From: Draconibacterium mangrovi
Lineage (GTDB): Bacteria > Bacteroidota > Bacteroidia > Bacteroidales > Prolixibacteraceae
Direction: 5' to 3'
DNA: 64,000 bases
Assembly (NCBI RefSeq): GCF_010586825.1
Contig: NZ_JAAAGB010000002.1
Location: 496,001 to 560,000, forward strand
Positions 1-64,000 of the stretch are shown piece by piece. The notes below the pieces were generated by a model. That model had not been told where the DNA came from and did no database searches. It saw nothing but the letters and a program-made list of their open reading frames with translations. The first letter of the stretch is position 1, and each line of letters begins with the position of its first letter. The position numbers and the translations under genes were made by a program.

Positions 1-1
1 T

Positions 2-172
2 ATCAAACGAAAAAAAGAGGGAATCCCGGTAAAAGAAATTGCAAAACAATTGGGAGTTTCTCCAAAAACCGTTGAGAACCACTTAACTGAAGCACTCAAA
101 AACATAAAAAAAGGACTGGGCGAGGAAGATATTTCAGCGATGCTGTTTTTTTTGCTTTTTGTAAAGCCTTGA
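2..172 (+). CDS. ECF sigma factor, C-terminal end (partial)
   Basis: The 5' end lies outside the window. The 56 visible residues form a sigma-70 region 4 helix-turn-helix: the segment VKEIAKQLGVSPKTVENHL is the classic recognition helix pair that binds the -35 element, followed by a basic ALKNIKKGL helix. LuxR-type and sigma region 4 helices look alike. The FecR gene directly downstream, followed by an STN-bearing SusC, makes an ECF sigma factor of the SigW/FecI type much more likely. It would recruit RNA polymerase to the PUL promoter once released by the FecR protein. Confidence 0.85.
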   Translation: MKRKKEGIPVKEIAKQLGVSPKTVENHLTEALKNIKKGLGEEDISAMLFFLLFVKP

Positions 173-281
173 TATATAGTCTTTTTCTTCGACTTTGTCA
201 TTTTTCTTTATTTTTCACTAGGGGAATATTTCATTTCTACCCTATATCTTTAATAGAACAATAAAACGAACATCAAATTTT

Positions 282-1322
282 ATGGATTTCAATCCGGAAA
301 TACTGAAACGTTACTTTAAAGGGAAGTATTCAAGAAAAGATTTTTTAGCTATAAAATCGATTTTTGAAAAACCTGAAAAGCGTGAGGAGATAGTTGATAT
401 GCTCCAAAATCATTGGTTTGATTATAACAATGAACCACTTCCTGAAGGGAATGTCAACCATGTTTTAGATAAAATTCATCATCAAATAAATCTAGAAAAA
501 AGACGTGAAATCTTTACCGGTTTTATCGGTACTTTCCAGCGTATAGCAGCGATATTAATTATCCCGCTTATTCTTACTTTTTTGGTGGTATTTTATTATC
601 AATCCAATAAACCAGTAGAAAGTGCACTTGCTGAAATTCAGTGTCCGATGGGTGTGCGTACTAAATTTATACTTCCTGATGGAACTACCGGTTTTCTAAA
701 TAGTGGGTCAACACTGGAATACCCGGTATTATTTGCTAAGAACAGGAACGTGAAACTAAGTGGCGAGGCTTATTTTGAAGTTGCTCATGATAAGGCTCAC
801 CCATTTGTTGTTAAAACTTCGAATTTATCTACAAAAGTATTAGGTACTCAGTTTAACGTAATTGCCTACGAAAGTGAAAATAGGGAAGAGGTTGTTCTTC
901 AAGAGGGGTCTGTGGAGGTATATTCCAATCAGGGCGACAAGCTGGAAACACTTCAACCCGACCAAAAACTGGTTTTGAATACTGAAACAGGGCAACATAA
1001 CAAAGACAATGTTGAAGCTTCACAATTTGTATCGTGGACGGAAGGTAAACTGGTATTTCGAAATGAAAGTATGGAACTGGTGATCCAGCGACTGGCAAGG
1101 TGGTACAACGTTGAAATTGAAGTTGAAGATTCGGAACTGTTAAGTTATGCCTTTCGTGCAACATTTATCGACGAATCGTTGGATGAAGTATTAAAACTAA
1201 TGGCGTTAACTGCACCAATAAAATACAGGGAAGAAAAACGCGAAACTACAAACGATGGAACTTATAATAAGAAGAAAATAATAATCAGTTTAGACCATAA
1301 AAGAGAAGAATCTTTTAAATAG
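282..1322 (+). CDS. FecR family anti-sigma factor
   Basis: Inner-membrane anti-sigma factor of 346 residues, a normal length for the family in Bacteroidota. The N-terminal cytoplasmic part (1-80) would hold the sigma factor. One membrane segment lies at about 86-106. The periplasmic FecR domain runs from about 120 to 215 (LPDGTTGFLNSGS, then an EAYFEV motif). A DUF4974 domain at about 258-325 resembles an STN fold and is expected to contact the SusC partner. The gene follows the sigma factor by 109 bp and precedes susC by 88 bp, the usual order for a locus controlled by trans-envelope signalling. No proteolytic site can be read from the sequence. Confidence 0.93.
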   Translation: MDFNPEILKRYFKGKYSRKDFLAIKSIFEKPEKREEIVDMLQNHWFDYNNEPLPEGNVNHVLDKIHHQINLEKRREIFTGFIGTFQRIAAILIIPLILTFLVVFYYQSNKPVESALAEIQCPMGVRTKFILPDGTTGFLNSGSTLEYPVLFAKNRNVKLSGEAYFEVAHDKAHPFVVKTSNLSTKVLGTQFNVIAYESENREEVVLQEGSVEVYSNQGDKLETLQPDQKLVLNTETGQHNKDNVEASQFVSWTEGKLVFRNESMELVIQRLARWYNVEIEVEDSELLSYAFRATFIDESLDEVLKLMALTAPIKYREEKRETTNDGTYNKKKIIISLDHKREESFK

Positions 1323-1410
1323 AAAAAGGAGAGTGTTACCAGCACTCTCCTAACTATCAAGCAGCGTGAATTAGTCCAATAATTATTAAACTACTTAATG
1401 TTTCAAACTT

Positions 1411-4400
1411 ATGAAAAAAAAATGGATTCGAGACGCCATATACGTGTGTCTCAGAACTAAAACTTGGAAAATTATGCGATTAAGTGCTTTTTTTCTTTTC
1501 CTCTTTCTCTCCCAGGTTTGGGCGGGAACAGGATACTCACAACAGTCAAAACTTACCTTAAAAATGGACAATGTTAGGGTAATTGATGTACTGGACGAAA
1601 TTGAAAACAACAGTGAATTTTATTTTTTGGTTAACCAGAAACTTGTGGATCTGGAGCGGAAAGTAAATGTAAATGTCGAAGATTTATCCATCGATAACAT
1701 CTTAGATGATTTATTCGAAGGAACTGATGTTACTCACCAGGTGAACGACCGGCTAATTATTCTAACAAACGCAAAATCAGAGACGAATGCAGGGACGGTT
1801 TTACAACAACAAAGATCAATCTCTGGAAGCGTCACTGACCAGTCAGGGGAACCGCTCCCGGGAGTTACGGTTATAATTAAAGGCACGGCAAACGGAACGG
1901 TAACTAATTTCAACGGCGAATATTCATTAGATGATATTCCCGCAGGTGCTACATTGCAATTTTCATTCGTTGGAATGACATCAAAGGAAATATTAGTTGA
2001 AGACCAGAGTGTAATCAATATAGTTTTAGAACAGGAAACGGTAGGTATTGAGGAAGTTGTTGCTATTGGATATGGTACCCAAAAGAAAAGTAATGTAACA
2101 GGAGCAATTGCTTCGGTAAAAGCCGAAGCGTTAGAGAATCGCTCAACAGGAGATGTTGGACGTGCAATACAAGGTAAAGTTGCCGGTGTTCAAATTATGG
2201 CTCTGAGTGGCGCTCCGGGATCAAGTACAAGTTTCCGAATTAGGGGATATTCCAGTAATGGTTTATCGGACCCACTTTTTATTGTTGATGGGTTAAAAGT
2301 TGATAATATTGATTTCCTCGATCCTGAAAATATAGCATCTATTGAAATTTTAAAAGATGCTGCATCGGGTGCAATTTATGGTACCGAAGCAGGGAACGGA
2401 GTTGTTCTTATAACTACGAAAAAAGGTCAAAAAGGAAAGAGTCGGGTTTTCTACAATACACAGTATGGTGTTCAATCGATGACTAATAAGGTTGATATGA
2501 TGGATGCCCAGGAGTTCAAACAGTTTTGGTCGGATGCCGGTGTTGCTGACGGTGCTTTTCAAAGTGCTAACACAGATTGGCAGGAAGAAGTATTTGAAAA
2601 CGGAGAAACTCAAAGCCACATTTTAGGATTTGAGGGAGGTAACGACCGAGGATTATTTTTTGCGTCGGTAAAATACAGTAAAAACGACGGAATGGTTGTT
2701 GGCAACAAGGATGTCAATAAACGTTATATTGGTCAGCTAAACGCTTCCTACGAAATTAGTGACTGGTTAAAGGTTGGAACAACTAATTCGATTGACCACA
2801 GCACTACTACATCAATATCTCAAAATGCCTATAACTCTGTAAATAGTGTTATCGGTAGTGCTTATTTTTTCGATCCTACAGTACCAACGTTTTATGGAAA
2901 TGATGCGGACGCACCAACAGAAAACGGTTACAACTTACTTCAAGCAGAAGCTGAAGGTTACAACGTACTTCGAAATGATCAGAATCAACTTTACGGTATT
3001 TCCCGTTTTATTATCGAACCACAGAATCCGCTGGGGATGATACATAATTCCGATAATTTGAGACGTAATTCTTCGATTGGTGGTACACTTTACGCAGAAC
3101 TAACACCTTTCGAAAATTTCTCTTTTACTTCAAGGTTGGGGTATGGTATTGGATCTACTCATAATAAAACATACAGGGAGCCTTATTGGTGGAGTGCGAC
3201 TAAATATCTTGTCAATCCGGCGCTCTCTGAAAGTATGTATCAATCAATTTATTATCAGTGGGAGAACTTTGCGAATTACAGCTTTACAAGAGGTAATAGC
3301 GAATTTACTGCGATGGCCGGTATGCAGTATACGCAGAACCTAATGGAATACATGTCGGCAAGCACCGATGAGTTAATTAGTACACTACCGAATTTTCATA
3401 ATTTGAACAGTTCGTTTACCGATGCAAACGATGGTATTGGTGGAAGTTCTGATAAAACCAGCAATATCTCATACTTTGGACGACTTGGCTGGAGTTATGC
3501 CGACAAATATATGGTTCAGGCGAATTTCCGTGCTGATGCCTATGATGCTTCAAGGCTTTCAAAATCTAACCGATGGGGATATTTTCCTTCAGTGTCAACC
3601 GGATGGGTTGTGTCGAATGAAAATTTTATGCAGGAGATGAATCAGGATATTTTTTCCTATTTCAAAATTCGAGGATCTTGGGGTATAAATGGTAACGTTA
3701 ACTCGTTGAGTAATTACAGGTACACAACATATGTGACATTGGCAAGTGATTATTATAATTTTAATAATTCGCTTATTGCAGGATCTGCTCCTTCAGATGT
3801 GCTTCCTAATGAAGATTTAACATGGGAAGAATCGGAACAGTTCGATATTGGAGCAGATGTTCGATTCTTTAATGACCGGTTGTCTTTTTCATTCGATTAT
3901 TACAATAAAAGAACGACAAACCTGCTTACTGAGATGACTGCACCTGCAGTTTCAGGAACTTCAAGCCAGTGGGTAAACCTTGGTAAAATTGAAAACTCAG
4001 GATTGGAATTTGATCTGGAATGGAAAGATAGAATTGGTGATTTTAGCTATGGAATACAAGCAAATATCTCCACACTTCATAATGAAGTTTTAGAAAGCCC
4101 GTATGAAGAAGGTCGTTACCCAGGTGGTGGTGGATTCTTTACTGAGGCTACCTATTTTGAAGTTGGTTACCCAATATGGTATCTAAGAACCAACATTATA
4201 GACCACATCGATTATTTGACTGGTCAACCAGTTTATAAAACAAGCGAGGAACTTGGCACAGATGATGGAAAAGATTATGTGGGTTCCAGTATTCCTGATT
4301 ATACCTATGGAATTACTTTGACAGCAGATTATAAAAACTTTGATTTAAAAGTATTTGGCTCCGGTGTTGAAGGATCAGAACTGTTTTGGGCTATTGCCAG

Positions 4401-4833
4401 GTTAGATCAACCCAAAGGTAATTTACCAACAGCTATCACCAACGATCATTGGTCAATGGATAATATTGACGGAGTACATCCGTCACCAAGTATATGGAAC
4501 AATACTACCAGCTTATATTATTACGGATCATCTGATGATTTTGTATTTGATTCATCATATTTTAAGATAAAACAAATACAGTTGGGATATACATTTCCAA
4601 CACGTATGATTTCCAAAATAAAAATGTCTTCATTAAGAGCTTATGTCTCACTGGATAATTTCTTCACGTTTACGAAGTATCCTGGTAATGATCCTGAAGT
4701 AATGTCAGGGCTCTCAAAAGGAGATGAACCAAGAAGTTCGAACGGTATGTCTCAAGGTGGAGGAATGGGAGTTGACAGGGTGCGCTATCCTGCAATGAAA
4801 CAAGTATTATTTGGTCTTAATGTATCATTCTAA
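1411..4833 (+). CDS. SusC/RagA-type TonB-dependent transporter with STN domain
   Basis: Outer-membrane glycan importer of 1140 residues. Order of parts: a long signal peptide (to about 43), an STN signalling domain (about 47-118), a carboxypeptidase-regulatory-like beta-sandwich (about 137-207, ISGSVTDQSGEPLPGVTV), a TonB-box-like EEVVAIGYGTQKK stretch at 214-226, a plug domain with the SusC signature (RIRGYSSNG, then PLFIVDGL), and a 22-strand-type barrel ending in FGLNVSF, a typical outer-membrane C-terminal signal. The STN domain marks a transporter that also reports to FecR, matching the genes upstream. A second possible start at residue 22 (1474) would give a conventional signal peptide; the first ATG is kept because STN-bearing SusC proteins often have long leaders. 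It pairs with the SusD protein 18 bp downstream. Confidence 0.96.
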   Translation: MKKKWIRDAIYVCLRTKTWKIMRLSAFFLFLFLSQVWAGTGYSQQSKLTLKMDNVRVIDVLDEIENNSEFYFLVNQKLVDLERKVNVNVEDLSIDNILDDLFEGTDVTHQVNDRLIILTNAKSETNAGTVLQQQRSISGSVTDQSGEPLPGVTVIIKGTANGTVTNFNGEYSLDDIPAGATLQFSFVGMTSKEILVEDQSVINIVLEQETVGIEEVVAIGYGTQKKSNVTGAIASVKAEALENRSTGDVGRAIQGKVAGVQIMALSGAPGSSTSFRIRGYSSNGLSDPLFIVDGLKVDNIDFLDPENIASIEILKDAASGAIYGTEAGNGVVLITTKKGQKGKSRVFYNTQYGVQSMTNKVDMMDAQEFKQFWSDAGVADGAFQSANTDWQEEVFENGETQSHILGFEGGNDRGLFFASVKYSKNDGMVVGNKDVNKRYIGQLNASYEISDWLKVGTTNSIDHSTTTSISQNAYNSVNSVIGSAYFFDPTVPTFYGNDADAPTENGYNLLQAEAEGYNVLRNDQNQLYGISRFIIEPQNPLGMIHNSDNLRRNSSIGGTLYAELTPFENFSFTSRLGYGIGSTHNKTYREPYWWSATKYLVNPALSESMYQSIYYQWENFANYSFTRGNSEFTAMAGMQYTQNLMEYMSASTDELISTLPNFHNLNSSFTDANDGIGGSSDKTSNISYFGRLGWSYADKYMVQANFRADAYDASRLSKSNRWGYFPSVSTGWVVSNENFMQEMNQDIFSYFKIRGSWGINGNVNSLSNYRYTTYVTLASDYYNFNNSLIAGSAPSDVLPNEDLTWEESEQFDIGADVRFFNDRLSFSFDYYNKRTTNLLTEMTAPAVSGTSSQWVNLGKIENSGLEFDLEWKDRIGDFSYGIQANISTLHNEVLESPYEEGRYPGGGGFFTEATYFEVGYPIWYLRTNIIDHIDYLTGQPVYKTSEELGTDDGKDYVGSSIPDYTYGITLTADYKNFDLKVFGSGVEGSELFWAIARLDQPKGNLPTAITNDHWSMDNIDGVHPSPSIWNNTTSLYYYGSSDDFVFDSSYFKIKQIQLGYTFPTRMISKIKMSSLRAYVSLDNFFTFTKYPGNDPEVMSGLSKGDEPRSSNGMSQGGGMGVDRVRYPAMKQVLFGLNVSF

Positions 4834-4851
4834 TTTTAAGGTATTACAACA

Positions 4852-6456
4852 ATGAGAAAATTCAAAATAATAATAGCACTACTGGTTACCGGGTTTTTAT
4901 TTACCATGTGTAACGAGGATCTTTTAGATATTGAACAGCAGAGTGTCGCTAACTTAGACAGTTATTATGCAAATGCAACAGACGCTGATGCAGAATCGCT
5001 TATCGCATTTGTTTATGCAGAAGTGTACAATGTAACCGGATATTTCTGGGTGAACTTACTAAACTCTCTGTCTGATGATTCACCAGCAACAGGAGGTCTT
5101 TATTCCAATATTAACGTTACCTCTTCAAATCATAGAGGCAATCAATATTTCACAAATTTCTACAATATCAATTATCTCTGTAACCTGATAATTGAAAAGC
5201 TTGAACCTACTTCAGAAGTAAAAGAACAGATTATTGGTGAAGCGTATTTTTGGAGGGCTTATGCATACACAAATCTAATTAGGTTATGGGGTAATCCTCC
5301 ACTTGTTGATCACGTTCTGGCAACAGAAGAATTAACACCAACAAACGGAACCACTGAAGAACTTTGGAATTATGTAGAGACAAGTTTACAAGAGGCAATT
5401 GCAAGGCTTCCTGAAAAATCAGGATTAGGTGGTCAACAGGAAATTGGTGGACGGGTAACCTTGCATTCTGCTTATGCCTTGTTAGGTAAAGCACAGTTAC
5501 TAAGAGGAGATTATACCAGTGCCATAGCAAGCCTTGAGAAAGTTATAAACTCAGGTAAATATGACCTGATTGATGATTTTACTGAATTGTATCACATGCC
5601 TGCAGATTTTTGTGATGAATATATGTGGGAGTGGAATGTGGACGACAATTCTACTGCGAGCACTTATATGAATGAAGGAGACTTCAGGTTTATGAGATTT
5701 ACCTGGAATACTGCAAATGTTACTGTTCCGGGAGGTATAACAGAGCAGGGAGTAAGCGGAGCAGACCTAAATAAGGACTTCTATGACTTTATGGTTGACC
5801 GGGGAGAGAAAGGAAAACCCCGTTACTATGGAACCATTTGGGATTACGAAGATATACTACAAAGATTTGTTGATCTTGGTTTAGCCACTGATACAGAAGA
5901 GGCAGTATCTAAATTCTGGAAAACGGATGCATCTATGATTAACTGTCAAGGGTATTTTAGAAGCAAAGTTCTTGCCTGGGCCGATGAAGTAGTTCCTGAT
6001 TCAAGAGAAGCCGGATTACCTTATACCTACACCAATTGGCCGGGAATGAGATATGCAGAAGTACTTTTACTCTATTCAGAGGCATGTGTTCAATCAGGAA
6101 CAAAAGTTTCGGAGGGACTGGTCGCATTAAATAAAGTTCGTGTTCGAGCCGGCCTTAGTGAGTTAGGAGCTTTCGACCTTCAGGATGTTAAGGATGAAAA
6201 GAGAGCGGAACTTGCTTTTGAAGGAGAACGCTATCTTGATCTTATTCGTTGGGGAGACGCACCAACATTACTAGCGAATCGCGGTGTTACAAGCTATACC
6301 TTCTATGGGTATGTTCAATCTTCAACCGAATACGACGTTGTTGAAGAAGCTTTTGCCGGAGCATCAGGTTTCCAAACAGGACGGGATGAATTATTCCCTT
6401 ACCCATATTCTGAAACCCTTCTTAATCCAAACCTGATCCAAAATAATGGATGGTAG
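4852..6456 (+). CDS. SusD/RagB glycan-binding lipoprotein
   Basis: Surface lipoprotein of 534 residues that forms the lid of the SusC importer and binds the oligosaccharide. The signal peptide ends in an FTMC lipobox with the lipidated Cys at residue 20. Family hallmarks visible are the N-terminal EDLLDIEQQS stretch, the EAYFWRAYAYTNLIRLWGN helix, AYALLGKAQLLRGDY (a TPR-like helix), MRYAEVLLLYSEA, and the C-terminal FEGERYLDLIRWGDA motif. Only 18 bp separate it from susC, so they are co-transcribed. Confidence 0.96.
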   Translation: MRKFKIIIALLVTGFLFTMCNEDLLDIEQQSVANLDSYYANATDADAESLIAFVYAEVYNVTGYFWVNLLNSLSDDSPATGGLYSNINVTSSNHRGNQYFTNFYNINYLCNLIIEKLEPTSEVKEQIIGEAYFWRAYAYTNLIRLWGNPPLVDHVLATEELTPTNGTTEELWNYVETSLQEAIARLPEKSGLGGQQEIGGRVTLHSAYALLGKAQLLRGDYTSAIASLEKVINSGKYDLIDDFTELYHMPADFCDEYMWEWNVDDNSTASTYMNEGDFRFMRFTWNTANVTVPGGITEQGVSGADLNKDFYDFMVDRGEKGKPRYYGTIWDYEDILQRFVDLGLATDTEEAVSKFWKTDASMINCQGYFRSKVLAWADEVVPDSREAGLPYTYTNWPGMRYAEVLLLYSEACVQSGTKVSEGLVALNKVRVRAGLSELGAFDLQDVKDEKRAELAFEGERYLDLIRWGDAPTLLANRGVTSYTFYGYVQSSTEYDVVEEAFAGASGFQTGRDELFPYPYSETLLNPNLIQNNGW

Positions 6457-6505
6457 ATTAGGACAGATGTTAAACAATTAGAGTATAAAGTTTTAACAAA
6501 TCAAA

Positions 6506-7786
6506 ATGAACGTAATGAAAGAACTTAAAATAATATTAGCTGTTTTAATAATCTTTTCATCAGCCTGTGTTTTCACATCATGTAGTGAAGACGATGAAGT
6601 AATTATTAAGGCTACCCTTGAATTAGAGCAAGGTGATGTAACTGTTCCATATACGGAAGGAAGCTTTACAATAGGCGTTTCTGCAAATGATGAATATACT
6701 GTAACTGTTGATGAGACCGGAACTGATTGGTTGTCTTATGAAATAGTTGATGGCGGAGATTCCTTAAAGGTGTCTTTTGTACAAAACGATAGTACTCTTG
6801 TGAGAACTAGCCGTTTGATTATCATAAATGATGATGTAATGCGATTCTTAAATGTTGATCAGGAAGGTTTCCCAACAACAAGTATCACTACAGTCGATTT
6901 AAATTATACGGTAACTACTGGTGGTGGATATACCATTCTCAGCGTTCCGGACGAAGATTGCGACCAGATTCCTATTGGATCAACCGTTGTCTTTGAATGT
7001 GGCGATGCAGGATCAATATCATTCCTTGATGCAACCTACACAGAATATGCAGGAGGCATACCAGTGAATGGAATGTTTAGCTTCGTATGGACCCAGGAAA
7101 TTGCAAATATAACAGCGGGATCAGGAATCACTACAGGTATCCTACGAGATGGATTCGAGGTTACGGGAGCGTACGCCATGTTTTCGAAAACCAGTCTTGA
7201 GTATACAATTACTGAAGGAGGAGGTTATACAATTTTCTCTGTTACGGCTGAAGAATGTGAGAAAATACCTGTAGGAGCAACACTTAATTTCTCATGTCCG
7301 AGCGACAATGGATCTATTTCGCTTCTTGATGCCACATACGCTGAATATGCAGGAGGAAGCCCGGTTAATGGTAAATTCAGTTTTAGCTGGACAAATGCGA
7401 TTGCTGCCACTACAGCAGAAAGTGGAATCACTACAGGAGTTATTCGCGATGGATTTGATGTATCATCTTTATTCTTCATCGACATGAATACTGAACTTGA
7501 GTATTCAATAAATGAAGGTGGAGGTTATACCATTTTTTCAGTATCGCTTGAAGAATGCGCTAAAATTCCTATCGGAGCAACAGTAGTTCTCGAATGTCCA
7601 AGTGATGCTGGTACTATTTCATTACTCGATGCAACTTATACCGAATATGCAGGAGGAAGCCCGGTAAACGGAGAGTTTAGCTTTGTTTGGACGAAAGAAA
7701 TAGCTGCTATAACTGCTACTTCTGGAATCACAACAGGAATACTTCGCGATGGCTTTGATGTAAGCAGCATGCGTTGCCACAACTAA
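6506..7786 (+). CDS. PUL lipoprotein: BACON-like domain plus three 100-residue repeats
   Basis: Unrecognised lipoprotein of 426 residues in the position of a surface glycan-binding protein (SusE/F-like). The lipobox Cys is residue 26 (VFTSC, followed by SEDD) or possibly 21. Residues about 36-121 resemble a BACON/Ig-like sandwich (VTVPYTEGSFTIGVSANDEY, then WLSYEI). The rest is three tandem repeats with a period of 100 residues (131-230, 231-330, 331-426). Each carries EGGGYTI (TGGGYTI in the first), LDATY(T/A)EYAGG, PVNG.FSF.WT and SGITTG..RDGF. Each has two cysteines 13 residues apart (152/165, 251/264, 351/364) that could form a disulfide. The second and third copies agree at roughly three quarters of positions. 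A repeated ligand-binding role is inferred from context only. Confidence 0.85.
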   Translation: MNVMKELKIILAVLIIFSSACVFTSCSEDDEVIIKATLELEQGDVTVPYTEGSFTIGVSANDEYTVTVDETGTDWLSYEIVDGGDSLKVSFVQNDSTLVRTSRLIIINDDVMRFLNVDQEGFPTTSITTVDLNYTVTTGGGYTILSVPDEDCDQIPIGSTVVFECGDAGSISFLDATYTEYAGGIPVNGMFSFVWTQEIANITAGSGITTGILRDGFEVTGAYAMFSKTSLEYTITEGGGYTIFSVTAEECEKIPVGATLNFSCPSDNGSISLLDATYAEYAGGSPVNGKFSFSWTNAIAATTAESGITTGVIRDGFDVSSLFFIDMNTELEYSINEGGGYTIFSVSLEECAKIPIGATVVLECPSDAGTISLLDATYTEYAGGSPVNGEFSFVWTKEIAAITATSGITTGILRDGFDVSSMRCHN

Positions 7787-7819
7787 GAATAAGTTTAGTA
7801 TCAAAAAAAATTAAAGACA

Positions 7820-8191
7820 ATGAAAAAAATATTAGTAATAATCACGAGCCTTATTTTATTGTTATCCTTTAATCTATCCTATGGACAGGATGATGCCGAT
7901 TATTTTGTTGGCAACTGGAAAGTTGTAATTAAAGGTACTCCTGCGGGAGATGCAAAAATGGACATGCAACTTGAGCGTGTTGATGGTAAATTAGCAGGTA
8001 CAGTCAAAAATGAAGGTATGGATGCTGTAAAAATCAGCAAATTGGAAGAAGCTGAAAATGAGATTACAATTTATTTCAAAGCAGCTGGTTACGATCTTTA
8101 TATGACATTGAAGAAAAAGGATAGTGATAATTTGGATGGTCGCTATCTGAATATGTTCGATGTGGAAGGGAAACGCACTTTAGAGAAATAG
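7820..8191 (+). CDS. small secreted hypothetical protein
   Basis: A 123-residue protein with a clear signal peptide ending at SYGQ (about residue 22). The mature part of about 100 residues starts with DYFVGNWKVVIKG and alternates short beta strands (MDMQLERVDGKLAGTV, ITIYFKAAGYDLYMTL), giving the look of a small lipocalin-like or beta-barrel fold of the kind that begins with a GxW motif. It follows the repeat lipoprotein by 33 bp and is the last gene before a hairpin, so it probably belongs to the susCD transcript. No specific function is recognised. Confidence 0.75.
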   Translation: MKKILVIITSLILLLSFNLSYGQDDADYFVGNWKVVIKGTPAGDAKMDMQLERVDGKLAGTVKNEGMDAVKISKLEEAENEITIYFKAAGYDLYMTLKKKDSDNLDGRYLNMFDVEGKRTLEK

Positions 8192-8206
8192 ACATTTACA
8201 GAATGA

Positions 8207-8230
8207 AAGGGAGGAAGCTTTTCCTCCCTT
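8207..8230 (+). terminator. hairpin after the susCD gene block
   Basis: A perfect 10-bp stem (AAGGGAGGAA with TTCCTCCCTT) around a GCTT tetraloop lies 16 bp after the stop of the small secreted protein. There is no long T run after it, only CTTC, so it may be a weak terminator or an RNA-stabilising hairpin that lets susCD be expressed above the enzyme genes downstream. Confidence 0.6.
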
Positions 8231-8347
8231 CTTCAAATCTTGCATTAATATGAAAAAGAAATTAATTCAGTCGGCAGCTCAAATTCTCCTGATTTTGTGA
8301 CGTAATCTTAAACATGATCAGAAAGCTGTTTAACCAATTCAAGAGTA

Positions 8348-10681
8348 ATGAAACAAATTAAATTAATAATAGTCAGTGTATTCCTGATTTCAGGTAATCT
8401 GCTATCTTTTGAAAATGTGTACGGACAAAATACATCAAACCTCCCTCAGTTAGGAAAAGCATCAATCGAGGAAGTAATAGCTGCCATGACGCTTGAAGAG
8501 AAAGCAGCACTTGTTGTAGGCACCGGCTTGAAGATGGGAGAGAAAGAAAACAATATGGGGTTTCAAATTCCAAATCAACCTATTCCGGGAAGTTTAGCCG
8601 ATCAAACAAAGGTTCATGTTTCGGGAGCGGTAGGTAGAACCCTGGAAATTCCACGCCTTGGTGTAACAACAATTGAAATGGTTGATGGGCCAGCCGGACC
8701 GAGTTTTGGTTCTCGAACAACTGCATATCCTATTGCAACTAATCTGTCTTCAACATGGGATGTCGACCTTGTGTATGAGGTTGGAAAATGCATGGGTAAT
8801 GAGGTTTCAGAATATGGACTTGATTTATTGCTGGCACCTGGTATGAACATTCATCGGAATCCGCTTGGGGGCCGAAATTTTGAGTATTACTCTGAAGATC
8901 CGTTGCTCTCGGGTAAAATGGGCGCTGCTGTTGTTAACGGAATCCAATCGCAAGGTGTGGGAACTTCGGTAAAGCACTTTGTTGCCAATAATCAGGAAAC
9001 TAACCGGATAGCTGTTGATGCGATAATTAGTGAACGTGCCCTTCGTGAAATTTACCTGAAAGGCTTCAAGATTGCTCTTAAAGAATCTGATCCATGGACA
9101 CTGATGGCTTCATATAACTCGGTGAATGGTGCCACAGCAACAGGGAATTATGATTTACTAACGACCATTGCCAGAAATGATTGGGGATACGAAGGAATCA
9201 TCATGTCGGATTGGGATACCGGTAAAGATCCGGTAGAACAAATGAAAGCAGGATTGAGCCTGATCATGCCTGGGCCATATCAGGATACGGTAATAATTCA
9301 AGCTGTTAAAAGTGGAAAATTGAGCGAAGAAGTACTGGATAAAAATATTGCATGGATTTTGAAAAACACCATGAGGTCACCAAAATTCAAAGGATATGAA
9401 TATTCCGGCAAACCTGATCTGGAGAATAATGCTGAAATAGCAAGAAAGGCTGGAGCAGAAGGTATGGTTTTGCTGAAGAATGAAAAGAAGGCACTTCCAA
9501 TTAAAGATAAAAATCAAAAGATCGCCTTATTTGGAAACGGATCGTATGTTACCAATGTCGGAGGATCGGGAAGTGGATTCGTAATGCATGCCGGTCCAAC
9601 TGTAAATATAATTGATGGACTGATCAGTGGAGGACAATCAATCGAAGAAACATCGAAACAGGTTTATACTGATTACATCAAAGAAAATACGCCCAAACAA
9701 AATATGATGCGGGCTATCAGGGGCTACATAAAAAGAGCTGTGGAGATGCCTGTGAATGAGGATTTGGCAAAAGAAATTTCTGAAAAAGCAGATATTGCTG
9801 TTATTACAATTCGCAGAAATTCAGGTGAAACAGCAGATAGAAAAATAGAAGATGATATTAACCTGACTGAAACAGAAAGGAACAATATAAAAAACATTAC
9901 TAATGCTTTTCATGCCATGGGTAAAAAAGTGGTAGTTGTACTAAATATTGGTGGTGTGATTGAAACAGCCAGCTGGAAAAGTATACCAGATGCCATATTG
10001 ATTGCCTGGCAACCCGGTCAGGAAGCCGGAGATGCAGTGGCTGATGTAATAACAGGTAATATTAATCCATCTGGCAAACTGCCAATGTCATTCCCGGTTA
10101 AATACGAAGATGTTTCTTCAGCAAAAAACTTCCCGGGAACACCAGCCGAAAAACCGGAGCAGGTTGTTTACGAAGAAGGTATATATGTGGGGTATCGTTA
10201 TTTCAATTCGTTTAATGTTGAAACGTCTTATCCTTTTGGCTATGGGTTAAGTTATTCTGGATTTAGTTACAGTAACTTAAAACTAAGTTCTAAAACTTTC
10301 AAAAATCAAATTGAAGCGAGTATTCAAATAACCAATACAGGAGATGTTGCCGGAAAAGAAGTTGTGCAATTATACATTACGGCCCCTGAAAAGAAACTGG
10401 ATAAGCCATCTGAAGAATTGAAGGGTTTTGCAAAAACTAAATTATTACAACCTGGCGAATCACAAACAATATCTTTTAAAATCGATGCAGAAAAACTGGC
10501 CTCATTCTATTCTGATAAATCCTCATGGATAGCAGATGCAGGTGAATATACTGTGAAAATCGGGGCATCGTGCGAGGACATAAAACTTTCACAACAGTTC
10601 AATTTAAAAGATGATATTCTGATTGAGAAGGTGAGCAAAGCACTGGCCCAAAAAGTGGCAATTAACGAAATGACGAAATAA
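8348..10681 (+). CDS. glycoside hydrolase family 3 (beta-glycosidase)
   Basis: Secreted, probably periplasmic, retaining exo-beta-glycosidase of 777 residues (beta-glucosidase or beta-xylosidase type). After a signal peptide (to about 27), the TIM-barrel domain holds the substrate-binding motifs KHFVANNQETNR and RALREIYLKGFKIAL. The nucleophile is Asp288 in GIIMSDWD. The C-terminal alpha/beta sandwich starts near 370 (GAEGMVLLKNEKKALPI), and a fibronectin-III-like domain follows (EVVQLYITAPEKKLDKPSEELKGF split over about 675-700). It is the first of a run of glycosidase genes on the same strand and follows the hairpin by 117 bp, so it may have its own promoter. Substrate cannot be read from sequence. 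Confidence 0.94.
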   Translation: MKQIKLIIVSVFLISGNLLSFENVYGQNTSNLPQLGKASIEEVIAAMTLEEKAALVVGTGLKMGEKENNMGFQIPNQPIPGSLADQTKVHVSGAVGRTLEIPRLGVTTIEMVDGPAGPSFGSRTTAYPIATNLSSTWDVDLVYEVGKCMGNEVSEYGLDLLLAPGMNIHRNPLGGRNFEYYSEDPLLSGKMGAAVVNGIQSQGVGTSVKHFVANNQETNRIAVDAIISERALREIYLKGFKIALKESDPWTLMASYNSVNGATATGNYDLLTTIARNDWGYEGIIMSDWDTGKDPVEQMKAGLSLIMPGPYQDTVIIQAVKSGKLSEEVLDKNIAWILKNTMRSPKFKGYEYSGKPDLENNAEIARKAGAEGMVLLKNEKKALPIKDKNQKIALFGNGSYVTNVGGSGSGFVMHAGPTVNIIDGLISGGQSIEETSKQVYTDYIKENTPKQNMMRAIRGYIKRAVEMPVNEDLAKEISEKADIAVITIRRNSGETADRKIEDDINLTETERNNIKNITNAFHAMGKKVVVVLNIGGVIETASWKSIPDAILIAWQPGQEAGDAVADVITGNINPSGKLPMSFPVKYEDVSSAKNFPGTPAEKPEQVVYEEGIYVGYRYFNSFNVETSYPFGYGLSYSGFSYSNLKLSSKTFKNQIEASIQITNTGDVAGKEVVQLYITAPEKKLDKPSEELKGFAKTKLLQPGESQTISFKIDAEKLASFYSDKSSWIADAGEYTVKIGASCEDIKLSQQFNLKDDILIEKVSKALAQKVAINEMTK

Positions 10682-10699
10682 TCTGAAAAACTTTAAAAA

Positions 10700-12271
10700 A
10701 TGAGAAATCTAAAAATATTAATACTTCTATTATCAATATTAACTCTTTCAAGTTATACCAGAGCACAGGAAAAGAAGCAGAATGCACCTGCAATCTCGGA
10801 TGAAGTTAAGCAATACCTGAAACAACAGGGAATTGACATAAGTAAGCCTGTAGGACCTATGATTTCAACCAGCGTGGCAGAAGCTGAAATAAATGTGGAT
10901 TGTGCAGAAACGCTGGGTGATTTTTTGCATGTTGAGCGCTATAATAATTTCGAAAGCAGCATGGAATTTGTCGATCAGAGAGATGCTGATATTGAATTTT
11001 TCAACGAGAGCGGTTTGCATGGTAAAGTTTATCGTGTTTGGTTCATTGGAAACAGCTATTATGATGAAAGTACTGATGAGGTAGATCTTAGTACTATTTC
11101 TGATTATTTAGCAGATGCCAGTAAAATCTCAGATTATGTATTGGTTAATTGCAGCCATCTGGGAGTTGTAAGAGGATGGGATGTTAATGATGATGTAAAG
11201 GTTGAGCGTCTTTCAAAAATTCTGAAAGAGCTAAAAACAAACTTCCCGAAAATTAAATACATTGAAGCAACCAATGAACCTGATTATGCTAATGAAGGAG
11301 TAACACCAGACAATTACTACAATTATTACAAGATTTATTATCGGGCAGTAAATAAGGTTAATGCCGTATTAAATCCTGAAATTCCGTTGTTGGTTGGAGG
11401 CCCTTCAGTATCGCAATTTTCGATGGTATGGTTACGACCATTCCTGGATGCCTACGTTGCGGATGCTTCACCTGATAAGCGACTTGATTTTATATCATAC
11501 CATGGTTACTATAAAAAACCTGAAAATGAATATATCTTATTTAAAGACAATCCGTCGTTGGTAAAAGATCAGCGTACACAGCTTAACAGCGAACTTGCAA
11601 GTAGAGGAATAAGCACTGATATTCCTGTATTTATTACTGAAATGGGGATTTACCCGGGACCTGCGTTTGATGATTTTGTTACCATGAAAAATGATCATTT
11701 ACGACAGGCTGCAGGTATGGCTTCGTTGTTTTATTGGTACCTGACTACAGCTGATAATACCTATCCTTTTAACTGGGTAATGCGTCACCGTATGGAAGGA
11801 AGAAAAGATCAGTTGGTTACACGCGATGAATATGCTCAACCTTTTGTGCAAACAAATAAATTCACTCCGTATGGAAACATGATGATCATGATGTCGAAAA
11901 TGAAAGATGGTAAGATTGCTTCTAATGTAAGTACAGAAATAGAAGAAGGAAAAGGATTGTATTCACTTGCCACAAAAGACGAGTCGGGTATTTCAATTAT
12001 GCTTTGGAATTTTCAGAGTAGAAATACCGAAGGATATGATGCCACTTTAAAGGTGGATAATTTACCTGCCGGATTAAACGGAAAAAATGTGACGGTAAAA
12101 CTTTACAAAATTGATGCTGAACACAGTAACTATCATGCCGACCTGGAGAATTGTAATCTTCAACTAGTAGAAGAAAAAACAGTGAAAGCAGATGCTGTTT
12201 TTCAATCGGCATTGCATTTTGAACCTAATACTTTGCAGCTTATTGTTCTGGAACCCGTAGAAACAAACTAA
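10700..12271 (+). CDS. secreted clan GH-A glycosidase, GH39-like
   Basis: Secreted protein of 523 residues with a signal peptide ending near residue 22 (YTRAQ). The middle reads as a (beta/alpha)8 barrel of clan GH-A: the acid/base is Glu193 in EATNEPDY at the end of strand 4, and the nucleophile is Glu314 in VFITEMG at the end of strand 7. The KVYRVWFIGNSYY and LDFISYHGYYKK segments fit GH39 or a close unclassified relative. Residues from about 415 form a beta domain. GH39 members act on beta-xylosides, iduronides or arabinosides. The gene sits 18 bp after GH3 and is part of the PUL enzyme operon. The exact family is uncertain. Confidence 0.75.
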   Translation: MRNLKILILLLSILTLSSYTRAQEKKQNAPAISDEVKQYLKQQGIDISKPVGPMISTSVAEAEINVDCAETLGDFLHVERYNNFESSMEFVDQRDADIEFFNESGLHGKVYRVWFIGNSYYDESTDEVDLSTISDYLADASKISDYVLVNCSHLGVVRGWDVNDDVKVERLSKILKELKTNFPKIKYIEATNEPDYANEGVTPDNYYNYYKIYYRAVNKVNAVLNPEIPLLVGGPSVSQFSMVWLRPFLDAYVADASPDKRLDFISYHGYYKKPENEYILFKDNPSLVKDQRTQLNSELASRGISTDIPVFITEMGIYPGPAFDDFVTMKNDHLRQAAGMASLFYWYLTTADNTYPFNWVMRHRMEGRKDQLVTRDEYAQPFVQTNKFTPYGNMMIMMSKMKDGKIASNVSTEIEEGKGLYSLATKDESGISIMLWNFQSRNTEGYDATLKVDNLPAGLNGKNVTVKLYKIDAEHSNYHADLENCNLQLVEEKTVKADAVFQSALHFEPNTLQLIVLEPVETN

Positions 12272-12359
12272 AACATTTGCTATCAGTAGCGAGTACAACA
12301 TAACTGATGAAAGGCATTTCAATAAGTTGAAATTCGAGTAAGCAGGAAAAATTGAAAAT

Positions 12360-14462
12360 ATGAGGCATAAAATTCTTACGATTACTATCTTATGCATTGT
12401 AGCTCTTATAAGCATTCAATGTAAAAGGGATACCGGACAAAATCCAATAGACCGTTATGCCCTGGTTACCCGGCACAATATTGAGTGGAATGATCTGACA
12501 GGACAGATTCCGCTTGGTAATGGAGAGTTTTGCTTTAATGCTGATGGAACGGGCCTTCAGACTTTTGGAGGAAATACCATGTCGCATTGGGGCTGGCATT
12601 CATTTCCTCTTCCTGATGGGGTAACATCGGAACAGATTCCGGCAACCGGTACCTTTCAGCAAGGGCGTAATGCCGGACCGGATATTTTTCCAGAAGACAA
12701 GGATAATATTCGTCAGTACATGTTTGATAATCCTCATATTTTCAACCTCGGCAGAATTAGTTTTGCTTTCGCAAACGGAGTGGAACTGACTCCGGATGAC
12801 GTAGAAGGTTTGTCACGATCACTTGATCTGTGGAACGGGATATTAAGTTCATCATTTACTATAAATGGTCAGCCGGTTCATGTGGCCACTTGTGTCAATC
12901 CTAATTCAGATATGGTTTCTGTACAAATTGAATCACCACTTTTAGAAACTGGCGAACTTGTTGTTGCCATCGATTTTCCATATCCTAATTTAGAACGTTA
13001 CAAACCATGGGTTGGCGATTTTGAGCAAATCGATAAGCATAAAACAATTCTTCTAGATGGTAATGATCAACGTGCTGATTTTCGTCGAGAAGTTGATTCG
13101 GTAACCTACTTTACATCTGTGATATGGAGTAAGGGAGCTGAGTTAAAACCTATTTCCGGGAATAATCCGCATGCATGGCAACTTGCAACAGAAGGGGTGA
13201 ACTCGCTTGAGTTTACATGTGCCTATTCAAAATCATCAGACAAGGAACAGGTTCCTGATTTTGTGCAAACGTCAAACGCTTGTAAACAACACTGGCCGGA
13301 ATTTTGGCAAAGTGGAGGAGCTATCGATCTTTCAGAAAGTACCGATCCAAGATGGAAAGAACTTGAACGAAGAATTGTATTGTCACAATATCAAACTGCG
13401 GTACAGTCGGCCGGAAGTTTTCCTTCTGCCGAAGGAGGACTTATGGGAATTGGTCCATGGAAGGGACAATTCCACATGGAGATGATTTGGTGGCATACTG
13501 CACATTTTGCTTTATGGGATCGTTGGGAATTGGCAGATAGTGCTCTAACAATCTATAAACGATTTACTCCCTCTGCACGTGCACTTGCAGAGCAGTTGGA
13601 TTACGAAGGACTTAAATGGCAGAAATCAGCAAGTCCCGGTGGCCGTACGGCTCCGTGGTTAGGAAATCAGGTTTTGTTATGGAAGCAACCTCACCCAATC
13701 TTTTTTGCAGAGTTGGATTATCGTTTACATCCAACGCAAAAAACACTTGAAAAATGGGCGGATATAATTGATGGAACTGCCACACATATGGCTGATTATC
13801 CGGTAAAAGATGAAAGCGGAATTTATCATTTAGATCCGGTAATGCCGCCAAGTGAACAGGGAATTACAAAGGATGCTGTATTTGATTTGGCCTACTGGAC
13901 CTGGGGATTGAATCAGGCACAGGTGTGGCGTGAACGAATGGATTTGGAACGCGTTCCGCATTGGGACGAAATTATTAATAACATGGCTTCTTTGCCTGTG
14001 GATAGTGGCGTTTATGTACACTCAGCAGAATGGAAAGATACCTATACAACAAGAGCCTGGGAACACCCTGATCCGATAGGAGTTTTGGGAATGCTTCCCA
14101 ATCAAAGTAATGTAGATCCGGAAATAGCTCATCGTACACTCCTTAAAGTTTGGGATGCCTGGCAATGGGAACGATGCTGGGGGTGGGATTTTCCATGGAC
14201 AGCAATGGCAGCGGCACGTTTAGGGGAACCGAATCTGGCCATAGATGCTTTGTTGAAAGATGCAGGGACTAAGAATTATTATGACGAACGAGGTGTATGT
14301 ACCGGTGGCCCGTGTCCTTATTTGCCCGGGAATGGAGGATTGTTGTATGCCGTTGCAATGATGTCTGCAGGATGGGACGGTGCTCCTGATAAACATGCTC
14401 CGGGATTTCCTGATGATGGTTCATGGACAGTAAAATGGGAAGGACTTAAGCCGGCACTTTAA
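12360..14462 (+). CDS. lipoprotein with an (alpha/alpha)6 glycosidase-like layout
   Basis: A 700-residue lipoprotein (lipobox ISIQC, Cys21). It opens with WNDLTGQIPLGNGEFCFN, reminiscent of the N-terminal beta-sandwich of GH95/GH65-type inverting enzymes. From about residue 330 it has the long helical pattern of an (alpha/alpha)6 barrel, with WKGQFHMEMIWWHTAHFALW, GGRTAPWLGNQV and WGWDFPWTAMAAARLG. The acid Glu in FHMEMIWW and the acidic residues of VYVHSAEWKD are candidate catalytic groups. I do not recognise an established GH family. The gene lies between a GH39-like enzyme and an esterase in the PUL, so a role in glycan breakdown at the cell surface or periplasm is inferred. Confidence 0.7.
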   Translation: MRHKILTITILCIVALISIQCKRDTGQNPIDRYALVTRHNIEWNDLTGQIPLGNGEFCFNADGTGLQTFGGNTMSHWGWHSFPLPDGVTSEQIPATGTFQQGRNAGPDIFPEDKDNIRQYMFDNPHIFNLGRISFAFANGVELTPDDVEGLSRSLDLWNGILSSSFTINGQPVHVATCVNPNSDMVSVQIESPLLETGELVVAIDFPYPNLERYKPWVGDFEQIDKHKTILLDGNDQRADFRREVDSVTYFTSVIWSKGAELKPISGNNPHAWQLATEGVNSLEFTCAYSKSSDKEQVPDFVQTSNACKQHWPEFWQSGGAIDLSESTDPRWKELERRIVLSQYQTAVQSAGSFPSAEGGLMGIGPWKGQFHMEMIWWHTAHFALWDRWELADSALTIYKRFTPSARALAEQLDYEGLKWQKSASPGGRTAPWLGNQVLLWKQPHPIFFAELDYRLHPTQKTLEKWADIIDGTATHMADYPVKDESGIYHLDPVMPPSEQGITKDAVFDLAYWTWGLNQAQVWRERMDLERVPHWDEIINNMASLPVDSGVYVHSAEWKDTYTTRAWEHPDPIGVLGMLPNQSNVDPEIAHRTLLKVWDAWQWERCWGWDFPWTAMAAARLGEPNLAIDALLKDAGTKNYYDERGVCTGGPCPYLPGNGGLLYAVAMMSAGWDGAPDKHAPGFPDDGSWTVKWEGLKPAL

Positions 14463-14534
14463 AGAAGACATACTAACAGAGTAGAGGGCGGTATACTACT
14501 CCGAACTTTGAATAAAATTTAAATCAAACCTAAT

Positions 14535-15389
14535 ATGAGGAATATAGTTACACTACTTTTTCTATTGCTAATTACCTATTGCAGTTATGGACAAAAAGTA
14601 ATACCTCTGTATAATGGTGAGACACCTCAGGGCAATGAGCTATTAACATTGAAAGAAAGAGTTAGGCTGGATGAAAACGATGAGATTGTTACCATTCGTA
14701 ATGTCTCAATGCCCACCTTGACTGTTATTCAACCCAAAGAGGAAAACAATAGGGGAACGGCACTTATAATCTGCCCGGGTGGTGGTTTTCAGGGACTGGC
14801 CTATCAACAGGAAGGAACAGCTACTGCAAAATGGTGTGTAGAGAACGGTATCACAGCTTTTATTTTGAAATACAGATTGATGCCTTTTCCATACCTTGAA
14901 TTAGATCAGGCGGAGCCATCAGAGCGAGATTCCCTCTTCTCTAAATTTGTTGGTCTTGCTGCTGCAGATGGACTTGAAGCAATAAAATATGTACGGAATC
15001 ACGCATCGGAGTATGGACTTAATCCTGCAAGGATTGGTATTGTGGGATACTCAGCCGGAGGAACACTCGTTGGTTCTGTTGCCCACATTTATACCCAAGA
15101 AAGTAGGCCTGATTTTGTTGTCCCTATTTATGCGTACTGTGGAGCAATGCTTGGAGATGAGGTTCCTGTTGATGCTCCTCCCATGTTTCTGGCATGGGCT
15201 GCCGATGATCAAATTGCGAGTGGCAATCCCGGATTGTATGAAAAATGGAAGAAAGCTGGCAAATCAATCGAGATGCATAGTTTTTACTCCGGTGGACACG
15301 GCTTTTCAGTTATAAAGCAAGATAAACAGTCAGACATTTGGCCTGAGCTGTTTTTGGATTGGATGGAATTTCAGGGATTTATTGAATAA
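14535..15389 (+). CDS. secreted alpha/beta-hydrolase, carbohydrate esterase type
   Basis: A 284-residue secreted hydrolase; signal peptide ends at about 19 (CSYGQ). The oxyanion motif CPGGGF is present, the nucleophile is Ser173 in GYSAGG, the acid is probably in AWAADDQIA, and the His is in GGHGFS near the C-terminus. This layout (xylanase-associated acetylesterase, dienelactone hydrolase-like) is common in PULs, where such enzymes remove acetyl or other esters that block glycosidases. The gene follows the (alpha/alpha)6-like lipoprotein and precedes GH78 by 15 bp. Confidence 0.85.
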   Translation: MRNIVTLLFLLLITYCSYGQKVIPLYNGETPQGNELLTLKERVRLDENDEIVTIRNVSMPTLTVIQPKEENNRGTALIICPGGGFQGLAYQQEGTATAKWCVENGITAFILKYRLMPFPYLELDQAEPSERDSLFSKFVGLAAADGLEAIKYVRNHASEYGLNPARIGIVGYSAGGTLVGSVAHIYTQESRPDFVVPIYAYCGAMLGDEVPVDAPPMFLAWAADDQIASGNPGLYEKWKKAGKSIEMHSFYSGGHGFSVIKQDKQSDIWPELFLDWMEFQGFIE

Positions 15390-15404
15390 TATAGAATTGA
15401 ACAG

Positions 15405-17165
15405 ATGAAGAAACAAAGTATAATTTTAAGTCTACTGTTGGTGTTGAGTTTTTCAGGAATGGCGCAACTCCCTCCGGTGTTTAAGAATCAGGATCCGGGT
15501 AAAGTCCGATCGTCAAGCTTAATTCGTAAAAATCTTACACCTGAACGAATTGTTTGGAGTTCTGATACCACTGGAAATAATATCCGGAATGCAGAATCGT
15601 TGCTAAAACCAAGTACCGGACAAGCTGATTTAAGCTTTGGAAACTTTTTTACGATTCAAAATGATGAGGAAACTCAGCATGGAATTATACTCGATTTTGG
15701 TAGAGAAATTCAGGGTGGTATTGAAATTGTAACAACCCGTGGGAATCTGAGTCCTGCCGGGAAAGTGCGTATTCGTTTTGGTGAATCGGTAGCAGAAACA
15801 ATGTGTGATGTAGGAGAGAATGGGGCTACCAACGACCATGCCATGCGTGATTTTGAAGTGACATTACCAACTATGGGCCGCTTGGAAGTTGGTGAATCCG
15901 GGTTCCGTTTTGTACGCATCGATTTAGTGGGACCAAATGCCAAAATCTTAATCAAAGAAATTAGTGCCAGTTTCAGGTATCGCGACATTCCTTATTTAGG
16001 ATCATTCATATGTAATGATGAAGAACTGAATAATATTTGGATGACCGGCGCATATACCGTCCATCTTAATATGAATGAATATCTTCTGGACGGAATAAAA
16101 AGAGACCGTCTGGTTTGGGCCGGTGATATGCATCCTGAAATGATGACAATTAATTCTGTATTTGGATACAATGATGTGGTACCTAAGAGTCTTGATTTTG
16201 CCCGTGATCAGTATCCATTGCCTAATTGGATGAATGATATTAGTTCATACTCAATGTGGTGGATACTTCTGCAACAAGAATGGTATAAATCACAAAGAGA
16301 CTTTGAATACCTTGCCAAGCAAGAAGAATATCTCGTAGGAATACTTAACCAACTTGCAAAATACATTGACGAGGATGGAAAAGAAACGTTGGATGGAATG
16401 CGCTTTTTAGACTGGCCATCCAGTGAAAACGAAGCAGCTATTCATGCGGGGCTGCAATCAATGATGGTAATGAGCTTTGAGGCAGGTGCAGAACTTTGTA
16501 GCTTGCTCGACATCCCGGAGACCAGGGAGATGTGTCTCCAGTCAATAGAGAAATTAAAAAAACATATACCTGATATGGCGGGATCGAAACAAGCTGCAGC
16601 TTTGTTGGCCATGTCGGGATTAGTTTCACCGGAAAAAGCAAACTCTGAAGTGCTTGCTAAAGATGGCGTTCATAAAATGTCAACATTCTATGGTTATTAT
16701 ATGCTGATTGCACGTGCTATGGCTGGCGATTATCAGGGCGCGATTGACAATATCAGGGAATATTGGGGAGCGATGCTCGACTTGGGAGCTACTACTTTTT
16801 GGGAAGATTTTGACATCAGTTGGATGGAAAACGCAGCCCGGATTGACGAGTTGGTACCTGAAGGAAAAGTAAATGTACATGCAACTTATGGCGGTTACTG
16901 TTATGAAGGTTACCGACATAGTTTTTGCCATGGATGGGCATCAGGACCTACAGCCTGGTTAACACAGTATGTGCTTGGTATAAATGTGGTGGAAACGGGA
17001 TGCAAAACGATAAAGATCAGTCCACATCTTGGCGACCTTGAATGGGTTAAAGGAACTTATCCAACGCCGATGGGCATTTTGTCTGTCGAGCATAAAAAAA
17101 TGCCGGATGGTTCAGTGCAAACAAAATATACAGAACCTGATGGAGTAAAAATTATTCTGGAATGA
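15405..17165 (+). CDS. GH78-like alpha-L-rhamnosidase
   Basis: Secreted 586-residue protein; signal peptide ends near 21 (SGMAQ). It shows the GH78 pattern: a beta-sandwich with GFRFVRIDLVG, then the (alpha/alpha)6 barrel with DGIKRDRLVWAGDMHPE (the acidic residues of this motif act in catalysis), RFLDWPSSEN and HGWASGPTAWLTQYVLGI, ending in a short beta domain. It is shorter than many GH78 enzymes (about 900 residues), lacking the extra N-terminal carbohydrate-binding sandwiches. It would release terminal alpha-linked rhamnose. The stop codon overlaps the start of the GH43 gene by 4 bp (ATGA), implying translational coupling. Confidence 0.85.
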   Translation: MKKQSIILSLLLVLSFSGMAQLPPVFKNQDPGKVRSSSLIRKNLTPERIVWSSDTTGNNIRNAESLLKPSTGQADLSFGNFFTIQNDEETQHGIILDFGREIQGGIEIVTTRGNLSPAGKVRIRFGESVAETMCDVGENGATNDHAMRDFEVTLPTMGRLEVGESGFRFVRIDLVGPNAKILIKEISASFRYRDIPYLGSFICNDEELNNIWMTGAYTVHLNMNEYLLDGIKRDRLVWAGDMHPEMMTINSVFGYNDVVPKSLDFARDQYPLPNWMNDISSYSMWWILLQQEWYKSQRDFEYLAKQEEYLVGILNQLAKYIDEDGKETLDGMRFLDWPSSENEAAIHAGLQSMMVMSFEAGAELCSLLDIPETREMCLQSIEKLKKHIPDMAGSKQAAALLAMSGLVSPEKANSEVLAKDGVHKMSTFYGYYMLIARAMAGDYQGAIDNIREYWGAMLDLGATTFWEDFDISWMENAARIDELVPEGKVNVHATYGGYCYEGYRHSFCHGWASGPTAWLTQYVLGINVVETGCKTIKISPHLGDLEWVKGTYPTPMGILSVEHKKMPDGSVQTKYTEPDGVKIILE

Positions 17166-18502
17166 TGAAGTACTGCCTGATTTTCTCACTTTTTCTATTT
17201 TTTGTACACGAGGCTGTTGGTCAAAATCCAATTGTTCCGGCCGGTATGTATATTGCCGATCCATCAGCACATGTCTGGAACGATGGAAAATTGTATGTTT
17301 ATGGTTCATTGGATGAAAGCACGGAATATTACTGTTCGTTTAAACATCATGTACTTTCAACAGCCGATTTGAAGAGCTGGGAGATAACTGAAAATGTTTT
17401 TTCTTCAACCGGCGAAAATGACCAGGTTCCTTATTCGGATAAAGAACTCTACGCTCCGGATTGTCAGTATAAGGATGGTACATATTACTTGTATTATTGC
17501 CAACCAGACCGAAAGGCCGCAGAAGGTGTCGCTACAAGCAGCTCTCCATTAGGGCCATTCATGAACGGTAGAAAAATGAACTTAGCAGGAATAGAAGAAA
17601 TTGATCCTGCAGTGTTTATTGATGATGATGGGCAAGCCTATTATTTGTGGGGGCAGTTCCAGACCAAAATTGCCAAATTAAAGCCCAATATGACAGAAAT
17701 AGATACTTCGACCATTGTAACTGATGTGATTACCGAAAAGGAGCATTTCTTTCATGAAGGAAGTTACATGGTTAAACGCAATAGTATTTATTACCTGATA
17801 TATTCAGATATGAGCCGTAATAACCGCCCAACTTGTATTGGGTATTCTATCAGCACTTCACCAATGGGGCCGTTTAAATATGGCGGAGTAATTATTGATA
17901 ATGATCAGTGTGATCCGGCAACCTGGAACAATCATGGATCTATTGTTGAATTTAACGGACAATGGTACGTGTTTTATCATCGGTCGACGCATAACAGTCG
18001 CATGATGCGGAAAGCTTGCGTCGAACCCATTTATTTTAACGAAGACGGTTCTATTGATGAGGTTGAAATGACATCGCAGGGCGCAGGTCCGCCATTGAAT
18101 GCCTTTGAAAAAATTGATGCTGAACGTGCCTGCCAGTTATTTGGAAATGTAAGAATCCAGCAATTTGAACCTACAAATGAAAAATTAGGTGCGATTCAGG
18201 ATGGCGATAATGTAGCCTATAAATACGTTGATTTTAAAGATGGGGCAGAAGAAATCAAAGTGAGAATTAAACCGCTCAAAAATGGAGGAACAATTAGTCT
18301 CAAACTCGATCAACCGTGGGGTACCACCATTGGGACATTAACATTTCAGGGGAATGAAGAAGCTGAATGGGAAACTGTTACTTCCAAAATCAAAGGAGTA
18401 AAAGGAGTTCATGCGGTTTGGATAACATTTAAAGGGAAAGATAACGAGATATGTGATCTGGATTGGTTTGAGTTCAGTTCATCAGCAAATACCGAAAACT
18501 AA
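17162..18502 (+). CDS. GH43 glycosidase with C-terminal CBM6-like domain
   Basis: Secreted 446-residue protein; signal peptide ends at about 21 (EAVGQ). The five-bladed propeller carries the three expected acidic residues: base Asp33 in IADPSAHVW, pKa-modulating Asp148 in EEIDPAV, and acid Glu199 in FHEGSYM. Residues from about 315 (IDAERACQ, ending DLDWFEFS) form a CBM6-like beta-sandwich. The family mainly cuts alpha-L-arabinofuranosides and beta-xylosides. The start overlaps the GH78 stop (ATGA) and the SDR gene follows 12 bp later, so these genes are one transcript. Confidence 0.92.
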   Translation: MMKYCLIFSLFLFFVHEAVGQNPIVPAGMYIADPSAHVWNDGKLYVYGSLDESTEYYCSFKHHVLSTADLKSWEITENVFSSTGENDQVPYSDKELYAPDCQYKDGTYYLYYCQPDRKAAEGVATSSSPLGPFMNGRKMNLAGIEEIDPAVFIDDDGQAYYLWGQFQTKIAKLKPNMTEIDTSTIVTDVITEKEHFFHEGSYMVKRNSIYYLIYSDMSRNNRPTCIGYSISTSPMGPFKYGGVIIDNDQCDPATWNNHGSIVEFNGQWYVFYHRSTHNSRMMRKACVEPIYFNEDGSIDEVEMTSQGAGPPLNAFEKIDAERACQLFGNVRIQQFEPTNEKLGAIQDGDNVAYKYVDFKDGAEEIKVRIKPLKNGGTISLKLDQPWGTTIGTLTFQGNEEAEWETVTSKIKGVKGVHAVWITFKGKDNEICDLDWFEFSSSANTEN

Positions 18503-18514
18503 AAAATTTAGAAA

Positions 18515-19321
18515 ATGAATTTACAATACAAAACAATAGTGGTTACCGGTGGTGGTAGCGGAATGGGGCGAGAGTTGGTAATCGCATTGTTGAAGAAGGG
18601 TGCTAAAGTAGCTGCCATCGATATTAATAAAGACTCGTTGGAAGAAACGGTTCGAATTGCGGGGGATTATGGCATTAATGCTAGCACATTTGTGTTAGAT
18701 ATTACAGATAAATCTGCCGTTGAAGAAACAGTTAAAGAAATGCTTGTGCGGCTTAAGTCAATTGATGGACTCATTAACAATGCCGGAATAATTCAGCCAT
18801 TTGCAGCGGTAAACGATCTGGATGATAAAACCACTGAAAGGGTAATGAACGTCAATTTCTGGGGAACATACTATTTAACCAAAACCATACTTCCGCATCT
18901 ATTAACGCGTCCCGAAGCACATATTGTAAATGTTTCCAGTATGGGAGGGTTTATTCCTTTTCCAACACAAACCATTTATGGTGCTTCGAAAGCAGCCGTA
19001 AAAATATTAACTGAAGGGCTTTATGCAGAATTAAAAAATACAGCAGTAAACGTGACAGTAGTTCATCCCGGCGCAATTATGACGAACATTACACAAAATT
19101 CGGGATTAGGTGGACCAAAAGTTGATAACAACGATAAGAATAATATGGCACTTTCTCCTTCAAAAGCAGCTCAGATTATCATCAGAGCAATGGAGAAAAA
19201 CAAATTCAGAGCTACTGTTGGGAAAGACGCCTGGTTTTTGGATAAGCTTTATCGTTTAGCTCCAAAATTTGCAACTAACTTTATCGGGAAGATGATGAAA
19301 AAGAGCCTTACACAACATTAA
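18515..19321 (+). CDS. short-chain dehydrogenase/reductase
   Basis: Cytoplasmic classical SDR of 268 residues. The Rossmann motif TGGGSGMG is at 11-18, NNAG follows strand 4, and the catalytic Tyr155/Lys159 pair is in YGASK. The C-terminus (from about 225) is extended and basic. It lies between two secreted glycosidase genes, 12 bp after GH43, so it may oxidise or reduce a sugar or an aglycone released by the PUL. It is also similar in layout to general SDRs with a fatty-acyl or sterol substrate, so the substrate is open. Confidence 0.85.
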   Translation: MNLQYKTIVVTGGGSGMGRELVIALLKKGAKVAAIDINKDSLEETVRIAGDYGINASTFVLDITDKSAVEETVKEMLVRLKSIDGLINNAGIIQPFAAVNDLDDKTTERVMNVNFWGTYYLTKTILPHLLTRPEAHIVNVSSMGGFIPFPTQTIYGASKAAVKILTEGLYAELKNTAVNVTVVHPGAIMTNITQNSGLGGPKVDNNDKNNMALSPSKAAQIIIRAMEKNKFRATVGKDAWFLDKLYRLAPKFATNFIGKMMKKSLTQH

Positions 19322-19380
19322 TTGTTAGGATATTTCATTTCTGTTCCCGAAATTCAAAAGGTTTAAAATAAAACTACAAA

Positions 19381-20898
19381 ATGAACCTGAAATTAACAGC
19401 ATTATTAGGATTTGTATTCCTTCTTTCAAGCAGTTTTACTGGTACTATCCCAAAAGGAGACGAATTGGAAATCAATCTCAAAAAAATGAATTTTATTGGC
19501 GAGGTTGACGAAAGGTACCAGTCAATAAATATCGAAATGTGTGAAGTTGTGGGAGGCGATTTTTGGATTCCTTATGACCTGGTTGATACAGCAAAGGTAA
19601 AAAGCGGTGGTTTTGCAGCTTTGAAACGATCAATCCCGCCTGTAAATCTCTACGATAATAAACTTCGCACACTTGCTTCTGCGTTGGGACCAATGTATGT
19701 GAGGGTAAGTGGAACGTGGGCAAACACCACGTATTTTCAGGATAACGACGAATCGAAACTTAAAGCTGCGCCCGAAGGATATGAAAATGTTTTAACCAGG
19801 GCAGAATGGAAAGGTGTTATTGATTTTTGTAAAGCAACCGATTCGAAACTCGTAACTTCTTTTGCCATTAGCAATGGAATGCGCGACGAGGATGGAAACT
19901 GGACGCCAGCACAGATTGAGCCATTAATAAATTATACTAAAACGATTGGCGGAGAAATTGCTGCTGCCGAAATGTTTAACGAACCTTCTCATGCCGGACA
20001 TGGTGGTGCTCCAGAGGGATATGATGGAAATACTTATGCAAAGGATTTCGAAGCTTTTAAAAGTTACGTTGATGTGGCTATCCCTGAAATGAAAATTCTT
20101 GGCCCGGGCTCAACGGGTGAAGGCGGTATAATTTCTGGGCAGTCGTTATCAACCGACAGTATTTTTACAGCACATCCAAAACCTGAGTTCGAAATATTTA
20201 CTTATCACTATTATGGTTGGGTCTCGAAACGCTGTATGGGTAACCGTACACCGGAGTCTGCTTTGGACAGCGATTGGCTAAGCAAAACAGAACTCGGGTT
20301 GGAGTATTATGAAAATGCACGTAATAAATATGTGCCGGGTGCACCAATTTGGTTAACAGAAACGGCAGAGACTGCGTGCGGAGGAAATCCCTGGGCAGCT
20401 ACTTATGTAGATTGTTTCCGTTATTTGGAACAACTTGGGCGATTGGCAAAAAAGGATGTAAAAGTAGTTATGCACAACACCCTTTGTGCCAGTGAATATG
20501 CGTTACTTGAACAAGATACGCACGAACCACGACCAAATTACTGGGCTGCTCTGCTTTGGAATAAATTGATGGGGGAAAAAGTGTACGATGCAGGATTAAA
20601 TGACGATGGAATTGATGTTTTTGCCCACAATCTAAAAGGGCAAAAAGACGGATTCGCTGTTTTAATTGTAAACCCAGGCGCTTCAGAAAAGACGGTGGTA
20701 ATTCCTTCAAATGCCGAACAATACCTGCTTACTGCTAATGGCGAAAATCTTCAAACTAAATCGGTAAAACTCAATGGTGAAGTACTGAAATTAACTTCAG
20801 ACGAAAGTTTGCCCACAATCAAAGGGGAAAAAATAAAAGCCAGTGAAATTCAGATTCCCGCATACAGTATATTATTCCTGTCATTCAACAAAATTTAG
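19381..20898 (+). CDS. GH79-like (beta-glucuronidase/heparanase-type) glycosidase
   Basis: Secreted 505-residue protein with a signal peptide of about 22 residues. The N-terminal pattern (RYQSINIEMCEV, then LASALGPMYVRVSGTWANTTYF) matches the start of GH79 barrels. The acid/base is Glu201 in EMFNEPSHAG, the nucleophile Glu327 in IWLTETAETACGG, and a C-terminal beta domain (from about 420) completes the family layout. GH79 enzymes remove glucuronic acid or 4-O-methylglucuronic acid. It follows the SDR by 59 bp and precedes GH2 in the PUL. Other clan GH-A families such as GH39 cannot be excluded. Confidence 0.75.
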   Translation: MNLKLTALLGFVFLLSSSFTGTIPKGDELEINLKKMNFIGEVDERYQSINIEMCEVVGGDFWIPYDLVDTAKVKSGGFAALKRSIPPVNLYDNKLRTLASALGPMYVRVSGTWANTTYFQDNDESKLKAAPEGYENVLTRAEWKGVIDFCKATDSKLVTSFAISNGMRDEDGNWTPAQIEPLINYTKTIGGEIAAAEMFNEPSHAGHGGAPEGYDGNTYAKDFEAFKSYVDVAIPEMKILGPGSTGEGGIISGQSLSTDSIFTAHPKPEFEIFTYHYYGWVSKRCMGNRTPESALDSDWLSKTELGLEYYENARNKYVPGAPIWLTETAETACGGNPWAATYVDCFRYLEQLGRLAKKDVKVVMHNTLCASEYALLEQDTHEPRPNYWAALLWNKLMGEKVYDAGLNDDGIDVFAHNLKGQKDGFAVLIVNPGASEKTVVIPSNAEQYLLTANGENLQTKSVKLNGEVLKLTSDESLPTIKGEKIKASEIQIPAYSILFLSFNKI

Positions 20899-20975
20899 AA
20901 CCTTATTCTGTGCATGTATAATCAGCTGTTTTCACTTCTCAAAAATCTAAACCAGGAAACTACAAACCTTTAAAA

Positions 20976-23507
20976 TTGTACAATATGATCTATCATTACC
21001 GAGCAGGATTTTATGCTTTAATCTTTTTCCTATCGATAAGTTGGGGATGTAATTCAAAATCCGATAATATGGACAACGAGCGTGAGCAGTTATTTAATAA
21101 CGGATGGAAGTTTATACGTGATTCCATTGGCGGAGCGGAACAATTGGTATTTAACGATTCTGCCTGGTTGGAGGTTGATCTTCCTCATGATTTTAGTTTG
21201 ATGGACATCGATGGAGAAGATGCTGCTGACCAGATTGGTCCTTTCTCAAAAAAGTCTCCTGGGAACGGAAATTCAACCGGACATTTTTTGGGAGGAACCG
21301 GATGGTACCGAAAAACTTTTTCGATCGATAAAAAGGATGAAGGGAAAACCGTTATATTAAAGTTTGAAGGTGTTTACATGGAATCGGAAGTTTGGGTGAA
21401 TGGCCATAAAGCCGGTATTCATAAAAATGGCTATACTCCTTTCTGGATCAATATTACACCGTTTTTGAACACGGCAGAAGAATCGAATGTAGTTGCAGTA
21501 AAGGTTGAAAATATTGGCCGAAATTCGCGCTGGTATAGCGGTTCTGGAATTTACCGAAACGTGTATTTACAGGTCACTGATCCTGTTCATGTTGGGGTGT
21601 GGGGAACAAAAATTACTACGCCGGAAATCAATCACAACGAAGCAGTTGTCGAGGCTGAAATTACGGTTCAGAACGACAATGAAACAGAAATAAATGCTGA
21701 GATAATAATAAATATCAAAAATTCGGACGGTAATATAGTCGGTACTACGACCGGATCAATTATAATCCCATCAAAATCAGAAGAAGTTTCTAAAAACCAG
21801 ATCAATGTAGAAAGTCCTGTTTTGTGGTCGCTTGATTCGCCTAATCTTTATACCGCAGAAGTGGTCGTTAAAGTAGGGGATGAGGTAAAAGACATATATG
21901 ATCAAACTTTTGGAATCCGTAATTTGGAGTTCTCTGCCGATAAAGGATTTCTTCTAAACGGAGAATCAGTTTTACTAAAAGGTGCATGCATCCACCATGA
22001 TAACGGATTGCTTGGTGCAGCTGCATTTGAAAGAGCAGAAGAGAGAAAAGTTGAGGTATTAAAAGCCAATGGTTTCAATGCAATTCGCTGTGCTCATAAT
22101 CCATTTTCCGACGCTTTTTATAAGGCTTGCGACAAACATGGAATGCTGGTTATTAGTGAATTTACAGATATTTGGGAGAACTATAAAAACCCACAGGATT
22201 ACTCGCAGTTTTTTAAAGATTACTGGCAAAAAGACGTAACAAACTGGATGATGCACGATCGGAATCACCCGAGCATTATCATGTGGAGTATTGGAAATGA
22301 AATTTTTGAGCCGGAGGATTCAACTCGTTTACGAATTGGTACTCAACTGGCAAAACGTGTCAGAGAGTTGGATGATACGCGCGCGGTGACCATGGGAGTA
22401 ACAGGATTTTTCTATCCCAAAGGGTGGGAGTCAACAACTCCAATGTTTGATCTGCTTGATGTTTGTGGTTATAATTATATGATCGATGAAGTAGAATACG
22501 ATCATCAGAAATTCCCGGAGCGAATAATTTATATGTCAGAGTCCTACGCTACATCGGCATATGATTATTGGAAAACTGTAGAAAAGCACCCTTATGTTAT
22601 AGGTGATTTTATATGGACAGCCTGGGACTACCTGGGCGAGGTATCTATCGGAAAACCGAATTATGTTCCGGAAAGTCAGGGAGTGGGATTTTCAGGGAAT
22701 TTCTCCGGATTTAAACTGCCGGAAGGTGTAAATATATTTGATCTTCAGGCGATGCGTCCATCTAACTGGCCCTATTTTCTTGCCAATTGCGGAGACATTG
22801 ATATATCCGGGGAGAAAACTCCTCAAATGCTTTATCGCGATGTAATCTGGGGAAATAGTAATCTTGAAATAAATGTACACGAGCCAATCCCTGAAGGAAT
22901 GATAGAAACAGCCGGAGCGTGGTCGTGGCCAATGGAATTTCCTCATTGGAACTGGCCGGGAAGTGAAGGCAAAGTACTTCATGTAAGAGTGTTTACAAGG
23001 GCTTCTCAGGTTAAGCTGGAATTGAAAGGTAAATGGTTTGCTGAAAAGGAATTAACTGAAGCAGATAAATACATCGCCACATTTGAGGTGCCATATCAAC
23101 CCGGAGAATTAAAAGCCACTTGTTACGAGAACGGGGTAGAGGTTGAAAGCAAAATATTAAAAACTGCTAAAGAACCAAAGACCATTAGGCTTACTGCAGA
23201 GCAGAGTAAATTGAAAGCTGATCGTAAAGAAGTAGTATTCGTAAAGGTTGAAGTGATGGATGAATCAGGACAACTTGTTCCAACTAATGATGTAACAATT
23301 GAATTATCTATATCAGGAAATGGTGAAATTATTGCTTCGGGCAATGCAAGTCCCAATGACATGGAGAGTTTTAACAGCACAGTCTTAAAAACCTATCAGG
23401 GAAAAGCGCAGGTTGTTATTCGTCCTTTTGCTACAGCTGGTGAAATAATATTAAAAGCTCATTCTCAAAATTTAACTGATGAAGAACTAAAAATTGTTTC
23501 AGAATAA
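20976..23507 (+). CDS. GH2 glycosidase lipoprotein with Ig-like C-terminus
   Basis: An 843-residue lipoprotein (lipobox ISWGC, Cys25). Order: sugar-binding jelly-roll (GTGWYRKTF, then SRWYSGSGIYRNVYL), immunoglobulin-like domain (about 205-315), then a TIM barrel with GACIHHDNG, NAIRCAHNPFSDAFY, acid/base Glu442 in WSIGNE and nucleophile Glu522 in YMSES. A DUF4982-like domain follows (EGKVLHVRVFTRASQVKLEL), then an invasin-like Ig domain from about 740. It is probably a beta-galactosidase, but GH2 also covers beta-glucuronidases and arabinosidases. It is the last gene of the PUL run; the next gene is a regulator. Confidence 0.93.
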   Translation: MYNMIYHYRAGFYALIFFLSISWGCNSKSDNMDNEREQLFNNGWKFIRDSIGGAEQLVFNDSAWLEVDLPHDFSLMDIDGEDAADQIGPFSKKSPGNGNSTGHFLGGTGWYRKTFSIDKKDEGKTVILKFEGVYMESEVWVNGHKAGIHKNGYTPFWINITPFLNTAEESNVVAVKVENIGRNSRWYSGSGIYRNVYLQVTDPVHVGVWGTKITTPEINHNEAVVEAEITVQNDNETEINAEIIINIKNSDGNIVGTTTGSIIIPSKSEEVSKNQINVESPVLWSLDSPNLYTAEVVVKVGDEVKDIYDQTFGIRNLEFSADKGFLLNGESVLLKGACIHHDNGLLGAAAFERAEERKVEVLKANGFNAIRCAHNPFSDAFYKACDKHGMLVISEFTDIWENYKNPQDYSQFFKDYWQKDVTNWMMHDRNHPSIIMWSIGNEIFEPEDSTRLRIGTQLAKRVRELDDTRAVTMGVTGFFYPKGWESTTPMFDLLDVCGYNYMIDEVEYDHQKFPERIIYMSESYATSAYDYWKTVEKHPYVIGDFIWTAWDYLGEVSIGKPNYVPESQGVGFSGNFSGFKLPEGVNIFDLQAMRPSNWPYFLANCGDIDISGEKTPQMLYRDVIWGNSNLEINVHEPIPEGMIETAGAWSWPMEFPHWNWPGSEGKVLHVRVFTRASQVKLELKGKWFAEKELTEADKYIATFEVPYQPGELKATCYENGVEVESKILKTAKEPKTIRLTAEQSKLKADRKEVVFVKVEVMDESGQLVPTNDVTIELSISGNGEIIASGNASPNDMESFNSTVLKTYQGKAQVVIRPFATAGEIILKAHSQNLTDEELKIVSE

Positions 23508-23557
23508 ATATTAAAACGTTGAATTGAAAAAAACAGGTTCGTGGTCATTTAATGTTG

Positions 23558-23565
23558 TAGGTTTG
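23558..23565 (+). promoter_or_regulatory. possible Bacteroidota -7 element of the Crp-like gene
   Basis: TAGGTTTG matches the Bacteroidota -7 consensus TAnnTTTG. It lies 5 bp before the ATG at 23571, so a start site at the usual distance would fall at the first codon and give a leaderless mRNA. No clear -33 TTTG is seen at normal spacing, so chance is possible. Confidence 0.35.
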
Positions 23566-23570
23566 TAGTA

Positions 23571-24125
23571 ATGATCGATGAATTGATAAATACAATAAAG
23601 GAAGACGAGAAGAGTTGGTTGCGCTTTCAGAAGGTATTTGTTGAAAGAGAAATTACCTCAAAAAAAATCTTGTTACAGGAAGGGGAAATTTCGAAGCATA
23701 TTTACCTCATAAAAAAAGGATGCTTGCGAGAGTGGTTTAATAAAGATGGAAAAGATATAACCTTCCAATTCTTTTTTGAAGGACAAGCGGTTGCTTCCAT
23801 TGATAGTTTCATGAGCAACAACACAAGTCTTTTTACCATTGAAAGCATTGAACCATCTACTTTGATTTCAATTAGGAAAGATGATTTCGACGAACTTATA
23901 CAAACCTATCCAAAATTACAGCTTGAGTTTCAAAATTTAATTTTTCAACGGCTACGAAACTACGGTCAACTTTTCCTTTCAAGAATCAAGGATAGTCCGG
24001 AAGAAAGGTATAAAGATTTAATTCAGAACCAACCCGAAATCATTAAACGGGTTCCACAGCATTACATTGCTTCTTTTCTGGGAATTACAGCAATCTCACT
24101 TAGTCGGATCAGAAACAGAAAGTAG
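23571..24125 (+). CDS. Crp/Fnr-family transcriptional regulator
   Basis: A 184-residue regulator with a cyclic-nucleotide-binding-like beta-roll (about 20-115: LLQEGEISKHIYLIKKGCLREWF) and a short C-terminal helix-turn-helix in which HYIASFLGITAISLSRIR is the DNA-binding part. This compact form is common in Bacteroidota. The cAMP-contacting Arg of E. coli Crp is not evident, so the ligand is unknown. A TAGGTTTG element at 23558-23565 ends only 5 bp before the ATG. It follows the PUL on the same strand by 63 bp but may not be part of it. Confidence 0.88.
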   Translation: MIDELINTIKEDEKSWLRFQKVFVEREITSKKILLQEGEISKHIYLIKKGCLREWFNKDGKDITFQFFFEGQAVASIDSFMSNNTSLFTIESIEPSTLISIRKDDFDELIQTYPKLQLEFQNLIFQRLRNYGQLFLSRIKDSPEERYKDLIQNQPEIIKRVPQHYIASFLGITAISLSRIRNRK

Positions 24126-24181
24126 AAATATTTAATTATAGCTGGCGCCATGCACTCACTTTATAAGCGGTGAATGCATCC

Positions 24182-25177
24182 TTATTTTAATATTTTTAAT
24201 CCCATACGGAAAAAGTATTTACTATCCACATCCAGGCTTAGTTCTTCTTTTAAATCTTCGTTCTGAATCGCCAAAATATTTCTTACGGATATTCCGATTC
24301 CGGTATCCAAATATAAGTCTCCAAAGAGTTTAAACTGGTATTCGGGGCCAATCGTTATTCTTGAATAGGAGGATTTGTTTAAATCTATTGTAGTAGGAAT
24401 TGCATCAAAACGAACGTTGTAGTAATCTCCATTAACATTTGCCGACAGACCGATTCTGGAGCTTTCGTTAAAACAGTAAAACTGCGACATGTAGGTTGGT
24501 AGCAAGAATGATGTCAGCCATTTATTTTTTCTGTATGTCAGGTTTATCAAGGGGAGTAAAGTTAGTTTTCCAAACCTACTGGTATAGGCTATTCCCATCC
24601 CATATTGAAAGTTATCTTTTGCCCTTTTTACAGCTAAAGCTGAAAACTGATATATAAAGTCGTCTGAACTTAATTTGTCTTTAAAATCTGATGCCAATGT
24701 CGGAGAAAAATTTAATGCCAATCTCCAATTTTTAGGCAATACTTTTATCAACCCAACAGTGAAGTCTAAAGAACGATATGTCTCCTGAAATTCCAAATCT
24801 GTAGATTCCAGAAAAACATTATAACTGAATACAGAAAGATCAATCTTATTATAAAAATATAATTTCCGTTCTTTTAAAGGAATGGCATACTGTAACGTAA
24901 AGTTATATTCGTTCATGCCAATTCTTCCATTTTCCGATTTGGTTTTAAAGTTTGACTTTGGATAATAAAGGAAATCAGTCGTAGCCAACGGAAATTTTGT
25001 TAGCGGAACTTGGGATGTCGTATCTATACTGTTTTTTGTATTTAATCCCTTTTTTGAGTCTTCGGCTGTTGTTTGCGCGCATAAAACATGTGTAAACAGA
25101 ATAAGTGCAAGGAATAGGAGATAGCCTTTACTTCTTTCTTTAAACGCTAAATAGAAGTCGCTTGTATCGGTTGCCAT
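24182..25177 (-). CDS. DUF6268-type outer-membrane beta-barrel protein
   Basis: A 331-residue secreted protein. A hydrophobic leader (LLFLALILFTHVLCAQ) sits unusually at residues 20-35, so translation may begin at a later codon than the ATG at 25177. The mature part is made of alternating amphipathic strands (NEYNFTLQYAIPL, YNVRFDAIPTTIDLNKSSYSRITIGPEYQF) and ends KYFFRMGLKILK, an outer-membrane barrel signature. This matches the DUF6268 family, which has no known function. The neighbour upstream on the same strand is an SDR. Confidence 0.7.
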   Translation of the reverse strand: MATDTSDFYLAFKERSKGYLLFLALILFTHVLCAQTTAEDSKKGLNTKNSIDTTSQVPLTKFPLATTDFLYYPKSNFKTKSENGRIGMNEYNFTLQYAIPLKERKLYFYNKIDLSVFSYNVFLESTDLEFQETYRSLDFTVGLIKVLPKNWRLALNFSPTLASDFKDKLSSDDFIYQFSALAVKRAKDNFQYGMGIAYTSRFGKLTLLPLINLTYRKNKWLTSFLLPTYMSQFYCFNESSRIGLSANVNGDYYNVRFDAIPTTIDLNKSSYSRITIGPEYQFKLFGDLYLDTGIGISVRNILAIQNEDLKEELSLDVDSKYFFRMGLKILK

Positions 25178-25291
25178 AAGAGAATTTGATAATAGATTTT
25201 GAAATCAATTTTCTATAAAAGAAGAGGATGCCCAACTATTCCTGGACACCCTCGTTTCTGTCTATTATGTGTTGATACTTCGTAGTACTTA

Positions 25292-26056
25292 TTAAGTTCT
25301 CATTACAGCACCACCATCAACACAGATTGACTGCCCTGTAATCCATTCTGATAGATCTGAAAGCAGGAAGGCTACAATGGATCCCATATCTTCAGGTTTT
25401 CCAACGCGTGGTGCCGGAATCATTTGCAATACCATACCCACAATTTGCTCCGAATTTTGAAGACCACTTTCTGTCATAACCAAACCTGGCGAAACTGCAT
25501 TACAGCGGATACCTTGCTTACCGAATCGGCTTGCTACATTTCTTGTCATTGCTCCGATTCCTGCTTTTGTAACCGCATATGTCACCTTATCGGGCATACC
25601 TGCATATAATGCATCTGAAACAGTATTTACTATTGATCCTCCACCGGCTTCCAGAATGTGGGGAATAGCATATTTTGAGGTAAGCATAAACCCGGTAAGA
25701 TTAATATCAATGTTGCGCTGCCAATCCGCTAAGTCAATATCAACTGGGTTTGTGTCTTTCATCACTTCCGCCGGATTAATATTGGCTGCAACATTAAACA
25801 AGCCATTAATTTTACCATACTCACTAATCGCCAAATCGATTAGTGCCTTCACGTCTTCCTGACTTGAAATATCAGTTTTGGTTGCGATTCCATCTCCTCC
25901 TGCTTCTTTTATTGAAGCAACGCATCGTTCAGCGTTTGCCTTTATAATGTCACCAACAACAATTTTAGCGCCTCCGGCACCTAAAAATTTAGCAACTCCA
26001 TCAGCGATTTCGCCTGCACCGGCGAACACTATTACTTTATCTTTTAAACCTTCCAT
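25292..26056 (-). CDS. SDR family oxidoreductase with altered nucleotide motif
   Basis: Cytoplasmic 254-residue SDR. The catalytic Ser147, Tyr160 and Lys164 (YAVTK) are intact and the C-terminal ITGQSICVDGGA is classical. The usual TGxxxGIG cofactor motif reads FAGAGEIADG (11-20), with the last glycine pair changed, and NNAG reads NVAA (88-91). Its Asp36 (VVGD) favours NAD over NADP. The gene is on its own between DUF6268 and DUF2141 genes, and the substrate is unknown. Confidence 0.88.
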   Translation of the reverse strand: MEGLKDKVIVFAGAGEIADGVAKFLGAGGAKIVVGDIIKANAERCVASIKEAGGDGIATKTDISSQEDVKALIDLAISEYGKINGLFNVAANINPAEVMKDTNPVDIDLADWQRNIDINLTGFMLTSKYAIPHILEAGGGSIVNTVSDALYAGMPDKVTYAVTKAGIGAMTRNVASRFGKQGIRCNAVSPGLVMTESGLQNSEQIVGMVLQMIPAPRVGKPEDMGSIVAFLLSDLSEWITGQSICVDGGAVMRT

Positions 26057-26143
26057 ACTATTAAATTTTTTAGTTTGTGATTTTATTAATGCTTTTAAAT
26101 CTGTCAGTCATACACTTAATTAAGAGCCTTGCAACAAGCTCTT

Positions 26144-26572
26144 TTAATACATGAGCTTTATTTCTGTTTCGACATCTTTATTCAAAAGAATGCTACAATC
26201 TTTAAAATCGGGACGCGACAAACCTGGTTTAACGTTTTTTGAAAATCCATACCCTTCTTTTGGCATACCGATTATCGACTTGTCCATTTTTTTATTGTCG
26301 TTTTCGTCGTGATAAATTATGAGAGCATATTCTATTTCAGGTAAATCATTAATAACAACTCTTCCTTTGGCCTCTTCAACTTTAAACCGATAAATTTTGT
26401 ACTCTTCATTTTCTTTTAAAAACGATTCGTCATTATCATATACACTTACTTGTATTTCACCTTTTAACGGATTGATATTCGGAACAGTTACGATTAATGT
26501 GGTTGACTGACCATGTGCATATTGCCCTATAACTGACAAGCAAACAACAACCAAGAATTTGAAAAATCTCAT
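26144..26572 (-). CDS. DUF2141 secreted protein
   Basis: A 142-residue protein with a signal peptide ending at about 21 (YAHGQ). The mature part is the DUF2141 pattern: LIVTVPNINPLKGEIQVSVYD, a middle YALIIYHDENDNKKMDK, and PKEGYGFSKN. The acidic DENDNKKMD loop may bind calcium. This is a common lone periplasmic protein of unknown function in Bacteroidota. Confidence 0.88.
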   Translation of the reverse strand: MRFFKFLVVVCLSVIGQYAHGQSTTLIVTVPNINPLKGEIQVSVYDNDESFLKENEEYKIYRFKVEEAKGRVVINDLPEIEYALIIYHDENDNKKMDKSIIGMPKEGYGFSKNVKPGLSRPDFKDCSILLNKDVETEIKLMY

Positions 26573-26711
26573 AAATACATTCTTTAATTACACCACTAAA
26601 CTAGCTGGTAATGAGGAGGGTTTTAATGAAAAATATAGTCAACGGGGCAAATTGCGGGATGAATGGGCACTATGTGAAATGAATGAATTAGTGTAGATAA
26701 GAAAAAAGAAT

Positions 26712-26746
26712 AAAAAAAGGATGTCCGAATATTTACGGGACATCCT
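26712..26746 (-). terminator. terminator of the two-component operon
   Basis: On the minus strand, a perfect 9-bp stem (AGGATGTCC with GGACATCCT, 26718-26746) is followed by a run of seven T (26712-26718). It lies 45 bp after the stop of the response-regulator gene and is a good intrinsic terminator. Confidence 0.8.
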
Positions 26747-26790
26747 CAATTCTATTTCTATTTCAATTAAAGAGTAATATTTGCAATGAT

Positions 26791-27555
26791 TTATTCCGAG
26801 TATTCCAGCCAGTTAAGAAACTTGGCTACATTTCCTTTACTCACGATAATCTTTTCTTTATACGGTACTTTCAGGTGCAATGAGATTCTTCTTCCAAAAT
26901 ATTGGGCAGCTTCAATTATTGATTTACGATTAATGATAAATTGGCGATTTACCCTAAAAAAGTTTGTCCCGATAGTTTGTTCCAGAACTTCAAGTGTTTT
27001 GTTCGTTGTATAATTTTGATTGTCGAATGTTGTCAGGTAGGTAATGCCATTCTCAATGTAGAACATAGCGATGTCGTCCAGTTTTACCGGCTTTATTTTG
27101 TCTTTAATATAAACCAGAATTGAAGATGAAACCTGATTCTCGTTCTTTTGCAGAATGCCCATAATTGCTCTGTACTGTGCATCATTGGGCAAGAGCATCT
27201 TTTGTAAATCTTTATACTTCTTAAAAGCATCTTTAATCGAACCCAATGTAAACGGTTTGACAATATACGCGATACTATTTGTTTCAAAGGCATTTATGGC
27301 ATAATCATCATACGCCGTACAGAATATTATCGGAGTTAAAACATTAACCTCTCTAAATATCTCAAAGCTTAATCCATCTCCTAACTGAATATCGCTAAAG
27401 ATTAAATCCGGAGCAGGATTATCTTGAAAATATTCTATTCCTGTCTTCACCGAGGAAATAGTGGAAACTATCTCTGCATTCGGTTCTGATTCTTTAATAA
27501 GTGCCGCCAAATAATTGGCCGAAATCTTTTCATCTTCTATTATAATTATTTTCAT
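26791..27555 (-). CDS. LytTR-type response regulator
   Basis: A 254-residue two-component regulator. The receiver domain (1-120) has the acidic pair Glu7/Asp8, phospho-acceptor Asp55 in LIFSDIQLGDG and the conserved Lys in YIVKPF. The LytTR DNA-binding domain (about 150-250) has FFRVNRQFIINRKSI and RRISLHLKVPYKEKIIVS. It overlaps the histidine kinase gene upstream by 26 bp, so the two are translated together. Confidence 0.95.
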   Translation of the reverse strand: MKIIIIEDEKISANYLAALIKESEPNAEIVSTISSVKTGIEYFQDNPAPDLIFSDIQLGDGLSFEIFREVNVLTPIIFCTAYDDYAINAFETNSIAYIVKPFTLGSIKDAFKKYKDLQKMLLPNDAQYRAIMGILQKNENQVSSSILVYIKDKIKPVKLDDIAMFYIENGITYLTTFDNQNYTTNKTLEVLEQTIGTNFFRVNRQFIINRKSIIEAAQYFGRRISLHLKVPYKEKIIVSKGNVAKFLNWLEYSE

Positions 27556-28603
27556 TCTCGATGATTTTTAGAATTACTGAAAATTCCAGATCATTTTCTT
27601 CGATAATAATATCTTCATTCGCTAATAAACGGTATCGTTCAGATAAATTAGCCAAGCCTGTTTCTGTTGAGACTTCCTTGAATCGTTTGATTTGTTTGCG
27701 GTTACTGACTTTAATCCATCCATCCTTTTCTTTAATGCTAATAACCAGTGGATTTTCGGATGTGAGTTCGTTGTGTTTTATCGCATTTTCAACTAATGGC
27801 TGAATAGAAAAAGCAAGTATCGATTTGTCTTCCTGAATTTCTTCCGGTATATCTACCGAATAAGAAAGTGCATCGCCAAATCTTACTTTTTGTAACTCTA
27901 CATATTCATTACAAAATTTTAATTCATCCTCTATTTTAACTATTTTTTTGTTCTGATTCGATATGGATCTTCGAAGAAAATCAGATAGATTAATTAAATA
28001 CTTTTCTGCGGCCTTTGTATCCGTCATTATTAATGACAACAGTATACTAAGCGCATTAAATAATAAATGAGGATGTATCTGTTGTCTCAACAATTGGTTG
28101 GAAGCCTCAACATTCGCAACCTTTAATCTTGAGTTTTCAATTTCGGCTTTAGTTTTTGCATAATTGACCAAAACAAAATTTTGCATCATTAATACTAAGG
28201 TATTAAGAATTACAATATCTACTATGATGAAGAAGCTTGTCCCTATTGTAAAGGTTACATCCCGAACTATACAATAAATAAAAACTATTATAATCGCGAT
28301 AATCGTATTAATCGTATTACTAATTAAAACAAAGGCTAATTTATATTTTGAAGTATTTTGATATAAATTTTCCGTTAGAATAGCTAATCCAAGATTTGTA
28401 AAAGAAGTCAGCAATGTTATTATTATACTTAATAATGAAATAGTAATTGACTGTTGAAGACTATCTGAATCATGTTTCATTATCAATGAGAATGTTAACG
28501 CAAACAGTGTAACAACTACTGTTAGCCCAACATTAACAAGGCTTATTTGTCGAACTGGAATGTTTGATTTTGCCTTTTTTATTTTATTCAATTCAAGCAA
28601 CAT
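27530..28603 (-). CDS. LytS/YehU-type sensor histidine kinase
   Basis: A 357-residue kinase with four predicted membrane helices (about 22-42, 54-76, 88-112, 120-142), a short coiled linker (AEIENSRLKVANVEASNQLLRQQ), then the His_kinase domain: phospho-acceptor His in QQIHPHLLFNALS, N-box in IQPLVENAIKHN, and G-box region TGLANLSERYRLL. There is no large extracellular sensor, so it probably senses through the membrane segments. It forms an operon with the LytTR regulator; targets are not visible here. Confidence 0.93.
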   Translation of the reverse strand: MLLELNKIKKAKSNIPVRQISLVNVGLTVVVTLFALTFSLIMKHDSDSLQQSITISLLSIIITLLTSFTNLGLAILTENLYQNTSKYKLAFVLISNTINTIIAIIIVFIYCIVRDVTFTIGTSFFIIVDIVILNTLVLMMQNFVLVNYAKTKAEIENSRLKVANVEASNQLLRQQIHPHLLFNALSILLSLIMTDTKAAEKYLINLSDFLRRSISNQNKKIVKIEDELKFCNEYVELQKVRFGDALSYSVDIPEEIQEDKSILAFSIQPLVENAIKHNELTSENPLVISIKEKDGWIKVSNRKQIKRFKEVSTETGLANLSERYRLLANEDIIIEENDLEFSVILKIIENENNYNRR

Positions 28604-28837
28604 ATATATTGTTTTAAATCATTGAAAATTAACTACAAAATTAAATAACTCGATAGATGCCTGAATCTTTTTTTTAGGCAACGGGACAAATTCCCGGTTG
28701 AACAACTAATTTAATCATTTAGATGGTACACCAATACTTTCTCTAAAATAGAATGAAAGGAGATTAATTAACAATTGTTATCGTCCGGCCATTGTTGATT
28801 TCTGACCTTTGTTGCATAAATTTTAAACAACAGAAAC

Positions 28838-30094
28838 ATGAAACTTACATTATTATTATTTGGATTATCGTTGAAAATGAGAATGGCGAATAAAAAGAAT
28901 GAACTTTTTAAGCGTCGATTAAGCACCAAAACCGGCTCAATATTAATTCGAACCGCCGATCGTAGCACCGGGCGACTTTTTAGCTTTACGAAAGGCCACA
29001 TATTTACAAAAATTGAAAAAACCGGAGATGCCGATGTGCAGATGGTTTGGAAAGATGCCCAAATTGCTTTTAACACCATGACCAGTAGCGATCCTCAGGC
29101 ATTATTCCGGGCAATGGATAGAGGAGATGTAGAAATGATTGGTGATTTATCAGTTGCGCAATGGTTTGGTTTGCTGATAAAAGCGATGAAAGCCAGTGAC
29201 AAAAAAGCAGAAAACAAAAACCCGCAAAGAATAGCCATGATTGGGCTCGGTAAAATGGGTAAAGGTATTGCAACTAACATTCAAAAAGCGGGATTTGATT
29301 TGGTTGTGTATAATCGCACAAGCGCGAAAGCAAAGCCATTTTTGGATAAAGGTGCTACATTAGCCAAAACTCCGGCAGAAGCTGCCAGCTTTGCAAATAT
29401 CGTAGTTACATCACTTATGGATGATGCTTCAGTGCTGAATATTGTGACCGCTGAAGATGGAATATTAGCTGGTTTAACAAAAGGAGGCATTCATCTTTGT
29501 GCTACAACCATTTCACCTGAAATGTCGAAAAAACTGGAAGAGATACACCGTAAACATGGAAGCCATTTTGTTATGGGCGCAGTAGTTGGACGACCAGATG
29601 CAGCAGAGGCAGGAGAACTATTGACTTTGATGGCCGGTGATGAGTCGCTCATTGATCAGTGCAGAGCTATAACTTCAGCGTATTCGGCTGCAACGCTAAT
29701 CATTGGTAAAGAACCATGGCTGGCAAATTATGCAAAACTTTCAGTAAACTATTTTGCGGTTTCTAATATGGAGTTAATGGGCCAATTGTACGCCATGGGC
29801 GATGCAACTGGAATTGGCAGAGCCTTTTACAAACAAATCTTTGAATCCAGCTATTCCAATCCAATTCTTAAATTTTATGCAAAAAGAATTATGGATAAAT
29901 CCTACGAAGACAATGTTGGCTTCGAACTTTCAGGAGGCTTGAAAGATGTAAAGCTTATGCTTCAGGCATCAAATGTTACCTCAGGTTCATTAAACTATGC
30001 ACCTATTATTATTTCAAAAATGGAGCAAGCTATGGAATTAGGCAAAGAACATTGTGATTGGAGCGTATTTACAAGTATTTCGGCAGTTAAATAG
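28838..30094 (+). CDS. SCP2-like domain fused to a beta-hydroxyacid dehydrogenase
   Basis: A 418-residue fusion. Residues from about 132 onward are a full hydroxyisobutyrate/6-phosphogluconate-type dehydrogenase: IAMIGLGKMGKGIA cofactor motif, VTSLMDDASV, GAVVGRPDAAEAG, and the catalytic Lys in NYAKLSVNYF. Residues about 25-125 do not belong to that family. They read like a sterol-carrier-protein-2 (SCP2) domain: GHIFTKIEKTGDADVQMVWK, then FRAMDRGDVEMIGDLSVAQW, matching the strand-helix-GdL pattern of that fold. Such an N-terminal fusion is not one I know. It is alone on its strand, 234 bp from the divergent kinase gene. An oxidoreductase acting on a hydrophobic or CoA-linked substrate is a guess. 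Confidence 0.8.
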   Translation: MKLTLLLFGLSLKMRMANKKNELFKRRLSTKTGSILIRTADRSTGRLFSFTKGHIFTKIEKTGDADVQMVWKDAQIAFNTMTSSDPQALFRAMDRGDVEMIGDLSVAQWFGLLIKAMKASDKKAENKNPQRIAMIGLGKMGKGIATNIQKAGFDLVVYNRTSAKAKPFLDKGATLAKTPAEAASFANIVVTSLMDDASVLNIVTAEDGILAGLTKGGIHLCATTISPEMSKKLEEIHRKHGSHFVMGAVVGRPDAAEAGELLTLMAGDESLIDQCRAITSAYSAATLIIGKEPWLANYAKLSVNYFAVSNMELMGQLYAMGDATGIGRAFYKQIFESSYSNPILKFYAKRIMDKSYEDNVGFELSGGLKDVKLMLQASNVTSGSLNYAPIIISKMEQAMELGKEHCDWSVFTSISAVK

Positions 30095-30161
30095 AAGATA
30101 GGTAACGGAAATTTAGGAAGGCATGAATTAATCCCATACTATTAGTGTTTTTATAATAGTG

Positions 30162-31148
30162 TTAATCCCTGTTTAGCTTGTAATAATCGATCCAGGATTT
30201 TATTCTACCAACAAACATCTTTAAATAGTTTTCAGTCAGGAATATATTTGACCAGTCAAACCTTTGAGCTTGTACACCGAGATAAAAGATGAAAATAGAA
30301 GCACCTGCTTCCGGAATTAGACTTATCTCTTCATCTGTAAGTTGACTTCTTTGCTGGTAGCCTGTAAGAAAGCTTTGAACTTTTGATTCGTATATTTTTT
30401 TCTCAGATTCGATGAAAAATAATTGTTTGCAGAAATAACCAACATCTAAAATCAATAATCCATTGCCGCAATTGTCAAAGTCAAATATGGTAATTTCGCT
30501 CTCATCTTTAACGCTAAAATTGTCATACCAAATATCAAGATGGACTATTCCTTTTTGAAAATCAGATTGATTAATTTTTTGAAACGTTTTAGAAATCTCA
30601 TTTCCTATTTCTTTTAGATATTTCATTTCGGGCAATTCCTCGGAAAAAAATTGGGTTAATTGCTTATATGAGTTAATTAAAAGCTGTTCCGAATTGTAAT
30701 TTGTTCTGTTAATTGATTTGTTTTTCGTTATACTATGAATTTCACTCACTAGAGAACCAATTGCAAAACACGTATCATTGCTCATAAACCGCATTTTTTC
30801 ACCTTCTGCAAATGCAAATAATACGGCATAACGAGTTCCTTCGGGCGCATTTATTTCTTGAATGTAATTGAAATTTTTATCGGAAATTGGAAATGAAACT
30901 GAAAGGTTATTTTCTTGAAGTAATCTCAGAAGATTTAGTTCTTCTTGAATTTCGATTTTAGTTCTCCAATTATGGCAGTATACTCTGACAACATACTTCT
31001 TAGTAGGATTTGAAATGATATAAGTATGATTTAATCCTGTTCTGAATAATTTACATTCAAAATTCTCACTTAATCGGTATCTTATTTTTATAAAATCGCC
31101 GAGTTCCTCTTCTGACAGGATAGAAGCGATTACTGGAAAAGTTGTCAT
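30162..31148 (-). CDS. APH/homoserine-kinase-like phosphotransferase
   Basis: A 328-residue kinase-like protein of the aminoglycoside phosphotransferase fold. The C-lobe has the catalytic loop IVHLDIWYDN (Asp205, Asn210) and the metal-binding IFDFDN (Asp223). The N-lobe has YVVRVYCHNW for the nucleotide Lys/Arg position. Members include spectinomycin/homoserine kinases and choline kinase-like proteins; the substrate cannot be assigned. It lies 55 bp after the HxlR gene on the same strand. Confidence 0.88.
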   Translation of the reverse strand: MTTFPVIASILSEEELGDFIKIRYRLSENFECKLFRTGLNHTYIISNPTKKYVVRVYCHNWRTKIEIQEELNLLRLLQENNLSVSFPISDKNFNYIQEINAPEGTRYAVLFAFAEGEKMRFMSNDTCFAIGSLVSEIHSITKNKSINRTNYNSEQLLINSYKQLTQFFSEELPEMKYLKEIGNEISKTFQKINQSDFQKGIVHLDIWYDNFSVKDESEITIFDFDNCGNGLLILDVGYFCKQLFFIESEKKIYESKVQSFLTGYQQRSQLTDEEISLIPEAGASIFIFYLGVQAQRFDWSNIFLTENYLKMFVGRIKSWIDYYKLNRD

Positions 31149-31203
31149 TAGGATTTTTTTGTGTTGATTGTTGAGAATGATTTGGTTATTGATTTCTTAG
31201 GTC

Positions 31204-31539
31204 TTACCTGATTGTTGTAGGTTTGACATCAATGACTTTTTCGAAAAGGATTCCACCCTTGTACATTCCTTTAAGGATAGGGTGAATTTCTTTGCCAAGC
31301 TCTGTCAAACTATATTCAACCCTTGGCGGAACTTCAGGGAATACTGTCCGGGTGATTAATCCGTCTGATTCCAATTCTTTAAGTTGTTTTGTTAGCATGC
31401 GTTCGCTAATATCATCCAATAGTTTAACTAACTCACTATACCTCTTATCCCCTTGATAAAGGTGTAGAATGATTGTGCCTTTTCGCTTTCCTTTAACTGT
31501 ATTAATGAATGTATCAATCGGACAATAACTTTTTTTCAT
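31204..31539 (-). CDS. HxlR-family winged-helix regulator
   Basis: A 111-residue regulator with the HxlR signature: an N-terminal Cys (CPIDTF, Cys6), KRKGTIILHLYQGDKRYSEL, ISERMLTKQLKELESDGLI and the wing PPRVEYSLTELGKEI. The Cys near the N-terminus often acts as a redox or electrophile sensor. It is divergent from the YhdH-type oxidoreductase (136-bp gap), the usual regulator/target arrangement, so it probably represses that gene and itself. Confidence 0.92.
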   Translation of the reverse strand: MKKSYCPIDTFINTVKGKRKGTIILHLYQGDKRYSELVKLLDDISERMLTKQLKELESDGLITRTVFPEVPPRVEYSLTELGKEIHPILKGMYKGGILFEKVIDVKPTTIR

Positions 31540-31675
31540 TTTTCTCTCCCCCTCTAAGCCTTGAAAATAGTAAAAACAGTAATAAATGTTCGTATGCTAC
31601 CTTTTTGTAAGGTGTTGATAAGCAAAATATTTATACCGAGATTTGTACAAAAATAGGTAAAATAAAAAACAAAAT

Positions 31676-32677
31676 ATGGTACAGAATACTTCCACATTTA
31701 AGGCTTTTCGTGTTGAAGAGAAAGAGGGTAATTATATTGGTTCGATTCAAGATATGGAATTTGGCGCCTTGAAGAAGAATGAAATCCTGGTAAAAGTGCA
31801 CTTCAGTTCATTAAATTATAAAGATGCATTGTCGGCTATAGGCAATAAGGGAGTAACAAGAAGCTATCCTCATACTCCGGGGATTGATGCCGCAGGAATA
31901 ATCGAAAAATCTAACTGCGAATCGTTAAAAGTGGGAGAAAAGGTCATTGTTACCAGTTACGATTTAGGAATGAATACCGATGGTGGATTTGCTGAGTATA
32001 TTCAAGTTCCATCTGAATGGGCAGTAAAACTGCCTGAAAAAATGACCATGAAAGAAGCGATGACATATGGGACTGCCGGGTTAACTGCAGGAATGTCTGT
32101 TTTGCGACTTACTGAGTTGATTAAACCTGAAGATGGTAAAATCGTTGTTTCAGGAGCTACGGGAGGTGTAGGTGCATTAAGCGTTTCAATACTGAGTAAA
32201 TTAGGTTATCATGTAGTTGCTATTACCGGAAAAGAAAAGGAACGCAGTTATCTCCTAAACCTTGGCGCACAAGAAATAATATTGCGCAACGAATTTGAAG
32301 AATTAGATAAAAAACCATTATTGAAACCATTGTTCGTTGGGGCAATAGATACTGTTGGAGGTGTTATTCTTGAAAATATCATAAAATCTTTGGCCCCAAT
32401 TGGGGTAGCAACCTGCTGTGGTAATGTGGCCTCTCCAAAACTTGATTTAACAGTGTTCCCGTTCATTCTTCGAGGCATTGCACTTATTGGAATTGATTCT
32501 CAAAACTATCCAATGAATTATCGGACCAAAGTATGGGAGAAACTTGCTAACGACTGGAAACCGGAGCTTTTAAACGATACTTGCAATGAAATTAAGCTTG
32601 AGGATGTTCAGGATAAAATTGACTTAATGCTGCAAGGAAAACTAAAGGGGAGGACAATCTTGACTTTGGTAGGATAA
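31676..32677 (+). CDS. YhdH/YhfP-type quinone oxidoreductase
   Basis: A 333-residue zinc-less medium-chain dehydrogenase. The N-terminal part shows SSLNYKDALSAIG and TPGIDAAGII; the NADPH motif is VSGATGGVGALSVSIL. YhdH (AcuI) enzymes reduce acrylyl-CoA or related electrophilic alkenes and quinones. Control by the divergent HxlR gene fits an electrophile-detoxification role. A 278-bp AT-rich gap follows in which I see no gene or clear terminator. Confidence 0.92.
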   Translation: MVQNTSTFKAFRVEEKEGNYIGSIQDMEFGALKKNEILVKVHFSSLNYKDALSAIGNKGVTRSYPHTPGIDAAGIIEKSNCESLKVGEKVIVTSYDLGMNTDGGFAEYIQVPSEWAVKLPEKMTMKEAMTYGTAGLTAGMSVLRLTELIKPEDGKIVVSGATGGVGALSVSILSKLGYHVVAITGKEKERSYLLNLGAQEIILRNEFEELDKKPLLKPLFVGAIDTVGGVILENIIKSLAPIGVATCCGNVASPKLDLTVFPFILRGIALIGIDSQNYPMNYRTKVWEKLANDWKPELLNDTCNEIKLEDVQDKIDLMLQGKLKGRTILTLVG

Positions 32678-32955
32678 ATACACATTGTAAGTATTGAAAA
32701 TTGACGGCTAGCTTCGCTTAAAATCAATTAGTTATTTTCTTCTAATTTTTATTATTCTTTCATAAGTAGCTATTAATAAATAATTGAATCATTTGTGATA
32801 TTCGAACAGTCGAAAGAATATACTAATTGTTTGGTGTTTCAATCAGATTATTATTCCCCATTTGTTTATTATAACATGATCTCCTGGTTTTGTCGTTAAA
32901 CAGTAAATAATGAACGAAATATTCTTTCAGTACTAATCCTTATCAGTCATTGTAA

Positions 32956-34263
32956 CTAATCTAATCTTCCAACTGCTTTTAAGTAGTTAATTTCGTAGAT
33001 TTTATATTGTGTTTTGGCTTCAATAACGTTACTATTCGATTCTTGCCATTGAGCCTGAGCAGCAAGTAAATCTGATAACGGTGCCAATTGGACCTCATAC
33101 TTACTTTTCATTACCCGTAAATTTTCATTTGCTTGTTTCATGGCAAATTCCGCAGCATCAATCAAGGCAATACTTTCATTCAGACTGTTTAATGCATTTG
33201 TGGCTTCCAAAGTCATTAAACGTGTGTTTTTTTCCTTCTGATATTTTGCATTCTCTAAATCAATTTGTGCCTTTTGTACATGTTTTTGTCCTTCACCCCA
33301 GTGAAAAATAGGAACAGATAGGGATGCTATCGCATTAAATATTGCACCGTTTATTTTTTCTGAATACGGAACTTGTTCTCCTTCATACTCTGTAATTCCT
33401 TCTGTTTTTATATTTCCATACCAGGTATAACCTGCAGCCACACCCAATTGCGGCAGGTTATCTGCTTTTGCCATTTTAATTTGATGTTCACCGGCTTCAA
33501 CACCAATGTTTAAAAGCTTTATTTCAGGACGATTTGATAAATCAAGATCTGAACTATGTATGCCATTTATATCTATAATCGTATCTGTTGGTATGATTTC
33601 AGTTTCAGGAGAGAGTCCGGTAACATAGCATAATGACAACCTTAGTAGGTTCGCACCATTCTTTACCTTTAACATCTGATATTTGATTTCACTAAGTTTT
33701 GCTGCCACTTGCAAATAATCATTTTCAGTAATCATTCCGGATTCCTGTGATACTTTCATTTGTTGTTGTAAAGTATCAAGTTGCGATTCGTAGGCTTTAA
33801 CCAGTTTAATTTTATTAAGCACTGCAATAAAACTCCAATAACTATTTTCTGCATCAGCAATTACTTCTGCTTTTGTAATACGTTCCTGTTCGGCATTGCT
33901 TTTTAATCCAATTTCGGCAAGTTTATTCGCAGTCCTTATTTTACTACCAGCATAAATGGGTTGTTGTACAGTGAATCCTGCAGTATACATGCCCTTAATA
34001 ACCAGACTTGAGCTTCCTAAATCAATATCGGGAGCCATGTAAATCCCCATTGCAGATCCCTCAATATTAGGAAGGTAATTACTAAATGCAATGTCTTTGT
34101 CGTATTGAGCCTGAATAGAAGCATTACCTGCAATCTTCATATCTTCACTTTGTTGCAGAGCCATTTTTTTGCATTGCTCAAGTGAGAGGGAAATTGTTTG
34201 CTGGGCATAGCATCCTATTGATACTAATATCATTGAGCATATAATTAAAATATTCTTGATCAT
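32956..34263 (-). CDS. TolC-family outer-membrane efflux channel
   Basis: A 435-residue outer-membrane factor; signal peptide ends at about 20 (IGCYAQ). Two repeated OEP domains show the TolC patterns LSLEQCKKMALQQSEDM and NVEA-like helices ending in LSDLLAAQAQWQES and YKIYEINYLKAVGRL. It lies 5 bp after the RND pump gene and completes a tripartite exporter across both membranes. Confidence 0.93.
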   Translation of the reverse strand: MIKNILIICSMILVSIGCYAQQTISLSLEQCKKMALQQSEDMKIAGNASIQAQYDKDIAFSNYLPNIEGSAMGIYMAPDIDLGSSSLVIKGMYTAGFTVQQPIYAGSKIRTANKLAEIGLKSNAEQERITKAEVIADAENSYWSFIAVLNKIKLVKAYESQLDTLQQQMKVSQESGMITENDYLQVAAKLSEIKYQMLKVKNGANLLRLSLCYVTGLSPETEIIPTDTIIDINGIHSSDLDLSNRPEIKLLNIGVEAGEHQIKMAKADNLPQLGVAAGYTWYGNIKTEGITEYEGEQVPYSEKINGAIFNAIASLSVPIFHWGEGQKHVQKAQIDLENAKYQKEKNTRLMTLEATNALNSLNESIALIDAAEFAMKQANENLRVMKSKYEVQLAPLSDLLAAQAQWQESNSNVIEAKTQYKIYEINYLKAVGRLD

Positions 34264-34268
34264 TTCGT

Positions 34269-37200
34269 TTAATTTATCGGTTTTCTAATTCTGTAGAATG
34301 CAGTGTATAATAAAGGCAGTAACAATAAGGTGATTACTGTTCCAACAGCTAATCCCCCCATAATTGTTAGAGCCATAGAGCTATACATGGGATCGCCGAG
34401 CAACGGTACCATACCTACGATTGTTGTTAGCGACGCCATCAGTACTGGTGTAACACGTGATATTGTTGCATTGATAACAGCATAATATGGGTGCACTTTT
34501 TCTTCCACCTGCAAACGGTTAATTTCATTTACAAGGACGATCGCATTTTTAACCATCATTCCCATGAGCCCCATCATACCAATAATTGCCATAAATGTAA
34601 ATGGTGATTTGGAAAGCAGCAATGTTGGAGTTATTCCTACAAAAACGAAAGGAATAATAATGAGAATTAGAATAACCTGTCGCCAACTATTGAATAGAAT
34701 AAGTAATACTATCAGGATAATTGCAAGTGTTAAGGGCATCCATTCTAGTGTACTGGCCGAAGCGTCTTTTTGCATTTCAATTTCACCAGTCCAGTGCATG
34801 GAATACCCATGCGGGAGTTCTATAGCATTTATTTCATCCTGAATATTAGCCAGAACCTTAGCAGGAGTTGCTTCCCATAAATCATAGTTAGGATCGCATT
34901 CTGCTTCAATTATTCGTTGCCCGTTTACACGACGAACAAGATTGTCATCCCATTGCAAAGCTACATCATTAGTTACGTTACTTAGGGGAGTTGCTCTAAA
35001 CATACGATCTTTCAACTCTGAAACAGATTTACCTCCAGTCATTATTCCGGCTAAGTCATCCTCGGAAATACTCACATTCATCATGGTCCAAACAGGGATG
35101 TCGCGTATATTTTCAATACGGGAACCATCTTCGTTTCGTACTCTTAGATTTACCAATACCATCTGGTCCGCATCATTAATAACTCCAACTGTCATACCTT
35201 CATTGGCAGCCTGCAATGCATTTCCAATGTCTCCTCTGCTAATACCAGCGCGCAAAGCGTCTTGTTGGTTATATACTGCTAAAAGTGTTTTTTCCTGGGG
35301 TTCCCAGTTGTTCGATACTGAATAAGGATCTACTAACGGGCACGCACGCATAATATCTTCTGCCTGGCGACTTAAATCGCGAAGAATTGCCGGATCTGGC
35401 CCCGCAAACTCCACTTCTACCGTGTGTGAAGTAGCTATTGAGAAATTATATTTGCGAATACGAATGTATGCATCGGGGTATTGCTCACGTAACTGTTTAC
35501 GTACAAATGGGATTTGTTCGCATACGGTTTCATAATCCGGACAGTCCACGATTAATTCACCATAGCTTTCACCTCCATTGGTCATTGGACGAACCAAACA
35601 ATACATACCGGGAGCGCCTCCCTGGCTGGCAGATACTTTCTCAATAGCAGGATTTTCTAATAGTAATTTTGACATTTCTAATAAGTCGTCCCGCACTTTA
35701 TCCGGATCCGTCTGTGAAGGCATGTGATATTCAACAATAAATTGTTTGTAGTCAAAATCGGGGAAGAACAAGTTCTTTACATAGGTCATCCCATATAAGC
35801 TTATCATCAAAACAATAAAAGCCAAAGCAATAGTTGTTTTTTTATAATTTATGAATATCGTCATCAGCTGGCGTACTATTTGATGAATTTTGCCATTCAT
35901 CAGGTCTCCGTCTTTGATTTTGGCTTTATCCTTTTTTGTCAACCGAGCGGGATAAAAGACTTTTGCAAAAAATGGAACTTGTACCAGAGCAAGCACCCAA
36001 CTGATTAGTAAACTGACACACAGAACAAGAAATAAATCGCTTGAATATTCGGCGGCCGAACCATTGGCAAGAAAGACACTGATGAATGTTGAAACAGCAA
36101 TAATTGTAGCTCCTAGAAGAGGGAGAGCGTTGTTTTTACCAATGTTGTGTAGATATTTTTTTGGCCCGTATCCTTTTTTCCTGTCAACAATAATACCATC
36201 CATGATCACAATAGCATTGTCTACCAACATACCCATAGCAATGATGAATGCACCCAGAGATATGCGTTGTAATGTTGTTCCCAAGGTTAAAAGGATAGGT
36301 AAAGATGCTGCAATGGTTAGTACAAGACCTGTCCCGATAATCATACCACTTCGAAAGCCCATAGCAAAGATTAAAACGATAATTACAACCACAACCGACA
36401 TTACCAGGTTCCACATAAATGAACTAATTGCCTGATCTACCTTGTCGGGCTGAAAAAATACTTTATCGGTTGTAATTCCTGCAGGTAGATTATTTATTAC
36501 GTCAGCAAGTTTAGCATCAACCGCTTTCCCAACATCGGGCACTACAACATCATTCTCCATAGCTACCATAATGGCAATGGATGGTTTACCATTAACAAAA
36601 AAACCTTGTGTTTGAGGTTCTGAATAAGTTCGTTCAATAGCAGCAAAGTCGCCTAATCGTATTTGTTTGCCATCAGTAGTTTTTAAAAGCAGATTTTGCA
36701 GATCTTCAATTGTCTTAACTTCAGCATCAACGCGTACCTGCAAGTTGTCGGTTCCTGATTGATATTTTCCTCCGCCAACAGTCGATGTTGCAGACTGCAA
36801 CGACATCATTATTTGATTAGGAACCATTCCGTTACGTGCAATCTTTTCTTTAGAAAGTGTTATGTTGATTGCTTCACTACGATTACCAACAAGGTTTATA
36901 CGTTTTACTCCTTTAACAGTAAGGAGTTCGCGTTGTATAAGTTCTGCATATTTGTTTAGCTCATGATAATCGTATCCATCACCAGAAATAGAATAAAAGA
37001 TACCATATACATCCATCATGTCGTCGATAACAACAGGTTCACCACAGTCTTGTGGGAGATATATCTTTACATCATTTACTTTACGGCGAAGTTGGTCGAA
37101 ATACTGTTCTATTTTTACAATAGGAACGGTTAGGTCAAATTCAATCGAAATCATTGCCATACCGGCATGACACTCCGAACGTATTTTATATATGTTTGGT

Positions 37201-37421
37201 AATGTGCGAAGTTTGTCTTCCATTACCTGAACTACCTTTAACTCTACCTCATGCGCATTTGCTCCAGGATAGGGAACAACTACCATTGCCTGTTTAACTG
37301 CAACGGCAGGGTCTTCCAGTTTTGGCATCGCTTTGAACGATACTACTCCGGCAACCAGAAGTATCCCTAAGAACGACCAAAACAGAGTAGGACGTTTAAG
37401 AAAAAACTCTGTAACTTTCAT
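34269..37421 (-). CDS. RND efflux pump, inner-membrane permease
   Basis: A 1050-residue proton-driven RND transporter of the AcrB type with 12 membrane helices and two large periplasmic loops. The start MKVTEFFLKRPTLFWSFLGIL is typical. In helix 4 the proton-relay motif reads GMLVDNAIVIMDG: the first Asp is present and the second is Asn, unlike the Asp-Asp of AcrB; MdtB-like and many Bacteroidota pumps share this form. The partner Lys is in GMMVKNAIVLVNE of helix 10. The start codon overlaps the stop of the adaptor gene (TAATG). Substrate (drug, bile salt, metal) is not predictable. Confidence 0.94.
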   Translation of the reverse strand: MKVTEFFLKRPTLFWSFLGILLVAGVVSFKAMPKLEDPAVAVKQAMVVVPYPGANAHEVELKVVQVMEDKLRTLPNIYKIRSECHAGMAMISIEFDLTVPIVKIEQYFDQLRRKVNDVKIYLPQDCGEPVVIDDMMDVYGIFYSISGDGYDYHELNKYAELIQRELLTVKGVKRINLVGNRSEAINITLSKEKIARNGMVPNQIMMSLQSATSTVGGGKYQSGTDNLQVRVDAEVKTIEDLQNLLLKTTDGKQIRLGDFAAIERTYSEPQTQGFFVNGKPSIAIMVAMENDVVVPDVGKAVDAKLADVINNLPAGITTDKVFFQPDKVDQAISSFMWNLVMSVVVVIIVLIFAMGFRSGMIIGTGLVLTIAASLPILLTLGTTLQRISLGAFIIAMGMLVDNAIVIMDGIIVDRKKGYGPKKYLHNIGKNNALPLLGATIIAVSTFISVFLANGSAAEYSSDLFLVLCVSLLISWVLALVQVPFFAKVFYPARLTKKDKAKIKDGDLMNGKIHQIVRQLMTIFINYKKTTIALAFIVLMISLYGMTYVKNLFFPDFDYKQFIVEYHMPSQTDPDKVRDDLLEMSKLLLENPAIEKVSASQGGAPGMYCLVRPMTNGGESYGELIVDCPDYETVCEQIPFVRKQLREQYPDAYIRIRKYNFSIATSHTVEVEFAGPDPAILRDLSRQAEDIMRACPLVDPYSVSNNWEPQEKTLLAVYNQQDALRAGISRGDIGNALQAANEGMTVGVINDADQMVLVNLRVRNEDGSRIENIRDIPVWTMMNVSISEDDLAGIMTGGKSVSELKDRMFRATPLSNVTNDVALQWDDNLVRRVNGQRIIEAECDPNYDLWEATPAKVLANIQDEINAIELPHGYSMHWTGEIEMQKDASASTLEWMPLTLAIILIVLLILFNSWRQVILILIIIPFVFVGITPTLLLSKSPFTFMAIIGMMGLMGMMVKNAIVLVNEINRLQVEEKVHPYYAVINATISRVTPVLMASLTTIVGMVPLLGDPMYSSMALTIMGGLAVGTVITLLLLPLLYTAFYRIRKPIN

Positions 37422-38473
37422 TATAACAGTCCTCCAATATTAGTTTTACTGGCATCGCTAAGTACGTTCACTGTTTCATTTTCATGCAACGCATTAACCC
37501 CGGCACGCACTATTTGTACATTATCACTAACTCCGGATATGTACAAATTCCCTTTCTCGTCAATACCATCAACTTTTACTTCTTTACTGTTTACCTTACC
37601 ATTTGAATAAATCCAAACGTATGTTTTTTCATCCTTTGTAAAAACAGCATGTGGTGTTATAGTATACTTGCCAACGTGAGCGATATTTTCTTTCTCAATA
37701 TGTAACTCAACATTCATACCTGCTGTAATTTTATTGTTTCTGCCATCAATAATAAACCGCATTTGATAAAGTTGATTCCCATCGGCTTTAGGACTAATTG
37801 AAATAAGGTTTAGAGGCAATTCTGTACTTCCGAGATACTGAGAGCTTATATAATAGTTTTTGAAAAGTTCTCTGTCAACATATTGTTTAACCGGTATGTC
37901 AACCACTACCTCATATTTTGAATTATCCAGCAAACTGAAAAGGGGAGAACCTGCATCAATCATTTCTGACGGATCATTATTAACCGATTGTATGTAGCCT
38001 GAGGTTGGGGCATATAATGTTGTATAGTTCACTTTATTCTGATAAGTTTTTAATTGAACTTCAAGTTGCTCTAACCCGGCCTTAGCTTTTTCATAATCAT
38101 TCTCAGAGATTGTTTTGGCCATAAACATTTTCTTTAATCGAGCTACCTCATCTTTAACCTGTGCATATTGTATTTCGTAAGCATTTAATCCGAGCTTATA
38201 ATCTGCTGAATCAAGCTGCGCTAATAGTTGGCCTTTCTTTACGTAATCACCTTGCTTTGCGTAAATTTTCTGAATCTGTCCTGCAGTTTTAAATCCAACA
38301 CTAATTTCGTGCGCCCCTTGTACTACGCCAGAGAAACTCAATGTAGAAACATCTTCAACTTTTTTCGCTATTGTAACTTTTACATTCTTAGTAAAGGATT
38401 CGCTTTTTTCCTCACCTCCGGAACAAGCAATAATAAGGCAAGTTGCTGCGACTAAAATCCAATTCTTTTTCAT
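37421..38473 (-). CDS. RND periplasmic adaptor (membrane fusion protein)
   Basis: A 350-residue adaptor lipoprotein (lipobox LIIAC, Cys17). The barrel-sandwich half-motifs (GQIQKIYAKQGDYVKKGQLLAQLD and TLYAPTSGYIQSVNNDPSEMI, each shown only in part here) flank a helical hairpin (about 100-145). A beta-barrel domain follows (NKITAGMNVELHIE). It is the first gene of the pump operon and overlaps the permease start by 1 bp. It is divergent from the AraC-type gene with a 156-bp gap. Confidence 0.93.
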   Translation of the reverse strand: MKKNWILVAATCLIIACSGGEEKSESFTKNVKVTIAKKVEDVSTLSFSGVVQGAHEISVGFKTAGQIQKIYAKQGDYVKKGQLLAQLDSADYKLGLNAYEIQYAQVKDEVARLKKMFMAKTISENDYEKAKAGLEQLEVQLKTYQNKVNYTTLYAPTSGYIQSVNNDPSEMIDAGSPLFSLLDNSKYEVVVDIPVKQYVDRELFKNYYISSQYLGSTELPLNLISISPKADGNQLYQMRFIIDGRNNKITAGMNVELHIEKENIAHVGKYTITPHAVFTKDEKTYVWIYSNGKVNSKEVKVDGIDEKGNLYISGVSDNVQIVRAGVNALHENETVNVLSDASKTNIGGLL

Positions 38474-38629
38474 ATGTGGTTGTTTAAAGTTTTCTGGTTA
38501 CAAAGGAGGGAAGAACGAGTAATAAATTATTAACTTGTTTTACCTTAATTCTGTACTATTTTTCTCATCTTATTCAAATATTGATAATAAATAGCCTATT
38601 TTAGTTGATTTTATGTAATATTTTTCGAT

Positions 38630-39559
38630 ATGAGAATTGCAGAAGAAATTAATGAGTTTGATTTTTTTATAGATACTCAAGCGGCCAATACAATAAAAGT
38701 TGAAGATAAATTGCTGCTGGTTGATAATTTAGATAGGGAATTTGATTTTGGTATCTCAAGCGAATTCAAATTTAAGAAAGGCAAGCTTATACAAGATATT
38801 CCCATTAAGACTAATTTTGGAATGGTATTGTTTTGTATAGCAGGAGAAATGCGATTACAAATAAATTTAAAGGAAATAACCGTAAAGAAAAATTGCATTT
38901 TTGGTATTATGCCTGGTTCTGTTGGAAAACTTTATTACATATCTAACAATTTTAGATCAGCAAGCATTTTTTTTTCTAATAAATCTTACCAAACCGCACT
39001 AGATATTCAGTATATTATCGAATCTCAACATCTCATGTTTAATAATCCAATCACTGAAATCTCTCCGGAAAGAATGACGGAATTTATTGATGTATTTAGA
39101 ACAATGTACTGTAAATTATCGGATGAAAATTTCAAATCTAAATTAGACCTTGCAGATGCCTATCTTCAGGTGTTAACGGTTTATTGGGAAGATTGTAAAG
39201 ATCAGCATGCAATGAATATACCCCATAGTAAACCAAGCCGGCAAAAGGTAATCTTTGATGCTTTCTTAAATGAAATAATTCAGCATTACAGGGTTGAACG
39301 TAGCACAGCATTTTATGCTGAAAAATTATTTATATCTCCAAAATATCTTTCGAAGGTAATTAAAGATGTAAGTAACCGACAGCCATCAGACTGGATTAAA
39401 GAGTTAGTAATTCTTGAGGCAAAAGCATTATTGCGCACACAGCAATATACAGTTCTGCAAATCAGCGAGCAACTTAATTTTACATCTCCATCATTTTTTG
39501 GCAGATACTTTCGTGAAGCTGTTGGGTGTACGCCAAGAAATTACCAGCTCGATGCGTAA
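38630..39559 (+). CDS. AraC-family transcriptional regulator
   Basis: A 309-residue regulator. The N-terminal part (about 55-190) is a cupin-like ligand domain of no recognised specificity. The C-terminal AraC domain (about 205-305) has two helix-turn-helix units: AEKLFISPKYLSKVIKDVS and ISEQLNFTSPSFFGRYFRE, ending GCTPRNYQ. It is divergent from the RND operon and is the obvious candidate for its control. Confidence 0.93.
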   Translation: MRIAEEINEFDFFIDTQAANTIKVEDKLLLVDNLDREFDFGISSEFKFKKGKLIQDIPIKTNFGMVLFCIAGEMRLQINLKEITVKKNCIFGIMPGSVGKLYYISNNFRSASIFFSNKSYQTALDIQYIIESQHLMFNNPITEISPERMTEFIDVFRTMYCKLSDENFKSKLDLADAYLQVLTVYWEDCKDQHAMNIPHSKPSRQKVIFDAFLNEIIQHYRVERSTAFYAEKLFISPKYLSKVIKDVSNRQPSDWIKELVILEAKALLRTQQYTVLQISEQLNFTSPSFFGRYFREAVGCTPRNYQLDA

Positions 39560-39683
39560 AGACCAACTACCGATAAATATCTTATAAGAGGATTTAAGAC
39601 TACGCTGAACAAAGTGTTAAAGAACGCTAAAGTTAGGTAATCAAAAATCAGAAGAATGAAGTGCTCTGCCTCAATTATTTGCT
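39560..39683. other. gap after the AraC-type gene
   Basis: About 120 bp of AT-rich sequence between the AraC-type stop and the decayed small gene. I see no gene, promoter or convincing terminator here. Together with the pseudogene and the transporter scar it makes up a 400-bp stretch without an intact gene. Confidence 0.5.
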
Positions 39684-39887
39684 TCAGACCAGATTTACTT
39701 TTTCTAAAGTCCTTAAAATGAATCTCATCTCCATGGTTAAAAATTGTTTGTAGCTTTTAATTTCATCTTTTGAGAATCTTCCTGAACCTAAAGCGAGCGC
39801 CTTTTGGTAGTGATCTAACAAGTCTTGACCAGTATTTTCTGCGTGTCACCGGGTTTTATACGGATGAAGTTGATATATTTTATTCAT
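39684..39887 (-). pseudogene. small gene with an in-frame stop
   Basis: Read on the minus strand from the ATG at 39887, a protein-like frame runs for 13 codons (MNKIYQLHPYKTR), meets a TGA at 39846-39848, and continues in the same frame for 53 residues to a TGA at 39684-39686. The second part includes TGQDLLDHYQKALALGSGRF and MRFILRTLEKVNLV, with normal codon use and predicted helices. A CGA-to-TGA change would explain the break. I do not recognise the family. The start overlaps the stop of another short frame (ATGA), as in an operon. Confidence 0.5.
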
Positions 39888-39891
39888 AATA

Positions 39892-39963
39892 TCAAAAGTT
39901 CAGATTCTGACCAAGCATCGCCAACAGGTATACGCAAAAAATAGAGAGATCAATCCAACCCAT
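39892..39963 (-). pseudogene. possible N-terminal scrap of a sodium:solute symporter
   Basis: A 23-codon frame starts at an ATG whose A is the last base of the stop of the 74-residue gene (TAATG), the usual sign of translational coupling. Its sequence, MGWIDLSIFCVYLLAMLGQ, resembles the first membrane helix of sodium:solute symporters, then it ends in an abrupt stop. I infer that a transporter gene once closed this operon and was lost by deletion. The match is short and could be chance. Confidence 0.35.
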
Positions 39964-40187
39964 TATTTAATGTCAACATTAAGTTTGAGGTACGACGATT
40001 GATCAATACGTTTTACAAGACCTTTATTAAGTAAGGAAGAAATTAACTCCTGGCCTCTTCTGGCAGACAGTTTAAGGTCTTTGATGATGTCGCCATAAAC
40101 GTATTTTTCTTTTTCGTTTAATAATATTAAAATGTCTTTTTCAAATTGATTACTGATTTTCTGAATGTCAATTGTTTCTTTACTCAT
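39963..40187 (-). CDS. 74-residue winged-helix-like hypothetical protein
   Basis: A small, charged 74-residue protein. The middle (YVYGDIIKDLKLSARRGQEL, then ISSLLNKGLVKRIDQSSYLKL) looks like a single winged helix: helix, turn, recognition helix, and a two-strand wing. It follows the 60-residue Cys protein by 12 bp on the same strand and so probably belongs to the ablA-ablB operon. A regulator or modulator of the operon is a guess. I do not recognise a named family. Confidence 0.65.
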   Translation of the reverse strand: MSKETIDIQKISNQFEKDILILLNEKEKYVYGDIIKDLKLSARRGQELISSLLNKGLVKRIDQSSYLKLNVDIK

Positions 40188-40199
40188 ATATTTTTTCGC

Positions 40200-40382
40200 T
40201 CATTTTTGGTTCTGATGTTCCTTTTCCGTCAATTCGTTGAATCTGCTACAGTTTTTCCAGCCTTTCATTCCTCGGTTACAAAACACGTTTCTAAAAAGTA
40301 GCAAAGGCATATCCTTTGATTTCTCCTCTCCTTTATAAAGAGGGCAGGTTTTTGCAAAATGACATCGGTATCCCAGGTTCAT
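40200..40382 (-). CDS. 60-residue four-cysteine protein downstream of ablB
   Basis: A 60-residue protein whose start lies 1 bp after the ablB stop (TGA T ATG). It has four cysteines (7, 13, 35, 44) in the segments GYRCHFAKTCPLYKGE and NVFCNRGMKGWKNCSRFNEL, suggesting a bound metal or iron-sulfur cluster. Tight coupling to ablB and good codon use argue for a real gene. Function is unknown; a role linked to the radical-SAM enzyme of the operon is possible. Confidence 0.65.
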   Translation of the reverse strand: MNLGYRCHFAKTCPLYKGEEKSKDMPLLLFRNVFCNRGMKGWKNCSRFNELTEKEHQNQK

Positions 40383-40383
40383 A

Positions 40384-41223
40384 TCAGATATGTTTATATA
40401 AAATGTTTAAACTTTCAATTTTTCCGGCAATGTTTGTATTCTTTATTAAAGTTCCCGAATAACAATAATCCATCTTCAGGAAGGTTTTTGTCATTCCTAT
40501 CGAATTTAGCCGGGCCATCGTATACAAGGTTGTAATTCCCTCTTCTTTCATCGATTTTTCGAGTGCGTTTAATAACAGCACCGACAGGTTTTTACCGCGC
40601 TGGTCGGGTAGGGTGGCAAAGTCGGTCATTTCGGCATTTTTGCCTTCTTTGTCAATCTCGGCCGATGCCAGAGCTACCAGTTTTCCATTCGATTCAGCTC
40701 CGAAATATTGTGTTCCATCCTGAAATGTTTTAAGCACATAACCCGGATTATAGATCGGAAACGGATAAGTTACAAAAACTTCGCGATATATGTCGGTTAT
40801 TTGCTCATAGTCTTCTTTTTCCAGCTTGCGAATAGTTACATTCGAATAGTCGGTACCGTTGGGCGTAATCGAATCCTGCACCTTCAGCATCTGGCTAAGG
40901 TTGTTCAGTTTTTCTGTTTCAATATCTAAAAGCCGGTCGGAATTCAGAAACTTCGAAACAAAAAACGCAGCTTCATTGTCGTTGTAAAACGCCGGTATTT
41001 GTGCCTCGGATAAAAAACCGTTGGATAGAAATACCGGGGCGGCGTGCACCGGTATTTTACAAACTATTTTACTGTACTTGTTTTCTCTTGCAAGCGTATT
41101 TATTTCTTCAACAATTTCCGACGGACAATCCGTGCTACCCAATTTCATCAGGTAGACACGATCGTTTAACTGCCCGTGTTGAATTATGCTTCCGTTGCCT
41201 AATTTTTCAATTTTATCCTGCAT
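40384..41223 (-). CDS. ablB: beta-lysine N6-acetyltransferase
   Basis: A 279-residue protein matching the AblB layout: an N-terminal domain (1-115, with [21 protein letters not shown]) and a C-terminal GNAT acetyltransferase domain (about 125-275) with [23 protein letters not shown], the acetyl-CoA loop [15 protein letters not shown] and [15 protein letters not shown]. AblB acetylates beta-lysine made by AblA to give N-epsilon-acetyl-beta-lysine, a compatible solute. The start overlaps the ablA gene by 11 bp, which supports the pairing. Confidence 0.92.
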
Positions 41224-42529
41224 CTTCTTCCCTCCTTATCATTCTTTCGTTGTCTTCGGGTATCAACGAAATGGCATCGTCGGTATCCGATAATAATTTT
41301 TCAATTCCAATTGCGTCTTCTTCTGCTCCCTCTTCAATTTTTAAGTCGAGGTTACAATTTTCACAGTTTCGGTCGCACAATTTTGCTTCGTATGAGTCGG
41401 GTTCTTTATAGGTTGTTATTACTCCTTCGTAATTGCGCAACACTACTTTGTTGGTCGACCATGAAATAATATAATTTGGCATTACCGGAATTTTACCTCC
41501 TCCGCCGGGGGCATCAACCACATAGGTTGGGCGGGCAAAACCACTGGTGTGCCCAATAAGGCTTTCCATAATTTCAATACCCTTACCAATTGGTGTTCTG
41601 AAATGTGAAAGTCCTTCAGAAAGATCGCACTGATAAAGGTAATAGGGGCGTACCCGGTTTTCTACCAACTTGTGGAGCAGCGATTTCATAATCCGAGGGC
41701 AGTCGTTTACATCGGCCAACAGAACCGATTGGTTACCCAACGGAAATCCGCCGTCGGCCAGTTTTGCCAATGCTTCTTTTGATGAAGCCGTAATTTCTTT
41801 CGGATGATTAAAGTGCGTATTAATCCAAAGTGGCTGGTATTTCTTTAAAATTGAAACCAGCTTATCGGTGATCCGGTAAGGAAGTACCACCGGCATTCGT
41901 GTACCAATTCTTACGATCTCAACATGTGGTATTTTTGTTATTTCCGACAAAAGCCAGTCAATTTTATCATCAGGCAACATAAACGGGTCGCCACCCGATA
42001 ACAGAACATCGCGTACATGCGGGGTGTTGGCAATATAATCGAGCCCCTTTTGCAATTGTTCTTTTGACGGCACATAGTCGATATCGCCCACTTTGCGTTT
42101 GCGGGTGCAGTGGCGGCAATACATCGAGCAAATATTACTTACATGAAATAACACGCGGTCGGGATAACGATGGGTTATTCCTTCAACCGGGCTGTCGCTG
42201 TCTTCCGATAGCGGGTCTTCCAGCTCTGATTTTAAAGTAATAAGTTCTTCAACCTGGCCAAACGACTGTTTAAAAACCGGATCGTTTTTGAAATCTTTCT
42301 TGTTAATTAATGAAAGGTAATATGGCGTAACAGACAAGGGGAATTTGTCGAATGTTTCTTTTAGATTTTCCCGTTCATCCTCATCAAATTTAACGCCTAA
42401 TAGTTCTTCAAACTTTTCCAGTGTTGTTATGGAGTGCCGTAGCTGCCACCTCCAGTCTTTCCATTTCGAAAGTTGCGCTTCTGTTTCAATTTTGTGTGCA
42501 ATTGTCTGCTGTCTGTTATTATAAATCAT
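41213..42529 (-). CDS. ablA: lysine 2,3-aminomutase
   Basis: Radical-SAM, PLP-dependent enzyme that converts L-lysine to beta-lysine; 438 residues from the ATG at 42529. A TTG 18 bp further up (42547) would add six residues but lies inside an inverted repeat, so the ATG is preferred. The cluster motif [16 protein letters not shown] gives Cys134, Cys138 and Cys141. [14 protein letters not shown] and [17 protein letters not shown] (which holds the PLP lysine) are family signatures, as is a late Cys group CDRNCENC that resembles the zinc site. Overlap with ablB points to osmolyte synthesis rather than lysine fermentation; no kamDE genes are nearby. Confidence 0.95.
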
Positions 42530-42540
42530 ACATATTTTTT

Positions 42541-42562
42541 TACTCAAAGTTATTTTTGAGTA
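42541..42562. promoter_or_regulatory. perfect 8-bp inverted repeat upstream of ablA
   Basis: TACTCAAA and TTTGAGTA are exact reverse complements separated by 6 bp. The site starts 12 bp before the ablA ATG on the minus strand, a place where a dimeric repressor, or an RNA hairpin over the start, could control the operon. The regulator is not known; the MarR gene at 47.5 kb is one local candidate. Confidence 0.5.
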
Positions 42563-42607
42563 TGTTATGAACTAAAGATATAAATCGAGTACTATCAGCG
42601 AGTTGAG

Positions 42608-42985
42608 TTAATTCGGAACATACATCAGCCTAATGTTGCGGATGTCGTTCTCAGCGATTACTTTCTCTGCTGCACTTAAGTTGGGCTCGGGTACGATGAT
42701 GTGAAGTTTTCCGTGTCTTTCTTTTGTGAAATGCGCGAAAAACTTCCATCTTTCTGTATCAATATTATTGGTTAACTGAATTTCGTAAATATTGGTTTCT
42801 CCGTTTTTTTCGGTGGCTATAATGTCAGGAATAAAACCATTAACCTCCGTTTGCGTTGTAATAGGAGAAGAAGGAATATAGTTTTTTAGTAACCCGGTTT
42901 GTAACGACAGCTCGTATGCCTGTTCTTCCAACTGGGGAACAATTGACTTTGCTACCTGCTTTTTTGTTAAAGAAGTTATATTCAT
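42608..42985 (-). CDS. small protein with PD-(D/E)xK-like core
   Basis: A 125-residue cytoplasmic protein with no signal or membrane segment. NGFIPDIIATEKNGETNIYEIQL resembles the core of restriction-endonuclease-like folds (shown as PD at about 53 and E-I-Q at about 69), with Gln in the place of the usual Lys, followed by a helix (DTERWKFFAHFTKERHG) and a strand (KLHIIVPEP). Catalytic activity is doubtful because of the Gln. It precedes ablA by about 80 bp on the same strand and is divergent from otsAB. Confidence 0.65.
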   Translation of the reverse strand: MNITSLTKKQVAKSIVPQLEEQAYELSLQTGLLKNYIPSSPITTQTEVNGFIPDIIATEKNGETNIYEIQLTNNIDTERWKFFAHFTKERHGKLHIIVPEPNLSAAEKVIAENDIRNIRLMYVPN

Positions 42986-43111
42986 ATCTGAAAATAGTTT
43001 CTATGCGAACAAAAATACAAAAAAAAGCCGGCATGCAAATTCATGTAGCTTTTAAATTCATTGTTAATAATGAATTTATATAAGTGGAATGCAAGTTTCT
43101 GCAGATAATAA

Positions 43112-43119
43112 TATATTTG
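43112..43119 (+). promoter_or_regulatory. -7 element of the trehalose gene
   Basis: TATATTTG matches the Bacteroidota -7 consensus TAnnTTTG, 35 bp before the ATG at 43155. No perfect -33 TTTG is seen at usual spacing. The match and position make it the best promoter candidate for the fused trehalose gene. Confidence 0.5.
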
Positions 43120-43154
43120 TAAATTAGAAATAATTTCTATAGAAATAATACAAT

Positions 43155-45359
43155 ATGAGTAGATTAATAATTGCCTCAAACAGGTTACCTGTGATGATAA
43201 ACAGAAGCGCAGACGGAATGACCATAACTCCCAGTGCCGGTGGTTTAGCAACAGGTTTAAAATCATATCACAAAGACAGCAACAGCGTTTGGATAGGCTG
43301 GCCGGGCCTTATGCCCGAAACAAAAAACGAAGAAAAGGAAGTTATCGGTTTGTTGGAAACCGAGCAGTGCCTGCCTGTATTTTTAAACGAAGAGCTAATT
43401 ACTAATTATTACGACGGGTTTAGCAATGCAACGCTTTGGCCCTTGTTTCACTACTTTGCCGAGTTTACCGAGTTTAACGAATCGTATTGGGAGTCGTATT
43501 GCAAAGTGAACGAAATGTTTGCCGATACCATTATCGAAAATGCAGAAGAAGGCGACGTGGTTTGGGTACACGATTATCAATTGTTGCTTTTGCCCAACAT
43601 CCTTCGCGAAAGACGCCCCGATTTAACCATCGGATTCTTTTTGCATATACCGTTTCCATCATACGAGTTAATACGTATACTTCCATGGCGCGAGCAAATT
43701 GTAAATGGACTGCTGGGAGCCGATCTGATTGGATTTCATACCTACGATTATGCCCGACACTTTATTAGTTCGGTGAAGCGTTTGTTAGGACACGATGTTG
43801 ATTTTAACCAGATAAAACTGGAAAACCGTCAGGTGATGATCGATGTATTTCCGATGGGTATTGATTACGAGAAGTTTGAATCGCATGCGCTGGAAATACA
43901 AAGCAAACCTATTCAGGACCGATCGAAAGAACACCAGGATATTGACCGGTTCCTGTTAAGTATGCCAAACCGTAAATTAATTCTGTCTATCGACCGTTTG
44001 GATTACACCAAAGGTATTCCGCAGCGTTTAAATGCTTTTCGCGAGTTTTTAATGAAACATCCGGATTACCGCGAAAGAGTTTCGTTGATTATGCTTACCG
44101 TTCCATCGCGAACGGATGTGGAGCAGTACCAAAATCTGAAAAACGAGATTGATGTGTTGGTGGGGAATATTAACGGTGAATTTGGAACGCTGAACTGGAA
44201 CCCGGTAATTTATTTCTATCGCTCGGTTCCGTTCAATAACCTGATTGAGTTATACAGCTCGGCCGATGTGGCTTTACTAACACCGCTCAGAGACGGAATG
44301 AATCTGGTGGCCAAAGAGTATATTGCGTCAAAAGTCAACAAAAAAGGTGTTCTTATTCTTAGTGAAATGGCTGGTGCATCGAAAGAGCTTGGAGAAGCTA
44401 TTTCGGTAAATCCGAATAATATCCCCGATACGGCCGATGCAATTTACAGGGCGCTTACGAAACCCGACAAGGAAATGGAGAAAGCCATAACAGCCATGCA
44501 ACAGCGTATAAAACGTTACGATATTCATAAGTGGGCTTCGGAGTTTATGAAAGCATTAAATAAAACGATTGAAAAACGCTCGGAGCATCATGCACGAAAA
44601 ATTACAGCCCAGTTAAAGAATAAGATCTTTGCGGATTACAATGATAAGCAGTCGAAAGTTTTGTTCCTGGATTACGATGGAACTTTGCAACGTTTTTTTG
44701 CGAATCCGCAAGCGGCTAAACCCGATGAGGACTTGTACAAGTTGCTCGATAAACTGGCAGCTGAAAAGAATACAACGCTGACATTGGTAAGCGGGCGCGA
44801 CAGAGAGACCTTTGACCGCTGGTTTGGAAAAAGAAAATACAACTTAATTGCCGAACACGGAGCCTGGTTAAAAGAAAAGGGTAAAGGTTGGGTAGAACGT
44901 AAACCTGTTCATACCGAGTGGAAAGAGAGTATTTTGCCGGTGCTTGAATCGTATGTCGATCGTACGCCGGGAAGTTTAATCGAAGAGAAAACCTATTCGC
45001 TGGTTTGGCACTACCGCAAAGCAGATATCGAGTTAGGCGTGTTGCGTGCGCTTGAATTGGTGCACGATATTTCAAACCTGATCTTTAACCAGGATTTGGA
45101 AATACTGGAAGGGAAAAAGGTTGTTGAGGTAAAAGTTTCGGGAATAAATAAGGGAACGGCTGCAACCGACTTTTTACATGCTAATCCTGCTGATTTTGTG
45201 TTGGCAATGGGCGACGACTGGACCGATGAATTCTTGTTTAAAGAGTTACCCGAAGAGGCCCACACCATTAAAGTAGGTACCGAAAATTCGGCCGCAAAAT
45301 ACTTCGTAAACAACTACAAGGAGGTACGAAGTTTTTTGAATGAGCTTGTAAAATCATAG
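43155..45359 (+). CDS. fused trehalose-6-phosphate synthase/phosphatase
   Basis: A 734-residue bifunctional enzyme (OtsA-OtsB type). Residues 1 to about 470 are a GT20 synthase: IIASNRLPVMI, GGLATGLK, VWVHDYQLLLLPNILRE, GFFLHIPFPSYELIR, SIDRLDYTKGIPQRL and DGMNLVAKEYIAS. Residues about 490-734 are a HAD phosphatase: VLFLDYDGTL (nucleophile Asp), LVSGRDRETF and LAMGDDWTDEFLF. It makes trehalose from UDP- or ADP-glucose and glucose-6-phosphate in one chain. It precedes the GH15 gene by 64 bp and lies next to the ablAB operon, supporting a role in osmotic or desiccation stress. Confidence 0.95.
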   Translation: MSRLIIASNRLPVMINRSADGMTITPSAGGLATGLKSYHKDSNSVWIGWPGLMPETKNEEKEVIGLLETEQCLPVFLNEELITNYYDGFSNATLWPLFHYFAEFTEFNESYWESYCKVNEMFADTIIENAEEGDVVWVHDYQLLLLPNILRERRPDLTIGFFLHIPFPSYELIRILPWREQIVNGLLGADLIGFHTYDYARHFISSVKRLLGHDVDFNQIKLENRQVMIDVFPMGIDYEKFESHALEIQSKPIQDRSKEHQDIDRFLLSMPNRKLILSIDRLDYTKGIPQRLNAFREFLMKHPDYRERVSLIMLTVPSRTDVEQYQNLKNEIDVLVGNINGEFGTLNWNPVIYFYRSVPFNNLIELYSSADVALLTPLRDGMNLVAKEYIASKVNKKGVLILSEMAGASKELGEAISVNPNNIPDTADAIYRALTKPDKEMEKAITAMQQRIKRYDIHKWASEFMKALNKTIEKRSEHHARKITAQLKNKIFADYNDKQSKVLFLDYDGTLQRFFANPQAAKPDEDLYKLLDKLAAEKNTTLTLVSGRDRETFDRWFGKRKYNLIAEHGAWLKEKGKGWVERKPVHTEWKESILPVLESYVDRTPGSLIEEKTYSLVWHYRKADIELGVLRALELVHDISNLIFNQDLEILEGKKVVEVKVSGINKGTAATDFLHANPADFVLAMGDDWTDEFLFKELPEEAHTIKVGTENSAAKYFVNNYKEVRSFLNELVKS

Positions 45360-45423
45360 TTAAAAATAGCTTCGTTTATAAGCTTTCTGGTAATACTAAT
45401 TCAAAAATCATTAGGTTGCGTCC

Positions 45424-47229
45424 ATGGATAATTTGAACTACTCGATAATCGGAAATTGCAAAAGTGCTGCATTAATTTCCGACAAGGGATCGATTGACTG
45501 GTGTTGTTTGCCCGATTTTAATTCGTCGTCGGTGTTTGCAAAAATACTCGACGAAAAAAAAGGGGGGAGCATGGAGTTCCTGGTAGACGATAGTTATGAG
45601 ATTAAACAAACATACATAAGAACAACAAATATTGTTTCTACATTTTTTCAGAATGAAGATTCGTGTTTTGAAGTTGTTGATTTTATGCCTCGTTACAAAA
45701 CAAGCGAATTCGGTCATTTTACCCCTCCGGATATTATTCGGTATATAAAGTACAAATGGGGAGAACCTAAATTTAGGGTCCGATACAATCCGAAAGTGGA
45801 ATATGCCCGATTTAATACAAAAACGGTTGCCGAGGAGGAGTACATTAAGTGTTTCACCACCGAAGGCGATTACGACTCGTTGTACCTGTATACCGACCTC
45901 AACAAAGAAGATATTTTGCAGGAAAACGAAATTACCTTAAGCGATAATGCGTTTATCCTTATTTCTTACGATCAGAAACTGCTGAATCAAACACTGGAAC
46001 GGCAATACCTGAAACTTCAGAAAACAAAAGTGTATTGGCTGGAATGGGCCAACAAACTAACGTCGTTTAAAAAATACAACAACGAAATTGTTAGAAGTGC
46101 GCTTGTTCTGAAGTTGCTGAGTTACGATAAATCGGGAGCTGTTTTGGCGGCTGTCACAACTTCGTTGCCCGAAACAATTGGCGAGGAGCGAAACTGGGAT
46201 TATCGTTTTTGCTGGATCCGCGATGCGTCGATGGTAATAAAGGTAATGTCGAGTCTGGGGCACCTGAATACCGTGAAGCGTTTTATGAAATTTATTATCG
46301 ATATTATTCCCGATAAGGATGAAAAGATACAGATCATGTACGGCATAAATCGCGAGAAAGTGCTCGAAGAGGAGACTTTGGATCATTTAAGCGGTTATAA
46401 AAATTCGTACCCGGTTCGTATCGGGAATGCGGCTTACATTCAAAAACAGAATGACATTTACGGAATTCTGATGGATGTGATTTTTCAGCAGTTTACCGAG
46501 TTTAAGATTTCGCTTGAAGACAGTGAGGCGCTCTGGACAATCGTGCGTAGCATCGTAAAAACGGTAGCCAGTAACTGGACAAAACCGGATAAGGGAATTT
46601 GGGAGATCAGAACCGATGACCGCCACTTTACCTTCTCGAAAGTGCTTTGTTGGGTAGCAATCGACAGGGCAGTTAAAATTGCCCGATTTATTCACAAAGA
46701 AAGATATGTGGCGGAATGGCAACCACTGGCCGATACCATAAAAGAAGATATTTTTACCAATGCCTGGAACGAAGAAGTTGGCGCATTTACACAGTCGTAC
46801 GGATCGAAAGACCTTGACGCTGCCACGCTGCTGATGCAATCGTACGGTTTTATCGATGGAAAAGATAAACGCTTTGTAAAAACGGTTTTGGCCACCGAAA
46901 GGGAGCTTTGCGAAGATGGATTAATGTATCGCTATAAAAACGAGGATGATTTTGGTTTGCCAAGTTCGTCGTTTACTATTTGTACCTTTTGGCTTATCAA
47001 TTCGTTGTATGCCATTGGGCAGCGAAAAAGAGCGAAGAAGATATTCGATAAACTACTAACGTACAGCAACCATGTGGGGCTTTTTAGCGAGGATATCGAT
47101 TTTAAAACCAAACGTTTGCTCGGAAATTTTCCACAAGCGTATTCGCATTTGGCCTTAATCGAAACGGCTATAAACTTCTCGAAAGGGCAGACCACCGAGG
47201 ATGAGCAGATTCTGGACGCGATTCATTAA
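45424..47229 (+). CDS. GH15 trehalase/glucoamylase-family protein
   Basis: A 601-residue cytoplasmic protein (no signal peptide). It has the GH15 order: an N-terminal super-beta-sandwich (YSIIGNCKSAALISDKGSIDW split over residues 5-25), then an (alpha/alpha)6 barrel with EERNWDYRFCWIRDASMVI, GIWEIRTDDRHFTFSKVLCW and LPSSSFTICTFWLINSLY. The two catalytic Glu are expected in the WEIR and FSED(I) segments. Bacterial and archaeal proteins of this form include trehalases. With the trehalose synthase gene directly upstream, breakdown of trehalose is likely, but an alpha-glucan role is possible. Confidence 0.9.
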   Translation: MDNLNYSIIGNCKSAALISDKGSIDWCCLPDFNSSSVFAKILDEKKGGSMEFLVDDSYEIKQTYIRTTNIVSTFFQNEDSCFEVVDFMPRYKTSEFGHFTPPDIIRYIKYKWGEPKFRVRYNPKVEYARFNTKTVAEEEYIKCFTTEGDYDSLYLYTDLNKEDILQENEITLSDNAFILISYDQKLLNQTLERQYLKLQKTKVYWLEWANKLTSFKKYNNEIVRSALVLKLLSYDKSGAVLAAVTTSLPETIGEERNWDYRFCWIRDASMVIKVMSSLGHLNTVKRFMKFIIDIIPDKDEKIQIMYGINREKVLEEETLDHLSGYKNSYPVRIGNAAYIQKQNDIYGILMDVIFQQFTEFKISLEDSEALWTIVRSIVKTVASNWTKPDKGIWEIRTDDRHFTFSKVLCWVAIDRAVKIARFIHKERYVAEWQPLADTIKEDIFTNAWNEEVGAFTQSYGSKDLDAATLLMQSYGFIDGKDKRFVKTVLATERELCEDGLMYRYKNEDDFGLPSSSFTICTFWLINSLYAIGQRKRAKKIFDKLLTYSNHVGLFSEDIDFKTKRLLGNFPQAYSHLALIETAINFSKGQTTEDEQILDAIH

Positions 47230-47245
47230 TGGTTTGAGTTGGAGC

Positions 47246-47455
47246 AGGTATTGTTCGGCTTCAAGTGCTTATTGCTTTAGTTCAAATGCTTATTGCTTTA
47301 GTTGAAACTGACATTGTTTCAGTTAAATCTGACATTGCTTTAGTTAAAGTGCTTGTTGCTTTAGCCACGGCGGTCGTTGTTTTAGTTGAAGTGCTTGTTG
47401 CTTTAGTTCAAGTGTTTATTGTTTGAGGTGAAGCTCTTATTGTTTCATTTTAGTT
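47246..47455. repeat. 21-bp minisatellite, 10 tandem copies
   Basis: Ten contiguous 21-bp units without insertions or deletions, of the form gcttattgctttagttcaa plus two bases. Units begin at 47246, 47267, 47288 and so on every 21 bp. Units 2, 3 and 8 are closest to each other; units 1, 6, 9 and 10 are diverged. In the frame at 47238 the repeat stays open to a TGA at 47424 and would read as heptads such as LIALVQM, LIALVET, DIVSVKS and DIALVKV, a leucine-zipper-like spacing. There is no convincing start codon or ribosome site, so it is listed as a repeat. Confidence 0.9.
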
Positions 47456-47484
47456 GTAAAAAACGTAAGCAAAGTTGGCCCGAT

Positions 47485-47967
47485 TTAAATTTGTTCGCCC
47501 AAATCAGACTCCGAAGTGATTAATGGCGAAGCTTCAACTTTTTCGATATCAAGAATTTTTACCAGCGTATTCAGGCCGGCTTCAACAACTTCGAATTCCT
47601 CTTCGCTAAGCTGCAACAGTTTTTCCGATAACTGTTCGTGCAACAACGATGGCATTCTACTCAACAGATCGTCGCCCGACGAGGTAAGTGCAATATTCAC
47701 CACACGTTTATCACCCGATTTGGGAAGACGGGCCAGGTAGCCTTTCTTTTCAAGGCGGTTAATAATACCGCTTACTGTACTCGGATTCAGGTTCAGAAAT
47801 TTTCGTAGCTCGCCCTGCGTTGTTTGATAATTTTCTGATTCGTGGAGAAAGTTCAAACAAAGAACCTGTGGAATACTTACGCCGTGTTCTTTCTGAATTT
47901 TTTTTGACTCGATATCTACCGAGCGCACGATTTTGCGAATTTTGATTAAAATATCTCTTGTTTCCAT
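47485..47967 (-). CDS. MarR-family transcriptional regulator
   Basis: A 160-residue winged-helix regulator: dimerisation helix (KIRKIVRSVDIESKKIQKEHG), QTTQGELRKFLNLNPSTVSGIINRLEKKGYLARLPKSGDKR (quoted here in two parts as the helix-turn-helix and wing at about 50-90) and a C-terminal dimer helix. It is divergent from dinB (136-bp gap). Targets are not visible; it could act on itself, dinB or the neighbouring osmolyte genes. Confidence 0.93.
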   Translation of the reverse strand: METRDILIKIRKIVRSVDIESKKIQKEHGVSIPQVLCLNFLHESENYQTTQGELRKFLNLNPSTVSGIINRLEKKGYLARLPKSGDKRVVNIALTSSGDDLLSRMPSLLHEQLSEKLLQLSEEEFEVVEAGLNTLVKILDIEKVEASPLITSESDLGEQI

Positions 47968-48103
47968 TCTTTCCGGTACAAAATTTTTGCTAATATATTA
48001 AGAAATAATTAGAGCCGCTATTTCGCCGAACAACGATTAAGTTATTAAAGATTCATATTATTCCGCGACTTCGTTATTTTCGCATCGTATCAGGAAATAC
48101 AAA

Positions 48104-49186
48104 ATGCCGACAGTGAAAAACCGTAAAATTATACATGTTGATATGGATGCATTTTTTGCGTCGGTAGAGCAGTTGGATCATCCCGAGTTGCGCGGAAAGC
48201 CTATTGCTGTTGGAGGCACCAGCGACCGGGGAGTTGTTGCCGCGGCCAGTTACGAAGCCCGAAAATACGGTGTGCGTTCGGCTATGTCGTCGAAAGTGGC
48301 AAAACGAAAATGTCCGAACCTGATTTTTGTAAAACATCGTTTTGAGCGTTACAAAGAAATTTCGGCGCAAATACGAAGCATTTTTCTGGAGTATACCGAT
48401 TTGGTTGAGCCGCTGTCGCTCGATGAGGCTTATCTTGATGTTACCTACGCCAAAAAAGGTTTGCCTTCTGCCACCTTGATTGCCAAAGAAATTCGTCAAC
48501 GCATTTTCGAAGAAACGGGACTAACCGCATCGGCCGGAGTTTCGTACAACAAATTTTTGGCTAAGGTGGCTTCCGATGTCAATAAACCCAACGGAATGTT
48601 TGTGGTAACTCCCGATAAGGCGCAGGATTTTATCGACCAGCTGGAGATCCGGAAGTTTTTTGGAATAGGAAAAGTAACCGCCAAAAAGTTAAATGATATT
48701 GGTGTGTGGTATGGCCGTGATCTGAAAATGATCGACAGGCTTGAGCTTACCCGAATGTTTGGCAAAGCAGGAAGTTACTACTACGATATTTGCCGGGGTA
48801 TCGACAACCGCGAGGTGCAGCCATCGCGCGAACGGAAATCGGTAGGCGCAGAAAATACTTTCCTGCAGGATTTGTTTTTAGAGGACGAACTAAAGAAAGA
48901 ATTATTGGTAATTGCAGAAAAAGTTTGGGAGCGGGCCGACCGATCGGGGGTAAAAGCCAAAACGGTAACTTTAAAGTTTAAATATGCCGATTTTGAGCAA
49001 CACACCCGAAGTAAAACCCTTGAGCCCTACATCAACACCAAAGAACGATTTATTACCGAAAGCCTGAAACTAATGAAATCGGAGGGTGGATTTATAAAAG
49101 GAATCCGTTTATTGGGATTGACGCTCTCTAACTTTTTGCACGAACAGGAGGGTGAAATTGGTGTTCAGCTGGTGATTGAATTTTAA
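48104..49186 (+). CDS. dinB: DNA polymerase IV (Y-family)
   Basis: Lesion-bypass polymerase of 360 residues. Metal-binding Asp13 in HVDMDAFFASVEQ, and Asp/Glu in LSLDEAYLDVT, are intact; the YxAR-type nucleotide motif is AASYEARKYGVRSAM; helix-hairpin-helix FFGIGKVTAKKLNDIG; and a little-finger domain follows from about 240. The C-terminus has no canonical beta-clamp QLxLF box beyond GVQLVIEF. No LexA box is visible upstream. Confidence 0.96.
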   Translation: MPTVKNRKIIHVDMDAFFASVEQLDHPELRGKPIAVGGTSDRGVVAAASYEARKYGVRSAMSSKVAKRKCPNLIFVKHRFERYKEISAQIRSIFLEYTDLVEPLSLDEAYLDVTYAKKGLPSATLIAKEIRQRIFEETGLTASAGVSYNKFLAKVASDVNKPNGMFVVTPDKAQDFIDQLEIRKFFGIGKVTAKKLNDIGVWYGRDLKMIDRLELTRMFGKAGSYYYDICRGIDNREVQPSRERKSVGAENTFLQDLFLEDELKKELLVIAEKVWERADRSGVKAKTVTLKFKYADFEQHTRSKTLEPYINTKERFITESLKLMKSEGGFIKGIRLLGLTLSNFLHEQEGEIGVQLVIEF

Positions 49187-49266
49187 TAAACTTTGTAGAA
49201 AAACTGTTTGTCGAATTATATTATTTCCTCTAACTCTCGTATCTTTCCAGCTAATTAGTAACAACA

Positions 49267-49358
49267 CAGACCGCCCGGAACGAATACTTCCCGGTTCGGT
49301 CTGCTGCTAGACTGGTGAACGCCGTCGATGCATCCCGGTGAGCTTTGTCGAATCGGGA
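49267..49358. repeat. structured intergenic element of unknown type
   Basis: The 190-bp gap after dinB carries three neighbouring hairpins. The first has a 7-bp stem CAGACCG/CGGTCTG (49267-49303) extended by CCGG/CCGG with small bulges. The second is GTCT-6-AGAC (49299-49312), which shares bases with the first. The third is TCCCG/CGGGA (49333-49358). It is GC-richer than its surroundings and has no T run, so it is not a simple terminator. A REP-like palindromic repeat or a small RNA are both possible. Confidence 0.4.
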
Positions 49359-49378
49359 GGACTTATAATCTTTTATAT

Positions 49379-50386
49379 ATGAAACGAATAAAACGCTTTT
49401 TACTGATAGTGATTCTTTTGGCGATAATTGGCTACCTTCTGGGGCCAAAACCTCCCAAACCTGAGTTGAATAAAGACCTGCCATCGCTATCGGCAAGTAT
49501 TTCAAACATCGAGACCTTTGTGCAACGAAAAGAAGCATCTTTTTCCATAAAACCCGATAACGAAAGCCGCATTATCTGGGCAAACGATTCGTTAAAAGAG
49601 CGCACTGATTATTGTGTGCTGTATCTGCACGGTTTCTCGGCATCGTGGTTCGAAGGGCACCCCGCACACGAGCGTTTTGCGCAGCATTTTGGCTACAACT
49701 TATACATTCCGCGTTTGCACGATCATGGATTGGTTACCGAAGATCCTTTAATTGATATGACTCCCGATGGATTATACGCTTCGGCAAAAGAAGCATTAAT
49801 GGTTGCCCGCAGTCTGGGGCGAAAAGTGATCATCATGAGCACGTCAACAGGAGGAACGCTGGGACTAAAACTGGCGGCAGATTTCCCGGAGTATGTTGAC
49901 GGACTGATCATGTATTCGCCTAATATCAAAGTGAAAAACGGCTCGATGGTTTTATTGTCAAAACCCTGGGGCCTGCAAATCGGGCGAAAGGTAATTGGTG
50001 GGAAGTACCGTGTTTCTGACGATGATCCGGAGTCGGAAGATTGTAAATACTGGAACTGTACATACCGTGTGGAGGCGCTGGTTTATTTGCAACAACTACT
50101 TGATGCCACTATGACAAAAGAAACGTTTGGCCGTGTAACAGTTCCTGTGTTTCTGGGATACTACTATAAAGACGGTGAGAATCAGGACCAAACAGTAAGT
50201 GTTGATGCAATGCTCGATATGTTTGATGAACTGGGAACTTTACCCAATCAGAAGGTGAAAAAAGCCTTTCCTGAAGCTGGTGATCACGTTATTGCGTGCG
50301 AACTGACATCGGGCAGTGTGGAAGAAGTAATTGCCGAAACCATTCGTTTTGGAGAGGGGTTTTTGGGATTAAGCCCAACCCGCTAG
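49379..50386 (+). CDS. alpha/beta-hydrolase with N-terminal membrane anchor
   Basis: From the ATG at 49379 the protein has 335 residues; the longer frame from 49328 adds 17 residues read through the structured gap and is unlikely. A hydrophobic N-terminal segment (FLLIVILLAIIGYLL) makes it secreted or membrane-anchored. The hydrolase core has YLHGFSASWFEGHP (oxyanion), nucleophile Ser in MSTSTGG (SxSxG in place of GxSxG), Asp in the YYYKDGENQDQ region and His in AGDHVIA. It is similar to carboxylesterase/lipase-like proteins; substrate unknown. The REP-like arm of the GIY-YIG cassette begins at its stop codon. Confidence 0.85.
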   Translation: MKRIKRFLLIVILLAIIGYLLGPKPPKPELNKDLPSLSASISNIETFVQRKEASFSIKPDNESRIIWANDSLKERTDYCVLYLHGFSASWFEGHPAHERFAQHFGYNLYIPRLHDHGLVTEDPLIDMTPDGLYASAKEALMVARSLGRKVIIMSTSTGGTLGLKLAADFPEYVDGLIMYSPNIKVKNGSMVLLSKPWGLQIGRKVIGGKYRVSDDDPESEDCKYWNCTYRVEALVYLQQLLDATMTKETFGRVTVPVFLGYYYKDGENQDQTVSVDAMLDMFDELGTLPNQKVKKAFPEAGDHVIACELTSGSVEEVIAETIRFGEGFLGLSPTR

Positions 50387-50764
50387 CTGTCATTTCGAAG
50401 GAGGAACGACTGAGAAATCTGAAACCTATGAAAGACCACAATTATTTCGTATACATTGTTACAAACAAAAATATAACGGTTTTATATATAGGCGTTACGA
50501 ATGATCTCCAAAGGCGGGTATTCGAACATGAAAATGGATTAATTCCCGGTTTCTCAAAAAAGTATAATTGTAATTACCTTGTTTTTTATGAGCATTTCCA
50601 AAATATTGAATATGCCATTGAGCGGGAGAAAGAAATAAAGAAATGGAGGAGAGAAAAGAAAAATAATTTGGTAAAAAACTTTAATCCGAGCTGGGAGTTT
50701 TTGAATCAAAAGATATATGGTTCATTGTAACAGATTTCTCCTCCTTCGTCGTCGAAATGACAGC
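50386..50764. mobile_element. GIY-YIG nuclease cassette with inverted REP-like arms
   Basis: A 379-bp unit. The left arm (50386-50420) starts GCTGTCATTTCGA and ends GAGAAATCT; the right arm (50732-50764) is its imperfect inverse, AGATTTCTC to CGAAATGACAGC. The outer 13 bp of the arms are perfect inverted repeats. Each arm can also fold on itself (ATTTC with GAAAT), as REP elements do. The only gene inside is a GIY-YIG endonuclease. The unit starts on the last base of the upstream stop codon and ends 13 bp before the pgl stop. Transposition or homing is inferred, not shown; no target-site duplication is obvious. Confidence 0.6.
50428..50730 (+). CDS. GIY-YIG nuclease family protein
   Basis: A 100-residue endonuclease of the YhbQ-like single-domain type. 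The start at 50428 is chosen because the longer frame would translate the terminal repeat. The family motifs are in order: YFVYIVTNKN (GIY-like), LYIGVTNDLQRRVFEHENG (YIG, catalytic Arg), then KKYNCNYLVFYEHF, and Glu in NIEYAIEREKEIKKWRREKK. The protein is basic at the end, WRREKKNNLVKNFNPSW, typical of such small nucleases. It lies between inverted REP-like arms. Confidence 0.9.
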   Translation: MKDHNYFVYIVTNKNITVLYIGVTNDLQRRVFEHENGLIPGFSKKYNCNYLVFYEHFQNIEYAIEREKEIKKWRREKKNNLVKNFNPSWEFLNQKIYGSL

Positions 50765-50776
50765 ATCAGGCATTTT

Positions 50777-51508
50777 TTATTGAATTTGAGCCGCTGCCTC
50801 TTCGTCTAAAAACCAGGTTAATGTACCGTTGGTTGGCGAAATGTAATAGGCCGGTAACAATTGGGCAGCATCGTTATCATTCATAATTTCTGCAACCCGC
50901 AATGCTTTATTCGATCCTGTTACCAGGAAAAATATCTGGTTGGCATTATTCAGCACATTTCCGGTAATGGTAATACGTTTTTGCCCGGAAAGCGGATGAA
51001 CGGCAACTGCGCAGCTTTGTTCGTCTTCAAAAAGTTCCAACTGATCGGGAAAAATTGAAGCCGTGTGTCCGTCGTCGCCAAGCCCCAGAATGATCAGGTC
51101 GAAAACCGGATCTTTACCACGTGAATTAAGGCTTTCCTCCATCTCTTGCGAGTAGCGCAGTGCTTCCTGTTCCGGATCTTCCTCGCCTTTAATACGGTGG
51201 ATATTTTTTTCGGGAATAGAAATATTTGAAAGCAGGTAATCAACCGTCATTTTGTAGTTGCTTTGCTCGTCGGTTGGAGGCACACAGCGCTCGTCGCCCC
51301 ACCACAAATGAATGCGTTCCCAAGGAATTCGGTCGGCGTATTTTTTACTTATCTTTTTAAAAAGTCCTTTTGGAGAATTTCCACCAGACAGTGCTATATC
51401 AAAGACTTCCTGATTCGAATTTTGTACCATCTTGATCATTGCTTTCGCGATGGCTTTGTAAACATCTTTCGGTTTCGAATAGATTTTTACTTCAGTAAAG
51501 GTTTCCAT
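50777..51508 (-). CDS. pgl: 6-phosphogluconolactonase
   Basis: A 243-residue cytoplasmic enzyme of the SOL/DevB type that hydrolyses 6-phosphogluconolactone in the oxidative pentose-phosphate pathway. Visible motifs: DIALSGGNSPKGLF (phosphate binding), IHLWWGDERCVPPTDEQSNY (quoted up to 20 residues) and LGLGDDGHTASIFPD. It follows zwf by 44 bp. A gnd gene for the next step is not adjacent. Confidence 0.95.
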   Translation of the reverse strand: METFTEVKIYSKPKDVYKAIAKAMIKMVQNSNQEVFDIALSGGNSPKGLFKKISKKYADRIPWERIHLWWGDERCVPPTDEQSNYKMTVDYLLSNISIPEKNIHRIKGEEDPEQEALRYSQEMEESLNSRGKDPVFDLIILGLGDDGHTASIFPDQLELFEDEQSCAVAVHPLSGQKRITITGNVLNNANQIFFLVTGSNKALRVAEIMNDNDAAQLLPAYYISPTNGTLTWFLDEEAAAQIQ

Positions 51509-51552
51509 TTCAGATAGTTTATGCTGTTAGATAATACAATGCAATATGCAGA

Positions 51553-53046
51553 TTAAAGTTCACAATACAAGCCGTCGTTATGTAAATTCTTGCAAGGGTA
51601 GCGCCAATCTCCGTTAACAATCAGGTTGGCGGATTCTTCCGGTCCCCAACTTCCGGCCGGATAACCATAAATTGGAATTTCAGGATTGGTTTCCCAGGCG
51701 TTAATTATCGGCTGCACAAACTCCCAGGCAGCTTCTACGGCATCGCCCCGCGAATAAAGAGTTGCGTCGCCTTGCATACAATCCAGCAGAAGGCGTTCGT
51801 AGGCTGCCGGAACTTTTTTGTCGGCCAGGTCAGAGTAATGGAAATCCATGTTTACCGTTTGCACTTTAAATCCGGCTCCAGGTGTTTTCATGCCAAATTT
51901 CAGCAGAATTCCTTCGTCGGGCTGAATTCGGATGATCAGCTGGTTGTTACTGTCGGAAGTGGCATTGCCAAACAAATGATGAGGTACTTTACGGAAGTGG
52001 ATAACAATTTCAGTTACTCGGGTTGGTAGTTTTTTCCCGGTGCGAATATAAAATGGCACACCTGCCCAACGCCAGTTGTCGATAAAGAATTTAAGAGCCA
52101 CAAATGTTTCGGTGCGTGAAAGCTTGTCCACGCCGGTCTCCTCGCGGTAACCGGCAACTTTTTTGCCTCCAATGGTTGAGGCGGTATATTGGCCGCGAAT
52201 AACGTAACGCGACACTTCATTTTCTTTAATCGGTCGTAACGACTGAAAAACTTTTAGCGTTTCATTTCTGATGGCGTCGGCTTCTACAACAACCGGAGGT
52301 TCCATGGCCACAAAACCCGCTACCTGTAACAGGTGATTCTGCAACATATCGCGCAAAGCTCCGGAGCTTTCATAATATCCGCCACGGCCTTCCACTCCTA
52401 AACTTTCGGCAGATGTAATTTCTACCCGTTCGATATAGCGGCGGTTCCAAAGCGGCTCAAAAATTCCGTTCGAAAAGCGGGTTACCAACATGTTTTGTAC
52501 GGTTTCTTTGCCCAGGTAATGATCGATACGGTAGATCTGTTCTTCTTCGAAATAATTTAGTAGCTGTTTGTTTAGCGTTTTTGCCGATTTTAAATCTGTT
52601 CCAAATGGTTTTTCAACTATCAGTCGCCTAAAATTATTCTCCGATTTTGAAAGACCATTCTGGCAAAGCATTTTCGGAATTACCGGGTACAACGATGGGG
52701 GAGTTGATAAATAGAACACATAATTCTGCTCAATCTCCAGCGAGCCGGAAATTTCATCGAGTCGCTCTTTTAACGGGATAAAATCGTCAGCTTCGTTATT
52801 CTGAACAGCTTGATAAAACAATAGCTTTTTAAATTCTTCGCGTTTTTCATCGTTGGGAATAAATTCATCAGCCCGGCTTCTGAATTCATCGTCAGAAAGT
52901 GTTGAACGGGAAGCACCCAGCACAGCAAACTTTTTAGGTAATAGGTTTTGTTTGTAAAGTTCGAATAGTGCAGGTATTAATTTACGTTTGGTGAGGTCGC
53001 CCGATGCCCCGAATATGATGAGAATTTGATCTTCTACTTTCTTCAT
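51553..53046 (-). CDS. zwf: glucose-6-phosphate 1-dehydrogenase
   Basis: A 497-residue enzyme oxidising glucose-6-phosphate. It has the cofactor motif IIFGASGDLTKRKLIPALF, the substrate-binding RIDHYLGKETVQNMLV with the catalytic His region, and FFIDNWRWAGVPFYIRTGK. Length is normal. It heads the zwf-pgl pair and starts 9 bp after the phosphopantetheinyl transferase gene, suggesting one transcript. NADPH from this step could serve reductive stress or biosynthesis. Confidence 0.97.
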   Translation of the reverse strand: MKKVEDQILIIFGASGDLTKRKLIPALFELYKQNLLPKKFAVLGASRSTLSDDEFRSRADEFIPNDEKREEFKKLLFYQAVQNNEADDFIPLKERLDEISGSLEIEQNYVFYLSTPPSLYPVIPKMLCQNGLSKSENNFRRLIVEKPFGTDLKSAKTLNKQLLNYFEEEQIYRIDHYLGKETVQNMLVTRFSNGIFEPLWNRRYIERVEITSAESLGVEGRGGYYESSGALRDMLQNHLLQVAGFVAMEPPVVVEADAIRNETLKVFQSLRPIKENEVSRYVIRGQYTASTIGGKKVAGYREETGVDKLSRTETFVALKFFIDNWRWAGVPFYIRTGKKLPTRVTEIVIHFRKVPHHLFGNATSDSNNQLIIRIQPDEGILLKFGMKTPGAGFKVQTVNMDFHYSDLADKKVPAAYERLLLDCMQGDATLYSRGDAVEAAWEFVQPIINAWETNPEIPIYGYPAGSWGPEESANLIVNGDWRYPCKNLHNDGLYCEL

Positions 53047-53055
53047 GGTTAAATT

Positions 53056-53691
53056 TTAGTGTTGAACGCAATAAACCAGAATATTGTTTTTGATAATGCG
53101 AAAAAATATATCGTAACCAACTTCCTTATCAGGATGCTCTAAAGCTCCGGAAAAATTAGATTGTGTATTGTAATCGAACGGAGTAATTGCAATTTGCTCG
53201 TTAAACTGAACTCCCTGTATTCCACAGCATTTAAAAATAGCTTCTTTTGCTGCCCAAAACAATATTTTTACGAATTGCGGATCCTTGCTACTTTCAATAA
53301 ATTCTATTTCAGCGGGGCTCGCGAAACGGGTAACTACTTTATCGATATTTCGATGCAATTGCTCAATGTCGATTCCAATATTTTTTTCGGATAAAATAAT
53401 TGCCGCCAGGTCAGCAGAGTGTGTGATGCTAATGTTTAAATCGGAATTTATTAATGAGGGTTTGCCAAATTCATCGCGGTAAATAATTGGGGTATTTTCG
53501 GGTATCAGATTCTGAAGAAGCTGACGTGTAGCAAGAAATTCTTTTCTGCGCTTTTCGGCTTTATAAGTTGCCAAACGCGCAGTATCATCGGAATTTAATA
53601 TACATGATTTTAATAAATCAGCAACTGTTTCTTTCAGCTCCCATACACCGATTGTGCCGTTTTGGTTGGCTATTTTTTCAATTAGCGGCAT
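53056..53691 (-). CDS. 4'-phosphopantetheinyl transferase
   Basis: A 211-residue Sfp-type transferase that activates acyl- or peptidyl-carrier proteins. The magnesium motif GIDIEQLH and the WAAKEAIFKCCG motif are present, as is a conserved ITHSADLAA segment. Its start codon overlaps the gldD stop by 1 bp (TAATG). This gene follows gldD in many Bacteroidota. The carrier protein it acts on is not in the window. Confidence 0.92.
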   Translation of the reverse strand: MPLIEKIANQNGTIGVWELKETVADLLKSCILNSDDTARLATYKAEKRRKEFLATRQLLQNLIPENTPIIYRDEFGKPSLINSDLNISITHSADLAAIILSEKNIGIDIEQLHRNIDKVVTRFASPAEIEFIESSKDPQFVKILFWAAKEAIFKCCGIQGVQFNEQIAITPFDYNTQSNFSGALEHPDKEVGYDIFFRIIKNNILVYCVQH

Positions 53692-54272
53692 TATTTCCAG
53701 CTTGTGGTTTCAATCATATGAATCACGTCGGGTTCGATAAAGTTGATTACCGGATTCAGCGAATCAATGTCGGGAACTTCGCGAATGTAGAATGCGCCGC
53801 GTAAAAAGTGCCGGGCGCTGTCGGTTAAAAAAAACTGCATGGGCGACGCAGCATTTCCTTCAATGGAATAAATGGTTCCGTAAACTTTTTTAGCAGGATT
53901 CATAAATAAACGCTCGTCAATCGCGTCGGCTTTTATCGAATGTTTGTAAGCCAGCGTGCGCGTCTCTTCCATTAACTCAGCCAAAAGTTTGTAGTCGTCT
54001 TCTTGGCTGTTCAGGTCGTAATACGAAATGTGTATTTCCACTTTATTTTCGGGCACTGCCACATTTATCCAGTAAGGTTCGTTGCGGTTTCTGGAGTCTT
54101 TTTCTATCCTTGCATATTCCGGTATTTCAAAATCGTACGGAAATGAACGATTGAGTGCCGTGTAGCTTTTTTCAGGAAAATCGATGCGGTAGTAACCTCG
54201 CGGTTTGGGTGTGTAATCTTCTTTACAACCCACTAAAAACAACAATAATAATAGTGTATATGCGAATCTCAT
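53691..54272 (-). CDS. gldD: gliding motility lipoprotein GldD
   Basis: A 193-residue lipoprotein (lipobox FLVGC, Cys16). The family pattern is clear: PKPRGYYRIDFPEKSY, NEPYWINVAVP, KVYGTIYSIEGNAASPMQFF and HFLRGAFYI. GldD is required for gliding and for the type IX secretion machinery in Flavobacterium. It follows gldE by 24 bp. Confidence 0.95.
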   Translation of the reverse strand: MRFAYTLLLLLFLVGCKEDYTPKPRGYYRIDFPEKSYTALNRSFPYDFEIPEYARIEKDSRNRNEPYWINVAVPENKVEIHISYYDLNSQEDDYKLLAELMEETRTLAYKHSIKADAIDERLFMNPAKKVYGTIYSIEGNAASPMQFFLTDSARHFLRGAFYIREVPDIDSLNPVINFIEPDVIHMIETTSWK

Positions 54273-54296
54273 TTCCCAAAAATTTAGTCACATTTA

Positions 54297-55619
54297 CTAC
54301 TTATTAATAACTACCTTGATTTGTTTAATCCGGCGGTTATCAACCTCTTCGATAGTAAATGTGAATGTTTTGCATTTTACCTGTTCTTTTAACGAAGGTA
54401 TCTCACCTTTTATTTCAAGAATAAGGCCGGCGAGCGTATCAGCATCACCTTTTACTTCGTTAAAAATGGTATCGTCGCAATTTACAGCCCGGTAAAAATC
54501 ACCAAGTAAAATCTTAGCGTCGAACAAGTAAGAGTTTTCCGATAGTTGGGTAAAGAAACTTTCTTCATCATCAAACTCATCGGTAATATCGCCAACAATT
54601 TCCTCCAGAATATCTTCCAGCGAAACGATGCCGGAAGTTCCTCCGTACTCATCAACTACAATGGCAATGTGTACTTTGGTTTTCTGAAATTCTTCCAAAA
54701 GCGAACTGATCTTTTTGGTGTCGGGCACATAAAACGGTGGCCGGATCAAAGTCTGCCATTTAAACGTTTTGTTTTTATGGCTGTGCTGAAGTATGTCTTT
54801 AATGTATAACAGACCGCTGATTTCGTCGAACGAATCGATGTAAACCGGAATTCGCGAGTAGCCCGAATCGTTTATAATCTCAAGAACCTCCTCAAAATTC
54901 GCTTTAATATCGATGGAAACCACATCAACACGCGGAGTCATAATTTCTTCCACGCTTTTGTTGCCGAATTTTACAATTCCCTCCAGTATATCTTTTTCGT
55001 CCGAGAGTTCATGGTCGGATGTCAACTCAAGCGCCTGCGAAATATCATCCATCGAGATATTCTTTTTGTGTTTTAGCAGGCGGCGGTTAACAAATCCGGT
55101 TGAGTGGATCAAAATCGCATTTATCGGGCGGAATAACTTTTCGAGTGTTTGTAGTGGCAATGCCATAAACAGGGCAAAGCGCAAAGCAAAATGCGTTGCA
55201 TAAACTTTCGGAAAGATCTCGCCAAAAAGCAAGAGGAAAAAGGTAATAAGTACCACCTGGAAGATGAACTGCAATGTTGGTGCATTCACAAACGATACTA
55301 ATTCGTTTGAAATAAAGGCTGTTAATATTACAATGCCAATGTTTACAAAGTTGTTGGTTACCAGTATGGTAGCCAGAAGTTTTTCCGGGCTTTCGAGGTT
55401 GTGCAATACTCGCTCGTTGTTTTTGCCTTTGTGCCTCAGCTTATGTTTTTCGCTGGCCGACAATGAAAAGTAAGCCACCTCGGATCCACTTATCAGTGCC
55501 GAAGTCAATAGTAAAAACAATACGATAATAATTGAAACTATTATTCCGGGACTGATAGGGTGTAGTTGAATTTGCCAGGAGCCGATAGCGGCTAAGCTTA
55601 AAAGCGGTTCTGTTTCCAA
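54297..55619 (-). CDS. gldE: gliding-associated CNNM/CBS-domain membrane protein GldE
   Basis: A 440-residue inner-membrane protein: a CNNM/DUF21 membrane domain with four segments (about 25-175, SALISGSEVAYFSLSASE), a pair of CBS domains (about 215-335, VEEIMTPRVDVVSID and HIAIVVDEYGGTSGIVSLED) and a CorC/HlyC C-terminal domain (EVKGDADTLAGLILEIKGEI). GldE supports GldD and resembles ion transport-related hemolysin C-type proteins. It sits between ssb and gldD, a conserved order. Confidence 0.93.
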   Translation of the reverse strand: METEPLLSLAAIGSWQIQLHPISPGIIVSIIIVLFLLLTSALISGSEVAYFSLSASEKHKLRHKGKNNERVLHNLESPEKLLATILVTNNFVNIGIVILTAFISNELVSFVNAPTLQFIFQVVLITFFLLLFGEIFPKVYATHFALRFALFMALPLQTLEKLFRPINAILIHSTGFVNRRLLKHKKNISMDDISQALELTSDHELSDEKDILEGIVKFGNKSVEEIMTPRVDVVSIDIKANFEEVLEIINDSGYSRIPVYIDSFDEISGLLYIKDILQHSHKNKTFKWQTLIRPPFYVPDTKKISSLLEEFQKTKVHIAIVVDEYGGTSGIVSLEDILEEIVGDITDEFDDEESFFTQLSENSYLFDAKILLGDFYRAVNCDDTIFNEVKGDADTLAGLILEIKGEIPSLKEQVKCKTFTFTIEEVDNRRIKQIKVVINK

Positions 55620-55634
55620 ATTTAAATGTTTTGG

Positions 55635-56084
55635 TTAGAATGGAAGATCCTCGTCTCCCTCCGGTTCTTCAATGTCGGGTTGCGATACCTGAGGAGTGGA
55701 TGCGGCACCGGAGTTCTGCATTGCTCCGCCATGTTCTGGCGAACCCATGTTATCAGCGCGGTTGCCAAGCATAGTCATCTGGTCGCCATAAATTTCAGTC
55801 ACGTAACGTTTGTTACCGTCTTTGTCGTCGTACGAGCGGGTTCTTATTCGTCCCTCGATATACAATTGGCGGCCTTTGGTAACATATTTTTCAGCCACTT
55901 CGGCTAATCCTCTCCACAATACAATATTGTGCCACTCGGTTGTGGTAACACGCTCACCGCTTTTCGAGTTATAACTTTCTGATGTTGCCAATGGAAAATT
56001 AGCTACTGCAACACCCGAATCAAGGTGACGTACTTCAGGATCTTTACCAACGTTTCCGATAAGAATTACTTTATTTACTGACAT
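55635..56084 (-). CDS. ssb: single-stranded DNA-binding protein
   Basis: A 149-residue SSB with the OB fold (1-105: VNKVILIGNVGKDPEVRH, RLYIEGRIRTRSYDDKDGNK), a short flexible linker and the acidic tail EPEGDEDLPF, which binds DNA-repair partners. It follows mutY by 68 bp in the conserved mutY-ssb-gldE-gldD block. Confidence 0.97.
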   Translation of the reverse strand: MSVNKVILIGNVGKDPEVRHLDSGVAVANFPLATSESYNSKSGERVTTTEWHNIVLWRGLAEVAEKYVTKGRQLYIEGRIRTRSYDDKDGNKRYVTEIYGDQMTMLGNRADNMGSPEHGGAMQNSGAASTPQVSQPDIEEPEGDEDLPF

Positions 56085-56152
56085 AATCTAAAATTTATAT
56101 GGTTAACATTTTCAGGTTGTTACTACGCTGCAATTATAAACCGGTTTTTTAA

Positions 56153-57202
56153 TTATAATCCCAATCCGGCCTCATGTAAAAACTGTTCAACCAGTCGGGA
56201 TACAGCAAATTTAGAAATATCTTTTTTATTTACCCGAATTAGAGGCAACGGATTATTAAAATTGGCCTGAACTTCAAGATATATCAATTTTGCATGAATA
56301 ATCTGGTGGCTCAAAACATGCTTTTTTTGCCCACTTATAGTTTTAATATTAACCTGCGACAATTTTACCGGGTGATCTGCTTTTAGTAATTCCGAATCAG
56401 AAAGTGCTTTTTCGTGCTCGATCAGCGGTAATTGATACAGGTTTTGCCAGATATCGTTGCCCGATCTTTTATCCAGTAAAATTGAATCGCCCAGATCATA
56501 TAAATAATAGTAAAAATAGCGGTGACGTTGTTTGGTCTTCTTTTCTTTTACCGGAAGTTGGCTAACTAAGCCTTTTTTAAACGCAAAACAGGAATCAACA
56601 AGCGGGCAGTTTTCGCATTTTGGCGATTTAGGAACACATTGCAAAGCGCCAAATTCCATCAGCGCCTGGTTGTGCATGCCGGGATCCTGTCCCTGAATCA
56701 GCTCTTCGGCCAACTGTTGAAACTCTTTTTTGCCTGCCGATGAGTCAATCGGAGTAACAATTCCATAATATCGCGACAGTACCCTGTATATATTACCATC
56801 AACCGCAGGGTAGGGCAGGTTGAATGCAATGGATGAAATTGCCGCAGCGGTGTATGGTCCGACTCCTTTTAAGGCTAAAATGCTTTTATAATTGTTGGGG
56901 AAAGTTCCGTTGTATTGCGATGCAATAATTTTTGCCGAAGCATGCAGGTTGCGGGCACGCGAATAGTAACCTAGTCCCTGCCAGAGTTTTAGCACCTCGT
57001 CTTCGTGGGCATTGGCCAAATCATTTACCGTAGGATAGTTCTCCACAAAACGGTAAAAATAGTTTCTGCCCTGTTCAACGCGTGTTTGCTGAAGTATGAT
57101 TTCCGAGAGCCAAATCTTGTACGGATTACGGTCTTTTCGCCACGGTAAATCACGCTTATTTATATTGTACCAATTGTAAATGTTGGTATGAAAATTGTCC
57201 AT
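56153..57202 (-). CDS. mutY: A/G-specific adenine glycosylase
   Basis: A 349-residue repair enzyme that removes adenine opposite 8-oxoguanine. It has SEIILQQTRVEQ (catalytic Glu), the helix-hairpin-helix LKGVGPYTAAAISSIAF with PAVDGNIYRVLSR (catalytic Asp), the iron-sulfur Cys set (Cys-x6-Cys-x2-Cys-x5-Cys in CVPKSPKCENCPLVDSC) and a NUDIX-like C-terminal domain for 8-oxoG recognition. It is divergent from the HU gene. Confidence 0.97.
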   Translation of the reverse strand: MDNFHTNIYNWYNINKRDLPWRKDRNPYKIWLSEIILQQTRVEQGRNYFYRFVENYPTVNDLANAHEDEVLKLWQGLGYYSRARNLHASAKIIASQYNGTFPNNYKSILALKGVGPYTAAAISSIAFNLPYPAVDGNIYRVLSRYYGIVTPIDSSAGKKEFQQLAEELIQGQDPGMHNQALMEFGALQCVPKSPKCENCPLVDSCFAFKKGLVSQLPVKEKKTKQRHRYFYYYLYDLGDSILLDKRSGNDIWQNLYQLPLIEHEKALSDSELLKADHPVKLSQVNIKTISGQKKHVLSHQIIHAKLIYLEVQANFNNPLPLIRVNKKDISKFAVSRLVEQFLHEAGLGL

Positions 57203-57281
57203 TCTATGCTAACTGGTTAAAAATCTTACAGAAAAACAAAAATAATTTATTTGAAATGCTTTCCGGTTTTATAATATTTTT

Positions 57282-57289
57282 TATTTTTG
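57282..57289 (+). promoter_or_regulatory. -7 element of the HU gene
   Basis: TATTTTTG matches the Bacteroidota -7 consensus TAnnTTTG, 50 bp before the HU start. A TTTG at 57250-57253 is somewhat too far (28 bp) for an ideal -33 element. Confidence 0.45.
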
Positions 57290-57339
57290 CATCCTCTAAT
57301 AAAAACGATTAATATATTGAAAATTAAATATTTTAAGAG

Positions 57340-57627
57340 ATGACTAAGGCAGATATTGTAAATGAAATTTCGAAAGAAACGGGAATTGAAAAGGTAACTG
57401 TTCAGAAAACAGTGGAAGCTTTTATGGAAACTGTAAAAGATTCACTGGTTGATGGCAAAAATGTTTATTTAAGAGGTTTTGGTAGTTTTGTTGTTAAGAA
57501 AAGAGCAGAGAAAACTGCCCGTAATATTTCTAAAAACACAACCATTATCATTCCTGCACACAATATTCCTTCGTTTAAACCAGCGAAAACATTTGTATCA
57601 GAAGTTAAGAATCAAGTAAAACAATAG
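57340..57627 (+). CDS. HU/IHF-family DNA-binding protein
   Basis: A 95-residue nucleoid protein: helical N-terminal body (MTKADIVNEISKETGIEK), FGSFVVKKRAEKTARNISK for the DNA-contacting arms, and the PSFKPAKTF motif near the end. It bends DNA as a dimer. The start follows a conserved AT-rich promoter region divergent from mutY. The 30-residue ribosomal-like gene begins 4 bp after its stop. Confidence 0.96.
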   Translation: MTKADIVNEISKETGIEKVTVQKTVEAFMETVKDSLVDGKNVYLRGFGSFVVKKRAEKTARNISKNTTIIIPAHNIPSFKPAKTFVSEVKNQVKQ

Positions 57628-57631
57628 AGTT

Positions 57632-57724
57632 ATGCCAAGCGGTAAAAAAAGAAAGAGACACAAGATGGCCACTCATAAGCGCAAAAAAAGATTGCGTAAA
57701 AACAGGCACAAAAAGAAAAAATAA
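57632..57724 (+). CDS. bS22/COX24-like tiny basic protein
   Basis: A 30-residue protein starting MPSGKKRKRHKMATHKRKK and rich in Lys, Arg and His. It matches the short COX24/AURKAIP1 (mS38, bS22) family, small-subunit ribosomal proteins that sit near the decoding centre. The start is 4 bp after the HU stop, so the two are co-transcribed. It is shorter than most gene-calling cut-offs and easily missed. Identification rests on composition, length and the K(M)..HKRKKRLRK pattern. Confidence 0.75.
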   Translation: MPSGKKRKRHKMATHKRKKRLRKNRHKKKK

Positions 57725-57758
57725 GATTTTAGTAAACTAATTTCTTATAGTTAAAGAT

Positions 57759-57790
57759 TAAACCTAAAGCATTATAATGCTTTAGGTTTA
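57759..57790. terminator. perfect 14-bp hairpin before the RNase G gene
   Basis: TAAACCTAAAGCAT and ATGCTTTAGGTTTA are exact reverse complements around a 4-base TATA loop. It lies 34 bp after the small basic gene and 50 bp before the RNase G start. There is no T run after the stem on the + strand, so it may be a terminator, an RNA processing site, or an attenuator in the RNase leader. Confidence 0.55.
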
Positions 57791-57840
57791 GTCTGTTATA
57801 ACGTTAGTATTAACCAAAAGAATTAGATGATTAAAAGGTT

Positions 57841-59391
57841 GTGAGTAGCGATTTAATAATTGATGTAACTCCATCCGAAATTGTTATTGCCTTACAGGAA
57901 AAGAAGAAGCTTGCAGAACTATCCAGAGAAAGAAGCGGGGCAAAATTCGCTGTCGGAGATATATACCTCGGCAAAGTAAAAAAAATTATGCCCAGTTTAA
58001 ATGCTGCTTTTATCGATGTAGGCTACAGTAAAGATGCTTTTTTACATTACCTCGACATGGGGCCACAATTCGCCACGCTGAATAAGTTCCTGCGAATTGC
58101 CTCATCACGAAAAAACAAAATTTCTTCAATCTCAAGGATTCATTCCGAACCCGACATTAATAAAGAAGGTAAAGTAAACGAGTTGCTAAAAGTTGGTCAG
58201 AAAATTTTGGTTCAGGTAGCAAAAGAACCAATTAATACAAAAGGCCCGCGGTTAACATCCGAAATCTCCATTGCAGGGAGGAATTTAGTTTTAATGCCAT
58301 TTAGCGACAAAATATCAGTGTCGCAAAAAATCAGGTCAACCGAAGAAAAAAACAGGTTGAAAAAACTGATCCAGAGTATTAAGCCCCGCAAATATGGAGT
58401 AATAATCCGCACTGTAGCAGAAGGTAAAAAAGTAGCTGAACTCGACAAAGAGCTTCGACGTTTGGTAGAAAAGTGGGAAACCACCTTTCAAAAGTTAGGC
58501 AGAGCACAGGCACCATCGCTGATAATTGGCGAGATTGACCGAACAACAGCTCTGCTGCGCGATATTTATCATCCCGACTTCAACAGCATTATTGTAAACG
58601 ACCAATCGGTAGCGACAGAAATTGCCGATTACATAGGTAGCATTCAGGCCGACAAGAAGAAGATAGTTAAATACTACAAAGGACGTCAGCCAATTTTCGA
58701 ACACTACGGCATCGATAAACAAATTAAAGCCTCGTTCGGAAAAACCGTATCATTTAAAGATGGTGCCTATTTAATCGTAGAACACACCGAAGCGTTTCAT
58801 GTTATTGATGTAAACAGCGGGAATCGCGCAAGAGCCGGCAACGACCAGGAAAAAAATGCCCTGGAAGTAAACCTGGCTGCCTGCGACGAAATAGCAAGAC
58901 AATTACGGTTGCGAGACATGGGAGGAATCATTGTAATTGATTTCATCGACATGCATGTCGCGGCCAATCGCCAGAAAGTGAACGATCACATGAAGGAGGT
59001 TATGGCCGACGACCGGACCAAGCACAACATTCTTCCACTAAGTAAGTTTTGCCTGATGCAAATTACGAGGCAAAGAGTTCGTCCGGAAGAAAAAGTTGAG
59101 ACTGCCGAGAGCTGTCCAACTTGTAAAGGAAGTGGAAAAGTTGTGCCTACTGTGTTATTTGCCGACGATATCGACGGTAAAGTAAACTACGCGCTAAAGG
59201 AATTGAACAAGAAGAAACTGAATCTGAAAGTTCATCCTTATACAGCTGCTTATCTTACAAAAGGCTGGAAAAGCCGCCAAAATAAGTGGTTTTTCAAGTA
59301 CCTGAAATGGGTAAGCGTTGAAGCTGTAAATTCATATTCCTATCTGGAATATCATTTTTTTGATGAGAATGAAGAAGAAATTATTTTATAA
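57841..59391 (+). CDS. rng: ribonuclease E/G family protein
   Basis: A 516-residue RNase G (CafA)-type endonuclease for mRNA decay and rRNA 5' processing. The GTG at 57841 is used; no in-frame ATG lies upstream before a stop. The S1 domain (about 35-130: VGDIYLGKVKKIMPSLNAAF) contains an insert, typical of Bacteroidota. The catalytic DNase I-like part has VIDVNSGNRARAG and GGIIVIDFIDM with metal-binding Asp residues, and the zinc link is CPTCKGSGKV. The C-terminal scaffold of RNase E is absent, as expected. A good terminator follows. Confidence 0.95.
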   Translation: MSSDLIIDVTPSEIVIALQEKKKLAELSRERSGAKFAVGDIYLGKVKKIMPSLNAAFIDVGYSKDAFLHYLDMGPQFATLNKFLRIASSRKNKISSISRIHSEPDINKEGKVNELLKVGQKILVQVAKEPINTKGPRLTSEISIAGRNLVLMPFSDKISVSQKIRSTEEKNRLKKLIQSIKPRKYGVIIRTVAEGKKVAELDKELRRLVEKWETTFQKLGRAQAPSLIIGEIDRTTALLRDIYHPDFNSIIVNDQSVATEIADYIGSIQADKKKIVKYYKGRQPIFEHYGIDKQIKASFGKTVSFKDGAYLIVEHTEAFHVIDVNSGNRARAGNDQEKNALEVNLAACDEIARQLRLRDMGGIIVIDFIDMHVAANRQKVNDHMKEVMADDRTKHNILPLSKFCLMQITRQRVRPEEKVETAESCPTCKGSGKVVPTVLFADDIDGKVNYALKELNKKKLNLKVHPYTAAYLTKGWKSRQNKWFFKYLKWVSVEAVNSYSYLEYHFFDENEEEIIL

Positions 59392-59396
59392 AAGGA

Positions 59397-59430
59397 AAGC
59401 CGTTCATTATTGAGCGGCTTTTTTTATTTT
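59397..59430 (+). terminator. intrinsic terminator after rng
   Basis: Stem AAGCCGTTCA with TGAGCGGCTT (10 bp, one G-U pair) around TTAT, then TTTTTATTTT. It begins 6 bp after the rng stop and is a standard rho-independent terminator. It separates rng from the LuxR-like gene. Confidence 0.9.
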
Positions 59431-59451
59431 CGCAGTAAGCAAAGTAATTCG

Positions 59452-60546
59452 ATGGCGTTAAAAAAACTGGTCTATATTATTCTTTTTCTTTTTATTGCAA
59501 GTTCCTCGGGTGCACTCGAAATAAAAGGTACGATCGATTTAACCGAGCAGTGGCAGCCCAAGGTTTTTCTGGCTTTGCTAAATACACCTAATGATATTTT
59601 TGTAGCCTCGCCCGATTTTATTATTGCCGAAACTTTTATAAATCCCGATGGCAGTTTTGAGATCAATACGCAGTCGGTGCCCGACGACGAACGTTTTTAC
59701 CGCCTGTATCTGGTGCAGGGCGATAATGCCTCGGTAGAGTTTAGTTCAACCCAAAACAAAAACTATTTTCATTTGCTGCTAAACCGGCAATCGGAAATTG
59801 TGCTGAATGCCACAACCCGGAATAATTCGCTGGAAGTAACAGCCTTAAATGGGAGCGATGACACAAAGGCCATTTTTGATTTTGACGAAAAGTTTCAGGA
59901 GCAAAGCAGCGAGTTGAGTGGTCAGTTGCCAAAAGCACAAAGTACCTTCCTGTCGCAGGAGTTGGAAACCTTTATCCATTCGGTAGTTGCTGATGCTACT
60001 AATCCTTATGTTGGGCTTTATGCGCTGTATCACATCGAAGATAAAGAGACCGATTTTTTGCGAAACAGCGATTTCTATTTTAACTTTCAAAAACGGCTGG
60101 AAGATGAACTTCCGGTAACACCATACACCGAAGCGTATTCCGAGTTGTTGGATGAATTGATCGGCTTTCGTGAGTTTGTTTGCGAAATGCCGGGTGTGCA
60201 ACCCAAATGGAAAGACTGGTTAATGCTAATTGAAGCGGTAATTATTCTGATTCTTATAATCGTTTTGATTGCAGTGGACCGGCAATTAAAGAAAATGAGA
60301 AACCGGGAAAACGACCCGGCCAACAATCAGAAACCGCTTTATGAAGCCTTAACCCTAAAGCAACAGGAGATATTGGGGCTTTTAGCCGATGGAAAGACCA
60401 ATAAAGAAATTGCACAGGAACTTTTTGTTGAATTGAGTACTGTGAAAACGCACATCAATAATATCTACAGGCAGTTGGGCGTGTCGACACGTAAAGATGC
60501 CGTAGACTTTCACAACTCTGTAAAAAACCGGGATCAGGGGGTCTAG
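59452..60546 (+). CDS. membrane-tethered LuxR-type regulator
   Basis: From ATG 59452 the protein has 364 residues; the longer frame from 59410 would be read through the rng terminator. A signal-like segment (1-22, VYIILFLFIASSSGAL) is followed by about 235 extracytoplasmic residues starting with an IKGTIDLTEQWQPKVFLALL strand pair, one membrane helix (about 258-276, IEAVIILILIIVLIAV), then a cytoplasmic LuxR helix-turn-helix (about 300-360: LTLKQQEILGLLADGKTNKEIA, shown in part, and STVKTHINNIYRQLGV). No kinase or receiver domain is present. It is likely a one-component sensor that crosses the inner membrane. The signal is unknown. Confidence 0.85.
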   Translation: MALKKLVYIILFLFIASSSGALEIKGTIDLTEQWQPKVFLALLNTPNDIFVASPDFIIAETFINPDGSFEINTQSVPDDERFYRLYLVQGDNASVEFSSTQNKNYFHLLLNRQSEIVLNATTRNNSLEVTALNGSDDTKAIFDFDEKFQEQSSELSGQLPKAQSTFLSQELETFIHSVVADATNPYVGLYALYHIEDKETDFLRNSDFYFNFQKRLEDELPVTPYTEAYSELLDELIGFREFVCEMPGVQPKWKDWLMLIEAVIILILIIVLIAVDRQLKKMRNRENDPANNQKPLYEALTLKQQEILGLLADGKTNKEIAQELFVELSTVKTHINNIYRQLGVSTRKDAVDFHNSVKNRDQGV

Positions 60547-60614
60547 ACCCTATTTCAAACCCAGTCTATACTTCTTTTGTTAAACAGCATAAGGCGTTTT
60601 GTTGTTTTCTATCA

Positions 60615-60622
60615 TAAATTTG
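60615..60622 (+). promoter_or_regulatory. -7 element of the dsbD gene
   Basis: TAAATTTG matches the TAnnTTTG consensus. It lies 27 bp before the first possible ATG (60642) and about 100 bp before the preferred ATG (60720). A TTTG lies 13 bp upstream (60598-60601), slightly too close for an ideal -33 box. Confidence 0.4.
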
Positions 60623-60719
60623 TGCTATTCGTTAAAACACCATGGGTGTGATGAGCGATCAAAGTACAGAACACAATTTAGAAGGAATATCAAAGTTTAT
60701 TTATAAAACTACAAAAAGA

Positions 60720-62648
60720 ATGAAACGCATACTGTTTACGGTCTTTTTACTTACGACAGCTTTACTGGGCTATTCACAAATTGTTGAGCCGGTTAAATGG
60801 AGTTTTTCTCAAAACAAAATTTCAGACAATGAGTTTGAGTTACTTTTCACCGCCACGATAGAAAAAGGCTGGCACATGTACTCAACCGATCTGCCGGAGG
60901 GCGGTCCGATAAAAACCAGCTTTTATTTCGAGAATGTTGAGAATGCAGAACTAGTAGGCGAGCCATCACCGAATAAAGAGGTTATCGAAGAATTTGACAA
61001 TTCATTTCAGATGGATCTGCGTTGGTTTGAAGAGGAAGTAACCTTTTCGCAAAAGGTAAAAGTATCGGGAGCGGGTACCGTTGCCGGTTATGTGGAGTTT
61101 ATGAGTTGCGATGACGAAACCTGCACACCGCCAATGGAAGCAGAATTTTCGTTCGCATTGGAGGGAGGCACAGAACAAGTAGCCGACACTTCAACAACAG
61201 ACGACAGCAGTAACAGAAACTACTGGAGTATTTTCTTCCTGGCATTTTTAGGCGGTTTTGCCGCTTTGCTAACGCCCTGTGTTTTTCCGATGATACCGAT
61301 GACGGTAAGCTTTTTTACCAAACAAAGTAAAACCAAAGCCAAGGGAATCCGCAACGGAATTTGGTACGGAATATCAATCATACTTATTTATGTAATTCTC
61401 GGAACAGTGGTAACTGCCGTGTTTGGTGCCGAGAGTTTGAACAGTCTTTCTACCAACCCGTGGTTTAACCTGTTTTTTGCCCTGTTGCTTTTTGTTTTTG
61501 CCTTCTCGTTTATGGGAGCTTTCGAAATTGTATTGCCCAGCAGCTGGGTAAATGCAGTGGATAAAAAAGCAGACAAAGGTGGTTTACTGGGCATATTCTT
61601 TATGGCCTTTGCTTTGGCACTGGTTTCATTTTCATGCACCGGACCGATTGTAGGGGCACTGATTGTTGAAGCTGCACGAAGCGGTGGTATGGCACCGGTG
61701 GTTGGAATGTTAGGATTCTCGCTGGCACTGGCAATTCCGTTTGCCTTGTTTGCCGCTTTCCCGGGGTGGTTGAACTCGCTGCCAAAATCAGGTGGCTGGT
61801 TAAATTCGGTAAAAGTAGTGTTGGGTTTCCTTGAGTTCGCTTTTGCATTCAAATTCCTGTCAATTGCCGATATGGTTCTTGACCTGCACATTCTGGAGCG
61901 TGAAGTTTACATCGCCATCTGGATTGCCATTTTCTTAGGACTGGCATTGTACTTATGGGGAAAAATCAAACTGCCGCACGATTCGCCAACTACACATTTG
62001 CCGGTATCGCGCTTTGTGTTGGGAACCATGGTATTTGCTTTTGTAATTTATATGATCCCCGGATTGTGGGGGGCACCGGTGAAACTTATCAGTGGTTTCC
62101 CGCCACCGGTTGATTATGCTGAATCGCCACTGGGTGTAGGACGTACGCAGCCTGCCGGATCAATTGCTACCGGACATTCATCGGGAACAATGGCATCGGG
62201 AATGCACATTGGCCCGCACGGAATTCCGCTATTCGACGATTACGATAAAGCGCTGGCGCATGCCCGCGAAACCGGAAAACCGTTGTTGATCGACTTTACC
62301 GGAAAAGGTTGTACCAACTGTCGGAAAATGGAGGACAACGTTTGGGTAAAACAGGAAGTGAAGAACCTATTCCTGGAAGATTATGTGGTTGTTTCGCTGT
62401 ATGTTGATTTGAAAACAAAATTACCGGAAGAGGAACAATATGTTTCGGAAACAACCGGACGAAAAGTGAGGTCGGTAGGCAATAAATGGACCGATTTTCA
62501 GATATCGAGATTTAACAGAAATACACAGCCATACTATGTTGTATTGGACGAACATGAAAATCAGATAGGAGAGGGGTATAGTTATGATCCGGATCCGGAT
62601 GATTTTATTGAGTGGCTAAACGAAGGATTAACAAAATTCAAAAAATAA
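60720..62648 (+). CDS. dsbD: DsbD-type thiol:disulfide interchange protein
   Basis: From ATG 60720 the protein has 642 residues; an upstream ATG at 60642 would put 26 extra residues before the signal peptide. The order is: signal peptide (to about 20), a periplasmic DsbD-alpha domain (about 22-140, with EFMSCDDETCTPP holding a Cys pair), eight membrane helices (about 160-470, ending IPGLWGAPV, with redox Cys in LTPCVFPMIP and SFSCTGPIVG), and a C-terminal thioredoxin domain with GKGCTNCRKME. It passes electrons from cytoplasmic thioredoxin to periplasmic partners. The linker between helices and thioredoxin is rich in Gly, Ser and His. The small DsbD-alpha-like gene follows at 5 bp. Confidence 0.93.
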   Translation: MKRILFTVFLLTTALLGYSQIVEPVKWSFSQNKISDNEFELLFTATIEKGWHMYSTDLPEGGPIKTSFYFENVENAELVGEPSPNKEVIEEFDNSFQMDLRWFEEEVTFSQKVKVSGAGTVAGYVEFMSCDDETCTPPMEAEFSFALEGGTEQVADTSTTDDSSNRNYWSIFFLAFLGGFAALLTPCVFPMIPMTVSFFTKQSKTKAKGIRNGIWYGISIILIYVILGTVVTAVFGAESLNSLSTNPWFNLFFALLLFVFAFSFMGAFEIVLPSSWVNAVDKKADKGGLLGIFFMAFALALVSFSCTGPIVGALIVEAARSGGMAPVVGMLGFSLALAIPFALFAAFPGWLNSLPKSGGWLNSVKVVLGFLEFAFAFKFLSIADMVLDLHILEREVYIAIWIAIFLGLALYLWGKIKLPHDSPTTHLPVSRFVLGTMVFAFVIYMIPGLWGAPVKLISGFPPPVDYAESPLGVGRTQPAGSIATGHSSGTMASGMHIGPHGIPLFDDYDKALAHARETGKPLLIDFTGKGCTNCRKMEDNVWVKQEVKNLFLEDYVVVSLYVDLKTKLPEEEQYVSETTGRKVRSVGNKWTDFQISRFNRNTQPYYVVLDEHENQIGEGYSYDPDPDDFIEWLNEGLTKFKK

Positions 62649-62653
62649 AACAG

Positions 62654-63106
62654 ATGAAGAAGCTAATTTTCGCACTGGGATTTATTGCCATTGCAGCCTT
62701 TGCTCAGGCGCAAATGATTGTACCTGTGAAATGGGACGTTGAAATTAAACCGTTAAAAGGTGGTAATCAATATGAGATTGTTGCTACGGCAAAAATCGAT
62801 ATGGGTTTTAAACTATACGGGGTGAACATGGAAGATGGCGGCCCGGTAAAAACCTCGTTTAATTTCGAGACACTGGAGAACTGCAAAGAGTTTGGAAAGG
62901 CCGTTGAAGTTACACCGTCGCATACCATGCACGACAAAATCTTTGATATGGAGGTAACTTATTTTAAAGACAAGGCTGTTCTTTCGCACAAAGTGTGGGT
63001 TACTGAAAAGCCTGCTAAAGTTGCCGGTTATATCCAATGGATGAGTTGCAACGACGAAATGTGCACTCCTCCAACCGATGAAGAATTTGAGTTTGTGATC
63101 GAATAA
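62654..63106 (+). CDS. stand-alone DsbD-alpha-like periplasmic protein
   Basis: From ATG 62654 (5 bp after dsbD; the frame from 62612 overlaps dsbD and is not preferred) the protein has 150 residues with a signal peptide ending at FAQAQ. The mature part is closely similar in layout to the N-terminal domain of the DsbD just upstream: IVPVKWDVEIK, EDGGPVKTSFNFE, and a Cys pair in QWMSCNDEMCTPP. The two genes probably arose by duplication of the domain. It may act as a separate thiol shuttle that takes electrons from DsbD. Confidence 0.88.
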   Translation: MKKLIFALGFIAIAAFAQAQMIVPVKWDVEIKPLKGGNQYEIVATAKIDMGFKLYGVNMEDGGPVKTSFNFETLENCKEFGKAVEVTPSHTMHDKIFDMEVTYFKDKAVLSHKVWVTEKPAKVAGYIQWMSCNDEMCTPPTDEEFEFVIE

Positions 63107-63146
63107 TATCGGTTACTTTCAAATAGTTAAAAGTAAAAACTGCACT

Positions 63147-63179
63147 AAAGCCGGGAACGAAAGTTTCCGGCTTTTTTTT
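63147..63179 (+). terminator. intrinsic terminator after the dsbD operon
   Basis: Stem AAGCCGGGAA/TTTCCGGCTT (one G-U pair) around a short loop, followed by eight T. It lies 41 bp after the stop of the small DsbD-alpha gene. Confidence 0.9.
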
Positions 63180-63390
63180 CTGAAAGTCTCTTAAAAGCCA
63201 ATAGCAATATCTGGTTGAAAATCCATTGACTCACCCTGATTGTGCCTTCGACACAATCGTCCCTCTCTTCTTGAAGAGAGGGAATGAGGGAGAGTTAACC
63301 GAAAGTTTACATTACTTACATCACTGTTTGTTATTCCTGGGAATCATGAATGTTTTTTGCGCCTTGTAGGCAGGGAAAATCTTATTCGTT
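63180..63390. other. AT-rich gap with no gene seen
   Basis: About 210 bp between the terminator and the palindromic repeat. It includes a short direct-inverse pair, CCCTCTCTTC/GAAGAGAGGG (63261-63282), that would fold into a 10-bp hairpin with a 2-base loop. No open frame of convincing codon use is present. Confidence 0.5.
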
Positions 63391-63483
63391 AAGGGCTAAA
63401 GCCCTGAGCTTTTGGCGGTTGACTAACCCCGGCATTAATGCCGGGGTTAAGCATAATGCTACTACACCAGGGCTTTAGCCCTT
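63391..63483. repeat. double palindrome, REP/BIME-like
   Basis: An outer perfect inverted repeat of 15 bp, AAGGGCTAAAGCCCT (63391-63405) and its exact complement (63469-63483), encloses an inner perfect 26-bp palindrome, TAACCCCGGCATT/AATGCCGGGGTTA (63424-63449). The outer arm is itself a partial palindrome (GGGCTAAAGCCC). The form resembles repetitive extragenic palindromes of Bacteroidota that are linked to REP-associated tyrosine transposases, but no such gene lies here. Confidence 0.75.
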
Positions 63484-63505
63484 AAAATTTAAAGAAAAAA
63501 CCAGC

Positions 63506-63710
63506 CGGGCAAGCATTAAACTAAAGTTTACGAGCCAAATTCTTCCAGGCCGGCGTTTATACAAAAGTTTACGCTTCAAAAACTTTCCGGCCAGCGTTTA
63601 AAAGTAAGTTTAAAGGCTAAAAACTTGCTGCGCAAGGTTTAGACTAAAGTTTAAGGCGTGAAATCTTGCCGGGCGGCATTTAAACAAACTTTTAAGCCGG
63701 AAATGGTTTT
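63506..63710. repeat. 41-bp tandem repeat, five copies
   Basis: Five contiguous units of exactly 41 bp starting at 63506, 63547, 63588, 63629 and 63670, plus a degenerate sixth at 63711. Each unit has a GC block (such as CGGCC.GCG), a TAAACtaaAGTTTA-type small palindrome about 10 bases later, and ends in CTTG C or CTTTC. The units are diverged from one another. No open frame crosses them. Function unknown. Confidence 0.85.
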
Positions 63711-63742
63711 TGCTGTAAACTTTTAATCAGAGTAGTAATTCA

Positions 63743-63778
63743 CAAAAAAAAGTCCATGATTCAAAAACCATGGACTTT
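63743..63778 (-). terminator. intrinsic terminator of the M16 peptidase gene
   Basis: On the minus strand, stem AAAGTCCATG/CATGGACTTT (10 bp, perfect) with a 10-base loop is followed by a T run (63743-63750). It lies 24 bp after the stop of the M16-type gene. Confidence 0.9.
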
Positions 63779-63801
63779 CTTATATCGTTGAAATGACTTA
63801 T

Positions 63802-63999
63802 TTATTCTGCCTTTTTTGGTAGAAATACTACATCTACAACATCAGCATCGGAGTAAAATGTTTTAGCAAATTTCTGAATTTGTGCTGTTGTTAATCCATC
63901 CAGAATTGCATCGAAGTTTTCTTCAGCATCAGGATTAAATCCATGGTAGTATTTGTTATAAAGCGCATTCATCCAGTAGCCATTATGCTCTTTGGCTTG
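63802..63999 (-). CDS. M16-family peptidase, C-terminal end (partial)
   Basis: The start of the gene lies beyond the right edge. The visible 65 C-terminal residues (KEHNGYWMNALYNKYYHGF, then LTTAQIQKFAKTFYSDADVV and VVFLPKKAE) match the end of M16 zinc peptidases of the PqqL/insulinase type, whose C-terminal halves carry NGYW and a final strand before a short basic tail. The catalytic HxxEH would be in the missing part. Confidence 0.8.
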   Translation of the reverse strand, partial: QAKEHNGYWMNALYNKYYHGFNPDAEENFDAILDGLTTAQIQKFAKTFYSDADVVDVVFLPKKAE

Positions 64000-64000
64000 T

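Follow-up and report, generated by a model that had tools for sequence, protein, structure and literature searches.

Why should a single small nuclease gene lie between two inverted, hairpin-like arms in the space between two convergent genes of Draconibacterium mangrovi? The question arises from the window, by which we mean the whole stretch of 64,000 nucleotides analysed here (G000:C20:496001-560000, G000 being the reference genome). A sequence-only reading of this DNA had answered that gene and arms may form a minimal mobile cassette. The 13-bp perfect inverted repeat that it described is present at 50386-50398 and 50752-50764 and encloses a lone 100-residue GIY-YIG gene, and the neighbours converge on the unit as they would around an insertion, the left one (which we take to be hydrolase-like) ending at 50386 on the plus strand and the right one (presumably pgl-like) lying on the minus strand. 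The same reading had the unit begin on the last base of a stop codon, which is true of the 13-bp repeat but not of the conserved element: because other copies share only TGTC...GACA, without the outer two bases of the repeat, the conserved element spans 50388-50762 and starts 2 nt past the stop codon. The arms are about 32 bp (left) and 30 bp (right) long, and the nuclease frame, opened by ATG at 50428, closes with TAA at 50728-50730, a single base away from the inner edge of the right arm.

Table 1. The cassette, its parts and its neighbours (positions in the window)
Feature	Position	Strand	Basis
Whole cassette, TGTC...GACA	50388..50762	.	G000-vs-G040 differences are fewer between 50380 and 50766
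Left arm, GTCATTTCGA...GAGAAATCT	50389..50420	+	Pattern match (G000:C20:546389-546420)
GIY-YIG nuclease gene, 100 aa, including stop codon	50428..50730	+	Pfam PF01541 E=3e-15; AlphaFold2 mean pLDDT 94.1
Right arm, inverted, GTCATTTCGA...GAGAAATCT on minus strand	50732..50761	-	Pattern match (G000:C20:546732-546761)
Left neighbour ORF, outside cassette	49328..50386	+	ORF list
Right neighbour ORF, outside cassette, marker for locus comparison	50777..51508	-	ORF list

An Rfam search of 50000-51200 gave no match, and neither did PADLOC. Of the features of insertion sequences and MITEs, inverted ends are present; the cassette carries no transposase, and an informal inspection by eye of the arm pairs in its own genome revealed no consistent target duplication.

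The window protein matches the Pfam GIY-YIG family, and 15 columns are invariant across 32 relatives, including Y9, Y20, G22, R30, H34, E67 and N86, residues that presumably have catalytic-type roles. The protein is a member of the GIY-YIG superfamily whose key residues appear intact, and it is predicted to cleave DNA. NCBIfam returned no match for it, and TIGR01453 (group I intron endonuclease) matches 20 of the 32 relatives, weakly, and not the window protein. When the AlphaFold2 model was submitted to Foldseek, the single match below 0.001 was the UPF0213 protein 1zg2 (6.5e-4), which is also matched by profile (6.4e-10). Slx1 chains, which are much longer and were solved with Slx4, follow at 0.025 and weaker, and UvrC domains are weak matches too. 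The genome encodes one nuclease of the cassette type at E<=1e-15, its four other GIY-YIG proteins being weak relatives, and phage records yielded one weak match, with an alphaproteobacterial relative.

The sequence-only reading named as support many copies of the arms, some with and some without the nuclease, and such copies were found. The arms have the architecture YGTCAT-stem-loop-stem-ATC, and the pattern GTCATTTCGA-N4-30-AGAAATCT occurs 31 times in the 5.9-Mb genome, the reversed pattern not once. By the exact pattern, two of these arms are the cassette's, 18 form nine bare head-to-head pairs and 11 are single, some of the latter with a decayed partner visible by eye; bare pairs are found in relatives as well. 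The accompanying claim, that each arm can pair with itself, had a mixed outcome. Four single arm strands, folded as DNA, were no more stable than shuffled sequences. Across 103 distinct arm loops, however, the two loop halves form 191 Watson-Crick pairs, whereas 1000 re-dealings of the halves give 116 on average and never more than 150; related arms are not independent in this count. With the same caveat, closed hairpins (58 versus 37.6 when re-dealt) and tandem G-A steps (36 versus 27.7), which stabilise DNA hairpins, both exceed the maximum of 1000 re-dealings. Because the loop halves match better than re-dealt halves, self-pairing is supported despite the null folding result.

Is the cassette a fixed part of the genomes that carry it? 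Three loci in the genus show both cassette-filled and empty states, and two of the three also a bare arm pair. The home locus was compared at 30 pgl loci, 26 of them with both neighbours in reach: the cassette is present in four (G000, G040, G060, G069), the left arm alone in three (G064, G065 and, decayed, G068) and neither cassette nor arm in 19. At locus B, flanked by what we take to be pflB-like and pflA-like genes, 27 loci include three with the cassette (G064, G065, G068) and three with a bare arm pair (G037, G047 and, partly decayed, G035); no T-type cassette was seen among the remaining 21. Locus C, flanked by ABC-permease-like genes and compared at 28 loci, six with one flank only, holds the cassette in G064, G037, G068, G070 and G057, a bare pair in G047, a different small ORF in 13 genomes, and nothing in G061, G062 and G041. 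The empty sites sought in relatives therefore exist at the home locus and at loci B and C, and neither outcome that would have refuted the sequence-only reading occurred: the arms are not confined to one place, and the cassette is not fixed. At the level of sequence, then, the unit is mobile. The 24 T-type loci fall into about eight groups by flank similarity, and G055 carries two nuclease copies on separate contigs, 92.6% identical, in different surroundings.

Two of these loci hold further arrangements. At locus B of G064 (L049), the cassette is flanked by extra arm pairs, and the nuclease has on its borders two similar arm-linker-arm stretches, which look like the products of a duplication at the time when the cassette landed next to an older pair. 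At locus C of the reference genome (L290 964-1418; G000:C11, between about 374408 and 374943), a small gene of the 23S_rRNA_IVP family (Pfam E=1.7e-42) lies between 21-nt inverted arms that are 86% complementary, and ORFs that resemble it by eye occupy the same slot in 12 other genomes. It may represent a second family of small genes enclosed by repeat arms.

Two of the four home-locus cassettes are far more alike than their surroundings. Between G000 and G040, dS is 0.038 for the nuclease and 0.53 for both neighbour genes. Only four differences fall in the 387 bases from 50380 to 50766 (at 50474, 50688, 50706 and 50720), and the next ones, at 50379 and 50767, lie 9 and 5 bases outside the element; the chance of so few is 4e-14, assuming a flank rate of 10.5% that was itself chosen on the basis of the flanks. 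In G060, whose cassette occupies the same locus, nuclease dS is 0.59, against 0.70 and 0.47 for the neighbours; this copy has an age similar to that of its surroundings, so the gene does not diverge slowly as a rule. The G000-G040 pattern could have arisen by conversion confined between the arms or by two recent insertions into the same site. The suggestion of homing in the sequence-only reading is only partly supported: the similarity is limited to the cassette, but classical homing is expected to co-convert flanks, and no co-converted flank was seen around the exchanged tract. Free-standing and intron-borne GIY-YIG homing endonucleases share with the present case the nuclease superfamily and the cassette-limited exchange at one allelic site, whereas the cassette has no intron and has dispersed hairpin arms.

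How far does the association of nuclease and arms extend? We assembled 179 loci of related nucleases, which span many phyla: 89 from the family (holding 90 of the 111 family-search places other than the window's own), 10 from plasmid records and 80 from named genomes, the best 80 of 581 confirmed candidates and many of them metagenome bins. L178 and L179 repeat L056 and L061 and are still counted. A detector of GTC-AT hairpins with a 250-bp reach found arms on both sides, on one side and on neither in 41, 30 and 18 of the family loci, 6, 1 and 3 of the plasmid loci, and 46, 26 and 8 of the best 80 of 581 named loci. When tag variants were allowed, the corresponding figures were 46/34/9, 5/3/2 and 46/25/9 (the last again for the best 80 of 581), or 97, 62 and 20 for all 179. 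By eye, many of the loci without a GTC arm have hairpins of other tags (CTC, CCTC), and others have nothing clear. Control genes gave both-sided, one-sided and absent arms in 0, 2 and 28 of 30 pgl loci (30 of 35 matched genomes), 0, 1 and 29 of 30 Y1-transposase loci (33 taken, three at contig edges dropped), and 1, 24 and 256 of 281 pseudo-genes more than 1 kb away. Within the reference genome, no arm pair accompanies the four other GIY-YIG genes (L010-L013) or four Y1 genes (L073-L076); beside L073 there is a one-sided chance arm at 300 bp.

The arms are also oriented. Among the best 80 of 581 named loci, inward GTC arms reach 6.48 per kb within 100 bp of the nuclease and outward ones 2.73 (102 versus 43 arms), and the inward density is 0.17 and 0.10 per kb at 1-1.5 and 1.5-2 kb. 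In the same 80 loci the reversed tag CTG is absent within 100 bp, and GTC is the top of all 64 tags near the nuclease, with 150 occurrences against 26 for the next. Both-sided examples come, by their record titles, from Deltaproteobacteria, Clostridia, Parcubacteria, Woesebacteria, Brocadiaceae, Omnitrophus, Elusimicrobium and Dehalococcoidia (many of them metagenome bins). In plasmid records of Sinorhizobium, Shinella and Azospirillum, the nuclease gene is surrounded by alphaproteobacterial repeats; on plasmid AZO_p3 of Azospirillum lipoferum 4B (L144), sufB and sufC enclose a GIY-YIG gene that has REP arms.

Some of the distant loci have notable surroundings. On Planktothrix agardhii plasmid p1 (L137), a GIY-YIG gene sits among repeats between an MmeI-type restriction enzyme and drmA of DISARM. 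At L067, L079, L085 and L130 the GIY-YIG frame stays open across the right arm and joins that of the following gene, presumably a 6-phosphogluconate dehydrogenase from its likeness, a possible fusion through the REP.

If nuclease and arms travel together, do their sequences correspond? Left and right stems agree in 62 of 92 loci, against a mean of 15.8 and a maximum of 31 in 2000 shuffles, and in 29 of 44 loci from the best 80 of 581 named ones (shuffled mean 6.8, maximum 15). Five loci (L081, L134, L209, L178 and L179) were omitted from the nuclease tree, which has 175 rows, 28 of them lacking an arm label. On this tree, stem type changes 47 times over 147 labelled loci, compared with a mean of 96 and a minimum of 87 in 500 shuffles that ignore kinship; for 76 distant loci there are 36 changes versus 51 (minimum 45). 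We then defined a T clade by at least 70% protein identity and a G clade by the motif K-x-G-[SN]-R in the protein, and counted arms per genome, the cassette's own included, with G-clade genomes taken from the examined loci only. Among 140 family genomes, with kinship ignored throughout, the 19 with a T-clade nuclease have a median of 31 T arms versus 0 in the others (p=7e-13), and G arms show no difference between these groups (p=0.39). The 22 with a G-clade nuclease have 17.5 G arms versus 1.5 (p=2e-8), here with no difference in T arms (p=0.72). In tests restricted to the genus, again ignoring kinship, p for T on T is 0.003 by rank and 0.015 by Fisher, and for G on G 0.015 and 0.25. As far as sequences can tell, nuclease clade and arm type stay matched across distant bacteria. 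There are exceptions: more than two T arms occur in 20 of 121 genomes without a T-clade nuclease, G035 has 98 T arms and no T-clade nuclease at E<=1e-15, and G038 and G014 have the nuclease and only two T arms. Loss after spread could explain the first of these genomes, and recent arrival the other two.

A match of this kind would also be expected if the nuclease served its host, perhaps after domestication, by processing REP hairpins (as DNA cruciforms or RNA) for clean-up or regulation while the arms spread by other means. The enzyme is usually found in one copy per clade and genome and is under purifying selection (dN/dS 0.08-0.45 where computable, by YN00), as would suit such a role. The gene is nevertheless enclosed by the arms, and at a given locus some genomes have it and others lack it; in G038 and G014, with no further T arms, a clean-up enzyme would have little to do. 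We regard a host function as unlikely.

Could the arms instead be moved in trans by a RAYT-type or other transposase, with the nuclease as a passenger? Y1 transposases are present in 35 of 37 genus genomes, and the architecture resembles that of REPINs with RAYTs (REPtrons), which, as described in PMC3733652, likewise combine inverted REP arms around one small nuclease gene with many bare REP pairs. In that system the tag is GTAG and the enzyme an HUH/Y1 tyrosine transposase, whereas here the tag is YGTC and the enzyme GIY-YIG, so that the cassette does not belong to the REPIN/RAYT group. GTC-type arms flank none of the 30 Y1 loci on both sides and one on a single side, in keeping with the departure from the tyrosine-transposase model that had been proposed, and the number of Y1 copies shows no significant correlation with T arms (Spearman 0.21, p=0.21). 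A passenger, moreover, would not explain why stem type follows nuclease clade across distant bacteria, and Di Nocera et al. (2013, PMC3733652) likewise found no Y1 gene flanked by CGTC repeats. Transposition in trans is accordingly a poor candidate, less probable still than a host role. In G036, 14 Y1-transposase matches, several with equal scores, suggest a recent spread of that family. It is very improbable that the arms are common intergenic repeats or terminators of the sort found next to small genes in general, with coinciding hot spots accounting for the pairing: the arms are intergenic, and some intergenic sites do gather several kinds of repeat, but the same-genome pgl and Y1 controls, the inward excess in the best 80 of 581 named loci, and the stem agreement and tree matching all speak against it.

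To which known repeats do the arms belong? They fit the CGTC/TGTC REP superfamily, which includes dRS3 of Neisseria and RPE-6/RPE-4 of Rickettsia; Di Nocera et al. (PMC3733652) reported CGTC-type REPs in five phyla without a dedicated transposase and left their dispersal open, and the term GIY-YIG does not appear in their paper. Those repeats and the cassette arms have in common the tag (CGTC/TGTC/CCTC), a complementary AT at the start of the stem, and head-to-head dimers: GTC is the top tag here, preceded by T or C in 274 of 297 arms, and the reference genome supplies the nine bare pairs and the cassette's two arms. The differences are that the cassette arms enclose a nuclease gene and that T-type stems are longer and interrupted (a 5-bp outer stem and an interrupted inner stem, compared with a stem of 8-9 bp and a loop of 4-5 nt). 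The tail, near CCA in the superfamily, begins here with C in 282 of 297 arms, followed by T (214) or C (70). In Neisseria gonorrhoeae, a GIY-YIG gene lies inside a dRS3-type array (dRS3 as identified from PMC3733652). Among the open-access papers listed by our searches, none reported a link between this nuclease and REPs. A REP-plus-nuclease arrangement is known; the present one has an unrelated enzyme and another REP superfamily.

The arm copies, bare pairs and empty sites together support the mobile-cassette interpretation, and we think it probable that the cassette belongs to the CGTC/TGTC-tagged REP superfamily as a mobile unit, its two hairpin arms enclosing a GIY-YIG nuclease that cuts the arms for copying by repair. 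We infer that the nuclease would recognise its own arm type when extruded or single-stranded, and would cut next to the GTC tag, at the base of the hairpin. Repair of the break by the host would then copy arm pairs or whole cassettes to new or allelic sites, which would make the nuclease the cause of the spread, and bare pairs would travel as non-autonomous passengers, the part that REPINs play for RAYTs. Counted against this explanation are the arms of G035, the cassettes of G038 and G014, the 20 armless loci of 179, the missing target duplication and flank co-conversion, and the null folding result for single arms.

These results suggest that this GIY-YIG family supplies the partner that had been missing for a large group of bacterial REPs. 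The odds are about even that a bacteria-wide class of mobile elements exists in which a lone GIY-YIG nuclease some 100 residues long needs no transposase, integrase or intron to disperse cassettes with hairpin arms, relying on its own cuts and on repair by the host, and that this class is the source of the whole CGTC/TGTC superfamily, dRS3 included. A specific small nuclease tied to CGTC-type REPs makes the question of their dispersal directly testable. It would also be a second, unrelated enzyme family linked to bacterial REPs, and it suggests what many small genes whose sole annotation is "GIY-YIG nuclease family protein" might do.
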